NCBI RefSeq assembly: GCF_003337555.1
Contig: NZ_QPJK01000010.1
Span: 1 to 64,000 of the forward strand
DNA: 64,000 nt
Source of the DNA: Pseudorhodoferax soli
GTDB lineage: Bacteria; Pseudomonadota; Gammaproteobacteria; Burkholderiales; Burkholderiaceae_C
Direction: 5' to 3'
This document shows, piece by piece, positions 1 through 64,000 of this stretch (its first letter is position 1; each line of letters starts with the position of its first letter). Position numbers and translations under genes: made by a program. The notes under the pieces were generated by a model. That model was not told where the DNA came from. It ran no database searches and saw only the letters and a list, made by a program, of their open reading frames with translations.

Positions 1-133
1 AGTGCAGTGCACTCGTTCCGAAGAACTTGGCAACTTGGCACCAAACGCCCACGCTTATCGGCTGTATATTTTTAAAGACCCAAACTCATCAACCTTCCGG
101 TTGACTTGTCTTGCAACGCTGTGATCAGCGAAG
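1..133 (-). other. rRNA operon leader (boxB-like hairpin, boxA, boxC-like), 16S gene off window
   Basis: Read on the minus strand this stretch has the order expected of an rrn antitermination leader. Positions 104-89 form a six-pair hairpin (TCAACC/GGTTGA) closed by a GGAA tetraloop, like boxB. Positions 79-67 read GTCTTTAAAAATA, a good boxA. A GTGGGCG element near 52-46 resembles boxC. The ACAGCCGATAAGCGTGGGCG run next to boxA is familiar from memory of leaders ahead of 16S rRNA in Comamonadaceae. The mature 16S gene would start left of base 1. It is much more AT-rich than the flanking genes. Inference: transcription runs leftwards out of the window. Confidence 0.65.
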
Positions 134-252
134 CCTTTCATTATGACACGTTTTTTAAAGGCCGGTCAACTTTTTTCGCTTCTTTTTCAACCTGCCGGGC
201 CGCTTGGCCTGACTGGTAGATCGCTGCGCTGGGCGCCGTGATCAGCGAAGCC
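121..252. repeat. 15-base direct repeat at 121-135 and 238-252
   Basis: GTGATCAGCGAAGCC occurs at 121-135 and 238-252 (entry spans both copies). On the minus strand each copy begins four bases after a -10-like hexamer, so each would cover the first transcribed bases of a tandem rRNA promoter. The 102 bases between them hold the proximal promoter and its A-rich upstream region. Confidence 0.8.
140..169 (-). promoter_or_regulatory. Strong sigma-70 promoter, proximal rrn promoter
   Basis: On the minus strand a -35 box TTGACC (169-164) and a -10 box CATAAT (145-140) are separated by 18 bases, each matching consensus in five of six positions. The bases just upstream (about 170-192 on the plus strand) are runs of A on the minus strand, like an UP element. 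Transcription would start near 133 and enter the boxB/boxA leader. This is the best consensus promoter noticed in the window and fits an rRNA promoter. Confidence 0.65.
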
Positions 253-256
253 CACG

Positions 257-286
257 ACTATACAACACTTCTGGCGACCGGATAGG
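257..286 (-). promoter_or_regulatory. Possible distal rrn promoter
   Basis: A minus-strand -10 box TATAGT lies at 262-257. Exactly as at the proximal promoter, four bases separate it from the 15-base motif GGCTTCGCTGATCAC. No good -35 box is present at the right distance (CTATCC-like only), so it would be weak or activator dependent. The identical geometry is the main argument that it is a second, tandem rRNA promoter. Confidence 0.35.
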
Positions 287-659
287 GGCTGTAAAAGATT
301 TCGCTGCCGATGCTTCGAAGGGCGGCAGCTGACAAAAGATGCAGCAGGTCACAGCCGCATCCGCAGGCGTATTGGTGGTGCGATGGAGCTCCTCTCGTTG
401 CAACACCCCCCGGTCAATCAGGCGGCACATCTCTGCCCGGGCGCCAATCAAAGAGCGATACCGCAGTTGCAGGGCACAACCCCTCGCCTCGTTGTCCGAG
501 CGCGCCCCCGGCCGGCGGGCTCTCCGGGATTTCCCTCGATCGGGGCACAGTGTCACTTTCTGCCAATGCCGGAGCGACATGCGGCCATTGGGCGTGGCCT
601 TGACCTGCCCCAGACTGCCGGCTCCGGGGCGCCAGCCCTTTCGACCAGGAGACAAGAGC
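287..659. other. Intergenic region without a recognisable gene
   Basis: This stretch lies between the rRNA promoter region and the Bug gene starting at 660. Frames open through it on both strands give arginine-, proline- and serine-rich translations with no family resemblance and no ribosome-binding site, so they look like chance open frames of GC-rich DNA. Nothing was recognised except the AGGAGA ribosome-binding site at 647-652 that belongs to the next gene. Confidence 0.6.
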
Positions 660-1652
660 ATGGGCCACGGTCCGCAGATTTCCCGCCGCCAGGTCCTCGG
701 CGGCCTCACCGCCGCAGGCCTTGGCCTCGCCGCACCGCAGGCCTTTGCACAGGGGCCTGGCAACTACCCCCACCAGACCGTCCGCATCGTCGTTCCCTAT
801 CCTGCCGGCGGCGCCACCGATACCCTGGCGCGCATGATGGCCAGCCATCTGCAGACGGCCTGGAACCAGACCGTGATCGTGGAGAACAAACCAGGCGCAT
901 CCGGCGCGATCGGCAACGACATGGTGGCCAAGGCGGCACCGGACGGCTACACCGTGCTGATGGCGATCACCGCCATCGTGCAGATCCCGCCGCTGATGCC
1001 CAACCTGCCCTATGACGTGATGAAGGATCTGCAGCCGCTGGCGCAGGTGGCCAACACGAACTCGCTGCTGGCAGTGCCCAAGGCGGCGCCGTTCAAGGAC
1101 CTCAAGGACTTCGTCACCCAGGTCAAGGCCAATCCACGCAAGTTCAACTACGGCAGCTACGGCGTGGGAACCTCTTCCCACATCCAGGGCTCGTTGCTGA
1201 ACATGCAGGCAGGGCTGGACCTCGTGCACGTGCCCTACAAGGGCGCTGCACCGCTGCTGCAGGACCTGCGCGGCAACCAGCTGACCGCCGCCTTCATCGA
1301 CATGGCCACGGCACGCCCGCACCTGGACGCGATGAAGGTGTTGGCCGTCACCGGCAGCAAGCGCAACCCCACCTTGCCGGAAGTGCCGACCTTCGCCGAG
1401 CTGGGCTACCAGTCGTTCGAGCCGATCGGCTGGTTCGGCCTGTTCATGCCGGCCAAAGTGCCGGCCGCCATCGCCACCAGGTTCGCCGAGGAAAGCAACC
1501 GCATCCTGCGCCTGCCCGAAGTGATTCAACGCATCGAGGCTCTGGGCATGATGCCGGGCGGCATGCCGACGGCAGAGTTCGCCAAGGTGGTGCGCGACGA
1601 CGCGGCGGTCTACGCCAGGATCATCAAGGACGCGAACATCCGGTTGGAGTGA
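660..1652 (+). CDS. Tripartite tricarboxylate transporter (Bug/TctC) solute-binding protein
   Basis: A 330-residue periplasmic binding protein of the Bug family, expected to capture a carboxylate. The N-terminus carries a twin-arginine motif (SRRQVLGG, residues 8-15) and a hydrophobic stretch ending AFAQG, so Tat export is likely. Family marks follow: VRIVVPYPAGGATD, the ENKPGASG loop, DGYT, and HVPYKG in the second lobe. The start at 660 is chosen because AGGAGA lies seven bases upstream and the signal peptide begins there, although the frame stays open further upstream. No membrane subunits (TctA/TctB) are nearby, which is usual for Bug proteins in Burkholderiales. The ligand cannot be told from sequence. 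Confidence 0.9.
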   Translation: MGHGPQISRRQVLGGLTAAGLGLAAPQAFAQGPGNYPHQTVRIVVPYPAGGATDTLARMMASHLQTAWNQTVIVENKPGASGAIGNDMVAKAAPDGYTVLMAITAIVQIPPLMPNLPYDVMKDLQPLAQVANTNSLLAVPKAAPFKDLKDFVTQVKANPRKFNYGSYGVGTSSHIQGSLLNMQAGLDLVHVPYKGAAPLLQDLRGNQLTAAFIDMATARPHLDAMKVLAVTGSKRNPTLPEVPTFAELGYQSFEPIGWFGLFMPAKVPAAIATRFAEESNRILRLPEVIQRIEALGMMPGGMPTAEFAKVVRDDAAVYARIIKDANIRLE

Positions 1653-1724
1653 TCCCTGCGCCTCAGCGCTCCACGCGCCGGACGCCTGTCGCCATCGGTG
1701 GCCGCCACGACGAAGGATGGCCCT

Positions 1725-2759
1725 TCAGGCCCGGCCCAGCTGCGCCTGCCGGTAGGCGCCTGGCGCCATGCCGGTCCAGTGCTTGAACGCGCGGTGGAAG
1801 GTGCTGGCTTCCGAGAAACCAAGCAGGCCGGCAATCTCGGGCAGCGCCATCTCGCTGCGCGCGAGGTACTCCACCGCCACGTCGCGGCGCAGGTCGTCCT
1901 TGATCGCGCGGAAACCGGTCTGGCCTTCCTCGCGCAGTCGCCGCCGCAAGGTCTGCGGCGTGAGTTCCAGCTGGCGCGCGACCTGGGCCAGCGAAGGCAA
2001 CTCGGCGGCCAGTTGATGCCGCAGCAGGCGGCGGATGCGCTCGGTCACGCTCGCGTGGTCGCGGTACTTCACAAGCAGGCTGGACGGTGCCTGGCGCAGG
2101 AAGGCGCGCAGGCTCGATGCGTCCTGCACCACTGGCAACTCCAGGCAGCCGGCACCGAAGTACCAGGCCATGCACTGGCCGCCGTACTGGATCGGTGCCT
2201 GGAACACCAGCGCCGCCTCGCTGACGGGCCCCGGCGTGGTTGCCGGGTAGTTCACGGCCAAGAGCGGAATGCGCCGGCCCACCAGCCAGGAGGCCAGGCC
2301 ATAGGCGAGAAAGCAGAACACGCGCTGCGCGTAGGCCAGCACGGGGTCGAAGGGCCGCCGCGGTGCCACGCTCACGCCGGCCAGATCGCCCAGGCGCTGC
2401 AGCCGCGGCGTGAAATCGTCGATCAGCAGCCGGTACTGGCGCAGGCCGATTTCCAGCGCCTCTCCCAGGGTGCGGCAGCCCACCAACAGCCGGCAGGTCT
2501 GCGCGAAGGCGCCGGGCGGCACGGGCCGGCGGCACAGGCCCCAGAGCTCGTCGCGCAGCCGGTGCCGCAGCAAGTGCGTGAGGTGCGCGTACTGCGCCTG
2601 CGTCACGCGCGAGAGCGGCGTGGCCAGCAGCGCGGGGGCAATGCCGGCGCTTTCGAGCAGGCGGTCCACCTCAAGGCCACGGCCGCGCGCACCGAGCAAG
2701 ATGCGCTCGACCTGGGCGATGGCGATGGTGTGTCTGGCGCGGGGAGGGTTGGCGGTCAC
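1725..2759 (-). CDS. AraC-family transcriptional regulator (first of a paralogous pair)
   Basis: 344 residues: an N-terminal effector-binding domain of the Arabinose_bd/OruR type (about residues 20-210) and a C-terminal double helix-turn-helix (about 245-340) with the motifs LTPQTLRRRLREEG and LGFSEASTFHRAFKHWTG. It is the last gene of the minus-strand catabolic cluster and is clearly paralogous to the regulator at 6023-7054: nearly the same length, and long shared stretches such as RHRLRDELWGLC. It probably controls the CoA-transferase genes upstream of it, or itself, in response to a pathway acid. The effector is unknown. Confidence 0.88.
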   Translation of the reverse strand: MTANPPRARHTIAIAQVERILLGARGRGLEVDRLLESAGIAPALLATPLSRVTQAQYAHLTHLLRHRLRDELWGLCRRPVPPGAFAQTCRLLVGCRTLGEALEIGLRQYRLLIDDFTPRLQRLGDLAGVSVAPRRPFDPVLAYAQRVFCFLAYGLASWLVGRRIPLLAVNYPATTPGPVSEAALVFQAPIQYGGQCMAWYFGAGCLELPVVQDASSLRAFLRQAPSSLLVKYRDHASVTERIRRLLRHQLAAELPSLAQVARQLELTPQTLRRRLREEGQTGFRAIKDDLRRDVAVEYLARSEMALPEIAGLLGFSEASTFHRAFKHWTGMAPGAYRQAQLGRA

Positions 2760-2836
2760 GAAACGGGGAACTCAGCAACCCGAAAGGGCCGCCTTTTTAC
2801 CCCAGCGACTTGGCGCGCCTCCAGCGCTGCAGGCGC

Positions 2837-3997
2837 TCAGGCGACAGCGCCGCTCGCGCGCAGAGCCACCAGCTGCTCGGCCGAGTAGCCTGCCTCGGCC
2901 AGCAGTTCGTCGCTGTGCTCACCCGGCCGCGGTGCGGGCCGGCGCACCTCGAAGGCATGGCCGCTCATCTGCACGGGGCTGGCCAGCGCGGTACCGCCCG
3001 GTGCGTCCAGCACCATGCGGCGCGCGCGGAACTGCGGGTCCTTCAGCGCTTCGTCCAGGCGCAGCACGGGCGTCACGCAGCAGTCGTTGCCTGCGAAGAC
3101 CTCCTGCCAGTGCGCCAGAGGCCTGGAGGCGATGAGCTCGGCCACGTCGGCGCGCACGGCCTCGGCTTCGGCCGCGCTGGCCGGCAGGTGGCGGGCTTTG
3201 AGGTCGGGCCGCGCAATGGTCTCGCAGAAGCCTTCCCAGAACTTGCGCTCCAGCGCGCCCACGGCCAGGTGGCGGCCATCGCGTGTCTGGTACAGGCCAT
3301 AACAAGGCAGCGCGCCCGACAGCTTGTCGGCGCCGGCCGGCTTGGTGGCGCCATGGCCGTTGAGCGTGACCATGGCCACGAGGTTGTGGGCCAGCGCCGC
3401 ATCGGCCATGGCGATGTCCACGTGCCGGCCGCGGCCCGTGCGGCCTGCGTCGAACAAAGCGGCCAGAACGCCCATGGCCGAGGTCAGCGCGCCACCCATG
3501 AGGTCGGCGATCGGCAGGTTGGACAGCGCGGGCTCGCCGGCGCGGCCGATCTGCTCGCTGACGCCTGCCAGCGCGCAGTAGTTGAGGTCGTGGCCTGGCG
3601 CGTCGCGCATCGGGCCGTTCTGGCCGTAGCCCGTGATGCTGCAGAACACCAGCTTGGGATTGATCTCGGCCAGCGCGGCATAGCCCACGCCCAGGCGGTC
3701 CATCACGCCGGGGCGAAAACCCTCGACCAACACGTCGGCCGTGCGCGCGAGCGCCTGGAGCGCCGCGACGCCGGCAGGCTGCTTCAGGTCCAGCCGCAGC
3801 GCGCGCTTGTTGCGGTGGACCAGCGCGCGCAGCGGCGGCGCGGCGTAGTCGCCAGCGCCGGTGTCTTCGATCTTGACCACGTCGGCGCCGAGGTCGGCCA
3901 GGTGCAGCGTGCAGACCGGGCCCGGCAGCAGCCGCGTGAGGTCGAGCACGCGGACGCCGGCCAGCGGCGCGCGGGAAGGTGCGGTGTCGTTCGTCAT
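2837..3997 (-). CDS. CaiB/BaiF-family protein, alpha-methylacyl-CoA racemase-like
   Basis: 386 residues of the type III CoA-transferase fold. The N-terminal GVRVLDLTRLLPGP and DVVKIE motifs bind CoA. The combination GHDLNY (His136) and IADLMGG (Asp165) matches the His/Asp pair of alpha-methylacyl-CoA racemases, so racemisation of a 2-methylacyl-CoA is more likely than CoA transfer. The frame is open to 4072, but the family N-terminus begins at the ATG at 3997. Downstream of the CaiB-type gene ending at 4069 with a 71-base gap, so probably in the same operon. The substrate is not known. Confidence 0.85.
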   Translation of the reverse strand: MTNDTAPSRAPLAGVRVLDLTRLLPGPVCTLHLADLGADVVKIEDTGAGDYAAPPLRALVHRNKRALRLDLKQPAGVAALQALARTADVLVEGFRPGVMDRLGVGYAALAEINPKLVFCSITGYGQNGPMRDAPGHDLNYCALAGVSEQIGRAGEPALSNLPIADLMGGALTSAMGVLAALFDAGRTGRGRHVDIAMADAALAHNLVAMVTLNGHGATKPAGADKLSGALPCYGLYQTRDGRHLAVGALERKFWEGFCETIARPDLKARHLPASAAEAEAVRADVAELIASRPLAHWQEVFAGNDCCVTPVLRLDEALKDPQFRARRMVLDAPGGTALASPVQMSGHAFEVRRPAPRPGEHSDELLAEAGYSAEQLVALRASGAVA

Positions 3998-4068
3998 GAC
4001 GGCGCAGTCTAGGCAGCGCCCGCGTGGCTGGCGATGGCCGTTTGCATGCTTTGGATTGGCCCGAACGA

Positions 4069-5274
4069 TCAACGTGCAGCGCCGGCAGCCAGCAGGGCCT
4101 GGATGGCCGCTTCGTCGTAACCCATTTCGGCCAGGAGTTCATGCGTGTGCTGACCCCGGTGCGCTCCGGGGCCAGGCGGCTGCGGCGCACCATGGCCGAA
4201 GCGTGCCGCACCGGCCGGCAGGCGCACGCGGCCGGCGTCGCCGTTGGCCACGGCGCACAGGCTCGCGTTGTGCACGACCTGCGGATCGCGCAGCACCTCG
4301 GCACGGCTGTTCACGCGGCCCACGGGCACGCCGTGGGCCATGAGCCGGCGCACGGCTTCGTCGGTGGAGAGGTCGGCCAGCACCGGGCCGAGTTCGTCCC
4401 GTAGCGCCTGGCCATGCCGCTGCAACGCGGGCACGCTGGAGAACCTCGGATCGTCGGCCAGCTCTGGCCGGCCCAGGGCCGTGCACAGGCCCACCAGCTC
4501 GCTGCGCTGCGGCGTGTTGGTCGTCAGCGCGCCGTCGCGCGTCTTCCAGGGCCGGTGGCTGATGCCGAACTCGGGCGCAGGCGGCGGCGCATCGTCCAGG
4601 AAGACGTGGTTGTACATGGCGTCGGGCCACTGGAAGGCAACGGCGGCGTCGAGCATCGAGAGCTGCACGTGCTGTCCGCCGGCACCGCGCTCGCGCGCAA
4701 CCAGCGCCGAAGAGATGGCCTGCGCCGCAGTCAGTGCGGTGAGCTTGTCGCACAGCGTGGTGGTGACGAGCAGCGGGTCGCCGCCGGCCGGCTGGGCGTG
4801 CACGGCACACATGCCGGACAGGGCCTGGATCACGGCGTCGTAGGCGCGGCCTTCGGCATACGGTCCGTCGGGGCCGAAGCCCGTGATGGAGGCATGCACC
4901 AGGCCGGGGTTGAGTTCTTGCAGCGCCGCGCGGCCGAAGCCCAGTCGCTCCAGCACCTGGGGCCGCATGTTCTCCACCAGCACATCGGCGCTGCGCAGCA
5001 GGGCACGCAGCACCTTGCGGCCGGCCTCGGCCTTCAGGTCCAGCGTGATGCAGCGCTTGCCGCGGTTGGCCGCGATGAACATGGCCGACAGGTCGCCCTT
5101 GGCCGGGCCGATGCGCCGGCTCGTGTCACCCTCGGGCGCCTCGACCTTGACCACATCGGCGCCCTGGTCGGCCAGCATGCTGACGGCCAGCGGCCCGGCC
5201 AGCATGGTCGAGAGGTCGACCACGCGGATGCCGCGCAGCGGCACCTTCGGGTCCGCCTTGTTGTTCGTCTCCAT
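4069..5274 (-). CDS. CaiB/BaiF-family CoA-transferase
   Basis: 401 residues of the type III CoA-transferase family, with GIRVVDLSTMLAGP and VVKVEAPEGD at the N-terminus and the catalytic aspartate expected at Asp176 in TTLCDKLTA. Unlike its downstream neighbour it lacks the GHD-N racemase signature (the equivalent reads GRAYDAV), so it is read as a true CoA-transferase moving CoA between acids. An ATG also exists at 5280, but the ATG at 5274 is preferred because AGGAGG (5286-5281) lies six bases before it and the first ATG abuts the ribosome-binding site. It overlaps the preceding gene's stop as TGATG, so translation is probably coupled. Confidence 0.88.
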   Translation of the reverse strand: METNNKADPKVPLRGIRVVDLSTMLAGPLAVSMLADQGADVVKVEAPEGDTSRRIGPAKGDLSAMFIAANRGKRCITLDLKAEAGRKVLRALLRSADVLVENMRPQVLERLGFGRAALQELNPGLVHASITGFGPDGPYAEGRAYDAVIQALSGMCAVHAQPAGGDPLLVTTTLCDKLTALTAAQAISSALVARERGAGGQHVQLSMLDAAVAFQWPDAMYNHVFLDDAPPPAPEFGISHRPWKTRDGALTTNTPQRSELVGLCTALGRPELADDPRFSSVPALQRHGQALRDELGPVLADLSTDEAVRRLMAHGVPVGRVNSRAEVLRDPQVVHNASLCAVANGDAGRVRLPAGAARFGHGAPQPPGPGAHRGQHTHELLAEMGYDEAAIQALLAAGAAR

Positions 5275-5873
5275 CACCATCCTCCTCGTTCCAGCCAGTG
5301 TTCGAGCATGGGCATGCGGTCCACGCCCCAGAAGACTTCGCCGTCGGCGACGAAAGTCGGCGCGCCCCAGACGCCTGCCGCCATGGCCGCCTCGGTGGCC
5401 TGGCGCAGCCGGTCCTTGCAGGCCTGGCCTTGCAGCAGCGTGGGCAAGTCCACCACGTCGGATCGCGTGGCAACCGCAATGGCCATCAGCGCCTGCTCGT
5501 CGCGCGGCGAATCGCCGAGCGCGTGGTGGCGGCGGAACACCTCGACGGCGAAGCGCTTGGCGGCCTCGGCGTCGACATCGTGGATGAGCCAGAAGGCGCG
5601 GTCGGCAGCCACGTTGGCGAAGGCCGCCGCGTCGCCGGGCGCATAGGGCACGTCGAGCCAGCGCGCGACGCGGCGAATGTCCTTGCGGATGTAGTCGCCC
5701 TTGAGCGGCAGCGCCGTGAGCGGTTGGACCAGCCCCAGCACGTCCTTCATGACGCTGCGCATGTGGAAGGCATGCCAGCGCACCTGGCGGCCATGGCGCG
5801 CGGCCAGCGCCTCGATGCGCGTGGAGCCGAAGTAGCCGTACGGCGAGAAGAAGTCGAAGTAGAAATCCAGCAT
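5274..5873 (-). CDS. 2-hydroxychromene-2-carboxylate isomerase-like protein (kappa-GST/DsbA fold)
   Basis: 199 residues of the thioredoxin-fold family that includes NahD isomerases and kappa-class glutathione transferases. The N-terminus LDFYFDFFSPYGY has a serine (Ser10) where DsbA has its first cysteine, as in HCCA isomerases; the C-terminal part carries the cis-proline region GVWGAPTFV and VFWGVDRMPMLE. In naphthalene-type pathways this family isomerises a hydroxychromene carboxylate using glutathione, but here the partners are CoA enzymes, so a different cis/trans isomerisation or glutathione step is possible. Its stop overlaps the start of the CoA-transferase gene. Confidence 0.82.
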   Translation of the reverse strand: MLDFYFDFFSPYGYFGSTRIEALAARHGRQVRWHAFHMRSVMKDVLGLVQPLTALPLKGDYIRKDIRRVARWLDVPYAPGDAAAFANVAADRAFWLIHDVDAEAAKRFAVEVFRRHHALGDSPRDEQALMAIAVATRSDVVDLPTLLQGQACKDRLRQATEAAMAAGVWGAPTFVADGEVFWGVDRMPMLEHWLERGGW

Positions 5874-6022
5874 GGGAGCCGGAGCATGCGCCGCGGGGGC
5901 ACCGCGCTCAATGGCGGCTTCGCCCAGCGGCGATGGCCCGTTCGACCAACACGGGCGGCGATTGGCCGATGGCGCCATGCCCGCTGAGCGAAACGGCCAT
6001 GGCCGCGCGGGCGTGCCGCTGC

Positions 6023-7054
6023 TCAGGCCCGTGCGATGTGCGCCTGCCGGTACTCGCCCGGCGCCACGCCGGTCCACTGCTTGAAGGCACGCTGGAAGGT
6101 GCTGGACTCGGAGAAGCCCAGCCGCTCGGCGATCTCGGGCAGCGTGAGCTCGGGCCGGGCGAGGTATTCGATCGCGGCATCGCGCCGCAGGCCCTCCTTG
6201 ATGCCGCGGTAGCCCTGGCCCTCCTCGCGCAGGCGCCGGCGCAGGGTCTGCGGCGTCATCGCGAGTGCGCGGCCGATGTCTTCCAGCGAGGGCATCTCGC
6301 CCGCCAGGTGGCCACGCAAGATGCGGCGGATGCGCTCGGTGGTGCTGGACGATTCGCGGTAGCGCACCAGCAGGTTGGCCGGCGCGTGCTGCAGGAATTC
6401 GGCCAGCGATTCCTCGGTCTGCACCACCGGCAGTTCGAGCCAGCGCGCGTCCACATACCAGCCCGCACCGCCTGGCGTGCCGCGCACGGGGGCGCGCATC
6501 ACCTCGCCGGCGTCGGGAAACTCGGCCGCCACCACGGCCGGATACTCCAGGCCCAGCAGCGGAAGCCGCCGCGCCACGAGCCAGGAGGCCAGCCCGTAGG
6601 TGAAGAAGATGAAGGTGCGTTGCGCGTAGGCCAGCGCCAGATCGACCGGCACGCGCGGCGCCACACTGAGGTGTGCCACGCCAGCCTGCACGGTCAGCCG
6701 CGGCACCAGGTCGCGCAGCAACAGCCGGTAGTGGCGCAGTCCCAGCCCCAGCGCACCGCCCAGTGTGCGGCCACCCAGCATCAGCCGGCAGCCCTGCGTG
6801 AAGCTGCCCACCGGCAGCGGCGTGGGGCACAGGCCCCAGAGTTCGTCGCGCAGCCGGTGGCGCAGGCCGGCCAGGAGGCGCGCGTATTGGTCGCGCGTCA
6901 CGCGGGACAAGGGCGAGCCCAGCAACGCGGGCGAAATGCCGGCACGCGCCAGCAGGCCGTCCACGTCGACGGCACGGCGCCGCGCACCCAGCAGCACGCG
7001 GTGCACGTGCACGATGGAGATGGTGTGCTGGGTGAAGCCCGGCTGTGCGGCCAT
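6023..7054 (-). CDS. AraC-family transcriptional regulator (second of a paralogous pair)
   Basis: 343 residues with the same architecture as the protein at 1725-2759: N-terminal effector-binding region and C-terminal AraC DNA-binding region (about 245-340) containing MTPQTLRRRLREEG and LGFSESSTFQRAFKQWTG. It ends 149 bases before the isomerase gene and begins five bases after the stop of the enoyl-CoA hydratase-like gene, so it may be cotranscribed with that gene. Two full-length paralogous regulators in one cluster suggest duplication followed by effector or operator divergence. Confidence 0.88.
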   Translation of the reverse strand: MAAQPGFTQHTISIVHVHRVLLGARRRAVDVDGLLARAGISPALLGSPLSRVTRDQYARLLAGLRHRLRDELWGLCPTPLPVGSFTQGCRLMLGGRTLGGALGLGLRHYRLLLRDLVPRLTVQAGVAHLSVAPRVPVDLALAYAQRTFIFFTYGLASWLVARRLPLLGLEYPAVVAAEFPDAGEVMRAPVRGTPGGAGWYVDARWLELPVVQTEESLAEFLQHAPANLLVRYRESSSTTERIRRILRGHLAGEMPSLEDIGRALAMTPQTLRRRLREEGQGYRGIKEGLRRDAAIEYLARPELTLPEIAERLGFSESSTFQRAFKQWTGVAPGEYRQAHIARA

Positions 7055-7059
7055 GCGGT

Positions 7060-7806
7060 TCAGTCGCCGGTGAACTGCGGCGCGCGCTTGGCTGCCCAGG
7101 CCGCACGGCCTTCCTGCAGATCTGCCGACTGCGCGGCGCGGGCGATGTCGTGCCGCAGTTCGGCGCGGTCGAGCGTGCCGCGGGCGATGCGGTTCAGGTG
7201 CTTCTTCATGCCCAGCATGGCGAGCGGCGCCATGGCCGCCAGGCGCTGCGTCAGCGCATCGGCTTCGGCGGCCAGGGCTTCGGGCGCAACCAGTTGGGTC
7301 AGGAAGCCGATGGCACGCATCTCGTCGGCACAGATGCGCTCGGCCGTCAGGAACAGGCGCTTGGCCTGGTCCAGGCCGAGCCGGCTCACATAACGGTCGA
7401 GCCCGCGCGGATAGAAGTGCAGGCCCAGCCGCGCGGCCGGCATGAACATGTCGATGCCCTGCGCGCCGAGCCGGAAGTCACAGGCCAGCGCGAGGTCGGT
7501 GGCTCCGCCGTAGACGCCGCCTTGCAGCAGCGCCAGCGTCACGGGGCGCGCATCTTCGAGCGCATTGGCGAGTTCCTCGAAGGCCTGGGGCTTCTTCTCG
7601 TCCATCTGGCCGATGTCGAAGCCGCTGCAGAAGTAGCGGCCCGTGGAGGCCAGGCGCAGCACCAGCACCTCGGGCCGCGCGTTGACGGTGGCGATGTGCG
7701 TGGCCAGCATGTCCAGATCCTGCGGCTCCAGCCGGTTGGCCTGCTCGGGGCGGCGCAGGGTGATGGTGGCGCTGGCGCCGGTGATCTCCAGAAGGGGCGT
7801 GTCCAT
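7060..7806 (-). CDS. Enoyl-CoA hydratase/isomerase (crotonase) family protein with altered catalytic residues
   Basis: 248 residues of crotonase fold. The CoA/oxyanion-hole region is present (STGRYFCSGFDIGQM, about residues 50-64; GGVYGGATDLALACDF, about 98-113). The two glutamates of canonical hydratases appear to be missing: the first falls in GGATDLA (Asp instead of Glu), the second in the FMPAARLG region (Ala). A simple hydratase is therefore less likely than an isomerase, hydrolase or lyase of the superfamily. It lies five bases upstream of the second AraC gene and 144 bases after the Bug gene, all on one strand. Confidence 0.82.
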   Translation of the reverse strand: MDTPLLEITGASATITLRRPEQANRLEPQDLDMLATHIATVNARPEVLVLRLASTGRYFCSGFDIGQMDEKKPQAFEELANALEDARPVTLALLQGGVYGGATDLALACDFRLGAQGIDMFMPAARLGLHFYPRGLDRYVSRLGLDQAKRLFLTAERICADEMRAIGFLTQLVAPEALAAEADALTQRLAAMAPLAMLGMKKHLNRIARGTLDRAELRHDIARAAQSADLQEGRAAWAAKRAPQFTGD

Positions 7807-7950
7807 GGGGCGGGGATGTTCGCACAGCAGATGGCACAGGGCTGCCCCGCGGACGCCTGTGCGACAGCCGCGGTTCGCCGCGTCGGCGCCCGAGGCTTCA
7901 GCCTCCCGCCCGGCCAGGCTGGCCAGCCCGGCCTTCGGTCCCCGTCGGCC

Positions 7951-8934
7951 TCATGCCCCCTCCGGCTTGATCTGCGCCCGCGCGATCACGGGCTTCCACC
8001 GCGCCTGCTCGGTCTTGATGAAGGCGCCGAACTCGGCCGCACTGCTGCCCACGGCCAGCGCGGTGTCGGCCGAGAGCTTGTCGCGCACGATGCTGCCCTT
8101 GGCCGCGCGGATGGCCTCGGCCTCCAGCTTGGCGATGTTGGCGCGCGGCCACTTGGCCGGCGCCAGCAGGCCGTACCACTGCGTCATCTCGAAGCCCGGG
8201 TAGCCCTGGGCGGCAACGGTGGGCACGTCGGGCAGCTGCGGCAGCCGCTCTGTGGTGCCGGTGGCGATGCAGCGCAGCCGGCCCGCCTTGATGAAGGGCA
8301 GCAGCGCCGGCGCGCCGACCGATGCCGCCTGCAGCCGGCCCGACATCAGGTCGGTCAGCATGGGCCCGGTGCCGCGGTAGGGCACGTGCACCACGAACAT
8401 GCCGCTGGCCATCTTCAGGTACTCGAAGGCCAGGTGGCCGGCACTGCCGTTGCCGGCCGAGCCGTAGTTGAGCTGGCCCGGCTTGCTCTTGGCGTAGGCG
8501 ACGAACTCCTTCAGGTCCTTGACGGGCAGGTCAGGGTGGACCACGTAGAGGCTGGGCACCTTGGACAGCAACGTCACGGGCACGAAGTCGCGCTCGGCGT
8601 CGTAGGGCAGCTTGCTGAAGATGTAGGGGTTCACGGCCAGCGTGCCGATGTGGCCCAGGATCAGTGTGTGGCCATCGTCGCTGGCGGCGACCTCCTGCAT
8701 CGCGATGTTGCCGGCCGCGCCGGGCTTGTTGTCCACGAAGACGTTCTGGCCGATGGTCTTGGCCATCTCGCCGGCGACCGAGCGCGCGACGATCTCCGAG
8801 CTGCCGCCCGGCGCGAACGGCACGACCAGGCGCAGCGGTTTGCTGGGCCAAGCCGGCTGCGCCCGCGCGGCCCAGGGCAGGGTGGCGCCGAGCGCGAGCA
8901 GTTGGCGGCGGGAGGGATGGACGGCGTGGGGCAT
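7951..8934 (-). CDS. Bug/TctC-family solute-binding protein
   Basis: 327 residues with a twin-arginine signal (SRRQLLALGATLPWAARAQ, residues 8-26), then the family marks LRLVVPFAPGGSSEI, VDNKPGAAGN and VHVPYRGTGP. It is the first gene of the minus-strand cluster and presumably binds the acid that the downstream CoA-transferase and racemase-like enzymes metabolise. No TctA/TctB membrane subunits are encoded here. The ligand is unknown. Confidence 0.9.
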   Translation of the reverse strand: MPHAVHPSRRQLLALGATLPWAARAQPAWPSKPLRLVVPFAPGGSSEIVARSVAGEMAKTIGQNVFVDNKPGAAGNIAMQEVAASDDGHTLILGHIGTLAVNPYIFSKLPYDAERDFVPVTLLSKVPSLYVVHPDLPVKDLKEFVAYAKSKPGQLNYGSAGNGSAGHLAFEYLKMASGMFVVHVPYRGTGPMLTDLMSGRLQAASVGAPALLPFIKAGRLRCIATGTTERLPQLPDVPTVAAQGYPGFEMTQWYGLLAPAKWPRANIAKLEAEAIRAAKGSIVRDKLSADTALAVGSSAAEFGAFIKTEQARWKPVIARAQIKPEGA

Positions 8935-9037
8935 GGCGGGATCGCAAGAAAGAGTGGAGCGCCATGGTCGTGCGCCTGCCGGCCCGGCGCTTCGGGGTTT
9001 TCCTGGCTATGGCCGCTTTAGGCCAAATCGATTGGCG

Positions 9038-9057
9038 TTGAGAATCTCTCGCATTTA
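9038..9057 (+). promoter_or_regulatory. Fur-box-like sequence upstream of the DUF2061 gene
   Basis: TTGAGAATCTCTCGCATTTA resembles proteobacterial Fur boxes of the TGAGAAT-N-ATTCGCA type, differing in two of the arm positions. It ends 39 bases before the ATG at 9097, inside the divergent gap between the Bug gene and the DUF2061 gene. Iron regulation is only a suggestion, because dyad symmetry is partial. Confidence 0.3.
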
Positions 9058-9096
9058 CGATACGTGCATCGTCGCTTTGATTCCCAGGACTCCCCC

Positions 9097-9327
9097 ATGG
9101 CCGCCTTTGCCCGCAACAACCTCCCGACCTTGAAGAAGACCGGCAGCTACTACGTGATGCACATCCTGGTGGCCGCCGCCGTGGCTTACGCCGTGACCGG
9201 CAACTTGCTGATGTCGCTCACGCTGAGCCTGCTGGAGCCGACCGTGCAGGCCTTCGCGTTCTTCTTCCACGAGAAGGCCTGGCAGCGCCTTGCGCTCAGG
9301 AAAGCTGCTCCCGCAGCATCCGCTTGA
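9097..9327 (+). CDS. DUF2061 small membrane protein
   Basis: A 76-residue protein with two hydrophobic segments (about residues 20-32 and 36-56) around a TGNLLMSLTLSLLEPTVQ motif, followed by FFFHEKAW, which is the usual end of DUF2061 inner-membrane proteins. The ATG at 9097 is chosen over an upstream in-frame start because the family N-terminus (KKTGSYYVMH) follows it. Its last 32 bases overlap the convergent end of the acyl-CoA ligase gene. Function unknown. Confidence 0.7.
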   Translation: MAAFARNNLPTLKKTGSYYVMHILVAAAVAYAVTGNLLMSLTLSLLEPTVQAFAFFFHEKAWQRLALRKAAPAASA

Positions 9328-10885
9328 GCAGCTTGCCGCCGGCGTTGCGCGGCAGCGGGGTGTCGGACCAGGTGATGGTCTCGGGCACCTTGTAGTCGGT
9401 CAGGCGCGCGCGGCAGTGCGCGCGCACGGCCTCGTCGTCGCGCGCGAGATCGGGCGCGTACAGGAAGGCGTGCACGCGCTCGCCGAGCACAGGGCAGGGC
9501 CGGCCGACGATGGCGGCCTCGACGACGCCAGGCAGCGCCACCAGGCAGTGCTCCACCTCCACCGAATAGATCTTGAAGCCGCCGCGGTTGAGCATGTCCT
9601 TCTTGCGGTCGAACAGGCGCACGAAGCCTTCGGCATCCACGCTGCCCAGGTCGCCCGAATGCCAGTAGCCGGCCGTGAAGTTGGCGGCCGTGGCTTCGGG
9701 GTTGTCCCAGTAGCCCGGCACGACCATGGGGCCGCCGATCCACAGCTCGCCGCTCTCGCCGGGCGGCAGGTCGCGGCCCTCGTCGTCCACCACGCGCACA
9801 TCGGCGCAGGGCAGCGCGATGCCCACGCTGTCGGCATGCGCACGCGTGAGGCCAGCCGGCATCATGGTGGTGGGCGAGGTGGTCTCGGTCGCGCCGTAGG
9901 CGTTGATCAGCGTGAGGCCGGGCAGGCGTTCGGCCATGGCGTCGATGGCCGACACGGGCATGGGCGCGCCGCCGTAGCCGCCGATGCGCCAGCTGGCCAG
10001 CCGAGCGCGGTCGAAGGCGGGCTGCAGCAGGCACAGCTGGTACATGGCCGGCACCATGAGCGTGTGGGTCACGCGCTCGTCCTCGAGCAGCTGCAGGAAG
10101 GCTGGCGCCTTGAACTCGGACAGCATCACCACCGCGCCGCCGATGTGCACCATGGCAGCGATGATGGCGATGAGGCCCGTGACATGGCTGGCCGGCACCG
10201 CCAGCGCCGAGCGGTCGCCCGGGCGCAGGCCCATGCACAGCTCGTAGTGGCGCACCGAGTGCGCGACGTTGAGGTGCGTGAGCATGGCGCCCTTGGGGCG
10301 GCCGGTGGTGCCCGAGGTGTAGAGGATCAGCGCGGTGTCTTCCTCGCGGACCGGGGCAGCGTCTTTGGCTTCTCCGCGCAGGTCGGCCAGTGGCAGCGCA
10401 CCGGGCGCATGGCCCACCACCAGGCGCAGCCGCACGCCGGGAACCTCGTCGTGCGAGGGAATGCGCTCGGCGAGCGCTTCATCGAACACGATGGCGCAGG
10501 CGCCGCACTGCTGCAGCATGTAGGCCAGCCCGGGCCGCTGTTCGCGTTCGCCGATCGGCACAGCAATGGCGCCCAGGCGCTGCACCGCGAACAGCACCGC
10601 CATGAACTCGGGTCGGTTGCCCATGAACAGCACGACGCGTTCCCCGGCCTGCACGCCGTGCGCGGCCAGGCCGCCCGCGATGTGCGCGACCTCGGCATCG
10701 AGCTGGCGGTAGCTCCAGCGCTGGCCGTTGTGGACGACCGCATCCTGCTCGGGGTACCGCGCCACAGCGCGCTCCAGCAGCGCGTGCAGGCTGGGGGGCC
10801 GCTCGACAAAGCAGCGCACGACGCGGTCGCCATAGACCGCCTCCTCGCGCATGGCCGGCATCTCGGTGGTGTGCCAGCGTGTCAT
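9296..10885 (-). CDS. AMP-dependent acyl-CoA synthetase/ligase
   Basis: 529 residues of the adenylate-forming family. The phosphate loop YTSGTTGRPKGAM is near residue 185; the ATP/substrate motif NAYGATETT, the SGELWIGG stretch, the hinge motif SGDLGSVDAEGFVRLFDRKKD and the C-terminal lysine motif RNAGGKLLK follow in order. It activates a carboxylic acid to its acyl-CoA through an acyl-AMP. It overlaps the LivF-type ATPase gene by ATGA, so uptake and CoA activation of the same acid are probably encoded together. The frame is open further upstream, but family similarity starts at 10885. Confidence 0.9.
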   Translation of the reverse strand: MTRWHTTEMPAMREEAVYGDRVVRCFVERPPSLHALLERAVARYPEQDAVVHNGQRWSYRQLDAEVAHIAGGLAAHGVQAGERVVLFMGNRPEFMAVLFAVQRLGAIAVPIGEREQRPGLAYMLQQCGACAIVFDEALAERIPSHDEVPGVRLRLVVGHAPGALPLADLRGEAKDAAPVREEDTALILYTSGTTGRPKGAMLTHLNVAHSVRHYELCMGLRPGDRSALAVPASHVTGLIAIIAAMVHIGGAVVMLSEFKAPAFLQLLEDERVTHTLMVPAMYQLCLLQPAFDRARLASWRIGGYGGAPMPVSAIDAMAERLPGLTLINAYGATETTSPTTMMPAGLTRAHADSVGIALPCADVRVVDDEGRDLPPGESGELWIGGPMVVPGYWDNPEATAANFTAGYWHSGDLGSVDAEGFVRLFDRKKDMLNRGGFKIYSVEVEHCLVALPGVVEAAIVGRPCPVLGERVHAFLYAPDLARDDEAVRAHCRARLTDYKVPETITWSDTPLPRNAGGKLLKRMLREQLS

Positions 10886-11538
10886 CCCGCAGCCTCCACC
10901 ACCGCGTTGGCACCGCGCTCGATGACCACCTCCGCATCCACCAGCTTGCGCGAATGGTTGAGGTCGGACTGCGCGATCAGCACCGACAGCGCACCGCCGC
11001 GCAGGCCGGCGATCACGTCGGCGAGCCGCATCGACAAGGCCGGCGCCACGCCTTCGAAGGGCTCGTCGAGCAGCAGCAGCCGCGTGCCCACGCCCAGCGC
11101 GCGCGCCAGCGCCACCAGCTTCTGCTGGCCGCCCGACAGCAGCAGCGCACGGCGCGCACGCATCTCGGCCAGTTCGGGCAGCACGCCGTAGATGAAGTCG
11201 AGCCGCGCGCGCGTACTGCGCATGCCGGTGGCCCACAGCGGGACCAGGATGTTCTCTTCCACGCTGAGTTCGGGCACCAAGCCACGGTCTTCGGGCATGT
11301 AGCCGATGCCCAGCGCGGCGCGCGCATGGCGCGGCACGCTGGCCAGGTCCTGGCCCTCAAAGCTGATGCGGCCCTGCGAGGGCGTGAGGTGGCCCATGAC
11401 CGTGCGCAGCAGCGTGGTCTTGCCCGCGCCGTTGCGGCCGATCAGGCCGACCATGGATTGCGCGGGCACGGCCAGGCTCAGGCCGCGCAGCACCTGCACC
11501 GAGCCGATGGCGACGTGGGCGGATTCGACATTGAGCAT
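10882..11538 (-). CDS. ABC transporter ATPase, LivF type
   Basis: 218 residues with Walker A GRNGAGKTT (about 34-42), signature LSGGQQK (about 134-140) and Walker B LLLLDEPFEG. It is slightly shorter than typical LivF (about 233-240), and the usual LLVEQN motif after Walker B reads LIAQSD here. With LivG, LivH, LivM and the binding protein it forms a complete branched-chain-amino-acid-type importer. It sits nine bases after the LivG-type gene and overlaps the ligase gene. Confidence 0.9.
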   Translation of the reverse strand: MLNVESAHVAIGSVQVLRGLSLAVPAQSMVGLIGRNGAGKTTLLRTVMGHLTPSQGRISFEGQDLASVPRHARAALGIGYMPEDRGLVPELSVEENILVPLWATGMRSTRARLDFIYGVLPELAEMRARRALLLSGGQQKLVALARALGVGTRLLLLDEPFEGVAPALSMRLADVIAGLRGGALSVLIAQSDLNHSRKLVDAEVVIERGANAVVEAAG

Positions 11539-11547
11539 GCGGGCCTC

Positions 11548-12300
11548 CTAGTGCAGGGTGCCGGTGACGTAACGGCGCACGTCGTCGGCAGCGAGTGCCA
11601 CGGCCGGCACATCGTCGGCAATGATGCGGCCGGCGTAGAACGCCACCACGCGGTCGGCGTAGCGCTCGACGATGTCCATGTCGTGCTCGACAAACAGCAC
11701 GGTCATCGCCTCCTGGCCCAGCGCGGTCATGATGATGTCCATCATCGGGAACTTCTCCTCGGCGGCCACGCCGCTGGTGGGCTCGTCCAGCAGCAAGAGG
11801 CGCGGCTGGCCCGTCAGCGCCATGGCGATGTCGAGCAGCTTGCGCACGCCGCCCGGCAGCTCGGCCACGCGGCGTTCGCGGTGTTCGGCGAGCTGGAAGC
11901 GCTGCAGCAGCGCGTCGGCGCGGTCCACCGCATCGCCGCGTCGGGCCGGCTGCCAGAACGACAGCCGCTGGCCATGGCAGGCATTGGCCACCAGCATGTT
12001 CTCGAGCACCGTGAGTTCGGCGAACAGCTGCGGGATCTGGAACGAGCGCGCCACGCCCAGGTGCGTGATGGCGCGCGGCGCCAGCCGCGTGATGTCGCGC
12101 CCGCCCAGTTCGATGCTGCCGGTGTCGGGCTTGAGGTAGCCCGTCACCATGTTGACGAAGGTGGTCTTGCCGGCGCCATTGCTGCCGATCAGGCTCACGC
12201 GCTGGCCGGCGAGGATGTCGATGTTGAGGCTGCTCGCCGCGACCACGGCGCCGAAGCGCTTCTCGATGGCGCGGGCGCGCAGCAGGATGTTCTCGCTCAT
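11548..12300 (-). CDS. ABC transporter ATPase, LivG type
   Basis: 250 residues. Walker A GSNGAGKTT (about 37-45) and Walker B LLLLDEPTSGV are clear; the signature is the degenerate LPGGVRK. The switch histidine is in FVEHDMD, and the C-terminal YAGRIIADDVP is typical of LivG. The start at 12300 overlaps the stop of the LivM-type gene as ATGA; longer upstream readings in the same frame are antisense-like and lack family similarity. Confidence 0.9.
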   Translation of the reverse strand: MSENILLRARAIEKRFGAVVAASSLNIDILAGQRVSLIGSNGAGKTTFVNMVTGYLKPDTGSIELGGRDITRLAPRAITHLGVARSFQIPQLFAELTVLENMLVANACHGQRLSFWQPARRGDAVDRADALLQRFQLAEHRERRVAELPGGVRKLLDIAMALTGQPRLLLLDEPTSGVAAEEKFPMMDIIMTALGQEAMTVLFVEHDMDIVERYADRVVAFYAGRIIADDVPAVALAADDVRRYVTGTLH

Positions 12301-13283
12301 TTTTTCTTCATCCACAGGGAGCCGATGCCGCCCGGCAGGAAGCGGATCATCAGCAGCAGGAACAGGCCCAGCGAGAGCTGCCAGGTGTTGGGGAAGTACA
12401 GGCTGGAGAACGAGCGCACCACCTCCAGCAGCGTGGAGGCCACGAACACCGCCAGCACGCTCTGGGAGCCGGCCAGGATGGCGACGAACACGAATTCGCC
12501 GGAGGTCGTCCAGTAGCTGAAGTTGGGGTCGATGTGGCCCAGCGACATGACGGTCAGCGCGCCGCCGCAGCCACCCGCGAAAGCGGCCATGCCGAAGTTG
12601 AGCGCCACGGCCTGGCGCACCGAGCCGCCCAGGTATTCCACGCGCAGTTCGTTCTCGCGCACGGCCTGCGCGATCAGGCCGCGCGTGGAATCGAAGTACA
12701 CGCGCGCCAGCAGTGCCAGCACGCCGGACACGGCAACGGTGACGCCGTACAGCACGTAGGCCACGCGCTCGTCCGACAGCGTCTGGCCCAGCAGCGTGGC
12801 CCGGCCCATGTTGAAGCCGTCGGAGCCGCCCAGGCTGTTGGTCTTGACCAGCACGCCGTAGCAGACCATCGAGAGCGCCAGCGTCAGCATGGCGAAGAAG
12901 ATGCCGCGGTAGCGCGCCAGCAGCGGCGCGAAGGGCAGCGCCACCAGCACCGCGGCCAGGCCACCCGCCAGCGTCAGCAACAGCGCGTCGGTGATGCCCA
13001 GTTGGTTGAAGCACAGCGCGCCGGCATAGCCGCCGATGGCGAACACCAGGCCCTGGCCGAACGAGACGACGCCGCTGCGCATGAGCAGCACGATGCCCAG
13101 CGACACCAGGCCGTGCGATGCGGCCATCGTGAGCAGGAACACCAGCCAGCGCGGCAGGAAGGCGCCGATGGCGATGAGCGCCACCAGCAGGCCGAGGCCG
13201 CCCCAGAGCACGGTGCGGCCGCGCAGCCCGGTGGCCGGGCGTGCAGCGGCGGGGACGGGAGAGGAAAGAGCAGCGGTCTTCAT
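12297..13283 (-). CDS. ABC transporter permease, LivM type
   Basis: 328 residues with about eight to ten hydrophobic segments and the family loop around LARYRGIFFAMLTLALSM and AVRENELRVEYLGGSV, where it contacts the ATPases. It pairs with the LivH-type permease encoded immediately upstream (TGATG overlap at 13281-13285). The assigned start follows that overlap. Confidence 0.9.
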   Translation of the reverse strand: MKTAALSSPVPAAARPATGLRGRTVLWGGLGLLVALIAIGAFLPRWLVFLLTMAASHGLVSLGIVLLMRSGVVSFGQGLVFAIGGYAGALCFNQLGITDALLLTLAGGLAAVLVALPFAPLLARYRGIFFAMLTLALSMVCYGVLVKTNSLGGSDGFNMGRATLLGQTLSDERVAYVLYGVTVAVSGVLALLARVYFDSTRGLIAQAVRENELRVEYLGGSVRQAVALNFGMAAFAGGCGGALTVMSLGHIDPNFSYWTTSGEFVFVAILAGSQSVLAVFVASTLLEVVRSFSSLYFPNTWQLSLGLFLLLMIRFLPGGIGSLWMKKK

Positions 13284-14179
13284 CAGATCTTCCTCGCCTG
13301 GATGCGCTGGAACAGGCCTTCGGGCCGGAACACCAGCACCAGCGCCATGACCACGTAGATGGCGAACAGCTCGACCTGGGGCGCCAGATGGACGGCGCAC
13401 GAACGCGCCAGACCGACGATCAGCGCACCGATGGCCGCGCCCTCGATGCTGCCCAGGCCGCCGATGATCACGACGGCGAACGAGACGATGATCACGCCCA
13501 CCGAGATGCCGGGCTGCACCGAGATGAGCGGCGCCGTGAAGGCCCCGCCGATGCAGGCCAGGAAGATGCCCACCGCGAAGGCCAGCATGTACACGCGCGA
13601 GACGTTCACGCCCATGCTGGAGGCCACCTCCTCGCTGTGGATCACGGCCAGCACGATCTTGCCCTGGCGCGTGCGGTTCAGGCCCCACCAGACCGCCACG
13701 CCGACCACGATGGCCAGCAGCATCAGCATGAAGTCGTAGCCCACGTAGATCTGCTCGCCGATCTCGATGTTGCCGAACATGGCATAGGGCTCGGACACGT
13801 AGTACGGGTTGGCGCCCCAGATCAGCTTGGTGATGTCTTCCAGCATCAGGAACAGCGCGTAGGTGACGAGCACCAGCAGCACCTCGTCGCGGCCGTAGAA
13901 GAAGCGCAGCAGGCCGCGTTCGGTCAGCGGCGCGACCAGCGCGGCCACGGCCACGGCGGCCAGCAGCATGGCGACCAGCGACCATTCGGGCGCCAGCTTG
14001 AGCGTGGCGAACCAGCCGACGAAGCTGGCGGCCGCGTAGGCGCCCAGCGCGTAGAAGCTGCCGTGCGCGATGTTGAGGATCTTCAGCACGCCGAACACGA
14101 GCGTGAGCCCGAGCGCGACGATGAACAGCCAGGAGGCATAGCTCAGGCCGTCGACGAGGATGGTGATGGCGGTGGACAT
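13283..14179 (-). CDS. ABC transporter permease, LivH type
   Basis: 298 residues. The N-terminus MSTAITILVDGLSYASWLF and the motif GVLKILNIAHGSFYALGAY are hallmark LivH features; IHSEEVASSMGVNV is the ATPase-contact loop and IIGGLGSIEGAAIGA the conserved late segment. An upstream in-frame start exists, but the hydrophobic family N-terminus begins at 14179. The gene follows the binding-protein gene by 87 bases. Confidence 0.9.
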   Translation of the reverse strand: MSTAITILVDGLSYASWLFIVALGLTLVFGVLKILNIAHGSFYALGAYAAASFVGWFATLKLAPEWSLVAMLLAAVAVAALVAPLTERGLLRFFYGRDEVLLVLVTYALFLMLEDITKLIWGANPYYVSEPYAMFGNIEIGEQIYVGYDFMLMLLAIVVGVAVWWGLNRTRQGKIVLAVIHSEEVASSMGVNVSRVYMLAFAVGIFLACIGGAFTAPLISVQPGISVGVIIVSFAVVIIGGLGSIEGAAIGALIVGLARSCAVHLAPQVELFAIYVVMALVLVFRPEGLFQRIQARKI

Positions 14180-14266
14180 GGCCGGATCGGTGAAAGAGGG
14201 GCGGGCCCCGGCCGGCCGCGTGGTGCGGGCCGGCCGGGCGTGGCAGCGGCTCGCGCCGCCGGTCAA

Positions 14267-15571
14267 TCACTCACACTTCGCGCCCTGCATGCCGCCCTTG
14301 ATCCAGTCCTCGGACTTCATGCCGGCCGGCGGGTTCACGCACTCGGCCGGGAAGCGCTGGATGTCGTCCAGCAGCACCATCTTCTTCGCGGCGTCGTAGC
14401 GTGTCTTGCCGATGGCGGTGGGCTGCGTGGCCTGGTGGCCGTCGCCCAGCGTCATGCGGATGCGGCCGCCGGGGGCGTCCCACTCGCTGCCCTTGAGTGC
14501 GGCGGCAAGTTGCTCGTGCGTGGGCTTCTTGCCGCCGTTGGCGGCCATGGCTTTTTCGGCCGCAAGCTTGAGGCCCAGCAGCGCCTGCGCCATGCGGTAC
14601 GGGGCCTGGGCCGGGTAGGTGTTGTAGCCGGTCTCGTAGAGCTTCCACCACCAGTCGTTGAGCGGGCTCTTGGGCGCCAGCAGGCCGTAGGCGCCACGCG
14701 CACCGAGGATGGTGCCGTCGGGCATCTTGTCGCCCAGCGGGGTCAGCACGTGGTCGGCCGCGGACAGCACCACCTGCGAACGCTTGAACAGGCCGCGCGG
14801 GCCGGACTGCAGCACGAAGGCCTGCAGGTCGCCGCCCCACAGGCTGGAGTGCGTGATGTCGGCGCGCTTGGAGGTGAGGGCGGAGATCTCGGTGCCGTAC
14901 TGGCCGGCGCCGAACTTGGGCAGCAGGTCTTCGCCGACCTTGGCCTGCGGGTACAGCTGGGTCATCGCGGCCTTGAAGTCGGCGCGCGAATCGTGGCCCC
15001 AGGCGTAGTCCTGGTTGATGAGGTTGTAGCTCTCGGCCTTGATGTTGCGCGCCTTGAGGTAGCGCGCCAGCGCCACGTTGTCCATGGTGCCGTGCGAGGC
15101 GGTGCGGAACACGTAGTTGTACTTCGCGTCCTCGAACACGCGCGGCGTGCCGCAGTCGTACAGGATCAGGAACTTCTTGAGCTCCTCGGCCACGGGCGCC
15201 ACGGCCAGGCAATCGCCCGAACTCACGTAGCCGACCACGGCGTCGACCTTCTCGCGGTCGTAGAGGTTGCGCAGCTCCTGCACCTGCTTGGTGGCGCCGC
15301 CGTTCTCGTCGACGTAGATGGCCTCGATCTTCATGCCGCCGATGCCGGCCTTGTTGTAGGGCGCCGGGCCCTCGCCCTTGTTGAAGGCCTCGACCAGCAC
15401 CTTGGCGCCGTTGACGGCCGGGATGCCGAAGCTCTCGGCCGCCTGGCCCGAGAGGAAGCTGACGATGCCAATCTTGAACGTCTCCTGGGCCTGCGCGGCA
15501 GCGGCCAGGGCCGTCAGGACAAAGGCGCCGGCGAGGCGGGCGGTGCGTGATGCCATCTTCTGTCTTTGCAT
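14267..15571 (-). CDS. Branched-chain-amino-acid-type ABC substrate-binding protein
   Basis: 434 residues with a Sec signal peptide (residues 1-29, ending AAAAQAQ) and a Peripla_BP_6/LivK-like fold (FKIGIVSFLSGQAAESFG at the mature N-terminus). AGGAGA six bases before the ATG at 15571 supports this start. It is the largest binding protein of this locus; the linked acyl-CoA ligase suggests an organic or aromatic acid rather than an amino acid as ligand, but that is inference. Confidence 0.9.
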   Translation of the reverse strand: MQRQKMASRTARLAGAFVLTALAAAAQAQETFKIGIVSFLSGQAAESFGIPAVNGAKVLVEAFNKGEGPAPYNKAGIGGMKIEAIYVDENGGATKQVQELRNLYDREKVDAVVGYVSSGDCLAVAPVAEELKKFLILYDCGTPRVFEDAKYNYVFRTASHGTMDNVALARYLKARNIKAESYNLINQDYAWGHDSRADFKAAMTQLYPQAKVGEDLLPKFGAGQYGTEISALTSKRADITHSSLWGGDLQAFVLQSGPRGLFKRSQVVLSAADHVLTPLGDKMPDGTILGARGAYGLLAPKSPLNDWWWKLYETGYNTYPAQAPYRMAQALLGLKLAAEKAMAANGGKKPTHEQLAAALKGSEWDAPGGRIRMTLGDGHQATQPTAIGKTRYDAAKKMVLLDDIQRFPAECVNPPAGMKSEDWIKGGMQGAKCE

Positions 15572-15618
15572 TGCTTGTCTCCTGCTTGTGGTGATGGAAC
15601 GGGAACGACGGGAACCGG

Positions 15619-16458
15619 CTAGGGCGGCGGTGCGATGGGGGCGGCCATGTCCAGGCCGGTCATCTCGAAGCCCTTCTTGAAATCGACCATGTGCTTGCGC
15701 GTCCATTCGGCGGCGGCGGCGCCGTCGCGGCGCTGCAGCGCATCCAGGATGCCGCGGTGCGCGGCCAGGTTGCGCGCCTTGGACTGCGGCAGCCGCTGGT
15801 GGATCTGCAGCAGCGTGGGGTTGTAGAGCAGGCTGATGGGCTCGCGCGCCAGCATCAGCGGGCGGTTGCGGCTGGCGCGGCCGACGAGGGCGTGGAATTC
15901 GACGTCGAGCTCGACCAAGCGCTGGTCCTGCGCCAGCGTATTCGTGCCTTCGGCCTGCAGCGCGGCCGTCAGCTCGGTGTTGCGCGCCAGTTCTTCGAGA
16001 TCGGCCGGTTCGGCATGTTCGGCCGCCAGTTGAGAGGCCAGCGGCTCCAGCGTCACGGCCACCTGCCAGAGTTCGGCGAAGGTGGTCTGCTGCAACATGA
16101 GCAGGCGCGCCGTGCGCGGCGCCAGGTCGTACAGCCCAGGCAGCGCGACGAACAGCCGGCGGCCCTCGCGGCGTTGCACCAGGCCCTCTTGCTCGACCTG
16201 GCGGATCGCCTCGCGCACCGTGGAGCGGTGCACGCCGAAGCGCTCGGCCAGGCTTTGCTCGGTGGGCAGCGGCATGCCGGGGCGCAGCTGGCCCGACAGG
16301 ATGGAGCGCTCGATCTCGGCGGACACCTGCTTGTAGGCCGGCGCGAGTTGCAGGCGGCTGAACATGGAGGCGTCGTCGCGCGGCCGGGTCGGCGCGCTGG
16401 CCCTTCTGTCGGACGCTGCTTCGGCCTCGCGGCGGGGCGCACGGGTGCTGCCAGTCAA
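15619..16458 (-). CDS. GntR-family (FCD/FadR-type) transcriptional regulator, TTG start
   Basis: 279 residues: winged helix (about 35-105, motif ERFGVHRSTVREAIRQVEQEG) and a C-terminal FCD ligand-binding domain with conserved histidine-bearing segments (EFHALVG, HRGILDALQRRD). The TTG start at 16458 is favoured because GAGGAGA (16471-16465) lies six bases upstream, whereas the internal ATG at 16365 has no ribosome-binding site. It precedes the binding-protein gene by 47 bases and probably represses the whole transporter-ligase operon until the transported acid or its CoA ester binds. Confidence 0.87.
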   Translation of the reverse strand: MTGSTRAPRREAEAASDRRASAPTRPRDDASMFSRLQLAPAYKQVSAEIERSILSGQLRPGMPLPTEQSLAERFGVHRSTVREAIRQVEQEGLVQRREGRRLFVALPGLYDLAPRTARLLMLQQTTFAELWQVAVTLEPLASQLAAEHAEPADLEELARNTELTAALQAEGTNTLAQDQRLVELDVEFHALVGRASRNRPLMLAREPISLLYNPTLLQIHQRLPQSKARNLAAHRGILDALQRRDGAAAAEWTRKHMVDFKKGFEMTGLDMAAPIAPPP

Positions 16459-16493
16459 GCCGGGTCTCCTCGTTCCGCCGGAGCGGATCTTGT

Positions 16494-16504
16494 TTGTCGG
16501 ACAA
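16494..16504. promoter_or_regulatory. Candidate operator of the GntR regulator
   Basis: TTGTCGGACAA is a perfect 11-base palindrome with the GT-N-AC core common to FadR/FCD-type GntR operators. It lies 36 bases upstream of the TTG start of the gntR gene. Autoregulation and control of the transporter operon are inferred. Confidence 0.5.
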
Positions 16505-16609
16505 TCGGATTGTTGGCATTCGCGCCGGCGTCAACCACGGGGTTTTCCCCTGCCACCTAGCGCCCGATTCGCATCCGAAAAGTCACAACTGCGTGACCTT
16601 TGCATGCCA

Positions 16610-16638
16610 TTCATGGGCCTTTTTGCGAGGTCTACAAT
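16610..16638 (+). promoter_or_regulatory. Possible promoter of maeB
   Basis: A -10 box TACAAT (16633-16638, five of six matches) is preceded after 17 bases by a weak -35 TTCATG (16610-16615). It would give a leader of about 75 bases before the maeB ATG at 16720. Confidence 0.35.
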
Positions 16639-16719
16639 CGCGCTCCCCTTGAACACGTCAGGCGGGTTTTGCCGGGGCGAACGAGATCCTGCAAGCTCGC
16701 CGCCAGAGGAGACGCCAGC

Positions 16720-19056
<2,337 letters not shown>

Positions 19057-19107
19057 CCCTCGCCGGCCAAGCAAGCACTAACTTGGTGCGGCGCGAAGCC
19101 CTTGCGG

Positions 19108-19132
19108 CCCATGCCTGTTTTTTGGGCATGGG
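19108..19132 (+). other. Hairpin after maeB
   Basis: CCCATGCC and GGCATGGG form an eight-pair stem with a T-rich nine-base loop, 51 bases after the maeB stop. There is no T-run after the stem, so it is not a clear intrinsic terminator; it may stabilise the maeB transcript end. Confidence 0.35.
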
Positions 19133-19238
19133 ACTTGCGTTTCCCGGGGCCTTGGGGCACACTAGCGCGCTTCGATCCGGGGGTTAACCCGGAGCCCGCG
19201 CACGGATCCGTGCGGTCTGTGCGCCTTTCCTGTTTCCC

Positions 19239-19637
19239 ATGTTGTCCACGATTTGCCACACCTTCAGCCGTCCGCATTGGCGCGGTTTGCTGGCGGCGGC
19301 GCTGACGGTTTGCACCCTTTCGGTGCAGGCGCGGACCTCGGCCGATGGCGCCTCGGTGGCGCTGGACGCCCTGCCCAGGGAAGGTCAGACCACTTACCAA
19401 CGGATCCTGCAAGGCGGGCCCTTCCCTTACGAGAAGGACGGCACCGTGTTCTTCAACCGCGAGCGCCTGCTGCCAGAGCACAAGCGGGGCTACTACCGCG
19501 AGTACACGGTGGCCAGGATGGGGGCGCGCAGCCGAGGTGCGCGCCGCATCGTCTGCGGGGGCCTGCGCCCGACGACACCGGATGGTTGCTACTACACCAG
19601 CGACCACTATGCGAGTTTTCGCAAGATCGCGCCGTGA
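19239..19637 (+). CDS. Secreted guanyl-specific ribonuclease, RNase Sa/barnase family
   Basis: 132 residues: signal peptide to about residue 31 and a mature domain closely resembling Streptomyces RNase Sa. Shared blocks include GPFPYEKDGTVFFNRE, the YREYTV strand, GARSRGARRI and YYTSDHYASF. The catalytic residues map to Glu88, Arg99, Arg103 and His123, all conserved. It should cleave RNA after guanine and act outside the cytoplasm. Two cysteines (106 and 117) could pair after export. The barstar gene follows 41 bases downstream and would protect the producer cell. Confidence 0.88.
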   Translation: MLSTICHTFSRPHWRGLLAAALTVCTLSVQARTSADGASVALDALPREGQTTYQRILQGGPFPYEKDGTVFFNRERLLPEHKRGYYREYTVARMGARSRGARRIVCGGLRPTTPDGCYYTSDHYASFRKIAP

Positions 19638-19678
19638 AGGGCGGGCGATCCTTGTTTTTGTGAGACCGAGGTATTTTG

Positions 19679-20101
19679 ATGACCAACGTTAAAGCGGAGC
19701 TGGACCAGCCTCTGCGTACCGTGCGAACCAACATCGTCCAATCGATCCGGGCGTTTCGCGTAGCCGACCTGCAAGAGGCCGCCCAGTCGATGGGCCACCA
19801 CTTCCTGTATGCCAACCTGGCGAATGCCCAGAGCAAGCAGGACGTGCTGGACCTGATCGCCCAGCAGTTCACCTTCCCGACGCACTTCGGCAAGAACTTC
19901 GACGCGCTGTACGACTGCATGACGGACCCGTTGCACAAGTCGGGCCCGCAGCCCGGCTTCATCGTGGTGCTGGAGCAGATTCCCGCGAACGCCAAGTTCG
20001 ACAAGGAAGCGCGCGAGCAGCTGCTGGACATCTTCCGGGACGCTGCGGACTACTGGGGCGATCGCAAGATCCCGTTCCGGTGCTTCTATTCTTTTCTGTA
20101 G
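19679..20101 (+). CDS. Barstar-family ribonuclease inhibitor
   Basis: 140 residues of the barstar family. The central part QDVLDLIAQQFTFPTHFGKNFDALYDCMTD carries the conserved FPxxFGxNxDAL core that contacts the nuclease active site. Compared with Bacillus barstar (about 90 residues) it has an N-terminal extension of some 40 residues. GAGG seven bases before the ATG at 19679 fixes the start. Cytoplasmic inhibitor of the ribonuclease encoded just upstream, in the same transcript. Confidence 0.88.
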   Translation: MTNVKAELDQPLRTVRTNIVQSIRAFRVADLQEAAQSMGHHFLYANLANAQSKQDVLDLIAQQFTFPTHFGKNFDALYDCMTDPLHKSGPQPGFIVVLEQIPANAKFDKEAREQLLDIFRDAADYWGDRKIPFRCFYSFL

Positions 20102-20316
20102 CCCGTTCCGCACACACCAGCCAAGCGGAACGGGCGAACGAGGCCCAGGGCGATGCCGTGTCCGGTATCGCACTCACGACGACCCCGGTGGCGGCAACGC
20201 CCACCCTGACGGAGTCGGGCGAGAAGATGCCGACCGACAAACTGGTCGATGTCTCGCCATTGGCGCTGCGCATGAGCAGCCCCTTCAACGCGGGTTACTG
20301 GTTGGCAGCGGCCTGA
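20080..20316 (+). CDS. Possible small protein overlapping the barstar gene
   Basis: A 78-codon frame with a GTG start inside the last 22 bases of the barstar gene, in another frame, ending 24 bases before a strong terminator on the same strand. About four fifths of its codons beyond the overlap end in G or C, like real genes here. No family is recognised; the protein is Ala/Thr-rich with no clear signal peptide or membrane segment. No ribosome-binding site is evident, and a shorter start at the ATG at 20227 is possible. It could be chance; its place inside the nuclease/inhibitor transcript makes it worth noting. Confidence 0.35.
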   Translation: MLLFFSVARSAHTSQAERANEAQGDAVSGIALTTTPVAATPTLTESGEKMPTDKLVDVSPLALRMSSPFNAGYWLAAA

Positions 20317-20340
20317 GGCGGCCACCACCGGTTTCGCAAG

Positions 20341-20365
20341 ACGCCCGTCACCGACGGGCGTTTTT
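20341..20365 (+). terminator. Intrinsic terminator of the ribonuclease-barstar transcript
   Basis: ACGCCCGTC and GACGGGCGT form a nine-pair stem with a three-base loop, followed by TTTTT. The T-run touches the stop codon of the convergent rsmA gene. On the minus strand no T-run follows, so it acts on plus-strand transcription. Confidence 0.88.
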
Positions 20366-21123
20366 CATGGTGCCGCCTGGGCCAGCGCGACGTACTCGGC
20401 CACCGGCACTTCCTCGGCCCGGCGCTGCAGGTCGAAGCTGCCGGCAAACTGGCGCGCCTCGAGCCAGCGGCCCAGGCTGTGGCGCAGCAGCTTGCGGCGC
20501 TGGCTGAACGCCACCTGCACGAGTTCGCTGAGCAGATGCACATCCAGCTGCGGCGGCTGCGCCAACGGCTCCATGCGCACCACGGCGCTGTCCACCTTGG
20601 GCGGGGGGTCGAAGCTCTCGGGCGGCACGAACAGCACGTCCTCCATCGCATAGCGCCACTGCAGCATGACGCTGAGCCGGCCGTAGGCAGCCGTCGAGGG
20701 CGCAGCCACCATCCGGTCGATGACTTCCTTCTGCAGCATGAAGTGCTGGTCCTGCACCTGGTCCACGTGGTCCAGCAGGTGGAACAGGATGGGCGTGGAG
20801 ATGTTGTACGGCAGGTTGCCGACCACGCGCAGCTTGCGCCCCGCGGCCGCCGCCAGTGCCGCGAAATCGACCCGCAGCACATCCGACTCGACCACCACGA
20901 GCTGCGGATGGCGGCGCAGCCGCTCGGCCAGGTCGCGGTCGAGTTCGATGACGGTGAGCCGGCCCAGCCGCTCGACCAGCGGCTGTGTCAGCGCCGCCAG
21001 GCCGGGGCCGATCTCGACCATGGGATCGCCCGGCTGCGGCGCGATGGCCCGCACGATAGCGTCGATGACGCCGGCATCCGACAGGAAATGCTGGCCGAAG
21101 CGCTTGCGCGCGATGTGTTTCAC
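20365..21123 (-). CDS. rsmA: 16S rRNA dimethyladenosine transferase RsmA (KsgA)
   Basis: 252 residues. The N-terminal [14 protein letters not shown] motif [11 protein letters not shown] (about 36-46), acidic motif VIELDRDLA and the catalytic GNLPYNIST motif (about 101-109) are diagnostic of KsgA. It dimethylates two adjacent adenines near the 3' end of 16S rRNA late in small-subunit assembly. The ATG overlaps the surA stop as ATGA, giving the classic lptD-surA-rsmA order. Confidence 0.95.
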
Positions 21124-22451
21124 TGGGGCGCCTGGCGCAGCTCGACGTAGGCGCGGCCGCGCAACTCCTGCAGCCAGCTGCGGTAGGCCTCGTCCATCTT
21201 GCGCTCACGCACCATGTTGCGGGCCACCTCGCGCTGCTCGCGCGGGTTGAGCTGGTACTGGCGCCGCTCCAGCAGCTGGATCAGGTGCACGCCAAAGCGC
21301 GAGACGATGGGCTCGGAGATTTCGCCCGGGCGCAGCGCATCGAGCACTTCCTCGAACTCGGGCACGAACTGGCCCGGGTTGGACCAGCCGAGGTCGCCGC
21401 CCTGTGCGGCGCTGCCGTCCTGCGAGCTGGCCTGGGCCAGCGCGGCGAAGTCGGCCTGGCCGGCTTCGATGCGTCGGCGCATGGTGGCCAGGCGCTCGCG
21501 CGCATTGGCCTCGGTCTGCTGGGCATCCAGGCGCAGCAGGATGTGGCGGGCGTGCTGCTGCGTGATGCTTTGCAGCACGCCGCCCTGGCGCTTGTCGATC
21601 ACCTTGAGGATGTGGAAGCCGGCGCCGGAACGCACCGGCGCCGTGATGCCACCGGCGGCCAGCTGCGCCGTGGCCTGCAGGAACAACTCGGGATACCGGT
21701 CGGGGCTGCGCAGGCCCATCTCGCCGCCGGCCGCGGCGTCCGTTCCATCGGAGAAGCTGCGCGCGAGGGCGGCGAAGTCCTCGCCCGCGCGGGCGCGCTT
21801 TTCCACATCCTGCGCACGCGCCAGACGTTCGGCGACCTGCTGCGGCGTGGCGTTCTCGGGCACGGCCACCAGCACCTGGGCCAGGTTGATCTCGGTGGGC
21901 GCGGCGGGCGCAACGTCGGTCTGCTCGCGCAGGTACTGCTCGACCTCGGCATCGCTCACGCGCACGCGCGAATCGAGCTCGCGGTCGCGCAGGCGCGACA
22001 TCAGGATCTGGTCGCGCAGGTCGTTGCGGAACTGCGTGCTGGTCATGCCGTCCAGCGCGATGCGGCGGCGCAGCTCGGCCACGTCGATCTGGTTCTGCCG
22101 CGCGACGTTCTGCTCGGCCAGGTTGATGGCGGCTTCGTCGACCTTCAGGCCCATCTCGCGCGCCTGCTGCAGCTGGGCGCGCTCGATCACCAGGCTTTCC
22201 AGCACCTGCCGCGAGAGTTCGGCCTGGGTCGGCATGCGGCCCCCCTGCTGGCGCAGCTGCTGCGCCACGCGGACGGTGCGGCGCTGCACTTCCAGATTGG
22301 TGATGGGCTCGGAATTGACCACCGCCACGATGAAGTCGGACGCGCGCGCCCCGCCCTGCGCCAGGGCCGGCACGGCGGTCCAGCAGGCCGCAGCCAAGGC
22401 CAAGGCGGTCAGGAAGGAAGCGGGCGCCGTACGGCGCTTGGACTGTTGCAT
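21120..22451 (-). CDS. surA: Periplasmic peptidyl-prolyl isomerase/chaperone SurA
   Basis: 443 residues: signal peptide (about 1-31), N-terminal chaperone region with [19 protein letters not shown], and two parvulin domains (about 175-270 and 290-390; the second contains [31 protein letters not shown] and [15 protein letters not shown]). It escorts outer-membrane proteins, LptD among them, across the periplasm. Coupled by TGATG to lptD upstream and by ATGA to rsmA downstream. Confidence 0.95.
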
Positions 22452-24886
22452 CACTCGTAGGAGCCGAACCGGCTCGATGTGGTCACCTGCTCGCGCAGGA
22501 ACTGGTAGCGGGGAATGTTGTCGCGCAAGGTCTTGAGCGGGCTGGAGCCCAGGCGCGCCAGACCGACGAACTCGATCTGGAACATGATCTTGTTGTTGGC
22601 CGCGGCGTTGGAGCGCTGGATGCGCTCGACCACGATGCGGCCGATCCAGCAGTCGCCGTCGTACTCCAGGCCCATGATGGAGTCCACGAACTGGCGGTCC
22701 TGCAGGCTGTAGGCCAGCCGGCCCACGCTGTACCAGCGGCCCGAACCCAGGCCACGGCCCGGCCCCAGGTCCTGGCCGCGGTCGCCCCAGAGGTCGTTGA
22801 GCGGCCATTGCCAGCCGACGTCTACCTGCTCGCTCTCCGGCAGGCCGCTGGTGGCGCGCTGCATGCGGTAGGCGGTGCTCACCACGCGGTAGTTGCCGGG
22901 GCTGTACTTCCCGGAGACCGTGAAGCGCTCCGAGCGCCGCGTGTCGGGGTTGTATTGCACCGTGGCGTCGGTCGACCACAGCGGATCCCAGTTCACCGAA
23001 GCCCCGGCCAGGAAGTCGCTCACACGGTCGTCGACAACGGCGCCGCCCGGCAGGAACACGCGCTGGTCCTTGAACCGCAGCCGCTGCGCCACGCCGAAGC
23101 GCGCCACCTGGGCGCCCGTGTCAGGCTGCAGCAAGCGGGTGTCCACGCCCAGCGTGAGCACGTTGCTGTCGGAGATGCGGTCGTTGCCGGTGAAGGTGTT
23201 TTCGCTGTAGATCGTGGCGAAGTTGAAGTCGGTGGCGCTGGTGTCGTAGATCGGCAGGCTGTTCTGCTCGCGGTACGGCGTGTTCACGTAGAACGCCCGC
23301 GGCTCCAGGGTCTGGCGCCAGGCCTTGCCGAAGAAATTCGCGTCGCGCTCGAACACCAGGCCGCTGTCGATGCTGAAGGTCGGCACGGTGCGGGTGGCGC
23401 TCGTGGCGCCGCTGGCCAGCGGCGCATCGAACTCGTACTTGGCGGCGTGCAGCTGCAGCTTGGGCGTGAAGAACCAGCCCGGCCGCACCCAGGGCCGGCT
23501 GATCTGGCCAAGCACGAAGCTGCGCTTGGCGTTGGGCTGCAGGGTGTAGCTGCGGTCGGCCGAGAACTGGGTGTAGTCGGCATCGACCGAGAAGTCGAAA
23601 CCGCCGACGTCGTAGCGGCCGTAGCGGCCGGTGATCTGCGGCAGGCGGTCGTAGGGCGGCACGATGGGCGCACTGACGTCCTGCAGCGTCTGGTACTTGA
23701 GCGCGCGCAGCCCGGCGGAGAAGTCGCCCTGCGACCAGCGCAGGTTGGCGTCGGTGGTGCGCAGGCGCTCGGTCAGAGAGGTCGTGGTGCTCGGGAAATC
23801 GCGCCAGTAGTCGTTGTCGCTGACGCGGTTGGCATCCAGCGAGAAAGCCAGGTTGCCGATGCCCTTCACGCCGGTCTGGATCACGCCGGAATGCTTGGCC
23901 TCGTAAGACCAGCGCTCGCGGTCGCGCAGCTTGTCGGTGGGCATGTAGTCCAGCCGCAGCTGCCCGGCGTAGGTGGGCTCCATGTAGCGGAATTCGCCGC
24001 CCATCATCACGCCGCGCTTGCTCATGACCGAGGGGTAGAACGTGGCATCGCGGTTGGGCGCGATGTTCCAGTAGTAGGGCACCAGCAGCTCGACGCCGTT
24101 CAGGTTGTCCAGTGCCACCGTGGGCGGCAGGAAGCCCGACTTGCGCGCGTCGCTCAGCGGGAAGGTGAAGGTCGGCAACGCCAGCACCGGCACATCCATG
24201 AAGCGCAGCACGCCGCCCTTGGCCTCGCCCACATCCTGCTCGGTGTCCAGGTTCATGGTGGTGGCCGTCAGCACCCAATCGGGCAGCCAGCTGGGGCCCG
24301 GCTGGCGCTTGCAGGTGGTGTAGGTGGCGTCGTGCAGCACCGAGCGCTTGTCGTCCAGAAAATCGGCGCGGCTGGCCTGCCCATGGGCGCCGGCACGCAG
24401 CAGCTGGTAGCGCGGGCTCTGGAAGAAGCCCTCGAAGGCGTCGACCTTGAGTTCCAGCGCCGGGCCTTCGTAGACATCGCCAGCCCGGTTGATGCGCACC
24501 TGGCCCTGCGCCTTGGCCTGGTCCGAGGCCTGGTCGTATTCGAGCCGGTCGGCCTGGATCATGGTGTCGCCGCGCCGCATCATGGCGTCGCCTTCGATCA
24601 CGGTCTCCAGGTTCGGCCGGCCCGAGGTGCGCTGGCCGAAGAAGAAGGTCGGCAGCTGCTCGCGCACATCGGCCGGCACCTGCTCGGCCAGCCGCTCGCT
24701 CGGCTTGAGCTGCAGGGGCGCGGTGTCCGCCGCCCCCTGGGCACGTGCGCCGTCGGCAGCCAGCAGCAGCACCAGCGCCGCGACCGCACCTGCCGCATGG
24801 CACAGGGCGAAACCGCCGACAGGAGAACGCGCGGGCAGGATGGAAGGGACGGGTGGCATCGAAGAGATCTGGGACGGTCCGGGCAT
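22451..24886 (-). CDS. lptD: LPS-assembly protein LptD
   Basis: 811 residues: signal peptide (to about residue 49), an N-terminal OstA-like LPS-binding domain (about 85-215, MIQADRLEYDQASDQAKAQG) and a large beta-barrel that inserts lipopolysaccharide into the outer leaflet with LptE. The mature chain has only two cysteines, one in TYTTCKR of the N-terminal domain and one in DGDCWIG near the barrel end, so a single interdomain disulphide is possible instead of the two in E. coli. An ATG nine codons downstream (24859) is an alternative start. It is divergent from the AmgK-like kinase gene, 93 bases apart. Confidence 0.95.
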   Translation of the reverse strand: MPGPSQISSMPPVPSILPARSPVGGFALCHAAGAVAALVLLLAADGARAQGAADTAPLQLKPSERLAEQVPADVREQLPTFFFGQRTSGRPNLETVIEGDAMMRRGDTMIQADRLEYDQASDQAKAQGQVRINRAGDVYEGPALELKVDAFEGFFQSPRYQLLRAGAHGQASRADFLDDKRSVLHDATYTTCKRQPGPSWLPDWVLTATTMNLDTEQDVGEAKGGVLRFMDVPVLALPTFTFPLSDARKSGFLPPTVALDNLNGVELLVPYYWNIAPNRDATFYPSVMSKRGVMMGGEFRYMEPTYAGQLRLDYMPTDKLRDRERWSYEAKHSGVIQTGVKGIGNLAFSLDANRVSDNDYWRDFPSTTTSLTERLRTTDANLRWSQGDFSAGLRALKYQTLQDVSAPIVPPYDRLPQITGRYGRYDVGGFDFSVDADYTQFSADRSYTLQPNAKRSFVLGQISRPWVRPGWFFTPKLQLHAAKYEFDAPLASGATSATRTVPTFSIDSGLVFERDANFFGKAWRQTLEPRAFYVNTPYREQNSLPIYDTSATDFNFATIYSENTFTGNDRISDSNVLTLGVDTRLLQPDTGAQVARFGVAQRLRFKDQRVFLPGGAVVDDRVSDFLAGASVNWDPLWSTDATVQYNPDTRRSERFTVSGKYSPGNYRVVSTAYRMQRATSGLPESEQVDVGWQWPLNDLWGDRGQDLGPGRGLGSGRWYSVGRLAYSLQDRQFVDSIMGLEYDGDCWIGRIVVERIQRSNAAANNKIMFQIEFVGLARLGSSPLKTLRDNIPRYQFLREQVTTSSRFGSYE

Positions 24887-24979
24887 CCGGGGCAGTCTAG
24901 CGTTGGACGAAGGGGCGGGCCTGAAGCCGCCACCAGCCCCGGGGCTTGCCGGCGAGCCGGTTTGTAGAATCGATTATCC

Positions 24980-26101
24980 ATGAGCCAGAAGACCGAACCA
25001 ACCGGCGTGCCCGGCCCGCAGACGCCGCCAGCCGTGCCCTGGTCCGACCCGCAGCGCGAAGCTGCGTTCCACGGCTGGCTTGCCGCCATCGCGCCCCGCC
25101 ACGACCTCGTCCCCGCCACGCTGCAACCGGCCTCGGCCGACGCGAGCTTTCGCCGCTATCTGCGCATCGCGACCGCCGGCGGCGCCAGCCGCATCGTCAT
25201 GGATGCGCCACCCGACAAGGAGAACAGCGAGCCCTTCGTGCGCATTGCCGCGCTGATGCGCGAGGCTGGCCTCACGGTGCCCGAGGTGCTGGAATGGGAC
25301 CAGGTCGCTGGCTTCCTGTTGCTGTCCGACCTGGGCACCCAGACCATGATGCAGGGCATGGACCGCGACAACGCCGCCGCCAACGCGGGCCGCTACCGCC
25401 AGGCCGTCGACGCATTGATCGCCTGGCAGTTGGCCTCGGGCCCCGGCGTGCTGCCGGCCTACGACGAAGCCGTGCTGCGCCGCGAACTCGCGCTGTTCCC
25501 CGACTGGTACCTGGCCCGGCACCGCGGCGTGGTGCTGGACACCGCCCAGCGCGCCACGCTGGACCAGGCCTTCGACGCGATCGTGGCCGAGAACCTGGCC
25601 GCCCCCAGTGTCTACGTGCACCGCGACTTCATGCCGCGCAACCTGATGCTGCTGCCCGGCGATGCCACGCGCCTGGGGGTGCTGGACTTCCAGGATGCGC
25701 TGTACGGCCCCATCACCTACGACATCGCCTGCCTGATGCGCGATGCCTTCCTGAGCTGGGACGAGGATTTCGTGCTCGACGTCACCGTGCGCTACTGGCA
25801 GGAAGCGAAGAAGGCCGGCCTGCTGGGCGAAGGCAGTGCCTCCGGCTGGGGCGACGACTTCGGCGCCTTCTACCGCGCCGTGGAATGGATGGGCCTGCAG
25901 CGCCACCTCAAGGTGGCCGGCATCTTCGCGCGGCTCACGCTACGCGACGGCAAGCCGCAGTACCTGGCGGACACGCCGCGCTTCATGGCCTACATCCGCG
26001 CGACGGCCAGTCGCTACCGCGAGCTCACGCCGCTGCTGCGCCTCATCGACCAGATCGAAGGCACTGCGCCCGTCACGGGCTTCGCCTACGGGCGGATGTA
26101 G
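24980..26101 (+). CDS. Aminoglycoside-phosphotransferase-fold kinase, AmgK-like
   Basis: 373 residues with the APH catalytic motifs HRDFMPRNLML (Brenner-type catalytic loop, about 214-224) and LDFQDALYGPITYD (metal-binding DFQD). Family and position (divergent from lptD-surA-rsmA) match AmgK, the anomeric N-acetylmuramate/N-acetylglucosamine 1-kinase of the cell-wall recycling shunt in Pseudomonas. The usual partner MurU uridylyltransferase does not follow; RsmE does. The kinase assignment is firm, the sugar substrate inferred. Confidence 0.8.
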   Translation: MSQKTEPTGVPGPQTPPAVPWSDPQREAAFHGWLAAIAPRHDLVPATLQPASADASFRRYLRIATAGGASRIVMDAPPDKENSEPFVRIAALMREAGLTVPEVLEWDQVAGFLLLSDLGTQTMMQGMDRDNAAANAGRYRQAVDALIAWQLASGPGVLPAYDEAVLRRELALFPDWYLARHRGVVLDTAQRATLDQAFDAIVAENLAAPSVYVHRDFMPRNLMLLPGDATRLGVLDFQDALYGPITYDIACLMRDAFLSWDEDFVLDVTVRYWQEAKKAGLLGEGSASGWGDDFGAFYRAVEWMGLQRHLKVAGIFARLTLRDGKPQYLADTPRFMAYIRATASRYRELTPLLRLIDQIEGTAPVTGFAYGRM

Positions 26102-26111
26102 ACAGCCACCG

Positions 26112-26825
26112 ATGCCGCGCATCCACTGTGCTTGTGCGCTGGCCACCGGCCTGGCGCTGGCCCTGCCCGCTGGCGCCGCACGCCACGTGCAGGTGCTGCG
26201 CCTGCAGCCCGGCGACGCGCTGACGCTGTTCAACGGCGAAGGCGGCGAGTTCGAGGCCACCGTCACGCAGATGGGCCGCAGCGACGTGCAGGTCAGCGTG
26301 GGGGCGCACCGCGCCATCGAGCGCGAGACGGCACAGGCCGTGCACCTGGCCGTCGTGATGCCGGCCAACGACCGCATGGACTGGCTGGTCGAGAAGGCCG
26401 CCGAACTCGGCGCCGCCAGCGTGCAGCCCCTGGTGTCGGCCCGCAGCGTGCTGCGCCTGCAAGGCGAGCGGGCTGCCAAGAAGGCGGCCCACTGGCAGGC
26501 CGTGGCGGTGGCCGCCTGTGAGCAGTGCGGGCGCAACCGCGTGCCGCTCGTGCATCCTGTGGCCGACCTGGTGTCCTGGCTGGGCCGTCCGCCAGCGGCC
26601 GGTGCGGGCCTGCGGTTGCTGCTGTCGCTGCGCGAAGGCGCGCGCACGCTGCGCCAGCTGGCACCGGCCGGAGCCGTCACCCTGCTCAACGGCCCGGAAG
26701 GCGGGCTCACGGCCGAAGAGGAAGAGCTGGCCATCGCCGCCGGCTTCGCCCCGCTGACGCTGGGCCCGCGCGTGCTGCGCGCCGAAACCGCACCCCTGGC
26801 CGCCCTCGCTGCGCTGCAGGACTGA
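26112..26825 (+). CDS. rsmE: 16S rRNA m3U1498 methyltransferase RsmE
   Basis: 237 residues of the SPOUT family: N-terminal PUA-like part (HVQVLRLQPGDALTLFNGEG), then AVVMPANDRMDWLVEKAAELG, and the C-terminal trefoil-knot motifs LLNGPEGGLTAEE and LGPRVLRAETAPLAAL. It methylates U1498 of 16S rRNA. The start at 26112, ten bases after the kinase stop, agrees with family length; no strong ribosome-binding site is present, so coupling to the kinase gene is likely. Confidence 0.92.
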   Translation: MPRIHCACALATGLALALPAGAARHVQVLRLQPGDALTLFNGEGGEFEATVTQMGRSDVQVSVGAHRAIERETAQAVHLAVVMPANDRMDWLVEKAAELGAASVQPLVSARSVLRLQGERAAKKAAHWQAVAVAACEQCGRNRVPLVHPVADLVSWLGRPPAAGAGLRLLLSLREGARTLRQLAPAGAVTLLNGPEGGLTAEEEELAIAAGFAPLTLGPRVLRAETAPLAALAALQD

Positions 26826-26836
26826 CGGCACCGGCC

Positions 26837-28006
26837 ATGAACCGCAACCTCTGGCTGCTCGCGCTGTGCCAGGCCCTGTTCCTGGTGAACAACGTGACCT
26901 TCATCGCCATCAACGGCCTGGTCGGCTGGTCGCTGGCACCGCTGGGCTGGATGGCGACGCTGCCGGTGATGGGCTACGTGGTGGGCGGTGCCCTGAGCAC
27001 CGGGCTGGTGGCGCGCACACAGCGGCGCTGGGGCCGCAAGCGCTCCTTCCTGCTCGGTTTGGCGGTGGCCTGCGGTTCGGCGCTGCTGTGCCTGTACGCC
27101 GTGCTGGCGCGCGACTTCTGGCTGCTGTGCGGCGCCACCGTCGTGGCCGGCTACTACAACGCCAACGCCAGCCTGTACCGCTTCGCCGCGGCCGAACTGG
27201 CCGCCGCGCCACAACGCGAGAAGGCCGTGTCGCTGGTCATGGCAGGCGGCCTGTTGGGCGGCATCATCGGCCCCAACCTCGCCAATGCCACACGCGAATG
27301 GTTCGCCGTGCCCTTCGCCGGCGCCTATGTGGCGCTGGCCGTGGCGGCCCTGCTGTCGGCCACGCTGCTGGCCTTCATCCGGTTTCCGCCTGCCCCGCCG
27401 GCACGGCAGGGCGACGGCGGCCGGCCACTGGGCGTGATCGTGCGCCAGCCCGTTTTCATCGTCGCGGCGCTGGCCGGCTCGCTGGGCTTCGGCGTGATGA
27501 ACCTGCTGATGGCGGCCACGCCGATCGCCATGCAGCAGTGCGGACTGCCGTTCTCCGCGGCGGCGCTGGTGCTGGAGTGGCACGTGATCGGCATGTTCGC
27601 GCCGGGCTTCTTCACGGGCCACCTGATCAAGCGCTTCGGCGCCCTGCCCGTGATGACCGTGGGCCTGGCCCTGAACCTGGCCTGCATCGCCGTGGCGCTG
27701 TCGGGGGTGGAACTGCACCACTTCCTGGTGGCGTTGTTCGTGCTCGGCGTGGGCTGGAACTTCCTGTTCACGGGCGCCACCACGCTGTCGCTGCGGGCCT
27801 ACACCCCCGAGGAGAAGGACAAGGCGCAGGCGGTGCTGAACTTCTGCATGTTCGCCACCTTGGCGCTGACCTCGTTCGCCTCGGGCCTGCTGGTCACCAC
27901 CAGCGGCTGGACGCTGCTCAACTACGGCTCGCTGGTGCCGGTGGCGCTCACCGCGGCAGGCCTGCTCTGGCTGGCCGCGCGTCAACGCAGGGTGGCCGTG
28001 AAATAG
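26837..28006 (+). CDS. MFS transporter
   Basis: 389 residues with about 12 hydrophobic segments and the MFS loop motif between segments 2 and 3 (ARTQRRWGRKRSFLLG). The middle loop (about 183-200, proline-rich) separates two six-helix halves. It starts 11 bases after rsmE and appears to be in the same transcript. It belongs to the sugar-phosphate/drug-type MFS in general appearance; substrate not predictable. Confidence 0.88.
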   Translation: MNRNLWLLALCQALFLVNNVTFIAINGLVGWSLAPLGWMATLPVMGYVVGGALSTGLVARTQRRWGRKRSFLLGLAVACGSALLCLYAVLARDFWLLCGATVVAGYYNANASLYRFAAAELAAAPQREKAVSLVMAGGLLGGIIGPNLANATREWFAVPFAGAYVALAVAALLSATLLAFIRFPPAPPARQGDGGRPLGVIVRQPVFIVAALAGSLGFGVMNLLMAATPIAMQQCGLPFSAAALVLEWHVIGMFAPGFFTGHLIKRFGALPVMTVGLALNLACIAVALSGVELHHFLVALFVLGVGWNFLFTGATTLSLRAYTPEEKDKAQAVLNFCMFATLALTSFASGLLVTTSGWTLLNYGSLVPVALTAAGLLWLAARQRRVAVK

Positions 28007-28071
28007 TTGCACATGTATACACGGCAGCGCCGCACAATGCCCACCCCTTGACCACTACCTGCGAGGCAACC

Positions 28072-28569
28072 ATGGGCCTTCTCGATTCCGTACTCGGTTC
28101 CGTCCTGAACGGCAGCCAGTCTTCTCAACAGCCCGGCGCCAATGCCGAAGGTGGCCTGGGCGGCCTGCTCGGCGCGCTCGCCAGCAATCCCCAGCTGCTG
28201 CAGGTCATCATGGGCCTGGTCATGGGCGGCCAGGGCCGCTCGGCCCAGGCGCAGGGCGGCCCGCTGGGCGGCATGGTCGAGCAGTTCAACCAGGCCGGCC
28301 TGGGCGATGTGCTCGGCTCATGGATCGGCACCGGCCAGAACCGCGCCGTCTCGCCCGACCAGTTGGGCCAGGTGTTCGGCCAGGACCGGTTGTCTGAACT
28401 CGGCGCGCAGCTGGGCATGGGCGGCGGCGACCTGGCGAGCCAGCTGTCCCAGATCCTGCCCGGCCTCGTGGACCAGATGACGCCGCAGGGCCAGCTGCCG
28501 CAGCCCGGCGAGGGCGGCGGCAACGAAGGCCTGTTCGGCATGCTCGAAGCCTTCAACCAGCGCCGCTGA
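28072..28569 (+). CDS. YidB-like (DUF937) protein
   Basis: 165 residues, glycine- and glutamine-rich, beginning MGLLDSVLGSVLNG and containing the repeating pattern LGGLLGALASNPQLL, FNQAGLGDVLGSWIGTGQN and SPDQLGQVFG, all typical of the YidB/DUF937 family of cytoplasmic proteins of unknown role. It follows the MFS gene by 65 bases and is closed by an intrinsic terminator. A weak GAGG precedes the ATG. Confidence 0.85.
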   Translation: MGLLDSVLGSVLNGSQSSQQPGANAEGGLGGLLGALASNPQLLQVIMGLVMGGQGRSAQAQGGPLGGMVEQFNQAGLGDVLGSWIGTGQNRAVSPDQLGQVFGQDRLSELGAQLGMGGGDLASQLSQILPGLVDQMTPQGQLPQPGEGGGNEGLFGMLEAFNQRR

Positions 28570-28604
28570 AGAGAGCCCCACGCGTCCCCCCTGCGCGAGA
28601 TCTG

Positions 28605-28626
28605 ACGCCCCCTTCCGAGGGGGCGT
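28605..28626 (+). terminator. Intrinsic terminator after the YidB-like gene
   Basis: CGCCCCC and GGGGGCG form a seven- to eight-pair stem with loop TTCCGA, followed by TTGTT. It lies 36 bases after the YidB-like stop and 37 bases from the convergent M20 peptidase stop; on the minus strand no T-run follows. Confidence 0.75.
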
Positions 28627-28662
28627 TGTTCATTCCGGGGGCGGCCGTGCGATGCAAAAACC

Positions 28663-30129
28663 CTAAGCGGCCGGGAAGGCCGCGATCACCTGCGCCACGG
28701 CGGCGGTCAGCCGCTTGGCGTACGGCACATGCAGGAATTCGTTGGGCCCGTGGGCGTTGCTCTTGGGACCCAGCACACCGCAGACCATCATCTGCGCCTG
28801 CGGAAACCCCTGAGACAGCATGTTCATGAGCGGGATCGTGCCGCCCTGGCCGATGTAGCCGCAGGGCGCGCCGAAGTGCGCCTGCGAGGCCGCATGGAGC
28901 GCGTTCTCGAACCAGGGCGCCGTGGCCGGGGCGTTCCAACCCGTGGCGCCACCCTCGCCCTGGAACGTCACGCGGGCCTGGTAGGGCGCGTTGTCTTCCA
29001 GCAGGGCCTTGAGTTCCTGCACGGCCTGCCCGGCCTCGACCAGCGGCGGCAGCCGCAGCGAGAGCTTGAACGCGGTGTAGGGCCGCAGCACGTTGCCGGC
29101 GTTGCGCAGCTCGGGAAAGCCTTCGGCGCCCGTCACCGACAGCGTGGGCAGCCAAGTGCGGTTGAGCAGCGCCTGCACCGGGTCGGTGGTGGTGGGCAGC
29201 GCGGTCTGCACGGCACCGCCGCAGTCGTAGTGTGCCCAGGGGAAGCGCTTGTAGATCTCGTCGCCCAGGATGGCGGCCGTGGCCTTCGCCTGGGCCAGGC
29301 GCTCGGCCGGCACCTCGCAGTGGAAGCTGGCGGGCAGCAGGCGGCCGGTGGCGCTGTCTTCCAGGCGGTCCAGCACCTGGCGCATGATGCGAAAGCTCGA
29401 GGGCACCAGGCCCGAGGCGTCGCCCGAGTGCACGCCCTCGGTCAGGATCTCGACCTTCAGCACGCCGCTGGCCATGCCCCGCAGGCTGGTCGTGAGCCAC
29501 AGCTGGTCGTAGTTGCCGGCGCCCGAATCCAGGCACACCACGAGCGCCACATCGCCCAGGCGCGGGCGCAGCGCGTCCACATAGGGCAGGAGGTCGTATG
29601 AGCCGCTTTCCTCGCAGGTCTCGATGACGCCGACGATGCGCGGGTGCGGCGCGTTCTGCGCCTTGAGCGCCTGCACGGCCGCGATGCTGGCGTAGACCGC
29701 GTAGCCGTCGTCTGCGCCACCGCGGCCGTAGAGCTTGCCGTCCTCGTACTTGGGCGTCCAGGGGCCGAGGCCCGAGCGCCAGCCGTTGAACTCGGGCTGC
29801 TTGTCCAGGTGGCCGTACATGAGCACCGTCTGCGTCGCGGTCGTTCCGCTGGCCGGGATCTCGAAGAACAGCACCGGCGTGCGGCCTGCCAGGCGCACGA
29901 TCTCCAGTTTCAGCCCGGGCACCTTCTGCGCCTCGACCCAGGCTGCGGCATTGCGCATCACCGTCTCCAGGTGACCGTGCGCCGCCCAGTCGGGGTCGAA
30001 CGACGGCGACTTGGCCGGGATCGCGATGTAGTCGGTCAGCTGGCGGACGATGTCATCGTCCCAGGCGCGCGTGGCATGGGTCAGCGCGGCGTTGGCATCG
30101 AGCACGTTGGCGGGGACACGGGCGTTCAT
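28663..30129 (-). CDS. M20-family metallopeptidase (dipeptidase-like)
   Basis: 488 residues with the co-catalytic zinc-site motifs of M20: YGHLDKQPE (His and Asp), GRGGADDG (bridging Asp), ETCEESGS (catalytic Glu then metal Glu), CLDSG (metal Asp) and NAHGPNEFLHV (metal His). Length and motifs suit CNDP/dipeptidase-type members. The ATG at 30129 is preferred to one at 30168 because the family N-terminus starts there. It lies 68 bases after mdcH on the same strand, so it could be read through from the malonate operon, but it has no obvious role there. Confidence 0.88.
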   Translation of the reverse strand: MNARVPANVLDANAALTHATRAWDDDIVRQLTDYIAIPAKSPSFDPDWAAHGHLETVMRNAAAWVEAQKVPGLKLEIVRLAGRTPVLFFEIPASGTTATQTVLMYGHLDKQPEFNGWRSGLGPWTPKYEDGKLYGRGGADDGYAVYASIAAVQALKAQNAPHPRIVGVIETCEESGSYDLLPYVDALRPRLGDVALVVCLDSGAGNYDQLWLTTSLRGMASGVLKVEILTEGVHSGDASGLVPSSFRIMRQVLDRLEDSATGRLLPASFHCEVPAERLAQAKATAAILGDEIYKRFPWAHYDCGGAVQTALPTTTDPVQALLNRTWLPTLSVTGAEGFPELRNAGNVLRPYTAFKLSLRLPPLVEAGQAVQELKALLEDNAPYQARVTFQGEGGATGWNAPATAPWFENALHAASQAHFGAPCGYIGQGGTIPLMNMLSQGFPQAQMMVCGVLGPKSNAHGPNEFLHVPYAKRLTAAVAQVIAAFPAA

Positions 30130-30197
30130 GGCGGGCACTCCAAGGGCGCAAAGAGGGCATTGCACCACAAGGCAGGCGCGGCGTCAGGGGTGGCTTG

Positions 30198-31097
30198 CTA
30201 CGTCCGCGCCAGCCATGCGGCGATGGCCTGGGCACTGCGGAATTCGTCGGCCGCGCGTGCCGGCACACCGGGGTGGCGCTGGTTCCACAGCCGTGCCAGC
30301 GCCTGGCCGGCACCGATCTCCAGCACGCGGTCGACCCCACGCGCGTGCAGGTTGTCCATGCATTCGTCCCAGCGCACGGTGGTGGCGATCTGCGCAGCCA
30401 GCGCCTGGCCGGCCTGCGCGGCGCTGGCGACGCGGTCGGCCGCATTGCTGAACAGCGGCGTGTGCGGGCGCGCCAGCGGCAGGCCGGCCAGGCGCTCGGC
30501 AAAGGCCGCGGCCGCAGGCTGCATGGCGGGCGTGTGCGAAGCCACGGCGACGCGCAAGGGCGTGGCGTGCGCGCCAGCGGCCCGGGCCGCCGCCTCGGCC
30601 CGCGCCAGCGCGGCGGGCGGGCCGCCCAGCACCACGCTGTCGATGCCGTTGCGGATGGCGATAGCCAGGCTCCCGTCGGCCAGCAGCCGCTCCAGCACGG
30701 CGGGCGTGCACTGGCTCAGGCCGAGCAGGCCGCCCGGCGCCTGGGCGGCGCAGCGGTCCATGGCGACGGCACGCGCCTGGGCCAGGTCCAGCGCCGTGGC
30801 GGCATCGAACACGCCCGCCGCGCTGAAGGCCGCCAGCTCGCCCACGCTGTAGCCCGCGATGGCCGCAGGCGGCGGCACCAGCGGCGCGAGCTGCGCCCAG
30901 GCCGCCAGCGCCAGCCCGGTCAGGAGGCACTGGGCGTGGGCGTTGCGCGCGCCCCAATCTGCATCGGCGAGGCTGGCGCGCCAATCGGCCACACCCAGCC
31001 GCGCACCGACGCTGCGCGTGAGGGCGTCTTCGGCCAGCCAGGGCAGCATGCCGGGATGCTGGCCGCCCTGGCCCGAGAACACGAGGGCCCACGCCAT
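30198..31097 (-). CDS. mdcH: Malonate decarboxylase epsilon subunit (malonyl transferase) MdcH
   Basis: 299 residues of the FabD-like malonyl transferase fold: N-terminal FSGQGGQHPGM, nucleophile motif GYSVGE (Ser84) and a later histidine in ASHTPAM. In malonate decarboxylase it moves malonyl from malonyl-CoA onto the special ACP during activation. It is last in the mdc operon; its ATG directly follows the mdcB stop (TGAATG). Confidence 0.9.
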   Translation of the reverse strand: MAWALVFSGQGGQHPGMLPWLAEDALTRSVGARLGVADWRASLADADWGARNAHAQCLLTGLALAAWAQLAPLVPPPAAIAGYSVGELAAFSAAGVFDAATALDLAQARAVAMDRCAAQAPGGLLGLSQCTPAVLERLLADGSLAIAIRNGIDSVVLGGPPAALARAEAAARAAGAHATPLRVAVASHTPAMQPAAAAFAERLAGLPLARPHTPLFSNAADRVASAAQAGQALAAQIATTVRWDECMDNLHARGVDRVLEIGAGQALARLWNQRHPGVPARAADEFRSAQAIAAWLART

Positions 31098-31955
31098 TCA
31101 GAGCGCGTCCAGGCGTTGCAGCCAGCAGGCGGCGGCCAGCGTGTCGGCTGCGCCACCCGGCGACAGGCGGCGGGCCACGAAGTCGCGGCCGATGGCGGCG
31201 GCCTGCGCCAGTGCATCGGGCTGCGCCGCACCGCCTGCAGCGAGGAAGTTGCGCGCCGCGGCCTGGGCGTGGCGCAAGCCGGCCAGGCCGCCGCGCAGGG
31301 CAAGGTTGCTGTCGTCGAGCACGGCGATCACATGGAACAGCGCATCGAGCCGGGCCAGCGGCGGCGCCAGGCCGCGCGCCTGCGCCGCCGCGAGCGCCGG
31401 CAGCGCCGTGGAGAAGAGCACCGGAAAGCCCGCTGCCGCCTCGTGCGCGGCGCCGCGCAGGCCCAGGCGCCGCGCCACCCGGCCGCCGGGCAGCATGGGC
31501 GCACGCTGGGCGCGCAAGGCCAGGGCCGCGCCCCAGTGCGCAAGCAGCGCCGCGCGCACGGCGGCGGGCCGCAGCGGCGCGCCTGACTGCGCCACCGCGC
31601 CGGCCGCGGCGCACAGCAGGCCGAGCTGGAACACCGCGCCGCGGTGGGTGTTGATGCCGCCCGTGGCGGCCAGCATGCGCGCCTCGGCCGCGATGCCGCA
31701 CCGCTCCAGCGCCGCAAAGCCGGCCCCGGCCTGGCCCAGCGCGGCGATGCGGGGAAAGTAGCCGCGCAGCGCGAACAGGCTGCGCACGAAGGTGCCGGCG
31801 TCCATGTCGGCGTGGCTGCCGTTGTCCACCAGGGTCACGAGACCGGGTTTGGGACTCAGGGCGAGCTCGTCGTACAGCGCGAGCGTGGCCGCGCGGCCGA
31901 TGGCCTGCGGCGTGGCACCGGCCTGCGCGGCGCGCCGGTGTGCGGGCACCGTCAT
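31098..31955 (-). CDS. mdcB: Triphosphoribosyl-dephospho-CoA synthase MdcB
   Basis: 285 residues of the CitG/MdcB family. Diagnostic pieces are ELALSPKPGLVTLVDNGSHADMD, GGINTHRGAVFQLGLLC and the late DSNLALRGG motif. It builds the precursor of the decarboxylase prosthetic group from ATP and dephospho-CoA, for MdcG to transfer onto MdcC. Alanine content is very high, as in the neighbouring accessory genes. It overlaps mdcG by ATGA. Confidence 0.9.
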   Translation of the reverse strand: MTVPAHRRAAQAGATPQAIGRAATLALYDELALSPKPGLVTLVDNGSHADMDAGTFVRSLFALRGYFPRIAALGQAGAGFAALERCGIAAEARMLAATGGINTHRGAVFQLGLLCAAAGAVAQSGAPLRPAAVRAALLAHWGAALALRAQRAPMLPGGRVARRLGLRGAAHEAAAGFPVLFSTALPALAAAQARGLAPPLARLDALFHVIAVLDDSNLALRGGLAGLRHAQAAARNFLAAGGAAQPDALAQAAAIGRDFVARRLSPGGAADTLAAACWLQRLDAL

Positions 31956-32611
31956 GCGGCCTCCTCGGCCTGCCAGAACGGCGCATCGGCCAGGGCCACG
32001 CCGTCCAGCCGCTTGACCAGCACCTGGGCCGTGCGGCCGGCGCGCCAGGCCAGCCATTCGCGCCAGGCCACGGCGCGGTCGCCCGCGAACAGCAGTTCGC
32101 CGTCCAGCCGCAGCCCGTCCGACCAGGACTGCAGCAGCACGGCCACGGCATCGGCCTGCGCGGGGCCGTCGACGGCAATGCACAGGTCGATGTCGGAGCC
32201 CGGGCGCAGGTGGTCCAGCCCGGTCAGCAGCTGCCAGCCGTGGCTGCCGTAGACGCGCGCCGCCACACCGCAGGCAGACAGGCCGCCGCACAGCGCGCGC
32301 CAGGGCCGGCGCTGGGCGGCGCTCAGCAGCGGAGCCAATGCGCTGGCGGGCGGAAAGGCTGTGCGCTGTGCGATGTCGGGCTGCGGCACGGCCAGCGCGA
32401 TGCGCCGGCGCGCCCAACGGCCCGGCGCCGGCAGGCCCAGGCAAACCGCGCCCTCGGCCTGCGGGCGCTGCCGCGTGACGACCAGCGGCAAGCCGTGCTG
32501 CGCCCAATGCGCGAGGCAGGCCCGCGCCTGGGCATCCCATGCACCGGCCAGCACGCGCAGCCAACCGGCGTCGGTCAGGCGCACGAGCTGGTGGCGGTGC
32601 AGGGCCGTCAT
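31952..32611 (-). CDS. mdcG: Phosphoribosyl-dephospho-CoA transferase MdcG (holo-ACP synthase)
   Basis: 219 residues. The nucleotidyltransferase-like motif YGSHGWQLLTGLDHLRPGSD, continuing into DIDL, is characteristic of MdcG; the N-terminus MTALHRHQLVRLTDAGW matches the family. It attaches the triphosphoribosyl-dephospho-CoA group to the serine of MdcC. The start at 32611 overlaps the mdcE stop (ATGA); the longer open frame upstream is antisense-like. Confidence 0.88.
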   Translation of the reverse strand: MTALHRHQLVRLTDAGWLRVLAGAWDAQARACLAHWAQHGLPLVVTRQRPQAEGAVCLGLPAPGRWARRRIALAVPQPDIAQRTAFPPASALAPLLSAAQRRPWRALCGGLSACGVAARVYGSHGWQLLTGLDHLRPGSDIDLCIAVDGPAQADAVAVLLQSWSDGLRLDGELLFAGDRAVAWREWLAWRAGRTAQVLVKRLDGVALADAPFWQAEEAA

Positions 32612-33315
32612 GCCGCTTCCAGCACCCTTTGCGCCACGGCGGCCGCGAGCTTGCGGCCGCCGCGCGCGGCGCCGTCCTGCGCACGCACGTCCTCCACCGG
32701 CGTCTGCACGAGCGCCTCGCGCAACGCGGCCTGCAGGTCGCCCTGCCACAGCGCACGCACGCCGCCCATGGCCACGTAGTTGTCCACGCCGGGCGCGAAC
32801 ACGGGGTTGGCCTTGGACAGCTCGGTCAGCATGGACTCGGGCAGCTTGGTCACGCGCGCCATGGCCGGGATGCGCATGACGCGGATCTCGGCATCGGGCA
32901 GCGCATAGCAGGCATCGGCGATCAACCCCGAGGTGATGAAGCCGCCCGACAGCGCCTGGTCGTACACCAGGCCCAGCACGCGGTGGCCGCTGCGCCGCGC
33001 CAGGTCGATGGCCATGCCCAGGTGGGCCATCGCGCGGTTGATGCCCAGCAGCTCGTCGCGCCGGCGCAGCTGCTGGCCCTGGGTGTCGATCAGCAGCACG
33101 ATGGGCCGGCCCGGGTGCTGGGCGATGGTATCCAGCACCACGCGGGCCTGGGCCAGCGCGAGCGCCACGCCGATGGGCGCGTGGCCGGTGGTGCCGACCA
33201 CCGCGATCGCCGCGCCGTCGAGCTGCGCCGTGCCGTGCAGGAAGTCGCCCTCGGCTTGGATGCCGTGGTCGGGGCCGAACAGTTGGGTGGCAAGAAGGTT
33301 CCAGTCGAGCGGCAT
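32608..33315 (-). CDS. mdcE: Malonate decarboxylase gamma subunit MdcE
   Basis: 235 residues of the carboxyltransferase (crotonase-like) fold, with LLIDTQGQQLRRRDELLGINRAMAHL in pieces typical of MdcE (PIVLLIDTQGQ, RRRDELLGINRAM) and the glycine-rich SGGFITSGLIAD. With MdcD it decarboxylates malonyl-ACP to acetyl-ACP and CO2. Normally the next gene to mdcD or fused with it; here a hydrolase and a Bug gene separate the two. Its ATG lies 23 bases after the Bug stop. Confidence 0.9.
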   Translation of the reverse strand: MPLDWNLLATQLFGPDHGIQAEGDFLHGTAQLDGAAIAVVGTTGHAPIGVALALAQARVVLDTIAQHPGRPIVLLIDTQGQQLRRRDELLGINRAMAHLGMAIDLARRSGHRVLGLVYDQALSGGFITSGLIADACYALPDAEIRVMRIPAMARVTKLPESMLTELSKANPVFAPGVDNYVAMGGVRALWQGDLQAALREALVQTPVEDVRAQDGAARGGRKLAAAVAQRVLEAA

Positions 33316-33338
33316 GGCGGGGTTCCCGGAAAAAGGTG

Positions 33339-34331
33339 TCAATCGAGCTTGATGTTGGCGGCCTTGACGACGCCGGCCCAGCGCGTGATCTCGGCCTGCA
33401 CGTAGTCGCCGAACTGCGCCGGCGTCAGCGCGCCGAACTGCGCGCCGTTGCTGGCCCACACGGCGCGGATCTCTTCGGCGGCGCCGGCCTTGCGGACCTC
33501 CTCGACCACGCGCGCCTGTGCCTCGGCCGGCGTGCCCTTGGGCGCCCACAGCCCATACCAGGTCGTGACCTTGTAGTCGGGCAGGCCCAGCTCGGCCGCG
33601 CAGGGCACATCGGGCAGCGAGGGGTTGCGCTGGGCACCCGCCACCATCAAGGCCTTGATGCGGCCGCCCTTGATGTGCGCGGCCGAGGAGCCCAGTCCGT
33701 CGAACATCATGTCGACGTTGCCCGAGATCAGGTCCTGCAGCGCCGGCCCCGCGCCGCGGTAGGGGATGTGGGTGATGAAGGTGCCCGTCTGCAGCTTGAA
33801 CAGCTCGCCCGCCAGGTGGTGCGAGGTGCCGCCACCGGCCGAGGCGTAGTTGAGCTTGCCGGGGCTTTTCTTGAGTTCCGCCAGGAAGGTCTTGAAGTCT
33901 GTCGCCGTCACGCGCTTGGGGTTGACCACCAGCACCTGCGGCACCTCGGCCAGCAGCGCCAGCGGCACGAAGTCGCGCTGCAGGTCGTAGTCCAGCTTGG
34001 GATAGACCGAGGGCGCGATGGCGTGGTGGATGGCACCCATGAACAACGTGTAGCCGTCGGGCTGGGCGCGCGCAGCGATGGTCGCACCCAGCGTGCCGCC
34101 GGCGCCGCCGCGGTTGTCCACGATGAGCTGCTTGCCGGTCTGCTTGGCGAACTGGGCCGACAGCGGGCGCGCGAACGCATCCGTGCCGCCGCCGGCCGGG
34201 AACGGCACGACCAGGTTGACGGGCTTGGTGGGCCAGCCGGACTGGGCGCGCACGCCCAGTGCCGTCAGGGCCATGCCGGCGGCGCCGGCGCGCAGCAAGG
34301 TGCGGCGGGGGAACGAGGTGGCGTGGTGCAT
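33339..34331 (-). CDS. Bug/TctC solute-binding protein inside the malonate operon
   Basis: 330 residues with a twin-arginine signal (PRRTLLRAGAAGMALT, residues 8-23, cleavage after VRAQ) and Bug marks VNLVVPFPAGGGTDAF, VDNRGGAGGTLG, DGYT and THIPYRGAGP. GGAGA lies about nine bases before the ATG. It sits between the lipoprotein hydrolase and mdcE on the same strand with short gaps (22 and 23 bases), so it is almost surely cotranscribed with mdc genes. A plausible ligand is malonate or a malonate derivative; this is inference from place only. Confidence 0.9.
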   Translation of the reverse strand: MHHATSFPRRTLLRAGAAGMALTALGVRAQSGWPTKPVNLVVPFPAGGGTDAFARPLSAQFAKQTGKQLIVDNRGGAGGTLGATIAARAQPDGYTLFMGAIHHAIAPSVYPKLDYDLQRDFVPLALLAEVPQVLVVNPKRVTATDFKTFLAELKKSPGKLNYASAGGGTSHHLAGELFKLQTGTFITHIPYRGAGPALQDLISGNVDMMFDGLGSSAAHIKGGRIKALMVAGAQRNPSLPDVPCAAELGLPDYKVTTWYGLWAPKGTPAEAQARVVEEVRKAGAAEEIRAVWASNGAQFGALTPAQFGDYVQAEITRWAGVVKAANIKLD

Positions 34332-34353
34332 GGTGGTGTGTCTCCGTTGTGGT

Positions 34354-36708
34354 TCAGGGCAGCGCGGCAAAGCCGGGCTGGGCGATCTGCGACTGCGCAC
34401 GGTTGCGGTAGGCCGTGGCATCGTCGGCGCCGTACAGGCCGTTCAGCATCAGGCCGCGCGCCACCAGGTCGTCCACCGACTGGCCGACCGCGGCCACGTA
34501 GCCCGCCTTGCTGCCGTACAGGGCCTGCACACTGCGGCGCGGGTCGCCGCCCTGGCGCAGCGCATCGGTCACGGCGAAGGCCAGCTGCGAGCCGTTCAGC
34601 CCGTACTGGTCGCCCGCGACGAAGCCACTCTTGCGCAGGCTGTAGCCCGTGAACGTGGCCAATGGCACGGACGAATCGGGCATCTTCACACCCGCCACGT
34701 CGTTGCCCTGCGCATCCACCGTGGGCAGCTGCACCACGTAGAACTTGCTGGAGACGGCCGAGGGGATCACGCTCTCGTCGTTCAGGCTCAGCGTGTTGTA
34801 CACGCCGTTGAAGGCCAGGCCCGGCGTGCCGGCCACGCCCGTGAAGGCCACGCCCGACAGGTCGGGCCCGCCCAGGCTGGCGGCCGCGCCGGTCGGCACC
34901 GCCAGCGTGCCTGCCCGGGCCGACGGCCAGGCGCTGGCCAGCGGCTGCGCCGTGCCCTTCACCCAGCCCTCCAGGTTCAGGTACAGCGCGCGCACCAGTG
35001 CCGTGCTGGCGTTGTTGACGGTGGCCGCGTAGGTGGGCGAGGTGGCGGCCACGCTGCGCGTGACCGTCATGTCGGGCTGGGTCCGCGCATTGGCGGCCAG
35101 CTGCGAGGGGCTGTGCTGGGTGCCGGTGGCATAGAACAGGCGCACGTTGTCGGGCACGGCCACGTCGTTGCCCTGGCCGTCGGTGGCCACCAGGGATGCG
35201 CGCGCGCCACCGAACTCGATCGGGCTGTCGTACTGGATCACCTTGGGGCAGGTGCCGTCTTCGCTGCACTTCTTGAGCAGGCCATCGGTGCGGCCGCTGA
35301 CGGGGTCGGTCAGGGTGGCGTAGCCGAACGGGAACTGGTCGCCGGGCGTGTAGTGGGTCTCGTGCTGGCGCGCGTAGTCGCCGGGCTTGGACCAGCGGTA
35401 GTTGGTGTAGGTCTTGCGCGAGCCACCCACCAGCGGCAGCATGCCGTCGAACACCCGGCGCTGTTGCGCGTCGGCGTTGAACCCCTGCCACAGGTAGTCG
35501 CGCACATAGCGGCCCGACTGCGAGATGCCACCGAACAAGGTGGTCTGCACGCGGCCCGCCAGCGGGTTGCGGTTGCCCGCCGCGTCGGTTGTGCCGTGCC
35601 GCAGGAAGCTGACGAGGTCGCGCGTGGCCAGGAAGCCCAGTCCCATGACCTTGGGCTCCACCGCGGTGTAGTTGAACTGGTAGATCGATCCGTTGTCCAG
35701 CCCGGCGTCGAGCGCGGCGGCGTAGGCCGCGTCCGCGCGCACGGCGGCGCGGTCGATGGTGACGAAGCCGTAGCCGGTCGCGCCGGTGGAGCCCGCCGGT
35801 GCCGTGCCGCTGCCGGCGGTGTAGGCCCATGCGGACGAGGCCACCGTGATGGGTGCCGAGGTGGGCGTCCTGCGCACCGTCAGCGTGGCCGATGCCAGCG
35901 CGCCAGGCGCCATCTTGTAGTAGGTGCCGAGCAGGTTGGACGTGGCGTTGTCGGCGATGAACTCGTCCTGCACGCCGCCGGTGATGGGCGCGTTGCCGTT
36001 GGCCACGTCCACGGCGATGGGCAGCGTCATGCCCGGCGCGTACCAGCGCTGCGTGCCCGTGATCGCGGCCGTGGCGCCGGTCAGCGTCTGCGGCTGGTCG
36101 CCCTGCCAGCCGGCCCAGACGATGCTGGCGCCCTGGTTCAGCAGGAAGCCGTTGCCAGCGCCCACGCCGGCCACGTCGCCGGAGCCGGTGGCAGACACCT
36201 GCGGCTGCACGTTGCCGAACAGGTCGTTGCTGGAGCCCTCGTTGAGCGCAGGCACCAGCAGCGACCGGGTGCGGTTGGAGACTTCGTAGAACAGCGTGCC
36301 GTTGCCGCGCGCCGCATCCGTCGGTGCCAGCAGCACCACGTCGAACCGGTAGCGCACGAAGCCGTCGGCGTCGGGCACGGTGTTCTTGAGGTCGACGATG
36401 GTGGCGGCGCAATCGTCCTTGGGCGACACCGTGGCCGTGGCCGCGGCCAGCGTGTAGGTGTAGGTGCCCACGCTGCCAAAGCTGGCGCCTTCGAACGCCA
36501 GGCCCGTGCCCTTGACGTCGAGGCGCTCGATGGCCGAGCGCTTGATCGGGCAGGGGCGCGTGTACTCGGGTGGCACCAGCGCGCTGCGCGCGGCCGGCAG
36601 CTGCGGCGCACCGCCGTCGCCGCCGCCGCAGGAAGCCAGCAGCACCGCCGCAATGGCCGCACTGCCACGCGTGGCGTGGCTGGCCAGGGCACCAGGGATG
36701 TGTGTCAT
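34354..36708 (-). CDS. Lipoprotein alpha/beta hydrolase (Abhydrolase_10 type) inside the malonate operon
   Basis: 784 residues. A lipobox LLASC puts the lipidated cysteine at residue 27, so the mature protein is membrane-anchored outside the cytoplasm. The family signature GGISQSGR (about 393-400), with YVRDYLW following, and the earlier NQGASIVWAGWQGD (about 191-204) mark the alpha/beta-hydrolase domain-containing family, whose substrates are mostly unknown esters. AGGAGA seven bases upstream supports the start. It lies between mdcD and the Bug gene in one direction with gaps of 68 and 22 bases. Hydrolysis of a malonate ester or other conjugate would make sense of the location but is unproven. 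Confidence 0.85.
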   Translation of the reverse strand: MTHIPGALASHATRGSAAIAAVLLASCGGGDGGAPQLPAARSALVPPEYTRPCPIKRSAIERLDVKGTGLAFEGASFGSVGTYTYTLAAATATVSPKDDCAATIVDLKNTVPDADGFVRYRFDVVLLAPTDAARGNGTLFYEVSNRTRSLLVPALNEGSSNDLFGNVQPQVSATGSGDVAGVGAGNGFLLNQGASIVWAGWQGDQPQTLTGATAAITGTQRWYAPGMTLPIAVDVANGNAPITGGVQDEFIADNATSNLLGTYYKMAPGALASATLTVRRTPTSAPITVASSAWAYTAGSGTAPAGSTGATGYGFVTIDRAAVRADAAYAAALDAGLDNGSIYQFNYTAVEPKVMGLGFLATRDLVSFLRHGTTDAAGNRNPLAGRVQTTLFGGISQSGRYVRDYLWQGFNADAQQRRVFDGMLPLVGGSRKTYTNYRWSKPGDYARQHETHYTPGDQFPFGYATLTDPVSGRTDGLLKKCSEDGTCPKVIQYDSPIEFGGARASLVATDGQGNDVAVPDNVRLFYATGTQHSPSQLAANARTQPDMTVTRSVAATSPTYAATVNNASTALVRALYLNLEGWVKGTAQPLASAWPSARAGTLAVPTGAAASLGGPDLSGVAFTGVAGTPGLAFNGVYNTLSLNDESVIPSAVSSKFYVVQLPTVDAQGNDVAGVKMPDSSVPLATFTGYSLRKSGFVAGDQYGLNGSQLAFAVTDALRQGGDPRRSVQALYGSKAGYVAAVGQSVDDLVARGLMLNGLYGADDATAYRNRAQSQIAQPGFAALP

Positions 36709-36776
36709 GTCGTTGTCTCCTTCGTTGTTGAACCGGATTCGTCGTCTTTGCGACTTGTCGTGCGTCGGCGGCGCCT

Positions 36777-37673
36777 TCAGGCGCCGCGTGCGGGAACCAG
36801 TGCCTGCAGGGCCGCAACGTCGAGCGCGGGCACCTGCGCCGCATCGGCAACGCCCAGCCGCTGCCACAGGCGCACGGCATCGTCGTGCACGCCGTCGTTC
36901 CAGCCAGCCTCGGGCACCGCGGCCAGGCGGGCTGCCAGCAGTGCATGCTCGGCCTCCAGCGCCTGCAGGCTCACAGGCCGGGACTGGCGCAGCGCCGCGA
37001 TGGCGGCCGCGCGGAAGGCCTGCACGTCGTCCTCCACCAGCGCATCGCAGTCGCCGGTCAGCCAGCGGTGCTTGCCGCCGCTGGTGCGCCAGACCAGCGC
37101 GCGGTCGCGCGCGTCGTACTCGTCCACGCCGTGCGAGGCCTCGATGACCTCCGGGCCGGACATGGCCAGCCGGCCCACGTCGCTCATGACGATGTGGTCG
37201 GCGCAGCGCGCCACGATGCCCATGCCGCCGAAGCAGCCGTTGGCGCCGCCGATCAAGACCACCACCGGGATGCCGGCCGCGCGCACGTCGAGCACGGCGC
37301 GCATGACTTCGGACACCGCGATCAGGCCGGCGTTGGCCTCGTGCAGCCGCACACCACCCGATTCGGCCAGCAACAGCACCGCGGCCGGTCGGTCGCGCAG
37401 CGCGCGCTGGAGCAGGCCCACGAGCTTGGCACCGTGCACCTCGCCGACACCGCCACCCATGAACGCACCTTCCTGCGCGGCGACGAACACGGCCTGCCCG
37501 TCCAGCAGCGCGCGGCCGATGGCCACGCCGTCGTCGAAGGCCGAGGGCACGCCCAGCTGCGCCAGGTGCGGGCTGGTCAGCCGCTCGGCCGGCGGCAGCC
37601 ATTCGTGGAAGCTGCCGGCGTCCAGCAGCAGCGCCAGGCGCTCACGCGCCGAGCATTCGGCGTAGCTGATCAT
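36777..37673 (-). CDS. mdcD: Malonate decarboxylase beta subunit MdcD
   Basis: 298 residues of the carboxyltransferase fold. Typical blocks are YAECSARERLALLLDAGSF, QEGAFMGGGVGEVHGAKL, LLLAESGGVRLHEANAGL and MSGPEVIEASHGVDEYD. It forms the decarboxylase core with MdcE. It overlaps mdcC by ATGA. The next gene downstream is not mdcE but the lipoprotein hydrolase. Confidence 0.93.
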   Translation of the reverse strand: MISYAECSARERLALLLDAGSFHEWLPPAERLTSPHLAQLGVPSAFDDGVAIGRALLDGQAVFVAAQEGAFMGGGVGEVHGAKLVGLLQRALRDRPAAVLLLAESGGVRLHEANAGLIAVSEVMRAVLDVRAAGIPVVVLIGGANGCFGGMGIVARCADHIVMSDVGRLAMSGPEVIEASHGVDEYDARDRALVWRTSGGKHRWLTGDCDALVEDDVQAFRAAAIAALRQSRPVSLQALEAEHALLAARLAAVPEAGWNDGVHDDAVRLWQRLGVADAAQVPALDVAALQALVPARGA

Positions 37674-38005
37674 GGCCGCACCCCCTTGGGCAGTTCGGCC
37701 ACGGCCTGGTCCAGCCGCAGGCTGACCACGGCGGGCGTGGCGCCCATGTCGTTGACGGACACGCGCAGGCCGGCCAGGCCATGGCGGGCGTGGAAGTCGT
37801 CCATCACGGCCTGCCAGATCGGTGCGAAGCCGCGCGCCGAGGTTTCCACGCGCACGCTGCAGTCGTCGTTGGGGGTGGCCTCCAGCATCACTTCGAGGTT
37901 GCCGGAGCCGACCACGCCGACCAGCACGGGCGCGAACCTGCCAGCAGCACGGCCGCCAGCGTAGGAAAAGTCCAGGGTTTCGAGCCCTGCGGGGATGTCG
38001 CTCAT
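37670..38005 (-). CDS. mdcC: Malonate decarboxylase acyl carrier protein MdcC (delta subunit)
   Basis: 111 residues. The prosthetic group site is the serine in VVGSGNLEV (Ser34), where MdcG attaches phosphoribosyl-dephospho-CoA rather than phosphopantetheine. The remaining chain (VETSARGFAPIWQAVMDDF, NDMGATPAVVSLRLDQA) matches the MdcC/CitD-like carrier fold. It starts 13 bases after the mdcA stop. Confidence 0.93.
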   Translation of the reverse strand: MSDIPAGLETLDFSYAGGRAAGRFAPVLVGVVGSGNLEVMLEATPNDDCSVRVETSARGFAPIWQAVMDDFHARHGLAGLRVSVNDMGATPAVVSLRLDQAVAELPKGVRP

Positions 38006-38018
38006 GGGATGCCTTTCC

Positions 38019-39701
38019 TTACCAATTGCGGAATCGCTTGGGCGGTTGGTACAGCCCGCCCGACGCGCGCACCAGGTCGCGCATGCTGCGTGCGGCCAGC
38101 AGGTTGCGCGTGGCATCGCGCGGGTCGATGCCCAGGTCCACCGGCCGCTGAATGATCTTGCGGTCGCGCAGGTTCTCCACCATGCGCTTGTCGCGTGCCA
38201 GGCCCACGGCCGTGTAGCCCGCCACGCCGCGGATCGCCTGCTCGCGCTCTTCATCGCTCCTGCACAGCAGCAGGTTGGCGATGCCTTCTTCGGTCAGCAC
38301 GTGGGTCACGTCGTCGCCGTAGACCATGATCGGCGGCAGCGCCATGCCGGCCTGCTCCTGCAGCGTCCAGGCGTCGAGCCGCTCGACGAAGGCCGGCTGC
38401 ATGTGCTCGCGGAAGGTCTCCACCATCTGCACCACGAGCTTTTGCCCGCGCGGCGTGCCGGCCGCGCCGCGCCGGCCCGCGCGCGCCTCGGCCCCGGCCT
38501 TCAGCCAGGCCGGGCTGGCATGGCGCCGGCCGCGTGCGTCAGCGCCCATGTTGGGCGCGCCGCCGAAGCCGGCGATGCGGCCCAGCGTGGCGGTGGAGCT
38601 GTTGCCGTCCAGGTCCATCTGCAGCGTGGAGCCGATGAACAGGTCGCAGGCGTAATGGCCGGCCGCCTGGCAGAACGCGCGGTTGCTGCGCAGGCTGCCG
38701 TCGGGCCCGGTGAAGAACACGTCGGAGCGCGCGCGGATGTAGTCCTCCATGCCCAGCTCGGAGCCGAAGGAATGCACCGATTCGACCCAGCCCGCCTCGA
38801 TGGCCGGGATCAACGCCGGGTGCGGGTTCAGCGCCCAGTGCCTGGCGATCTTGCCCTTCAGGCCCAGCTGCTCGCCGTAGGTGGGCAGCAGCAGCTCGAT
38901 GGCGGCGGTGTCGAAGCCGATGCCGTGGTTCAGCCGCTGCACGCCATAGGCACCGTAGATGCCCTTGATGGCCATCATGGCCATCAACACCTGGATCTCG
39001 CTGATCTGCGCCGGGTCGCGCGTGAACAGCGGCTCGATGAAGTTGGGCGTGGGCGCCTTCACCACGAAGCTGACCCAGTCGGCCGGGATGTCGATGCGCG
39101 GCAGCTTCGTCGTCGCGCCGTCCACCAGCTCGTTGACCTGCGCGATGACGATGCCGCCCGAGAACGCCGTGGCCTCGACGATGGCCGGCGTGTCCTCGGT
39201 GTTCGGGCCGGTGTAGAGGTTGCCCTCGGCATCGGCCGCATGCGCCGCCACCAGCGCCACCTGCGGCGTGAGGTCGATGAAGTAGCGCGCGAACAGTTCC
39301 AGGTAGGTGTGGATGGCGCCGATCTCGATGCCGCCCGCCGAGACCAGCTTGGCCAGCCGCGCGCCCTGCGGACCGGAGAAGCTGAAGTCCAGCTTCGCGG
39401 CGATGCCGTTCTCGAAAAGGTCCAGGTGCTCGGGCAGCGCCAGCACCGACTGCACCATGTGCAGGCCGTGCACGCGCGCCGGGTCCACCTGCACCAGCGC
39501 CTTGGCCAGGAAGTCGGCCTGCTTCTGGTTGTTGCCTTCCAGGCAGACGCGGTCGAAGGGTTCGAGCACGGCCTCCAGCAGCGCGCCGATGGCGCCGGCC
39601 GCGACGTGCTTGCCGGCCAACTGCGGGCCGAGCGCCTGCGCGGCGCGCGCCAGCCGCGCCTGGCGCCGGGTGGTCTTGGTGTTCCAGTTCATGCGGTCCA
39701 T
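38019..39701 (-). CDS. mdcA: Malonate decarboxylase alpha subunit MdcA (acetyl-ACP:malonate ACP transferase)
   Basis: 560 residues, the usual length for MdcA. Features include CLEGNNQKQADFLAKAL near the N-terminus, VNELVDGATTKLPRIDIP, and the YGDDVTHVLTEEGIANLL segment near the C-terminus. It exchanges acetyl for malonyl on the carrier protein. A second ATG at 39692 is a possible alternative start. It begins seven bases after the madM stop, in the same operon. Confidence 0.95.
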   Translation of the reverse strand: MDRMNWNTKTTRRQARLARAAQALGPQLAGKHVAAGAIGALLEAVLEPFDRVCLEGNNQKQADFLAKALVQVDPARVHGLHMVQSVLALPEHLDLFENGIAAKLDFSFSGPQGARLAKLVSAGGIEIGAIHTYLELFARYFIDLTPQVALVAAHAADAEGNLYTGPNTEDTPAIVEATAFSGGIVIAQVNELVDGATTKLPRIDIPADWVSFVVKAPTPNFIEPLFTRDPAQISEIQVLMAMMAIKGIYGAYGVQRLNHGIGFDTAAIELLLPTYGEQLGLKGKIARHWALNPHPALIPAIEAGWVESVHSFGSELGMEDYIRARSDVFFTGPDGSLRSNRAFCQAAGHYACDLFIGSTLQMDLDGNSSTATLGRIAGFGGAPNMGADARGRRHASPAWLKAGAEARAGRRGAAGTPRGQKLVVQMVETFREHMQPAFVERLDAWTLQEQAGMALPPIMVYGDDVTHVLTEEGIANLLLCRSDEEREQAIRGVAGYTAVGLARDKRMVENLRDRKIIQRPVDLGIDPRDATRNLLAARSMRDLVRASGGLYQPPKRFRNW

Positions 39702-39708
39702 GGTCGGT

Positions 39709-40482
39709 TCATCCCAGCAGGGCCTTGGTGGCGAAGAACAGGACCGAGGGGCCCATCAGGCAACCCAGTCCGGTGTAGAAGGTCGAGGTCATCGCGCCAT
39801 AGGGCACCAGCCTGGGGTCGATCGCGGCCAGCGCGCCGCAGACGCCGCTGGTCGTCCCCATCATTCCGCCGAACACCATGGCCGTGCGCGGGTTGTCCAG
39901 GCCGATGCTGCGGGCGAACAAGGGTGCGCCCACCATCACCAGCACCGACTTGACCAGGCCCGCGGCGATGCTCAGCGCGATCAGTTCGGAGCTGGCGCCG
40001 ATGGCGGCGCCGGTCACAGGCCCCACGATGTAGGTGACCGCACCAGCGCCGATGGTGGCCACACTGACCGCATCGGTGTAGCCGAAGGCCAGCGCAACGC
40101 CGGCGCCAACGACAAAGGACAACACCACCCCGAGCAGCAGCGAGACGACGCCGCTGACGCCGCACTTGCGCATGTCGGACAGCGTGGCGCCGTAGGCGGT
40201 GGACACGATGGCGAAGTCGCGCAGCATGGCCCCGCCCAGCAGGCCGACACCGCCGAGCAGCTTGACATCGACGACACCGTTCTTGCCACCGGTGGAAACG
40301 CCCGCCACATAAGCGGCGAGGAGGCCCAGCATGATGGCCAGCGCCGAGCCGTGCAGCCGTCCGCGCGTCAGCTTCGCCGACAACTGGTAGGACAGCCACA
40401 TGGTGGCACCGACCAGCGCGAACGCCGTGAGCAGCCCGTTCTTGACGAGCAGATTGAGCAGCAGGTCGAGGACCGGGCTCAT
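39709..40482 (-). CDS. madM: Malonate transporter subunit MadM
   Basis: 257 residues, strongly hydrophobic with about seven to eight membrane segments; the GLLGGAMLRDFAIVSTAYGA, GPVTGAAIGASSELIALS and FGGMMGTTSGVCGALAAID stretches are typical of MadM. With MadL it imports malonate with sodium or protons. It overlaps madL by ATGA; the start at 40482 gives the family length. Confidence 0.93.
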   Translation of the reverse strand: MSPVLDLLLNLLVKNGLLTAFALVGATMWLSYQLSAKLTRGRLHGSALAIMLGLLAAYVAGVSTGGKNGVVDVKLLGGVGLLGGAMLRDFAIVSTAYGATLSDMRKCGVSGVVSLLLGVVLSFVVGAGVALAFGYTDAVSVATIGAGAVTYIVGPVTGAAIGASSELIALSIAAGLVKSVLVMVGAPLFARSIGLDNPRTAMVFGGMMGTTSGVCGALAAIDPRLVPYGAMTSTFYTGLGCLMGPSVLFFATKALLG

Positions 40483-40889
40483 GCTGCACCGTCGCCAGTC
40501 GGGTGGTCCAGCGCCGCGCGTGCCAGCGTTCGCCGCGCCAGCCCGATCCGGTCGATCACCGGGATCAGGGCGAAGCACACGACGGTGGCCAAGACCCCCG
40601 CGAGAATGGCCATCGGCCCTCCCTTGACGGCGCCGAGCACGTTCTGCTGGGCCGCCATGGCCACCACCACCGGGATGTACATCGCGGTCCAGAACACGAT
40701 GCCCTGCTCGGACTGCGGCACGAAGCGCCCGCTGCGCTTGAGCTTCTCCGTCAGCAACAGCAACAGCAGCATCGCAAAGCCGACGCCGCCCACATTGGCC
40801 TTCACGCCGATGGCCAGCCCCAGCACATCGCCGACCAGCGCACCGAAGAGTGTGCAGATGGCGAGGAGCCCTACCCCGTAAATGATCAT
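40479..40889 (-). CDS. madL: Malonate transporter subunit MadL
   Basis: 136 residues with four hydrophobic segments, beginning MIIYGVGLLAICTLFGALVG and containing VKANVGGVGFAMLLLLLLTE, the MadL pattern. AGGAGA seven bases before the ATG at 40889 supports the start. It is the first gene of the malonate operon, 218 bases downstream of the LysR gene on the same strand. Confidence 0.92.
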   Translation of the reverse strand: MIIYGVGLLAICTLFGALVGDVLGLAIGVKANVGGVGFAMLLLLLLTEKLKRSGRFVPQSEQGIVFWTAMYIPVVVAMAAQQNVLGAVKGGPMAILAGVLATVVCFALIPVIDRIGLARRTLARAALDHPTGDGAA

Positions 40890-40983
40890 TGCGATGTCTC
40901 CTGCCCGCCGCGATGCGGCTTTTTGGTAGGGAACGATGACCGGCTGCGACAGGTTGCGGAGCCGGTGCCTTCCCTGGAGACGA

Positions 40984-41012
40984 ACCTTATCGGGCAGGCC
41001 CGGCCTGATCAA
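40984..41012 (-). promoter_or_regulatory. Candidate promoter of the madL-mdc operon
   Basis: On the minus strand a -35-like TTGATC (41012-41007) and a -10-like TAAGGT (40989-40984) are separated by 17 bases. The weak -10 is what an activator-dependent promoter would show. Transcription would begin near 40977, about 88 bases before the madL ATG. Confidence 0.35.
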
Positions 41013-41029
41013 TTAACACGCCGCATGAA

Positions 41030-41049
41030 CATTTGCACGGGACGAAATG
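41030..41049. promoter_or_regulatory. Candidate LysR-type binding site for the malonate operon
   Basis: CATTT (41030-41034) and AAATG (41045-41049) form perfect inverted arms around ten bases, containing the T-N11-A spacing of LysR boxes. Its centre lies about 62 bases upstream of the predicted start of the madL promoter, the normal place of a LysR recognition site. Confidence 0.45.
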
Positions 41050-41107
41050 ATCGAGGGATAACCCGCAGTGCCGGGGCCGCCGGCCGTGTGGCCGCTGCTG
41101 CGGCCTC

Positions 41108-42022
41108 TCAGAACCGACCGCGTGAGGCGCGGCACACCGCCAACAGCGCCAGCAGGTTGGGGTCGCGCTCGCGCGAGCGCAGGAAACTCAGCGCGATGGT
41201 CTGGCGCACGCGGTAGCGTGCAAGCAATGGCACCAGCCGCACGTTGGGCGGCAACACGGTGCGCATGCGGCCGGGCAGCAGCGTGCAGCCGACGCTGCCG
41301 TCCACCAGGTTCATGAGCGAGAAGATGTCCCCGGTGTGCATGGCGATCTGCGGCGCAAAGCCGGCGATGCGAAACGCCTCGACAAAGCTGTCGTAGGTGG
41401 CGAAGCCTTCGGTCAGGCTGACGAATCGCTCGTCGACGCACGCGCTCAGGTCCACCTCGGGCATCGCTGCGTAGGCCGACTGCGCGGGCGCTGCGAAGAA
41501 GGCCTCGTCCTCGAACATCGGTTCGTACTCGATGTCGGTGGCGGCCACCGGCACGGCCATCAGTGCGGCGTCGATCGCGCCGTCGCGCAGCTTGGCCAGC
41601 AGGTCGGCGTTGGAACCCAGCAGCAGCTCGGTCTGCACGGTGGGGCGGCGCTGCTTCATGCCCAGCACCAGCGCCGGCACGGCGCGGCTGGTCAGCGAGT
41701 ACATCGAGCCGATCCGGACACGGTCGGCCGCGTAGCCGGCGATCTCGCGCGTGGCGCGCACGCCGTCGCCGAGCAGGCGGCGCATCTCGCGTGCCGTCTC
41801 GGCCAGGCGCTGCGCCGCCGGCGTGGGCACCAGGTTGCGCCCTTCCTGGCGGAACAGCACGCAGCGCATCGCCTCCTCCAGCGCGTGCAGCGCGCGGTGC
41901 ACGCTGACCACGCTGGTCTGCAGGCGCTCGGCTGCGCGCGCGAGGTTGCCGGTCTCCATGAAGGCCAGCAGCACCTGCAGCTGGCGCAGCGTGATGTCGT
42001 CGTCGGCGGCGGGGGCGGACAT
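41108..42022 (-). CDS. mdcR: LysR-family regulator, probable malonate-utilisation activator
   Basis: 304 residues: N-terminal winged helix (about 9-68, LRQLQVLLAFMETGNLARAA, TSVVSVHRALHALEE) and a substrate-binding domain from about 95. Its position directly upstream of madL-madM-mdc, on the same strand, and the LysR-like site between them point to the MdcR role of activating malonate genes. The symbol rests on context rather than on a diagnostic residue. Most LysR activators are divergent from their targets; this one is not. Confidence 0.8.
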   Translation of the reverse strand: MSAPAADDDITLRQLQVLLAFMETGNLARAAERLQTSVVSVHRALHALEEAMRCVLFRQEGRNLVPTPAAQRLAETAREMRRLLGDGVRATREIAGYAADRVRIGSMYSLTSRAVPALVLGMKQRRPTVQTELLLGSNADLLAKLRDGAIDAALMAVPVAATDIEYEPMFEDEAFFAAPAQSAYAAMPEVDLSACVDERFVSLTEGFATYDSFVEAFRIAGFAPQIAMHTGDIFSLMNLVDGSVGCTLLPGRMRTVLPPNVRLVPLLARYRVRQTIALSFLRSRERDPNLLALLAVCRASRGRF

Positions 42023-42055
42023 GGGTGGGTGGCGAGGCCGGCGATGGCCGCGGCG

Positions 42056-42376
42056 CTATTCCACCACCACCGCCGTGCCGCTGGCCGAGACCATCAGCAT
42101 GCCGTTGTCGCGGCCCAGCACCTCGTAGTCCAGGTCCACGCCGACGACGGCGTTGGCACCTGCCTCCTGTGCCCGCTCCTGCAGCTCGCGCATCGCGATG
42201 TCGCGCGCGCGCTGCAGTTCGCGCTCGTAGGTGGCCGAGCGGCCGCCGACCAGGTCGCGGATGCCGGCGAACATGTCCTTGAACACATTGGCGCCGAGGA
42301 TGGCCTCGCCCGCGACCACGCCGCAGTAGCGGGTGATGCGCTTGCCCTCGATGGAGGGGGTGGTGGTGATCAGCAT
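42056..42376 (-). CDS. YbjQ-like (UPF0145) protein
   Basis: 106 residues with the UPF0145/YbjQ pattern: [43 protein letters not shown] in pieces, and the C-terminal [16 protein letters not shown]. The family forms small homo-oligomers of unknown role. It starts 13 bases after the amidohydrolase stop and so may be in the sugar operon, though it has no evident metabolic link. Confidence 0.88.
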
Positions 42377-42389
42377 GCGGTGCTCCGGT

Positions 42390-43208
42390 TCACAGGCCGT
42401 AGGCCTGGCGCGCCGTGGTGTCGAACACAGCGGCCTGGTCTGGCGGCGCAACCCACTGCCGCGCCGCGGCCAGCCACGCATCGTAGCGGCCCGCCAGGTC
42501 CAGCACCGGCCAGTCGCTGCCCCACAGGCAGCGCTGCGGGCCAAAGGCCGCGAGCAGCCAGTGCGCGTGGCGCGCCAGCGCATCCACCGGCGCGCCCGTG
42601 GCGGCCTCGGTCCACAGGCCGGAGAGCTTGCAGAAGGCCGCCGTCTCGTCCGCGAGCGCCTGCAGGCCATCGGTCCACGCGGCCCAGCCTGCGGCGTCGC
42701 CCGGGATGGCAGGCTTGGCGCCGTGGTCTATCACGATGCGCAGGTCCGGATGGCGTTCGGCCAGGCGCAGGATGCGCGGCAGGTGCCGGGGCTGCACCAG
42801 TGCGTCGAACACCAGGCCGCAGCGCGCCATGGCGGCCAGCGCCGGCCGCAGCGCGCGGTCGAGGATCCAGTCCGGATCGGCGATGTCCTGCAGCATGGGC
42901 CGCAGGCCCTTGAGCTTGGGCTGGCGCGCCAGCGTCTCGATGCGCGCGGGTGCGTCCGGGGCCAGCAGGTCGACCCAGCCGACGACGCCCAGCACCGCGG
43001 GCGACCCGGCGGCCTCTTGCAACAGGAACGCGGTCTCGGCCTCGGTCGGCGCGGCCTGCACGAGCACGCCGCCCTGCACGCCGCAGGGTGCGCTCACGGC
43101 ACGCCAGTCGGCAATCCGCACGTCGCGGTGGATGGGGCCGAGCGCGGGCGTGAGCCAGCCGTAGTCGCCGCGGTCCAGCTGCCAGATGTGGAAGTGGGCG
43201 TCGATCAT
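42390..43208 (-). CDS. Amidohydrolase-2 family lactonase, probable L-fuconolactonase
   Basis: 272 residues of the TIM-barrel amidohydrolase family used by sugar-acid lactonases. The metal/active-site marks are DAHFHIW at the N-terminus, IDHGAKP in the middle and WGSDWPV near the C-terminus. It would open the lactone produced by the neighbouring sugar dehydrogenase. It overlaps the aldo/keto reductase gene by ATGA. The adjacent fucose mutarotase gene makes fuconolactone the best guess, but related sugar lactones are possible. Confidence 0.82.
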
Positions 43209-44221
43209 GGCGTGGGGGCGGTGTCGGGCAACAGGCCCTGGGTGCGCAGCGCCTGCCAGAACGCGGCCGGGATGGGCTGGGCGAGCATGGCCACGCTGTC
43301 CTGCCACTGGGCCACGTCCTGCGCGCCGGCCACCACGATGTCCACCGCCGGGTGGGCCAGCGGAAATTGCAGCGCCGCCGCGCGCAGCGGCACGCCATGC
43401 GCGGCGCAGACCCGCTCGACGGCGGCCGTGCGGTCGACCCAGGCCTGCGGCGCGCGCCCGTAGTCGAAGCGCGGCTCGGTGCCGCCGCCCACGCCCGTGG
43501 CCAGGATGCCGGAATTGAACACGCCCCCGAGCGCGATGCGCACGCCACGCGCCACGCACTGCGGCAGCAGCGCGGGCAGCGCACTGTGGTCGATCAGGCT
43601 GTAGCGGCCCGCCAGCAACAGGCAGTCCAGGTCGGCGCCGGCCAGCACGTCCAGGCAGACCTGCACGTCGTTGACGCCCAGGCCGACCGCGCCGACCAGG
43701 CCTTCGCGCTGCAGTGCGCGCAGCGTGGGCAGGGTCTCGCCCAGCACCTGGGCCAGGACCAGCGGGTAGGCATCGCCATGCGTGGCGGCGTCGCAGTCGT
43801 GCACATAGGCCACGTCGAGCCGGGCCATGCCCAGGCGCTGCAGGCTGTCTTCCACGCTGCGGCGCGTGCCGGCGGCCGAGTAATCCCAATGCTGCGTGAA
43901 CGGCAGCACGTCCACATAGCCGTTCTGCGCGCGTGCGGCCCGGGCATCGGGGCGCAGCACGCGGCCGGCCTTGCTCGACAGCACGAAGCGCGTGCGCGGC
44001 AGCCCACGCAGCGTCTGGCCGAAGCGCTGCTCGGACAGCCCGTTGCCATAGTGCGGCGCGGTGTCGAAGCTGCGGCAGCCGTCCGCCAGCGCGGTGGCCA
44101 GCACGGCCTGGGCTTCGGCATCGGGCACGGCCCGGAACAGATTGCCCAGCGGCGCGCCGCCCAGGCCCAGGCGCAGGCCGTCGGTACAGCCCGGAAAGCG
44201 CGTCGCGTGCGCAGTCGGCAT
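43205..44221 (-). CDS. Aldo/keto reductase, probable L-fucose (D-threo-aldose) dehydrogenase
   Basis: 338 residues. The N-terminal LGLGGAPLGNLF, SFDTAPHYGNGLSE (catalytic Asp and Tyr), the catalytic lysine in SSKAGRVL, and VAYVHDCD belong to the aldo/keto reductase group of D-threo-aldose 1-dehydrogenases that oxidise L-fucose to its lactone with NAD(P). It is divergent from the mutarotase/transporter genes and coupled to the lactonase gene. Confidence 0.83.
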   Translation of the reverse strand: MPTAHATRFPGCTDGLRLGLGGAPLGNLFRAVPDAEAQAVLATALADGCRSFDTAPHYGNGLSEQRFGQTLRGLPRTRFVLSSKAGRVLRPDARAARAQNGYVDVLPFTQHWDYSAAGTRRSVEDSLQRLGMARLDVAYVHDCDAATHGDAYPLVLAQVLGETLPTLRALQREGLVGAVGLGVNDVQVCLDVLAGADLDCLLLAGRYSLIDHSALPALLPQCVARGVRIALGGVFNSGILATGVGGGTEPRFDYGRAPQAWVDRTAAVERVCAAHGVPLRAAALQFPLAHPAVDIVVAGAQDVAQWQDSVAMLAQPIPAAFWQALRTQGLLPDTAPTP

Positions 44222-44258
44222 CGAAAGTCCCTCACAAGAAAAATGTCGCCGACCCTAT

Positions 44259-44274
44259 GACTAACATGTCAGTC
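44259..44274. promoter_or_regulatory. Near-perfect palindrome between the divergent sugar operons
   Basis: GACTAACATGTCAGTC matches its own reverse complement in 14 of 16 positions. It lies in the 112-base gap between the aldo/keto reductase start (44221) and the mutarotase start (44334), where a shared operator is expected. The GntR protein encoded at 44845 is the likely ligand-responsive binder. Confidence 0.45.
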
Positions 44275-44333
44275 CGTCAACAGGGCATGTGCCGATGGGA
44301 GAAGGCCTGCAGGCTGGGCACGATGCGCGGCCC

Positions 44334-44756
44334 ATGCTCAAGAACCTCTCGCCCCTGCTCTCGCCCGACCTGTTGCACGCGCTGGCGTCCATGGGCCATG
44401 GCGACGAGATCGTGCTGGCCGATGCCTTCTTTCCGGCCGCCACGCACGCCCAGCGCCTGATCCGCCTGCCCGGCATTTCCGCCGATGCCGTGCTGGACGC
44501 CGTGTTGTCGCTGTTGCCGCTGGACGATTTCGTGCCGCAGCCGGCCTGCACCATGCAGGTGGTGGGCCGGAGCGACGAGGTGCCGCCGGCCGTCGCGCAG
44601 TTCACCGAGGTGCTGGCCCGGCACGGCGGGGCGGCACCGGGCACGCTGGACCGCTATGCCTTCTACGAGCGCGCGGCCAAGGCCTTCGCCATCGTCGCCA
44701 CGGGCGACACGCGCACCTACGCCAACATCCTGTTGAAGAAGGGCGTGCTCAAGTGA
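44334..44756 (+). CDS. fucU: L-fucose mutarotase FucU (RbsD/FucU family)
   Basis: 140 residues. The N-terminal MLKNLSPLLSPDLLHALASM followed by GHGDEIVLADAFFP (His22, Asp24) and the C-terminal FYERAAKAFAIVATGDTRTY with LKKGVLK are diagnostic of FucU rather than RbsD. It interconverts sugar anomers so that the dehydrogenase receives the correct one. The ATG at 44334 fits the family N-terminus; starts further upstream are open but unneeded. Confidence 0.88.
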   Translation: MLKNLSPLLSPDLLHALASMGHGDEIVLADAFFPAATHAQRLIRLPGISADAVLDAVLSLLPLDDFVPQPACTMQVVGRSDEVPPAVAQFTEVLARHGGAAPGTLDRYAFYERAAKAFAIVATGDTRTYANILLKKGVLK

Positions 44757-44844
44757 GCAAGATCACGAGGCCCCCACGCTCGGTACTGCGTGTCCTTCGC
44801 TGCCACCCGGGGAGGCGCTTCATGCCTTGGGGCGGCCCGGCGGC

Positions 44845-45597
44845 ATGAACGCCGCTTCGCGTCGCCGCCTGGCCGTGGTTCCCCCCGAGCCGACCAGCCA
44901 GCGCGCGCGCGCCTACCAGGGCTTCACGCAGCAGATCCTGGCCGGCGGCATCAAGCCCGGGCAGTTCGTCTCGCAGCGCGAGCTCATGACGCTGCTCGAC
45001 ATGCCGCTGGGAGCGGTGCGCGAGATGATCCCGCGCCTGGAAGCCGCCGGCCTGGTCAAGACCGTGCCGCAGCGCGGCCTGCAGATCGCGCATGTGGACT
45101 TGAAGCTCGTGCGCAACGCCTTCCAGCTGCGCGCCATGATCGAGCGCGAAGCGGTGCGCCACTTCGCCGCCGTGGTCACCGCCCCGGAGCTGGCGGCGAT
45201 CACGGCCGCGCACCAAGACATCATCGACCGCGCCAGCGCTGGCCATGCGGACGCCGCGCTGCTGGACGACGCGCAGGCGGTGGACTGGGGCCTGCACGAC
45301 CGCATGGTCGACGCGCTGGGCAACGAGATCCTGTCGGAGATCTACCGCGTGAACAGCCTGCGCATCCGGCTGATCCGGCTGGAGCAGGCCGTCATCACGC
45401 CGGCCCGGCTGATCCCTGCGATGCAGGAGCACCTGCAGTTCGTCGCGGCGCTGGAACGCCGCGATGCCGCGGCCGCCGTGCGCCTGCTCGACGCCCACAT
45501 GGACAGCGCGCTCAACCACGCGCTGACCGGCCCCACGGCAATGCCGCTGCCGGCCTTCGTTCCCCCCAACAACACCCCGAGGAGACGCACGCGATGA
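44845..45597 (+). CDS. GntR-family (FCD-type) transcriptional regulator
   Basis: 250 residues: winged helix (about 20-85, QRELMTLLDMPLGAVREMI) and an FCD domain (about 95-225) with conserved metal/ligand-site positions (VDWGLHDRMVDALGN and EHLQFVAALERRD). A TTG at 44827 preceded by GGGGAGG is an alternative start; neither is decisive. Its end overlaps the aldolase start by ATGA, and it follows fucU by 88 bases. Likely local regulator of the sugar locus. Confidence 0.85.
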   Translation: MNAASRRRLAVVPPEPTSQRARAYQGFTQQILAGGIKPGQFVSQRELMTLLDMPLGAVREMIPRLEAAGLVKTVPQRGLQIAHVDLKLVRNAFQLRAMIEREAVRHFAAVVTAPELAAITAAHQDIIDRASAGHADAALLDDAQAVDWGLHDRMVDALGNEILSEIYRVNSLRIRLIRLEQAVITPARLIPAMQEHLQFVAALERRDAAAAVRLLDAHMDSALNHALTGPTAMPLPAFVPPNNTPRRRTR

Positions 45598-46508
45598 CGC
45601 ATGCCATCACCGGCCTGTGGCCTGCCCTGGCCACAGCCTTCACGGCCAGCGGCGCCGTCGACACCGCCCGCACGCTGGCACAGGCGCGCCGCATGCTGGC
45701 CGCCGGCAGCGAGGGCATCACCCCGTTCGGCACCACGGGCGAAGGCCCGGCGCTCACCGTGGCCGAACGCCAGGCCCTGCTGGAGGCCTTGCTGGCCGAC
45801 GGTGTGCGGCCGGACCAGCTCATCGTCTGCACCACGGCCTGCGCGATGGGCGACGCCATCACGCTGGGCCGCCACGCCATCGCGCTGGGCTGCACGCGCC
45901 AGCTGTACATGCCGGCCTTCTACTTCAACCACCCGCGCGACGCAGGCGTGGTGGACGCGGTGAGCCAGATGGTGCGCGGCATCGGCAGCGACGCGCTGCG
46001 CGTGCTGCTCTACCAGTTCCCCTCGCTGAGCAACGTGGGCTTCAGCCATGCGGCCATCGCCACGCTGGCCGACGCGCACCCGGGCGTGGTGGTCGGCATC
46101 AAGGACAGCACGGGCGACCGCGCGCACTCGCTCGCGCTGGTCAAGGCCTTCCCGCAGCTCGGCACGCTGGTCGGCGCCGAGCTCGACGTGGCCCCGGTGA
46201 TGCTGCAAGGCGGCGCCGGTTCGGTGAACGGACTGGCCAACCTGGCCCCGCACCTGATGCGCCGCGTGGTGTCGCGCCCGGCCGAGGTCTCGGCCGCCGA
46301 CCAGACCTTGATGCAAGGCCTGCTGGCCCTGCTCGGCGTGCGCCCCAACATGCCCTTCGTCAGCGCCTACAAGACCGCGCTGGCCGAGCAGCTGGGAGAC
46401 GACGGCTGGCTGCATGTGCGGGCGCCGCTCTCGCCCCTGGAAAGCACCGAGGCACAGGCCGTGCGCGCGGCCTACCGTGCGCTGGGCCAGGATGTCGCCA
46501 CCCTGTGA
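45594..46508 (+). CDS. DHDPS-family aldolase (2-keto-3-deoxy sugar-acid aldolase-like)
   Basis: 304 residues of the dihydrodipicolinate synthase/N-acetylneuraminate lyase family. GTTGEGPALT (about 44-53) binds the pyruvyl carboxylate; the Schiff-base lysine is in VVGIKDSTGD and the catalytic tyrosine in LLYQFPS. In this setting it probably cleaves 2-keto-3-deoxy-fuconate to pyruvate and lactaldehyde. AGGAGA lies about nine bases before the ATG. A lysine-biosynthetic role is unlikely given the sugar neighbours. Confidence 0.85.
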   Translation: MTHAITGLWPALATAFTASGAVDTARTLAQARRMLAAGSEGITPFGTTGEGPALTVAERQALLEALLADGVRPDQLIVCTTACAMGDAITLGRHAIALGCTRQLYMPAFYFNHPRDAGVVDAVSQMVRGIGSDALRVLLYQFPSLSNVGFSHAAIATLADAHPGVVVGIKDSTGDRAHSLALVKAFPQLGTLVGAELDVAPVMLQGGAGSVNGLANLAPHLMRRVVSRPAEVSAADQTLMQGLLALLGVRPNMPFVSAYKTALAEQLGDDGWLHVRAPLSPLESTEAQAVRAAYRALGQDVATL

Positions 46509-46539
46509 TCCCCCGACCTGACACCAACGGAGACAAGCC

Positions 46540-47859
46540 ATGAACCATTCCGCCTTCAAGCGCCGTGAACTGCTGCAGGCAGCGGCCGGCGCCACCGCCC
46601 TCGGTACCCTGCCCCAGGTGTTCGCACAGGGCAACTTCGACTGGAAGCGCTATGCCGGCCAGAGCCTCGAGGTGCACCTGATCAAGAGCCCGCGCGGCGA
46701 GCTGCTGCAGCGCCACCAGAAGGAGTTCGAGGACCTGACCGGCATCAAGGTCGGCGCCGAGCAGATGCCCGAGCAGCAGTCGCGCCAGAAGACCGTGATC
46801 GAGTTCAACTCGGGCCGCACCAGCTTCGACGTGGTGCACCTCTCCTACCACGTGCAAAAGCGCCAGTTCGCCAAGGGCAAGTGGATGGAAGACCTGCGGC
46901 CCATGTTCGCCAATGCGGCGCCGCCGGACTTCGACCAGAAGGACTACTCCGCCGGCGGCATGTTCTACGCCACGCAGAGCGACGGCCGCATCGACAGCCT
47001 GCCGCTGAACCTGGACCCGTGGATCCTCTACTACAACAAGGAGTTGTTCGCGGCCAAGGGCGTGGCCTACCCCAAGAGCTACGCCGAGATCCTGGAAGCC
47101 GCCAAGAAGCTGCACGACCCGGCCAACGGCGTCGCGGGCTTCGTCGGCCGCGGCCTCAAGAACGCCAACGTGCCGCTGTGGACGGGCTTCTTCCTGGGCT
47201 GGGGCGGCCAGTTCTTCGACGCCGCCGGCAAGCTGGCGACTGAGACGCCCGAGGCCATCGCCTCGGCCACGCTGTACCGCGACCTGCTCAAGACCACCGG
47301 CCCGGCCGGCATTGCGGGCTACAACTGGAACGAATCGCAGAGCCTGTTCCTGCAGGGCAAGGCCGCGATGTGGATCGACGGCTCGGGCTTCGCGCCGCCT
47401 CTGGAAGACGCCACCAAGTCCAAGGTCGTCGGCAAGGTCGGCTACGGCGTGATGCCGCCCGGCCCCAAGGCGCAGGTCTCGGCCACCTTCGGCGACGGCA
47501 TCGGCGTCTCCTCGTTCTCCAAGAAGAAGGAGGCGGCGTTCCTGTACATCGTCTGGGCCACCAACAAGGCCATGCAGGCGCGCATGCTGGCCACCGGCTC
47601 GGGGGCGCCGGTGCGGCTCTCGGCCTACGGCGACAAGGAGGCCATCGCCAACCTCAAGGTGCCGGCCGCCTGGCTCACGGCCGTGGCCGAATCGCTCCGC
47701 ATCGCCAAGCCCGGCCTGCCCATCATCGAGCCCGTGACCGAGTTCCGCGACGTCTACGGCATCGCGCTCAACAACATGCTGACGGGCGGGGACGTGGCGG
47801 CCGAACTCAAGAAGGCCACGGCCGAGTTCGCGCCCGTGGTGGCCAAGTCGGAAAGCTGA
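46540..47859 (+). CDS. Sugar ABC transporter substrate-binding protein (family 1)
   Basis: 439 residues with an N-terminal twin-arginine type signal (FKRRELLQAAAGATALGTLP, residues 6-25) and a mature extracellular solute-binding family 1 fold (EVHLIKSPRGELLQRHQKEF; IDSLPLNLDPWILYYNKELF). GGAGA precedes the ATG by about eight bases. It is the receptor of the CUT1-type transporter encoded by the next three genes and starts 31 bases after the aldolase stop. Confidence 0.92.
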   Translation: MNHSAFKRRELLQAAAGATALGTLPQVFAQGNFDWKRYAGQSLEVHLIKSPRGELLQRHQKEFEDLTGIKVGAEQMPEQQSRQKTVIEFNSGRTSFDVVHLSYHVQKRQFAKGKWMEDLRPMFANAAPPDFDQKDYSAGGMFYATQSDGRIDSLPLNLDPWILYYNKELFAAKGVAYPKSYAEILEAAKKLHDPANGVAGFVGRGLKNANVPLWTGFFLGWGGQFFDAAGKLATETPEAIASATLYRDLLKTTGPAGIAGYNWNESQSLFLQGKAAMWIDGSGFAPPLEDATKSKVVGKVGYGVMPPGPKAQVSATFGDGIGVSSFSKKKEAAFLYIVWATNKAMQARMLATGSGAPVRLSAYGDKEAIANLKVPAAWLTAVAESLRIAKPGLPIIEPVTEFRDVYGIALNNMLTGGDVAAELKKATAEFAPVVAKSES

Positions 47860-47867
47860 CCAGCCCC

Positions 47868-48737
47868 ATGCGCAAGCGCGGCGTCTCGCCCTTCCTGTGG
47901 TTCATCCTGCCGGCCGTGCTGGTGGTGGTGGCCGTGATCGTCTTCCCGTGGATGTTCACGCTGTGGATGAGCCTGTTCGACTGGAAGATCGGTTCGGCGT
48001 CGAAGTTCGTCGGCCTGGCCAACTATGCCGAGTTGGCCACGAACACGCGCTTCCTGATGGCCATCCTGCACACGCTGGTGTTCACGGCGCTGGCCGTCAT
48101 CGCGCCGCTGGTGCTGGGCACGGCCGCCGCGCTGGTCTTCAACCAGAAGTTCGCGGGCCGGGGCTTCTGGCGCGGCGCCTTCGTGCTGCCCATGATGGCC
48201 ACGCCCGTGGCCATCGCGCTGGTGTGGGTCATGATGTTCCACCCGCAGCAGGGCGTGCTGAACTACCTGCTGTCCCTCGTCGGCATTCCGCCGAGCGAAT
48301 GGGTCTACTCGCCGATGCTGGCGATTCCGTGCCTGGTGCTGGTCGACATCTGGCAGTGGACGCCGCTGGTCATGCTGATCGTGCTGGGCGGCCTGGCCTC
48401 GCTGCCGACCGACCCGTTCGAGGCCGCGCACATGGAAGGCGCCACGCGCTGGCAGACGCTGCGCTACGTGACGCTGCCACTGCTCATGCCCTTCATCATG
48501 GTGGCCGCCGTGGTGCGCCTCATCGACGCGCTGAAGACCTTCGACACCATCTACGTGATCACGCAGGGCGGGCCCGGCACCTCGTCCGAGACCATCAACC
48601 TGTACCTGTACCTGCAGGCGTTTTCGTTCTACCAGATCGGCAAGGCGTCCAGCGTGGTGGTGGTGTTCTTCGTGCTCGTGGTGGGCCTGAGCCTGCTGCT
48701 GTTCTGGCTGAAGGAACGGTCCCGCTATGACGCGTAA
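47868..48737 (+). CDS. Sugar ABC transporter permease (MalF type)
   Basis: 289 residues with six hydrophobic segments and the EAA loop EAAHMEGATRWQTLRYVTLP (about 185-204) that docks on the ATPase. FDWKIGSASKFVGLANY in the first periplasmic loop is typical of CUT1 permeases. It overlaps the next permease gene by 11 bases. Confidence 0.92.
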   Translation: MRKRGVSPFLWFILPAVLVVVAVIVFPWMFTLWMSLFDWKIGSASKFVGLANYAELATNTRFLMAILHTLVFTALAVIAPLVLGTAAALVFNQKFAGRGFWRGAFVLPMMATPVAIALVWVMMFHPQQGVLNYLLSLVGIPPSEWVYSPMLAIPCLVLVDIWQWTPLVMLIVLGGLASLPTDPFEAAHMEGATRWQTLRYVTLPLLMPFIMVAAVVRLIDALKTFDTIYVITQGGPGTSSETINLYLYLQAFSFYQIGKASSVVVVFFVLVVGLSLLLFWLKERSRYDA

Positions 48738-49548
48738 GCTCATCGACAAGGCGCTGCTCGCGCTGTGCGTGTTCCTGCTGGTTTCGCCGGCCATCGGCTT
48801 CTTTTTGTGGATGCTGTCGCTGGCCTTCAAGAACGAGGTCGACAACCTGGCCTACCCGCCGGTGTTCATCCCGAGCCCGCCCACGCTGGACAACTTCCGC
48901 AAGGTGTTCGACAGCGGCCCGTTCTTCCAGTACTTCCTGAACAGCATCACGGTGTCGGGCCTGGCGACGCTGGTGGCGCTCTTGATCGGCGTGCCGGCCG
49001 GCTACGGCATCGCGCGGCTCAAGGCCAAGAAGCTGCTGCTGACCATCCTCATCGCGCGCATGACGCCGGCCATCAGCTTCCTGATCCCGCTGTTCTCGCT
49101 GTTCCAGGCGCTGGGGCTCACGGGCACGCTGGCGCCGGTGGTGATCACGCACCTGGTGATCACCGTGCCCATCATGGTCTACATCGTGGCGGGCTACTTC
49201 GAGACGCTGCCGATGGAACTGGACGAGGCCGGCCTCATGGACGGCTGCTCGCCCTGGCAGCGCTTCCGGCACATCGCGCTGCCGCTGGCGCGGCCCGGCA
49301 TCACGGTGGCGGCGATCCTCGCCTTCATCTTCTCGTGGAACAACTTCATCTTCGGCGCCGTGCTGGCCGGGCGCGAGACGCGCACGCTGCCCGTCGCCAT
49401 CTACAACGTGCTGACCTTCGAGCAGATCGCCTGGGGGCCGCTGGCCGCCGCGGCCATCCTGGTCACGCTGCCGGTGCTGGTGCTCACGCTGGTGATTCAG
49501 AAAGAAATCGTCGGCGGCCTCACGGCCGGCGGCGTCAAGGGCGGATAA
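48727..49548 (+). CDS. Sugar ABC transporter permease (MalG type)
   Basis: 273 residues with six hydrophobic segments; the EAA loop reads DEAGLMDGCSPWQRFRHIAL (about 168-187), and the MalG-type ending AGGVKGG is present. It forms the membrane channel with the MalF-type partner. Confidence 0.92.
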   Translation: MTRKLIDKALLALCVFLLVSPAIGFFLWMLSLAFKNEVDNLAYPPVFIPSPPTLDNFRKVFDSGPFFQYFLNSITVSGLATLVALLIGVPAGYGIARLKAKKLLLTILIARMTPAISFLIPLFSLFQALGLTGTLAPVVITHLVITVPIMVYIVAGYFETLPMELDEAGLMDGCSPWQRFRHIALPLARPGITVAAILAFIFSWNNFIFGAVLAGRETRTLPVAIYNVLTFEQIAWGPLAAAAILVTLPVLVLTLVIQKEIVGGLTAGGVKGG

Positions 49549-49552
49549 AAAC

Positions 49553-50611
<1,059 letters not shown>

Positions 50612-50869
50612 TCAGCTGCGCACGGTCCAGCCGACCAGGCGCAGGACCACGGGCCGCACCAGCATCACGCTGGCGAAGGCCGCCGGCATGGCCAGCGCAT
50701 AGGACGCCAGCACGCGGTCGAGGAAGCGCGCGTCGGCGCCGCCGTTGGCGGCGACGATCACCATGCTCATGAGGAAGGCCATGATGCAGGCCATGTAGAA
50801 CGCGAAGGCCACGGGGGCCATGCGCTTGGGGAGTTTCCAGGTGCGGGGAGAAGCGGTCTGCGAAAGCAT
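50612..50869 (-). CDS. DUF2798 small membrane protein
   Basis: 85 residues with two hydrophobic segments (about 17-38 and 52-72) and the motif MAFLMSMVIVAANGG that marks DUF2798 proteins, whose function is unknown. The start at 50869 matches the usual length. Its start almost touches the truncated LysR frame at 50872, consistent with a divergent LysR/DUF2798 pair whose regulator was later truncated. Confidence 0.8.
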   Translation of the reverse strand: MLSQTASPRTWKLPKRMAPVAFAFYMACIMAFLMSMVIVAANGGADARFLDRVLASYALAMPAAFASVMLVRPVVLRLVGWTVRS

Positions 50870-50871
50870 GG

Positions 50872-51339
50872 GTGTTTGTGCCCATGGTGTTCTGTGCTGC
50901 ACCCTCCTACCTCGCGCGGCGCGGACGGCCCACCACGCCCGAAGCACTGGCGCAGCACGACTGCCTGCTCTACCGCATGGAGGTCGACGGCAAGGTCATG
51001 CCATGGCCTTACCTGCGCGAGGGCACGCGCGTGGTGCCGGAGCTGCGAGCCGCCGCGGTGGCCAACGACATCGACACGCTCGCCATGCTGGCCGTGCACG
51101 GCGCCGGCATCACGCGGCTGGGCTGGTTCATCGCCAGGCCGCTGGTGGCGCAGGGCCTGCTCGAGCCCTTGTTCCTGCAGAGTCCGCGCAGCAGGAAGGC
51201 GCCGCGCATCGCGCCGGAACCGCTGGAATTCTTCCTGTGCTACCGCGACCGCCAGCATGTGCCGGCCAAGGTCCGCGTGTTCGCCGAGTACCTGGCCGAG
51301 GCACTGCGCGACCATCCCGACCTGCGCGCGCCCGCATGA
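50872..51339 (+). pseudogene. LysR-family regulator remnant (C-terminal half only)
   Basis: 155 codons encoding only the second half of a LysR substrate-binding domain (VFCAAPSYLARRGRPTTPEA; AVANDIDTLAMLAVHGAGIT; VRVFAEYLAEALRDHP). The DNA-binding domain and the first half of the effector domain, about 170 residues, are absent: the upstream DNA belongs to the opposite-strand DUF2798 gene. A GTG at 50872 and an ATG at 50884 could start it, but a functional regulator is not expected. The coding frame is otherwise clean, so the deletion may be recent or the fragment may be expressed. Confidence 0.75.
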
Positions 51340-51383
51340 CCCGGCGGCCACGTGGGCGCACCGGGCCGCAGGCACCGCACGGG

Positions 51384-51599
51384 TCAGCGCCCGCTGCCGC
51401 CCTGGCGGCTGCGCACCTGGTTGGCCGAGCCGATCTGCGACTCGCGGTCGTTGCGGCTGGCTGGCGAGCGCTGCGACTGGTGGATCTGCGTGGCACCGCC
51501 CGGCGTGGCGCTGTTGCGGTCGTTGGCGACCTTGCCGTGGGCCTGGGCCTGCGGATCGCCGTCCATGTCGCTGCGGGTGGACGAGGGCTTCTTGGACAT
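51384..51599 (-). CDS. Small hydrophilic protein of unknown function
   Basis: 71 residues, nearly without hydrophobic residues and rich in Ser, Gln, Arg and Asp (MSKKPSSTRSDMDGD; QSQRSPASRNDRESQ), so probably disordered. GGGAG precedes the ATG by about six bases, which supports it as a real gene. No family recognised; such proteins in Burkholderiales are sometimes stress-related, but nothing here shows that. Confidence 0.55.
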   Translation of the reverse strand: MSKKPSSTRSDMDGDPQAQAHGKVANDRNSATPGGATQIHQSQRSPASRNDRESQIGSANQVRSRQGGSGR

Positions 51600-51810
51600 C
51601 AGGACTCCCGTGTGTCGTTGAACATGGGCTCCATGCTCGGCCCTCGTGCGACCCGGGCGGTGTAGGCGCATGCCGATTCGTGCGCCGGGCACAGGCCCGT
51701 CAAGGCCAAGCGCTGCGCAGAAGCGGGCCAAACCTCGCCCCTTGACTACACGGGGCGCCACGCCTTGCCGCCATACTAGGACGCACTCCGGGCGCACCGC
51801 GCCCCATCCC

Positions 51811-52890
51811 ATGATCCAACGCAAGACCCTCAAGACGCTGACGCGGCTCTTCACCAACAGCCTCAAGCCGCTGCTGCAGGCCGCATCGCCGCCGCGCAAG
51901 CGCCAGCGCGCGGCGCCCAAACCAGCGGCCCGCGCCAAGCCGGCGCTGTTCGCGGCACCGCTTGCACGCCCGAAGGCGCCGGCGCGCGCCAAGCCGATGC
52001 CAAACCGCCCTGCCGCCAGCGCCGCCGCCGGCCGCTGGATCAGCGGCCGCGCCGTTACGGCGGGCGGCTCGCGACGCTACCGCCTGTTCATTCCGGCCAG
52101 CCGCGCCTTTGGCCAGCAGGTGCCGTTGATGGTGATGCTGCACGGCTGCGAGCAGAACGCCGAAATCTTCGTCGCCAGCACGCGCATGCACCAGCTCGCG
52201 GCGCGCGCAGGCTTTGCGGTGCTCTACCCCGACCAGGACCGCATGGCCAACGTCAACGGCTGCTGGAACTGGTTCGACACGCGCAATGGCCGCGGCCATG
52301 TGGAGGCGGCGCTGATCATGCGGGCCATCGACCAGGCCTGCCTGTACGGCGCCGACCGCACGCGCGTGGCGATCGCCGGACTGTCGGCCGGCGCCAGCAT
52401 GGCGGCGCTGGTCGTCACGCGCTACCCCGACCGCTTCCGGGCCGTGGCCATGCACTCGGGCGTGCCGCCCGGTACGGCACGCACCGGCCTGGGTGCCCTG
52501 TCGGCGATGTACGGGCATGGCAACACGAAGCCGCTGGACGCCGATGCCGAGGCCATGGCGGCGCACTGGCCGGCACTGCTGGTGGTGCACGGCGGCGCCG
52601 ACACGGTGGTCAAGGCCAGCAACGGCCTGGCGGCCGTGCAGGCCTGGGCCGAAGCGGCCGGCGCCAAGGCCACAGCGCCGCGTTCGGTGCAGCGCGGCAA
52701 GCGGCTGGCGATGCAGGTCACCGACTACCGCGCACGCCGCCGGCTGGTGGCGAGCCTGGTCGAGATCCCGCAGCTGGGCCATGCCTGGAGTGGCGGACCG
52801 GCCGCACAGCCCTACAGCGATCCGCAGGGCCCCGATGCCTCGCGGCTGATCTGGGCGTTCGCGCAGCGGCAGTTCACGCGGGCGGCGTAG
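51811..52890 (+). CDS. PHB-depolymerase-family (Esterase_PHB) esterase
   Basis: 359 residues. A long Ala/Arg/Lys/Pro-rich N-terminal part (about 1-75) precedes a catalytic alpha/beta-hydrolase domain with MVMLHGCEQNAEIF (oxyanion side), nucleophile motif GLSAG (about residue 194), an acid in VVHGGADTVV and a histidine in LGHAWSGG. The family includes poly(3-hydroxybutyrate) depolymerases and feruloyl-type esterases. There is no clear signal peptide, so an intracellular role in polyhydroxyalkanoate turnover is possible. Confidence 0.85.
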   Translation: MIQRKTLKTLTRLFTNSLKPLLQAASPPRKRQRAAPKPAARAKPALFAAPLARPKAPARAKPMPNRPAASAAAGRWISGRAVTAGGSRRYRLFIPASRAFGQQVPLMVMLHGCEQNAEIFVASTRMHQLAARAGFAVLYPDQDRMANVNGCWNWFDTRNGRGHVEAALIMRAIDQACLYGADRTRVAIAGLSAGASMAALVVTRYPDRFRAVAMHSGVPPGTARTGLGALSAMYGHGNTKPLDADAEAMAAHWPALLVVHGGADTVVKASNGLAAVQAWAEAAGAKATAPRSVQRGKRLAMQVTDYRARRRLVASLVEIPQLGHAWSGGPAAQPYSDPQGPDASRLIWAFAQRQFTRAA

Positions 52891-52959
52891 TCAGGCAAGG
52901 GCCAGGCAGCCCATGCGACGGGATGTGCGGTGCACAACGGCGCGCGGGAGCGCCCCCCT

Positions 52960-53337
52960 TCAGCTTTCGCAGAACTCCAGGAAGGCGTCGAGCTCGGTGG
53001 ACTTGTCGAAGACGGCATCGGCGCCCAGTGCCAGGCACTGCGCGCGGATGTCGACATCGGCGTAGTTGGTCAGCACCACGGCACGCTGGCGTGGATCGCG
53101 CGCACGGCAGGCCTGCAGCACGCCCAGGCCGGAGCCATCGCGCAGGAACAGGTCGATGACGGCCAGCTGCCAGCCGTCGGGATGCTCGCGCAGCCATTCG
53201 GCGGCGGACTCCTCGGATTCGGCCCAGGCCACCACGCGCATGTCCACGAGTTCCTCCAGGGCCACGATCAGGTTGTCGCGGATCAGGGCGTTGTCTTCGA
53301 CGAGGAAAACCACAAGCGGTGAAGCGGGACGGTTCAT
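52960..53337 (-). CDS. Single-domain response regulator
   Basis: 125 residues, receiver domain only: acidic pocket VEDN near the N-terminus, phosphoacceptor Asp62 in AVIDLFLRDGSG, switch threonine in VVLTNYADV and lysine in VFDKSTEL. There is no output domain, so it signals by protein contact or as a phosphate sink. It lies 89 bases downstream of the hybrid kinase gene on the same strand. Confidence 0.9.
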   Translation of the reverse strand: MNRPASPLVVFLVEDNALIRDNLIVALEELVDMRVVAWAESEESAAEWLREHPDGWQLAVIDLFLRDGSGLGVLQACRARDPRQRAVVLTNYADVDIRAQCLALGADAVFDKSTELDAFLEFCES

Positions 53338-53426
53338 CCCCGTATGGTGCGTGCCCGCGTCAGGCCAGGCAGCCGCGTTCGGGCGCGGATGCGCGTAGGA
53401 CGCCGCCGGGCAGCGCTGCGCGCACT

Positions 53427-55364
53427 TCAGCGGTCCGCCAGCGCGTCGGCGATGGCCAGGGCCAGCCCGGCCTGGTCGAAGGGCTTGCCCAGGCGCACGG
53501 TGCGCGGCGGCAGGCCGGCTGGCAGCTCCGCATAGCCTGTGGCCAGCACCACCGGCAGTTGCGGGCGCTCCTGCCGGACCTTGGCGATCAGCTGGGCGCC
53601 CGTCATGTGCGGCATCACGTGGTCGCTGACGAGCAGCGCGATGGTGGCGTCGGCACGCAGCAGGCGCAGGGCTTCCTCGGCCGTGGCGGTCTGCAGCACG
53701 CTGTGGCCCAGCTCCTCGAGCAGGGCCACGGTGTTGGTGAGGACCAGAGGGTCGTCGTCCACGGCCAGCACGCGCATGGCCGCGACAGCGGGGGACGCCA
53801 CGGCCGCGCGCGCCGGCGCAGCTGCGGGCGTGTCGTCATCCGCCACTGGCAGCCAAAGCGTGGCCGTGGTGCCCTGGCCGGCCTGGCTCTGCAACGTGAA
53901 GCCACCGCCGGACTGGCCGGCCAGGCCATGCACCATGGCCAGGCCCAGTCCCGTGCCCTTGCCTGCCCCCTTGGTCGTGAAGAAGGGCTCGGTCGCGCGC
54001 GCCAGCGTGGCCGCGTCCATGCCGCTGCCGGTGTCGGTCACGGCCAGCCGCACATAGTGGCCAGGCGCGATGGCACCGGACTGCGCCAGCGTCTCTTCCT
54101 GTGCGCTCAACGTCAGCTGCCCGCCCTCGGGCATGGCGTCGCGCGCATTCACGGCCAGGTTCAGCAGCGCCAGCTCGAGCTGGTTGGCATCCACCAGCAC
54201 CGGGGGCAGGGCCGGCGCAAAGGCCGTCTGCACCTGCACCGTGCTGCCCAGCGTGCGCGTGAGCAGCTCGGCCATGCCCTCGACCAGCGCCGGCAGGCGC
54301 ACCACCGTGGGCTTGAGGTCCTGGCGCCGCGCGAAGGCCAGCATGCGCTGCGTCAGGGCCGCCCCGCGGCGCGCACCGTTGAGCGCGTTGTCGATGAGCT
54401 GGACCAGCTTGGGATCGTCCGGCAGCCGCCGCCGCACCAGGCTCAGGCTGGACATCACCACCATCAGCAGGTTGTTGAAATCGTGCGCCACGCCGCCGGT
54501 GAGCTGGCCGATGGCGTCCAGCTTCTGCGACTGGAACAAGGCCTCGCGGGCCCGCTCCAGCGCCTGTTGGGCAGCGCGCTGGGCGGTCACGTCCCGCGTG
54601 ATCTTGGCGAAACCGACGATGCGGCCGTCGTCGTCGCGGATGGCGTCGATCACCACGTTGGCGCGGAATTCGCTGCCGTCCTTGCGCACACGCCAGCCCT
54701 CGGCCTCGAAGCGGCCCTCGCGCGCGGCGGTGGCCAGGGCGTGGCCGGGCTCGTCGCGGGCCCGGTCCTCGGCGCGGTAGAAGCGTGAGAAATGCGTGCC
54801 CACAACCTCCGCCGCGGCGTAGCCCTTGATGCGTTGCGCGCCGGCATTCCAGTTGGCGACCAGACCCTGCGGGTCGAGCATGTAGATGGCGTAGTCGGTC
54901 ACGCCCTGCACCAGCACGCGGAACTGCTCCTCGCTGCGGCGCAGGCTTTCCTCGGCGGCGCGGCGCTCGGTCAGGTCGCGCGTGACCTTGGCATAGCCGA
55001 CGATGCCACCGTCATCGCCGCGGATCGGCTCGATCACCACCAAGGCCCAGAAACGGCTGCCATCCTTGCGCACGCGCCACCCCTCGGCCTCGAATCGCCC
55101 CTGCGTGGCCGCCGTCACCAGCGCGCGCGCCGGCAGGCCGGCGAGCCGGTCGTCCTCGGTGTAGAAGCTGGAGAAGCTCTGCCCCAGGATCTGCGCAGGC
55201 GTGTAGCCCTTGAGCCGCTGTGCCCCAGGGTTCCAGCTGACCACCCGACCCTCCGGATCCAGCATGTAGATCGCGTAGTCGGTGACAGCGTCCACCAGCA
55301 AGCGGTAGCGCATGTCCTCGCCGAGTTCGGACAATTGCAGGGAAGGGGCAGCCAGGGAGTTCAT
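53427..55364 (-). CDS. Hybrid sensor histidine kinase (PAS-PAS-HisKA-HATPase-REC)
   Basis: 645 residues without signal peptide or membrane segment, so a cytoplasmic sensor. Two PAS/PAC repeats (about 18-135 and 145-260) are very similar to each other (both have DYAIYMLDP and RFEAEGWRVRKDGS). The phosphoacceptor is His294 in GGVAHDFNN; NLAVNARDAMPEGG and FFTTKGAGKGTGLGL form the ATP lid; the C-terminal receiver (about 525-640) has VSDHVMPH as its aspartate site. Probably feeds the single-domain regulator downstream. Signal unknown; heme or flavin in the PAS domains cannot be judged. Confidence 0.92.
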   Translation of the reverse strand: MNSLAAPSLQLSELGEDMRYRLLVDAVTDYAIYMLDPEGRVVSWNPGAQRLKGYTPAQILGQSFSSFYTEDDRLAGLPARALVTAATQGRFEAEGWRVRKDGSRFWALVVIEPIRGDDGGIVGYAKVTRDLTERRAAEESLRRSEEQFRVLVQGVTDYAIYMLDPQGLVANWNAGAQRIKGYAAAEVVGTHFSRFYRAEDRARDEPGHALATAAREGRFEAEGWRVRKDGSEFRANVVIDAIRDDDGRIVGFAKITRDVTAQRAAQQALERAREALFQSQKLDAIGQLTGGVAHDFNNLLMVVMSSLSLVRRRLPDDPKLVQLIDNALNGARRGAALTQRMLAFARRQDLKPTVVRLPALVEGMAELLTRTLGSTVQVQTAFAPALPPVLVDANQLELALLNLAVNARDAMPEGGQLTLSAQEETLAQSGAIAPGHYVRLAVTDTGSGMDAATLARATEPFFTTKGAGKGTGLGLAMVHGLAGQSGGGFTLQSQAGQGTTATLWLPVADDDTPAAAPARAAVASPAVAAMRVLAVDDDPLVLTNTVALLEELGHSVLQTATAEEALRLLRADATIALLVSDHVMPHMTGAQLIAKVRQERPQLPVVLATGYAELPAGLPPRTVRLGKPFDQAGLALAIADALADR

Positions 55365-55549
55365 GGGGAAAAAGCTGCAGCGGACTATAGCCACAGCAGT
55401 GCGGCAACCGCCCCCGACCGCTGCCAAACGCGGCGTTGTCCGACAGACGCAGTACACCGCCACAGGTGATGGAAGAACCCCCGCTCCACCATGGCGCCCG
55501 CGCTCTGGAACGCACAGGCGCACTGGACTGCGCGCAGACGCCGCCGGCC

Positions 55550-56494
55550 TCAGTACCCGCGTGCCGGATCGATGCGGTGGTCGGGCGGCTCGCCCGCCGC
55601 GACGCGCAGGATGTTGGCCGCGATCTGCCGGGCCGACGATGACGGGATGGCCACCGAGGCCAGGTGCGGCGTGATCAGCACGTTGGGCATGCCCCACAGC
55701 GCATCGTCGGCCGGCAGCGGTTCGCGCGCGAAGACGTCCAGCGTCGCACTGCCGATGTGGCCGCTTTGCAGCAGTGCCGTCAGCGCAGCCTGGTCGACCA
55801 GGGCGCCCCGGGCCACATTGACGAAGGCGGCGCCGGGCCGCATGCGCTGCAGCCGCGCGCGGTCGAACAGATTCTGCGTCTGCGGCGTGAGCGGCAGCAT
55901 CAGCACCACGATGTCGGCCTGGCCGAGCACGGTGTCCAGCGTCTCCATGCCCGAGAAGCACGCCACGCCCTCGATCTGGCGCGGGCTGCGCGACCAGCCC
56001 AGTGTCCGAAAGCCCTGGCGCTGCACTTCATGGGCCGCCGTGGCACCGAGCTGGCCCAGGCCGAGCACCGCCACACTGATTTCACCGGGCGAGCGCGGGT
56101 GGCGGTAGGCCCATTCGCCGCGCCGCTGCGCCTGCTCGAAGTGCGGGATGTCGCGCGCATGCCGCAGCACGGCGAACAGCACATAGCCGGCCATCATGCG
56201 CGACATCTGTGGGTCGGTGATCCGCGTGATGGGGATGCCGGCCGGCAGGTCGCTGCGCCCGACCAGCGCGTCGACGCCAGCCCCCAGGTTGACGATCAGC
56301 CGCAGCTTGGGCATCTGCCGGAAGAAGCCCGCGGGCGGCTTCCAGGCCATCGCGTAGTGCACGTCCTCGGGCCGCTCGATGGCGCCGGCGTCGACCACCT
56401 GCAGCTGCGGCAGCTGCGCCTGCAGCGCCTGCTTCCAGGTGCCGAAATCGTCGAACGCGCTGTAGAACACCAGCGTGCCCAGGCTTGCCGCCAT
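55550..56494 (-). CDS. D-2-hydroxyacid dehydrogenase, glyoxylate/hydroxypyruvate reductase A-like
   Basis: 314 residues. NAD(P) motif VLGLGQLGATAA (about 144-155), catalytic arginine in NVARGALVD, glutamate in DVFAREPLP and histidine in ITPHLASVA are all in place. Length and the N-terminal FYSAFDDFGTWKQAL suit GhrA-like enzymes reducing glyoxylate or hydroxypyruvate. It follows the AroQ-like gene by two bases (TGA-CG-ATG). Confidence 0.9.
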   Translation of the reverse strand: MAASLGTLVFYSAFDDFGTWKQALQAQLPQLQVVDAGAIERPEDVHYAMAWKPPAGFFRQMPKLRLIVNLGAGVDALVGRSDLPAGIPITRITDPQMSRMMAGYVLFAVLRHARDIPHFEQAQRRGEWAYRHPRSPGEISVAVLGLGQLGATAAHEVQRQGFRTLGWSRSPRQIEGVACFSGMETLDTVLGQADIVVLMLPLTPQTQNLFDRARLQRMRPGAAFVNVARGALVDQAALTALLQSGHIGSATLDVFAREPLPADDALWGMPNVLITPHLASVAIPSSSARQIAANILRVAAGEPPDHRIDPARGY

Positions 56495-56496
56495 CG

Positions 56497-56970
56497 TCAC
56501 GCGCCCTGCAGGCTCTTGCGCACCAGGCGCGCCACCGCCTCGATGGCGAACTCGTAGCCGTCGCCGCCCAGGCCCGCGATCACGCCATCGGCCGCCTTGG
56601 AGATGAAGGAGTGGTGGCGGAAGGGCTCGCGCTTCCAGATGTTGCTCATGTGGGCTTCGATGATCTTGCCCGGGAAGGCCAGTAGCGCGTCGAGGATGGC
56701 GATGGAGGTGTAGGTCAGGCCGGCGGCGTTGATGACGATGCCGTCGGCCACGCCGCGCGCCTCCTGCAGCCAGTCGATCAGCTGGCCTTCGTGGTTGGAC
56801 TGCAGGAAGCGCAGCTGCACCCCCAACGCGGCGGCCTTCTGCTCGCAGCGCGACTGCAGCACCGGGAAGCTGTCGCTGCCATAGGTCTTGTTGGCATCCA
56901 GGCCGTAGAGGTTGGCGTTGGGCCCGTTCAGGAACCAGACCGTGATGGGGGGCGTGGCGGTGTCGCTCAT
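56497..56970 (-). CDS. Type II 3-dehydroquinate dehydratase-like protein with altered active site
   Basis: 157 residues of the AroQ fold: FLNGPNANLYG at the N-terminus, INAAGLTYTSIAILDAL, EAHMSN and REPFRHHSFI. The catalytic tyrosine equivalent is present (KTYG), as are the second histidine (EAHMSN) and the late arginine. The essential early arginine of the flexible loop is not visible (LDANKTYG where RREPxxYG is expected), and the histidine of LTHTS is a tyrosine. A shikimate-pathway role is therefore doubtful. It is encoded within an operon for detoxification-like enzymes, eight bases downstream of the GST stop. Confidence 0.8.
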   Translation of the reverse strand: MSDTATPPITVWFLNGPNANLYGLDANKTYGSDSFPVLQSRCEQKAAALGVQLRFLQSNHEGQLIDWLQEARGVADGIVINAAGLTYTSIAILDALLAFPGKIIEAHMSNIWKREPFRHHSFISKAADGVIAGLGGDGYEFAIEAVARLVRKSLQGA

Positions 56971-56978
56971 GGGGGCTC

Positions 56979-57605
56979 TCATGCGTCGTGGGGAAGGGTG
57001 GCCTGCATGGCGGGCAGCTGCGCGAAGCCGGCGTACCAGCGTGCGGCGGCAGCGTGGCCGGCGCGCCAGTCCAGTTCGGGGAAGCGGAAGTCCAGGTAGC
57101 CCAGGCCGCAGCCGATGGCGATGTCGCCGATCGTCGGGGGGCTCCCTGGGGCGGCCGTGGCCAGCTCCGGCGCAATGGCGTCGATCGCCTGCAGGCAGGC
57201 CGCGACCTTGGTCAGCAGCGCCTCGCGCCAGACCGGCCACTGCACCTCGGCGGGCCGCGCCGTCAGCTCGTAGCGCGCCAGCAGCGCGGCGTCGAGCAGG
57301 CCGTCGCCCAGGGCCTGGCGCGTGAGGGCCGTCCAGCGCGCGGGGCCGGCGGCCGGGAAGATGCCGGCGCTGCCCAGGCTGTCGATGTACTCGCAGATCA
57401 CGCGGCTGTCGTAGAGCGCCTGGCCGTCGTCCAGGACCAGCGTCGGCACCTTGGCCAGCGGGTTGTGCGCGGCGATGCGGCCGTCGCGGCGCACCGGGTG
57501 GGCAGAACTGTCCAGCCACTGGATGCGGCCGGCCTGGCCGCTCAGGTGGGCACAGACCATGACCTTGCGCACGAAGGGCGAGGTGGGGGCGTAGAGCAAT
57601 TGCAT
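56979..57605 (-). CDS. Glutathione S-transferase family protein
   Basis: 208 residues. N-terminal thioredoxin-like domain with LLYAPTSPFVRKVMVCAHLSG (serine at the usual activation position) and the glutathione-binding VPTLVLDDGQALYDSRVICEYID (cis-proline and DS/R pair), then an all-helical C-terminal domain with IGDIAIGCGLGYLDFR. Related to the YfcF/YibF-type bacterial GSTs. It starts two bases after the quinone-oxidoreductase stop. Confidence 0.9.
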   Translation of the reverse strand: MQLLYAPTSPFVRKVMVCAHLSGQAGRIQWLDSSAHPVRRDGRIAAHNPLAKVPTLVLDDGQALYDSRVICEYIDSLGSAGIFPAAGPARWTALTRQALGDGLLDAALLARYELTARPAEVQWPVWREALLTKVAACLQAIDAIAPELATAAPGSPPTIGDIAIGCGLGYLDFRFPELDWRAGHAAAARWYAGFAQLPAMQATLPHDA

Positions 57606-57607
57606 CG

Positions 57608-58636
57608 TCAAGGCACCAGGACGAGTTTTCCGAACACCTGGCCGCTTTCCAGCAGCCGGTGGGCCTGCGCGGCCTGCGCCAGCGGCAGGCTGGCGTGCAG
57701 GCGCGGCGCGATCCGCCCACGCATGAGCAGCGGCAGCACATGGCGCGTGAGCGCCTCGGCCATGCGCGCCTTCTCGGCGTGCGTCTGCGGGCGCATGGTC
57801 GAGGCATGCAGGCTCAGCTGGCGCTGCATCAGCGTGAGCAGCTCCACCGTGACGGCCGAGCCCTGCATGAAGGACAGGCTCACATGCCGGCCGCCGAAGG
57901 CCATGGCCTGCAGGTTGCGGCGCACGTAGTCGCCGCCGACGATGTCCAGCACCACGTCCACGCCGCGGCCCCCGGTGAAGTCCAGGCAGGCCTGGACGAA
58001 GTCGGTGGTGGGCCAGCAGACCGCGAGGTCGGCGCCCAGGGCCTGCAACTCGGCGAAGCGGGCCGGGTCGCTGGCGGTGGCGATGACGGTGCAGCCGGCC
58101 GCGTGCGCCATCTGCACCGCCAGCGTGCCGATGCCGCCGGCCGCGCCATGGATCAGCACGGTCTCGCCCATGGCCAGGCGGCCCAGTTCGAACAGGTTGT
58201 GCCAGACCGTGAACAGCCCCTCGGGCAGGGCCGAGGCCTCGGCGTCCGAGAGCCGGGCCGGCACCGCGAACGCATGCGCGAGCGTGGCCACGCACCAGGG
58301 CGCGTAGCCGCCGCCGGGCACCAGCGCCATGCGGCGCTGGCCCAGCACCGCGCGGTCGACACCGGGGCCGCAGGCGACCACTTCGCCGCACACCTCCAGG
58401 CCCAGCACATCGGTGACGCCCGGGGCCGGCTTGGCGATGCCCTGGCGCTGCATGATGTCGGGCCGGTTGATGCCGGCGGCCAGCACGCGCAGCAGCACCT
58501 CGCCGGGGCCGGGGGCGGGCACCGGGCGCTCGGCCAGCACCAGCACGCTGGCATCGCCCGGTTCACGCGCGACGATGGCCTGCATGGAGGCGGGCAGTGC
58601 CTCGTTCGCGGCAGTCATGGCAGTCACGGCGCTCAT
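57608..58636 (-). CDS. NAD(P)H:quinone oxidoreductase-type medium-chain dehydrogenase
   Basis: 342 residues of the zinc-free MDR branch (QOR/PIG3-like). GEVLLRVLAAGINRPDIMQR, LGLEVCGEVVACG, the nucleotide-binding VLIHGAAGGIGTLAVQMA and DVVLDIVGGDYV are characteristic. It probably reduces quinones or enones with NADPH. It overlaps the ABC ATPase gene by ATGA and the GST gene follows after two bases. A second ATG at 58618 is an alternative start. Confidence 0.9.
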   Translation of the reverse strand: MSAVTAMTAANEALPASMQAIVAREPGDASVLVLAERPVPAPGPGEVLLRVLAAGINRPDIMQRQGIAKPAPGVTDVLGLEVCGEVVACGPGVDRAVLGQRRMALVPGGGYAPWCVATLAHAFAVPARLSDAEASALPEGLFTVWHNLFELGRLAMGETVLIHGAAGGIGTLAVQMAHAAGCTVIATASDPARFAELQALGADLAVCWPTTDFVQACLDFTGGRGVDVVLDIVGGDYVRRNLQAMAFGGRHVSLSFMQGSAVTVELLTLMQRQLSLHASTMRPQTHAEKARMAEALTRHVLPLLMRGRIAPRLHASLPLAQAAQAHRLLESGQVFGKLVLVP

Positions 58637-59763
58637 GGCCGCGGGCTGAAAACGCTGACGCCTTCGCCGGCCAGTGCCAGGCCCGCGACGGAACCGACGG
58701 GCCAGTGCTGCATGGCACCCAGCCCGGCGCTGCGCACGGTGACGATCTGGCGCGCCGTCATCGGCAGGTTCACATCGACGAAGGTGTTGATGTGGTCGCC
58801 CTGGAACACATGGTTGACCACGGTGCCGCTCAGCACCGAGGCCGGGTGCAGGTTCTCCATGCGCAGGTGTTCGGGGCGCACGTAGACGTCCAGCCGCGCG
58901 CCCTCGTGCGATGCGTTCACGAGCCGGTCCTGCGACAGGCTGATCAGGCCCGCGCCCAGGCGCAGCTGCACATCGCCCGCGCTCTGGCCGTGGTAGTGCG
59001 CCGGCAGGATGTTCACGTCGCCCAGGAAGGACGCGACGAACGGGTCCTGCGGGTTCTGGTACAGCTCGGCCGGCGGCGCGATCTGGCGGATCACGCCGGC
59101 CGACATCACCGCGATGCGGTCGGACATGGCCAGCGCCTCGCCCTGGTCGTGCGTGACGAACACCGTGGTCAGGCCCAGGCGGCGCTGGATCTCGCGGATC
59201 TCCACCTGCATGGAGCCGCGCAGGCTCTTGTCCAGGGCCGAGAAGGGCTCGTCGAGCAGCAGCACCTTGGGCTGGATCACCAGCGCACGGGCCAGCGCCA
59301 CGCGCTGCTGCTGGCCGCCCGAGAGTTCGCGCGGCTTGCGGTGGCCCAGGCCGTCGAGCTTGACCATGGCCATGGCATCCCCGATGCGCCGGGCCGCCTC
59401 GTCCCTGGGCACGCCCTGCATGCGCAGGCCATAGCCGATGTTGCGCTCCACCGTCATGTGCGGGAACAGCGCGTAGTTCTGGAACACCAGGCCGATCTGG
59501 CGGCGGTGCGGCGGCTCGCTGGTCACGGGCTGGCCGTCGATGAAGACCTCGCCGCGGTCGGCCTCGGCGAAGCCGGCGATCAGGTTCAGCAGCGTGGTCT
59601 TGCCGCAGCCCGACGGGCCCAGCAGGGTCAGGAATTCACCGCGCCGGATCTTCAGCGACACCTCGTGCAGCACGGTCTGGTCGCGGTACTTCTTGACCAC
59701 GCCCTCGAGGCTGACGGCCGTGTCGGCCTGCGAAAAGCCGGGCTCGGAAGGAACTGGATGCAT
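58633..59763 (-). CDS. ABC transporter ATPase (PotA/FbpC-like) without adjacent permease
   Basis: 376 residues: Walker A GPSGCGKTT, Q-loop VFQNYALFPHMTV, signature LSGGQQQRVALARA, Walker B LLLDEPFSALD, H-loop VTHDQGEAL and a C-terminal TOBE-like region (DVYVRPEHLRMENL). This is the ATPase type of spermidine/putrescine or ferric-iron importers. No permease or binding protein is encoded in the window next to it. It heads the quinone-oxidoreductase/GST/AroQ-like operon. Starts at 59763 and 59799 are both possible; neither has a clear ribosome-binding site. Confidence 0.88.
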   Translation of the reverse strand: MHPVPSEPGFSQADTAVSLEGVVKKYRDQTVLHEVSLKIRRGEFLTLLGPSGCGKTTLLNLIAGFAEADRGEVFIDGQPVTSEPPHRRQIGLVFQNYALFPHMTVERNIGYGLRMQGVPRDEAARRIGDAMAMVKLDGLGHRKPRELSGGQQQRVALARALVIQPKVLLLDEPFSALDKSLRGSMQVEIREIQRRLGLTTVFVTHDQGEALAMSDRIAVMSAGVIRQIAPPAELYQNPQDPFVASFLGDVNILPAHYHGQSAGDVQLRLGAGLISLSQDRLVNASHEGARLDVYVRPEHLRMENLHPASVLSGTVVNHVFQGDHINTFVDVNLPMTARQIVTVRSAGLGAMQHWPVGSVAGLALAGEGVSVFSPRP

Positions 59764-60030
59764 GGCTGGACCATAAGCCAAGCGGCCGCCGGCAGGCATT
59801 TGCAGAAATTGAGGCTGCCCCTCGGAAAAAACGAAACAGGCGCTTCTTTCCTGTGGCGCTGCACTTTGGCAGGCGCCGCACGAGCGCTTCGCTTTTTCCT
59901 AAGCCTTGCGTCTGAAAAACGTGATTCTCAAACGCTGCGCGCTTGACCAGACTCGGCCCCCATCGGTGTCTGGCAGCGCCGGCTTGCCCGGCCGAAACCA
60001 CCAGCGGCGGTTATCTTGAGGAATATCAGA

Positions 60031-61281
60031 ATGTCAGTGGAGAAAATCAACACCGTGGTGGTCGGCGCAGGCCAGGCCGGCATCGCGATGAGCGAGCATC
60101 TGGCCGCCATGGGTGTTCCGCACACCGTGCTGGAGCGCAAGCGCATCGCCGAACGCTGGCGCTCGGAGCGCTGGGATTCGCTGGTGGCCAACGGCCCGGC
60201 CTGGCACGACCGCTTTCCCGGCCTGGCGTTCGAGGGCGTCTCGCCCGAAGCCTTTCCGCCCAAGGAACGCATGGCCCAGTACTTCGAGGACTATGCGGCG
60301 ATGCTGAAGGCGCCCGTGCGCACCGGCGTGGAGGTGTTCCAGGTCGAGCGCCATGTCGGCCGCCCGGGGTTCAAGGTGACGACGTCCGAAGGCGTCATCG
60401 AGGCCATGAACGTGGTCGTGGCCACCGGCCCGTTCCAGATTCCGGCCTATCCGGCGATCGTGCCGGCCAGCGCACCCGTGGCGCAGCTGCATTCCTCGGC
60501 CTACAAGAACCCGGGCCAGCTGGCCGACGGCGCGGTGCTGGTCGTGGGCGCCGGCGCCTCGGGTTCGCAGATCGCCGAAGAACTGCGCCAGGCCGGCCGC
60601 AAGGTGGTTTTGTCGGTGGGTGAGCACTACCGTCCGCCGCGTTCCTACCGCGGCCGCGACTACTGCTGGTGGCTGGGCGCGCTGGGCCTGTGGGACGAAG
60701 TCCGCACCAAGCCCAAGAAGAAGCACGTGGCCTTTGCCGTGAGCGGCTACGAGGGCGGCAGGACGGTGGATTTCCGGCGCCTGGCGCATGCCGGCATCGA
60801 TCTGGTGGGCCTGACGCAATCCTATGAAGACGGCGTGATGCGCTTCGCCGAAGGCCTGGCGAAGAACGTGGCCGAGGGCGACCAGGCCTACTTCGACGTG
60901 CTGCGCGATGCCGATGCCTACATCGAGCAGAACGGCCTGCCCTTCCCGCCCGAGCCCGAGGCCTGGGACCTGCTGCCCGACCCGCCCTGCCTGAGCCAGC
61001 CCATCCTGAGCCTGGACCTGCGCGAGGCCGGCATCACCACGGTGCTGTGGGCCACGGGGTTCCAATTCGACTACAGCTGGCTCAAGGTCAATGCCTTTCA
61101 CGAGAATGGCGAGCCTTACCACAAGCGCGGCATTTCGGCCGAAAGCGGGATTTACTTCCTGGGCCTGCCGAATCTCGTGAACCGGGCCTCCTCGTTCATC
61201 TACGGGGTATGGCACGACGCCAAATACATCGCCGACCATATTGTTCTGCAGCAGGGCTATATGTCCTACGAGAAAACCTGA
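60031..61281 (+). CDS. Flavin-dependent monooxygenase (FMO-like, NAD(P)-binding)
   Basis: 416 residues with two Rossmann motifs: FAD site VVVGAGQAGIAMSEHLA (about 9-25) and NADPH site VLVVGAGASGSQIAEEL (about 174-190). QLHSSAYKNP and the late ATGFQFDYSWL are the FMO-type linker motifs. Substrate unknown; the type includes N- and S-oxygenating enzymes. GAGG nine bases before the ATG at 60031 supports the start. It is divergent from the ABC ATPase operon and followed after 77 bases by the 2-hydroxyacid dehydrogenase gene. Confidence 0.87.
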   Translation: MSVEKINTVVVGAGQAGIAMSEHLAAMGVPHTVLERKRIAERWRSERWDSLVANGPAWHDRFPGLAFEGVSPEAFPPKERMAQYFEDYAAMLKAPVRTGVEVFQVERHVGRPGFKVTTSEGVIEAMNVVVATGPFQIPAYPAIVPASAPVAQLHSSAYKNPGQLADGAVLVVGAGASGSQIAEELRQAGRKVVLSVGEHYRPPRSYRGRDYCWWLGALGLWDEVRTKPKKKHVAFAVSGYEGGRTVDFRRLAHAGIDLVGLTQSYEDGVMRFAEGLAKNVAEGDQAYFDVLRDADAYIEQNGLPFPPEPEAWDLLPDPPCLSQPILSLDLREAGITTVLWATGFQFDYSWLKVNAFHENGEPYHKRGISAESGIYFLGLPNLVNRASSFIYGVWHDAKYIADHIVLQQGYMSYEKT

Positions 61282-61358
61282 TTGCGCCGCGTGCGCGAAT
61301 GACGGGCTGCCGGATTCTTGCGATCCGGCGGCCCTTTCATTTTCCCGAGAGAGTTTGC

Positions 61359-62501
61359 ATGCCCGAGATCACCTGCATCGAGGACCTGCGGGTCCTGGCG
61401 AAAAAACGCGTGCCGCGCATGTTCTACGACTACGTGGACACCGGCTCGTGGACCGAATACACCTACCGCAAGAACGAGGCGGACCTGCGCGCCATCGAGT
61501 TCCGCCAGCGCGTGGCGGTCGACATCGCCGAACGCAGCACGGCCAGCACCATGGTGGGCCAGGCGGTGCGCATGCCGGTGGCCATCGCGCCGACCGGGCT
61601 CACAGGCATGCAGCACGCGGACGGCGAGATCCTGGCCGCGCGCGCCGCGCAGCGCTTCGGCATCCCGTTCACGCTCTCCACCATGAGCATCTGCCCGATC
61701 GAGGCCGTGGCCGAGGCCACCGGCCACCACCCGTTCTGGTTCCAGCTCTACGTGCTGCGCGACCGCGGCTTCGTCGAGGGGCTGATCGAGCGGGCCCGCG
61801 CCGCCCACTGCGCGGCGCTGGTCGTGACGATGGACCTGCAGGTCTTCGGCCAGCGGCACAAGGACCGCAAGAACGGCCTGTCGACACCGCCCAAGCCCAC
61901 GCTGCGCAACCTGGCCAACCTGGCCAGCAAGCCACGCTGGTGCTGGAACATGCTGGGCACCCGCCACCGCCACTTCGGCAACATCGTCGGCCACGCCAAG
62001 GGCGTGGACAACATCGGCTCGCTGGTGGAGTGGACGCGCGAGCAGTTCGATCCACGCCTGTCGTGGCAGGACGTGGAATGGATCAAGAAGCGCTGGGGCG
62101 GCAAGCTCATCGTCAAGGGCATCCAGGAGCCCGAGGACGCGCGGCTGGCCGTGGCCGCCGGTGCCGACGCCATCGTGGTGTCCAACCACGGCGGGCGCCA
62201 GCTCGACGGCGCCTCGTCGTCCATCGCCATGCTGCCGCACATCGTCGAAGCCGTCGGCGCGCAGGTCGAGGTGCACATGGACGGCGGCATCCGCTCGGGC
62301 CAGGACGTGCTCAAGGCCATCGCGCTGGGCGCGCGCGGCACCTACATCGGCCGCGCCATGCTGTACGGCCTGGGCGCGCTCGGCGAGCCCGGCGTCGCCA
62401 AGGCGCTGGAGATCATCCACACCGAGCTCGACCTGTCGATGGCCTTCTGCGGCCGCACCGACATCCGCGCCGTGGACCGCAGCATCCTGCGGCTCGGTTG
62501 A
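61359..62501 (+). CDS. FMN-dependent alpha-hydroxyacid dehydrogenase (LldD-like)
   Basis: 380 residues of the L-lactate dehydrogenase/glycolate oxidase family. MFYDYVDTGSWTEYTYRKN at the N-terminus, FQLYVLRDRG, the Schiff-free lysine region KLIVKGI, the catalytic-histidine motif VSNHGGRQLDG and DGGIRSGQDVLKA (FMN phosphate site) all match. It oxidises L-lactate or a similar 2-hydroxy acid and passes electrons to quinone or oxygen. ATG at 61359 chosen by family N-terminus. Its stop abuts the convergent argE stop in a TGATCA. Confidence 0.9.
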   Translation: MPEITCIEDLRVLAKKRVPRMFYDYVDTGSWTEYTYRKNEADLRAIEFRQRVAVDIAERSTASTMVGQAVRMPVAIAPTGLTGMQHADGEILAARAAQRFGIPFTLSTMSICPIEAVAEATGHHPFWFQLYVLRDRGFVEGLIERARAAHCAALVVTMDLQVFGQRHKDRKNGLSTPPKPTLRNLANLASKPRWCWNMLGTRHRHFGNIVGHAKGVDNIGSLVEWTREQFDPRLSWQDVEWIKKRWGGKLIVKGIQEPEDARLAVAAGADAIVVSNHGGRQLDGASSSIAMLPHIVEAVGAQVEVHMDGGIRSGQDVLKAIALGARGTYIGRAMLYGLGALGEPGVAKALEIIHTELDLSMAFCGRTDIRAVDRSILRLG

Positions 62502-63674
62502 TCAGCGGCAGAGGTGGTCGACGAGGCCGGCCAGCATGCGGTCGCAGGCCTCCAGCTGCGACAGCTCCACGTACTCGTCGGCCTTGTGCGCCACGGTGAT
62601 GCTGCCGGGGCCGCAGACCAGCACGGTCGTCTGCTGCCAGCTCTGCTGGAAGAGGCCGCCCTCGCTGCCGTAGTCGACGCGGGTCGTGGGTGTGCCGGCG
62701 GGCAACAGCGTGCGCAGCAGGCCGACGGCCGGCGCGTCCTCGGGCGTGGACAGGCTGGGGTAGCTGTTGCGCAGGGTCACCTCGGGCAGCGGCGCATCGG
62801 CGTGCTGGGCCTCGCGCTCCACGCGCGCAGCCAGGCGCTGCAGGATGCGCGCGAGGATCTGCGCCGGCTGGTCCTGCGCGACGTGGCGGATCTCGAAGCT
62901 GAGTTCGCACGCGCTGGGCACGATGTTCAGCGCGCTGCCGCCCTGGATGGTGCCCACGTGCACGGTGGAATAGGGCACGCCGTAGCCTTCCTCGCGCGGG
63001 CCGGTCTCGGCCAGTTCGCGTTGCACCTCGCGCGCCGAGGCCACGAGGTCGCTGGCCATGTGGATGGCGTTGACGAACTGCGGCGCCAGGCCCGAATGCC
63101 CGGCCTGGCCGCAGCAGACCGCGCGGTAGGCGGCCTTGCCCTTGTGGCCGGTGCCGATGCGCATCAGCGTGGGCTCGCCGACGATGCACAGCGTGGGCGC
63201 GGGCAGCTGGTTCTCGAGCCGGCGCAGCAGGTGCCGCACGCCGACGCAGCCGATCTCCTCGTCGAAGGACAACGCCAGCTGCAGCGGCTGCTTCAGCGGG
63301 CGGCCGGCCGCCGCCACCATGGCCACGACCGCGCAGGCGACGAAGCCCTTCATGTCTGCCGTGCCGCGGCCGTAGATGCGGCCATCCCTGTGCGTGGCCT
63401 CGAAGGGCGGAGAAGTCCAGGGCTGGCCTTCCACGGGCACCACGTCGGTGTGGCCGGACAGCAGCACGCCCGGCACGCCCTCGGGGCCGACCGAGGCGAA
63501 CAGGTTGGTGCGGCGTGGGTCTTCGGGGTCGGGCGCGCGCGTCGAGGCGATGCCGGCCTGGGCCAGGATCTCCTGCACCTTGGCGATGAGCCCGTCGTTC
63601 GGCTGCAGCGACACCGAGGGAAAAGCGATGAGCGTCTGCAGCAGGGCGACGCTGGCGGAGGGCGCAGGGGTCAT
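62502..63674 (-). CDS. argE: Acetylornithine deacetylase-like M20 hydrolase ArgE
   Basis: 390 residues. Zinc ligands and catalytic residues lie in LSGHTDVVPVEG, GRGTADMKGF, SFDEEIGCVG, VGEPT and the C-terminal VAHKADEY, the ArgE arrangement. It removes acetate from N-acetylornithine in arginine synthesis, although related deacylases share the motifs and most Burkholderiales also have ArgJ. It overlaps the upstream LysR gene by ATGA, an unusual partner for a biosynthetic gene. Confidence 0.82.
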   Translation of the reverse strand: MTPAPSASVALLQTLIAFPSVSLQPNDGLIAKVQEILAQAGIASTRAPDPEDPRRTNLFASVGPEGVPGVLLSGHTDVVPVEGQPWTSPPFEATHRDGRIYGRGTADMKGFVACAVVAMVAAAGRPLKQPLQLALSFDEEIGCVGVRHLLRRLENQLPAPTLCIVGEPTLMRIGTGHKGKAAYRAVCCGQAGHSGLAPQFVNAIHMASDLVASAREVQRELAETGPREEGYGVPYSTVHVGTIQGGSALNIVPSACELSFEIRHVAQDQPAQILARILQRLAARVEREAQHADAPLPEVTLRNSYPSLSTPEDAPAVGLLRTLLPAGTPTTRVDYGSEGGLFQQSWQQTTVLVCGPGSITVAHKADEYVELSQLEACDRMLAGLVDHLCR

Positions 63675-64000
63675 GGTGGTGTCGCGGGCGGCGCGGTGGG
63701 CGCCACCAGATGGGGGTCGAAGAAGCTGGCCGCGCTCATGCCCGGGATGTACTGGTCGGAGATGTAGGCGCGGCAGCGCTCCATGAAGACCTGGGTGAGC
63801 CGCGACTGCTTCATGGGCTTGTACGTGGCCAGCCCCAGCAGCATGGGGCGGTGCTTGCCGGCCAGGCGCACGCGCACCAGGCGCTTGCCGTCCAGCGCCA
63901 AGTTGGACTTGGGCCGCACGTTGAACAGCGCATAGCCGATGCCGTTGGCCGCCATGGAGCGCACCACCTCTTCCGAGCGCGAGCGCGCCACGATGTTGGG
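63671..64000 (-). CDS. LysR-family regulator, C-terminal part (continues off the right edge)
   Basis: The last 109 residues of a protein whose start lies beyond base 64000. ANGIGYALFNVRPKSNL, LAGKHRPMLLGLATYKPMK and QVFMERCRAYISDQY fit the second half of a LysR substrate-binding domain. Translationally coupled to argE (ATGA at 63671-63674), so it probably shares a transcript with it. Confidence 0.75.
   Translation of the reverse strand, partial: PNIVARSRSEEVVRSMAANGIGYALFNVRPKSNLALDGKRLVRVRLAGKHRPMLLGLATYKPMKQSRLTQVFMERCRAYISDQYIPGMSAASFFDPHLVAPTAPPATPP

Follow-up and report, generated by a model that had tools for sequence, protein, structure and literature searches.

What do a lipoprotein hydrolase and a solute-binding protein of the Bug family do in a malonate decarboxylase (MDC) operon, where their genes separate mdcD from mdcE? 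This arrangement is found in the window, by which we mean the whole 64-kb stretch of Pseudorhodoferax soli DNA that was analysed. All genes of the operon are on the minus strand, in the order madLM-mdcACD, PF20091 lipoprotein, Bug, mdcEGBH-M20.

The malonate decarboxylase operon and its interruption

The operon is preceded by a gene for a LysR-type regulator (41108..42022, minus strand). It begins with madL (malonate transporter subunit, 40479..40889) and madM (malonate:Na+ symporter subunit, 39709..40482), which are followed by mdcA (alpha subunit, 38019..39701), mdcC (acyl carrier protein, 37670..38005) and mdcD (malonate decarboxylase beta subunit, 36777..37673). The two additional genes are next: the PF20091 (Abhydrolase_10) lipoprotein hydrolase of 784 residues (34354..36708) and the Bug/TctC solute-binding protein of 330 residues (33339..34331). 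The series then resumes with mdcE (gamma subunit, 32608..33315, with an ATG start at 33315), mdcG (31952..32611) and mdcB (31098..31955), the starts of the last two being read from the sequence, and mdcH (30198..31097). The MDC core, mdcA, C, D, E, G, B and H, is thus complete on one strand; these proteins as well as MadL and MadM were all matched by Pfam or NCBIfam family profiles, with MdcB, MdcH and MdcE scoring below the curated NCBIfam cut-offs and MdcE above that of Pfam. The regulator was likewise assigned by profile, as was an M20-family metallopeptidase directly behind mdcH (28663..30168, minus strand), which has a counterpart at that position in three of the other five genomes of the genus. 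The order and strand of the genes and the gaps between them, as given by an earlier, sequence-only reading of this DNA (68 bases between mdcD and the hydrolase, 22 between the hydrolase and Bug, 23 between Bug and mdcE), were confirmed from the coordinates.

The interruption was compared with 40 mdc loci from other genera, which come from 37 family-sample genomes. The two genes are normally neighbours, as that reading had supposed: the mdcD-mdcE spacing is 6-421 bases in 39 of these loci (tblastn matches), and in the remaining one, L070, where tblastn missed mdcE, the mdcE profile match begins about 100 bases behind mdcD. A Bug gene splits the pair in none of the 40 loci and in all six genomes of the genus, at 90-100% identity (90-96% in the five others). 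Since Bug is there in 6/6 genomes, its insertion is not noise. The hydrolase gene, on the other hand, was found between mdcD and mdcE in this genome only; the five other genomes have Bug alone at that place. A fixed hydrolase-Bug pair, conserved as a unit between mdcD and mdcE, is thereby ruled out.

The Bug protein belongs to a clade from malonate operons

The Bug protein matches the TctC/Bug profile PF03401 over positions 2-273 of 274 (E 3e-62, 211 bits), its closest solved chain is 2dvz (BugE; E 3.9e-69), and its N-terminus carries a Tat-type signal, RRTLLRAG, read by eye. The genome has at least 150 Bug genes, and some Bug gene might be expected near any operon by chance. Of the 150 candidates that were scored per genome across the genus, two groups alone were more than 50% identical to the window Bug: the mdc Bug itself, in 6/6 genomes, and a second one, 75-76% identical, which adjoins the gene for MCD in 5/6. 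The next-best Bug reached 48%. The order MCD-Bug-MatB was found in 58 of 80 MCD loci, or 54 of 76 when those of the genus are set aside. Of the 40 mdc loci of other genera, 8 have a Bug gene with 60% or more identity no farther than 3 kb in front of mdcA. At order level, 20 Bug loci of other families were read, and 11 of them, in five families, have MCD and/or MatB as neighbours of Bug.

The Bug tree rules out the chance explanation. Among its 89 rows, which exclude 38 of the 63 that were labelled mat, a clade with 100/100 support holds 37 members, of which 13 are mdc and all the others, 24, mat copies, and the window Bug falls inside it. Two of the 13 mdc copies, L098 and L102, were labelled by hand, being 2.6 kb from mdcA. 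Three mdc-linked Bugs (L091, L093 and L103) are exceptions and lie outside the clade, as does window_7966, whose tree label 'mat' is an error from a weak AMP-binding match. By these sequence relationships the window Bug is probably a malonate-binding protein, a conclusion that we hold with considerable confidence. It may have been recruited into the mdc operon of the genus from a malonyl-CoA-synthetase/decarboxylase (mat) operon.

Bug proteins are known to work with TctAB permeases. The genome has eight TctA genes, none of them in the operon or elsewhere in the 64-kb window. MadLM was not detected in the five other mdc operons of the genus. For two of these genomes, L035 and L036, the stretch examined gave no MadLM, MatC or TRAP match, so that malonate may there be taken up by way of Bug. 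The route proposed earlier, in which Bug captures malonate and MadLM imports it, is doubtful because Bugs are known with TctAB and MadLM is undetected in the genus-mates.

The hydrolase is an accessory of malonate operons

The hydrolase matches PF20091 with E 1.8e-35 (123 bits against a cut-off of 23). A lipobox, LLAS-C with Gly at +2, was read by eye, and the protein is predicted to be an outer-membrane lipoprotein, its placement presumably following the lipoprotein sorting rule for a +2 Gly. Residues S396, E498 and H532 are invariant in 34 aligned sequences. In the structural model (mean pLDDT 82.9) S396 sits in GISQSG right after a strand, and E498 and H532 are behind later strands; these positions suggest a predicted S396-E498-H532 triad with S396 as the nucleophile. 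No solved structure matched at E<=0.001. The best weak fold matches are esterases, several of them acting on plant-wall sugars, with MHETase at the top; they are too weak for homology to MHETase or to glucuronoyl esterases to be accepted. No characterised homologue was found, solved structures included. We give roughly even odds that the protein is a serine esterase that acts outside the inner membrane to release malonate from an ester.

The neighbourhoods of PF20091 genes bear on the malonate part of this proposal. Neighbours were named from Pfam, NCBIfam, tblastn or, where cited, record annotation, and otherwise by reading the N-terminus; the GC3-based gene caller made wrong-frame calls in TRAP genes and missed some genes. 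A PF20091-type gene is within the mdc operon in 6/6 genomes of the genus. In the five others it stands in front of mdcA and its product is 36-45% identical to the window hydrolase, which, together with the differing positions, is as expected if the function was kept while the gene was swapped. Such a gene also adjoins mdcA in a Betaproteobacteria MAG (64%), and in G143 and G295 it precedes mdcA by a few kb, with TRAP genes between. G004, G017 and G135 have it between MCD and Bug and G024 after MCD at a contig end, and it stands directly behind matC on plasmids of five Sinorhizobium fredii strains and one Pararhizobium. The malonate operons that contain it are of three types: mdc, MCD-hyd-Bug-MatB and GntR-MCD-MatB-MatC-hyd. 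In the family sample, however, such linkage is not general, which counts against a dedicated role in malonate use: by comparison of coordinates, a small share of the 87 PF20091 places, at least 11 in five genera, have mdc or MCD genes no farther than 10 kb away. One further PF20091 place, in G120, is at a contig end. In the second hydrolase tree, which left out 13 of 62 rows including the long-branch rows L226 and L227, the malonate-linked copies form four supported subclades, and this pattern suggests repeated recruitment of the hydrolase to malonate operons.

The closest relative found, 83% identical, is on a plasmid of Comamonadaceae OTU4NAUVB1, where its neighbours are a branched-chain-type ABC transporter, an AMP-binding enzyme with 38% identity to MatB and a Bug that is unrelated (33%); 26 kb of its surroundings gave no MCD, MatC or mdc match. 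This relative and one large PF20091 subclade that also lies away from malonate genes count against malonate specificity. Thirteen hydC relatives showed no mdc, MCD, MatB or MatC match in stretches of 6.6-16 kb. A second PF20091 group accompanies AtuA genes, so that the family as a whole is not malonate-specific. Only 2 of 59 MCD-Bug loci (L134 and L143) have a hydrolase, and most malonate Bugs are without an adjoining one. The hydrolase is an accessory to the malonate operon; to our knowledge MDC itself needs no such enzyme. The sequence-only reading had made both proteins part of malonate use, and relatives of both are indeed tied to malonate genes well beyond close kin. The tie is strong for Bug; for the hydrolase it is recurrent and not universal.

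Several other explanations can be set beside an extended malonate operon. The hydrolase might be a periplasmic esterase of broad range that happened to land in a suitable carboxylate operon and releases several acids, malonate not being its main product, while Bug is a true malonate receptor. The plasmid relative away from malonate genes, the scattered hydC relatives (two of which, L221 and L222, are directly behind an unrelated Bug), and PF20091 genes found with AtuA, Bug and tannase genes, or, in Sphingomonas, with AtuA and a citrate symporter, all agree with such an enzyme. The retention of a PF20091-type gene in every mdc operon of the genus despite gene replacement, and the independent linkages to mdc, MCD-MatB and matABC in Beta- and Alphaproteobacteria, do not, and we regard this explanation as possible but somewhat unlikely. 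Slightly less probable still is that the natural substrates are malonylated sugars or glycosides, for example the malonyl isoflavone glucosides of legumes, with separate systems taking up the sugar. PF20091 genes adjoin GH4 in S. fredii and GH15 in Terrarubrum; L216 and L228 are accompanied by ribose-type binding-protein genes and proteins resembling ROK regulators (the latter by eye); and Glycine is the source of three of the six strains with a matC-linked plasmid copy, malonylated isoflavones being described as major soybean isoflavonoids (PMC5433297). The plant-wall esterases among the weak fold matches point the same way. Sugar genes are common anyway, however. Few such neighbours were seen; in S. 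fredii they are encoded on the opposite strand, and the window operon showed none.

It is also conceivable that Bug is an extracytoplasmic malonate sensor and not a transport receptor, with the hydrolase acting as proposed above. The lack of TctAB genes nearby and the small number of TctA genes against so many Bugs would fit, and a signalling role has been reported for BctC of Bordetella (PMC4996985). No sensor kinase is among the operon genes named, and the two loci where Bug may itself be the uptake route argue for transport; a sensor is accordingly improbable. Neutral insertion, in which both genes landed by chance and have no role in malonate use, could account for the hydrolase being at this exact place in a single genome. 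It is disfavoured, with a very small probability: both genes are open frames, with GC3 and ribosome-binding-like leaders like those of their neighbours, Bug has been kept at high identity across the genus, and both families recur beside malonate genes.

A possible scheme of malonate scavenging and its known counterparts

The preferred reading, to which we give a probability of about 0.5, is that of an extended malonate-use operon consisting of the MDC genes, a Bug receptor and an optional esterase front end. It is built upon gene content, conservation, phylogeny and conserved residues fitting a catalytic triad, all observed here, and it predicts a ligand, a substrate, a location and a transport route. 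The serine esterase, a lipoprotein exposed beyond the inner membrane, would free malonate from an ester. The periplasmic Bug would bind malonate and probably pass it to a shared TctAB permease. Import might proceed via MadLM, MatC or TRAP carriers and via the Bug route, and MDC would decarboxylate the imported malonate to acetate. The esterase may have been added to malonate operons several times by different lineages.

Under this scheme one clade of Bug, a very large family in which most members have no assigned ligand, gains a candidate ligand, and an esterase family in which no characterised member was found gains a substrate that can be tested. If the hydrolase frees malonate from conjugates, these would be one source of malonate for soil and root bacteria, with the malonyl isoflavone glucosides of legumes as a candidate source. 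A wider proposal is put forward only tentatively: the PF20091 proteins of malonate operons in Beta- and Alphaproteobacteria might be dedicated malonyl-ester, possibly malonyl-glycoside, esterases that, together with the malonate receptors of the Bug clade, scavenge plant malonyl conjugates as carbon, a system independently assembled several times. In the portions of the open-licence PMC literature covered here (including PMC4996985, PMC8102459, PMC5534430, PMC8556258 and PMC5812351), no Bug or PF20091 enzyme was found linked to malonate itself.

The biotin-independent malonate decarboxylase operon of Pseudomonas is given as mdcABCDEGHLM (PMC5534430). Like it, the window operon has all core genes and MadLM; unlike it, mdcD and mdcE are separated, and Bug and the PF20091 hydrolase are added. 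The rhizobial matABC operon, which encodes MCD, MatB and MatC, serves the same substrate by malonyl-CoA chemistry. In S. fredii and Pararhizobium a PF20091 gene follows matC, and in the mat operons of Burkholderiales Bug stands between MCD and MatB, replacing or joining MatC.

Among characterised receptors of the tripartite tricarboxylate transporter (TTT) type, BugD, BugE, Bug27 and AdpC share the PF03401 fold with the window Bug; their ligands are given as aspartate, glutamate, nicotinate and adipate (PMC8556258, PMC5812351), and the 2018 TTT review does not contain the word malonate anywhere in its text (PMC5812351). Orphan Bug genes without TctAB are described next to arylmalonate decarboxylase genes in Betaproteobacteria (PMC4996985), so that there, too, a Bug gene is beside an enzyme decarboxylating a malonate derivative. 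That enzyme is cofactor-free, acts on aryl malonates and is unrelated to MDC, and the account of it consulted here describes no malonate receptor or esterase (PMC4996985). A further parallel in overall design is the terephthalate system of Ideonella, with TphC/TpiAB, PETase and MHETase (PMC8556258). The window hydrolase is of another family than those enzymes, with MHETase as its top but weak fold match, and its Bug has another, putative ligand. In Ideonella the Bug gene is likewise in the catabolic operon with the permease elsewhere (PMC8556258), and extracellular ester hydrolysis yields a dicarboxylate that is bound by a Bug protein, as the genes of the window would predict for malonate.

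The malonate operon of the window and its genus

The operon of the window lies on the minus strand and reads, in order, lysR-madL-madM-mdcA-mdcC-mdcD-hydrolase-Bug-mdcE-mdcG-mdcB-mdcH-M20 peptidase. The intergenic distances of 68, 22 and 23 bases around the PF20091 (Abhydrolase_10) hydrolase (34354-36708) and the Bug solute-binding protein (33339-34331), given by the sequence-only reading, are confirmed. Inspection by eye shows a twin-arginine signal in the Bug and, in the hydrolase, a lipobox (LLAS-C, glycine at +2). Neither gene looks recently foreign, because their GC3 of 0.94-0.95 is comparable to that of the adjoining genes. The M20 metallopeptidase (28663-30168), whose targets could be N-malonyl conjugates, lies 30 bases downstream of mdcH and is 94-95% identical in three other genus genomes (G001-G003); none was found within about 2 kb downstream of mdcH in the remaining two (G004 and G005). 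A YbjQ-family protein (42056-42370) adjoins the operon, and its copies in G001 and G002 are 98-99% identical.

The sequence-only reading had treated the hydrolase and the Bug as a pair, but at this place the genus conserves the Bug and not the pair. The Bug is found between mdcD and mdcE in all six genus genomes, the window's included, with 90-100% identity, whereas the hydrolase was found at this position in the window genome only, and none of the 40 mdc loci fetched from other genera has a Bug there. The window hydrolase is preceded by the leader CAACAACGA-N-GGAGACAA, similar to that upstream of the Bug in L039, a genus mdc locus; this likeness suggests that the hydrolase was inserted immediately upstream of the Bug. 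The five other genus genomes carry a different PF20091-type protein upstream of mdcA, with 36-45% identity to the window hydrolase (36-38% by tblastn, 41-45% in the genus-genome comparison), which argues that a gene of this esterase family is retained in the genus mdc operon despite its exchange and relocation.

A lysR gene stands upstream of the mdcA-side PF20091-type gene in four of these five genomes, and none was found in the fetched stretch of the fifth, L037. MadLM has no match in the mdc operons of the five. A MatC carrier lies between the hydrolase and mdcA in three (92-100% identical to the query, the L038 copy, which is one of those compared), and the fetched stretches of the other two hold no MadLM, MatC or TRAP match. 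The carrier upstream of mdcA is freely exchanged, being MadLM, MatC, TRAP or none (window 39709-40889; mdc loci L035-L039, L075, L084, L098 and L110).

The Bug beside mdc and mat genes

MdcE is present in 41 genomes of a family sample of 299. Eight of the 40 mdc loci of other genera have a Bug of 62-73% identity within 3 kb upstream of mdcA, and three further loci have an upstream Bug at 39-42%. A second genus Bug, 75-76% identical to that of the window, adjoins the gene for malonyl-CoA decarboxylase (MCD) in five of the six genomes; with 150 candidates scored per genome, the next-best genus Bug has 48% identity. MCD was therefore surveyed and was found in 166 of the 299 family genomes. Among the 80 MCD loci fetched (68 from other genera, one genome each, 8 from further genomes and 4 from the genus), 59 have a Bug of at least 60% identity downstream of MCD (55 of 76 outside the genus), and 58 have both Bug and MatB there (54 of 76). 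Some of the 21 loci without a Bug by this rule end at contig ends, and in one of them, L177, Bug and matB are on the opposite strand. Many mat operons have space for an extra gene between Bug and matB; in L134 (4198-4965) it is filled by an enoyl-CoA hydratase-family protein with no obvious malonate role.

At the order level, 44 Bug places were found in 41 of 379 genomes at E 1e-105. In 30 of these loci, read with 1.5 kb flanks, MCD and/or MatB adjoin the Bug in 19; of the remainder one is the window itself and ten have neither. Of the 20 loci read from other families (five families), 11 have MCD and/or MatB beside the Bug and are counted in the 19.

In a tree of 89 Bugs, one 100/100 clade of 37 comprises 13 mdc and 24 mat Bugs and no others. 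The position of the window Bug, inside the mat Bugs, points to a probable origin in a mat operon and to a recruitment independent of that of most mdc Bugs in other genera. The malonate-operon Bugs share residues such as H102, H171, W262, K265 and W292: 71-73 of 75 have them, against no more than a quarter of 48 other Bugs.

PF20091 hydrolases with and without malonate genes

PF20091 occurs at 87 places in 59 of the 299 family genomes. By coordinate comparison, 11 of these places, in five genera, have mdc or MCD genes among the matches listed no more than 10 kb away; the estimated chance expectation, taking about 20 kb per locus and genomes of several Mb and ignoring kinship, is less than one of 87. 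The surroundings of one place (G120) are cut off by a contig end. All six genus genomes have a malonate-linked PF20091 gene. In a Betaproteobacteria MAG the gene adjoins mdcA, and a near-twin has downstream a TRAP receptor that shares 74% identity with one linked to mdc. In G143 (two copies) and G295 it lies a few kb upstream of mdcA, with TRAP genes in between. The order MCD-hydrolase-Bug-MatB is found in G004, G017 and G135, while G024 has MCD-hydrolase and then the contig end. Weaker cases are L223, L225 and L290, where the hydrolase neighbours a GntR regulator that shares 60-75% identity with those of mdc loci; L225, with no MDC genes nearby, also encodes a TRAP receptor that matches one linked to mdc at 80% identity.

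Twenty-one plasmid records match the hydrolase, of which 15 were examined. Six of these (five from Sinorhizobium fredii and one from Pararhizobium) have it immediately downstream of MCD-MatB-MatC on the same strand, in two more it belongs to an AtuA cluster (annotated as such in one, recognised by reading in the other), and the remaining seven show no MCD, MatC or mdc match around it. In S. fredii CCBAU 25509, GR64 and SMH12 (L309, L312 and L313) the gene downstream of matC matches in two pieces and may be broken; in CCBAU 45436 it is a single frame.

Trees of 53 and 49 hydrolases place the malonate-linked members in four separate supported groups, the MCD-linked ones being the first to branch in their own group. 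The thirteen remaining members of that group have no mdc, MCD, MatB or MatC match in the fetched stretches. Near four of its members without malonate genes (L212, L214, L216 and L217) lies a second secreted-looking protein of 354-360 residues, which Pfam assigns to the alpha/beta hydrolases in L214 and L216. At 83%, the nearest relative found for the window hydrolase is carried by a plasmid of Comamonadaceae OTU4NAUVB1, a strain from an Arabidopsis leaf, with no MCD, MatC or mdc match in 26 kb. The other 18 hydrolase loci at the order level (33-44%) have no MCD or mdc match in 1.5 kb flanks; one of them, L292, is preceded by a weak (34%) AMP-binding match.

A separate PF20091 group accompanies AtuA, Bug and sometimes tannase genes, and in L221 (813-3835) and L222 (5391-8461), relatives of the MCD-linked hydrolases, an unrelated Bug (34%) lies 10-80 bases upstream of the hydrolase. 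Given these partners and the non-malonate neighbourhoods, the family seems to serve several carboxylate pathways. L221 and L222 are Bug-hydrolase pairings outside malonate operons. A second module, AtuA with Bug and PF20091 hydrolase and sometimes a tannase-family lipoprotein, recurs in L119 (8469-15216, in the window's own genome), L120, L122, L123, L125 and L127, AtuA being identified by Pfam in L119 only and elsewhere by reading. In Sphingomonas, a citrate symporter and a TonB receptor accompany AtuA and the hydrolase.

A possible route for malonate

The AlphaFold2 model of the window hydrolase (mean pLDDT 82.9, pTM 0.87) places S396, in GISQSG, directly after a strand, and E498 and H532 after later strands; all three are invariant in 34 of 34 sequences. 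From their order, E498 and H532 would occupy the positions of the alpha/beta hydrolase acid and histidine. No solved relative was found at E<=1 by sequence search or at E<=0.001 by Foldseek, whose best weak matches are MHETase (1.3e-03), glucuronoyl esterases, an acetyl xylan esterase and LipA.

The putative esterase, anchored at the outer side of the envelope, would release malonate from an ester. The periplasmic Bug would bind the malonate and pass it to a TctAB permease that serves other Bugs too; the 8.16 Mb genome has at least 150 Bugs and 8 TctA genes. MadLM would work alongside this route, and MDC would convert malonate to acetate. Malonylated glycosides might tentatively be proposed as the ester, because in a few genomes PF20091 genes have GH4, GH15 and sugar-transport genes in their vicinity and three of the six strains with matC-linked plasmids came from Glycine.

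Rhizobia are known to have malonate carriers of the TRAP and MatC types. Within the open-licence PMC papers searched, none was found in which a Bug or PF20091 is tied to malonate itself; what comes closest is a report of orphan Bug genes adjoining arylmalonate decarboxylases (PMC4996985). The enlarged malonate operon offers a probable new ligand for the receptor and a candidate new substrate for the esterase. The nearest working analogue is the use of terephthalate, a dicarboxylate that is set free by hydrolases and then bound by the Bug TphC (PMC8556258).
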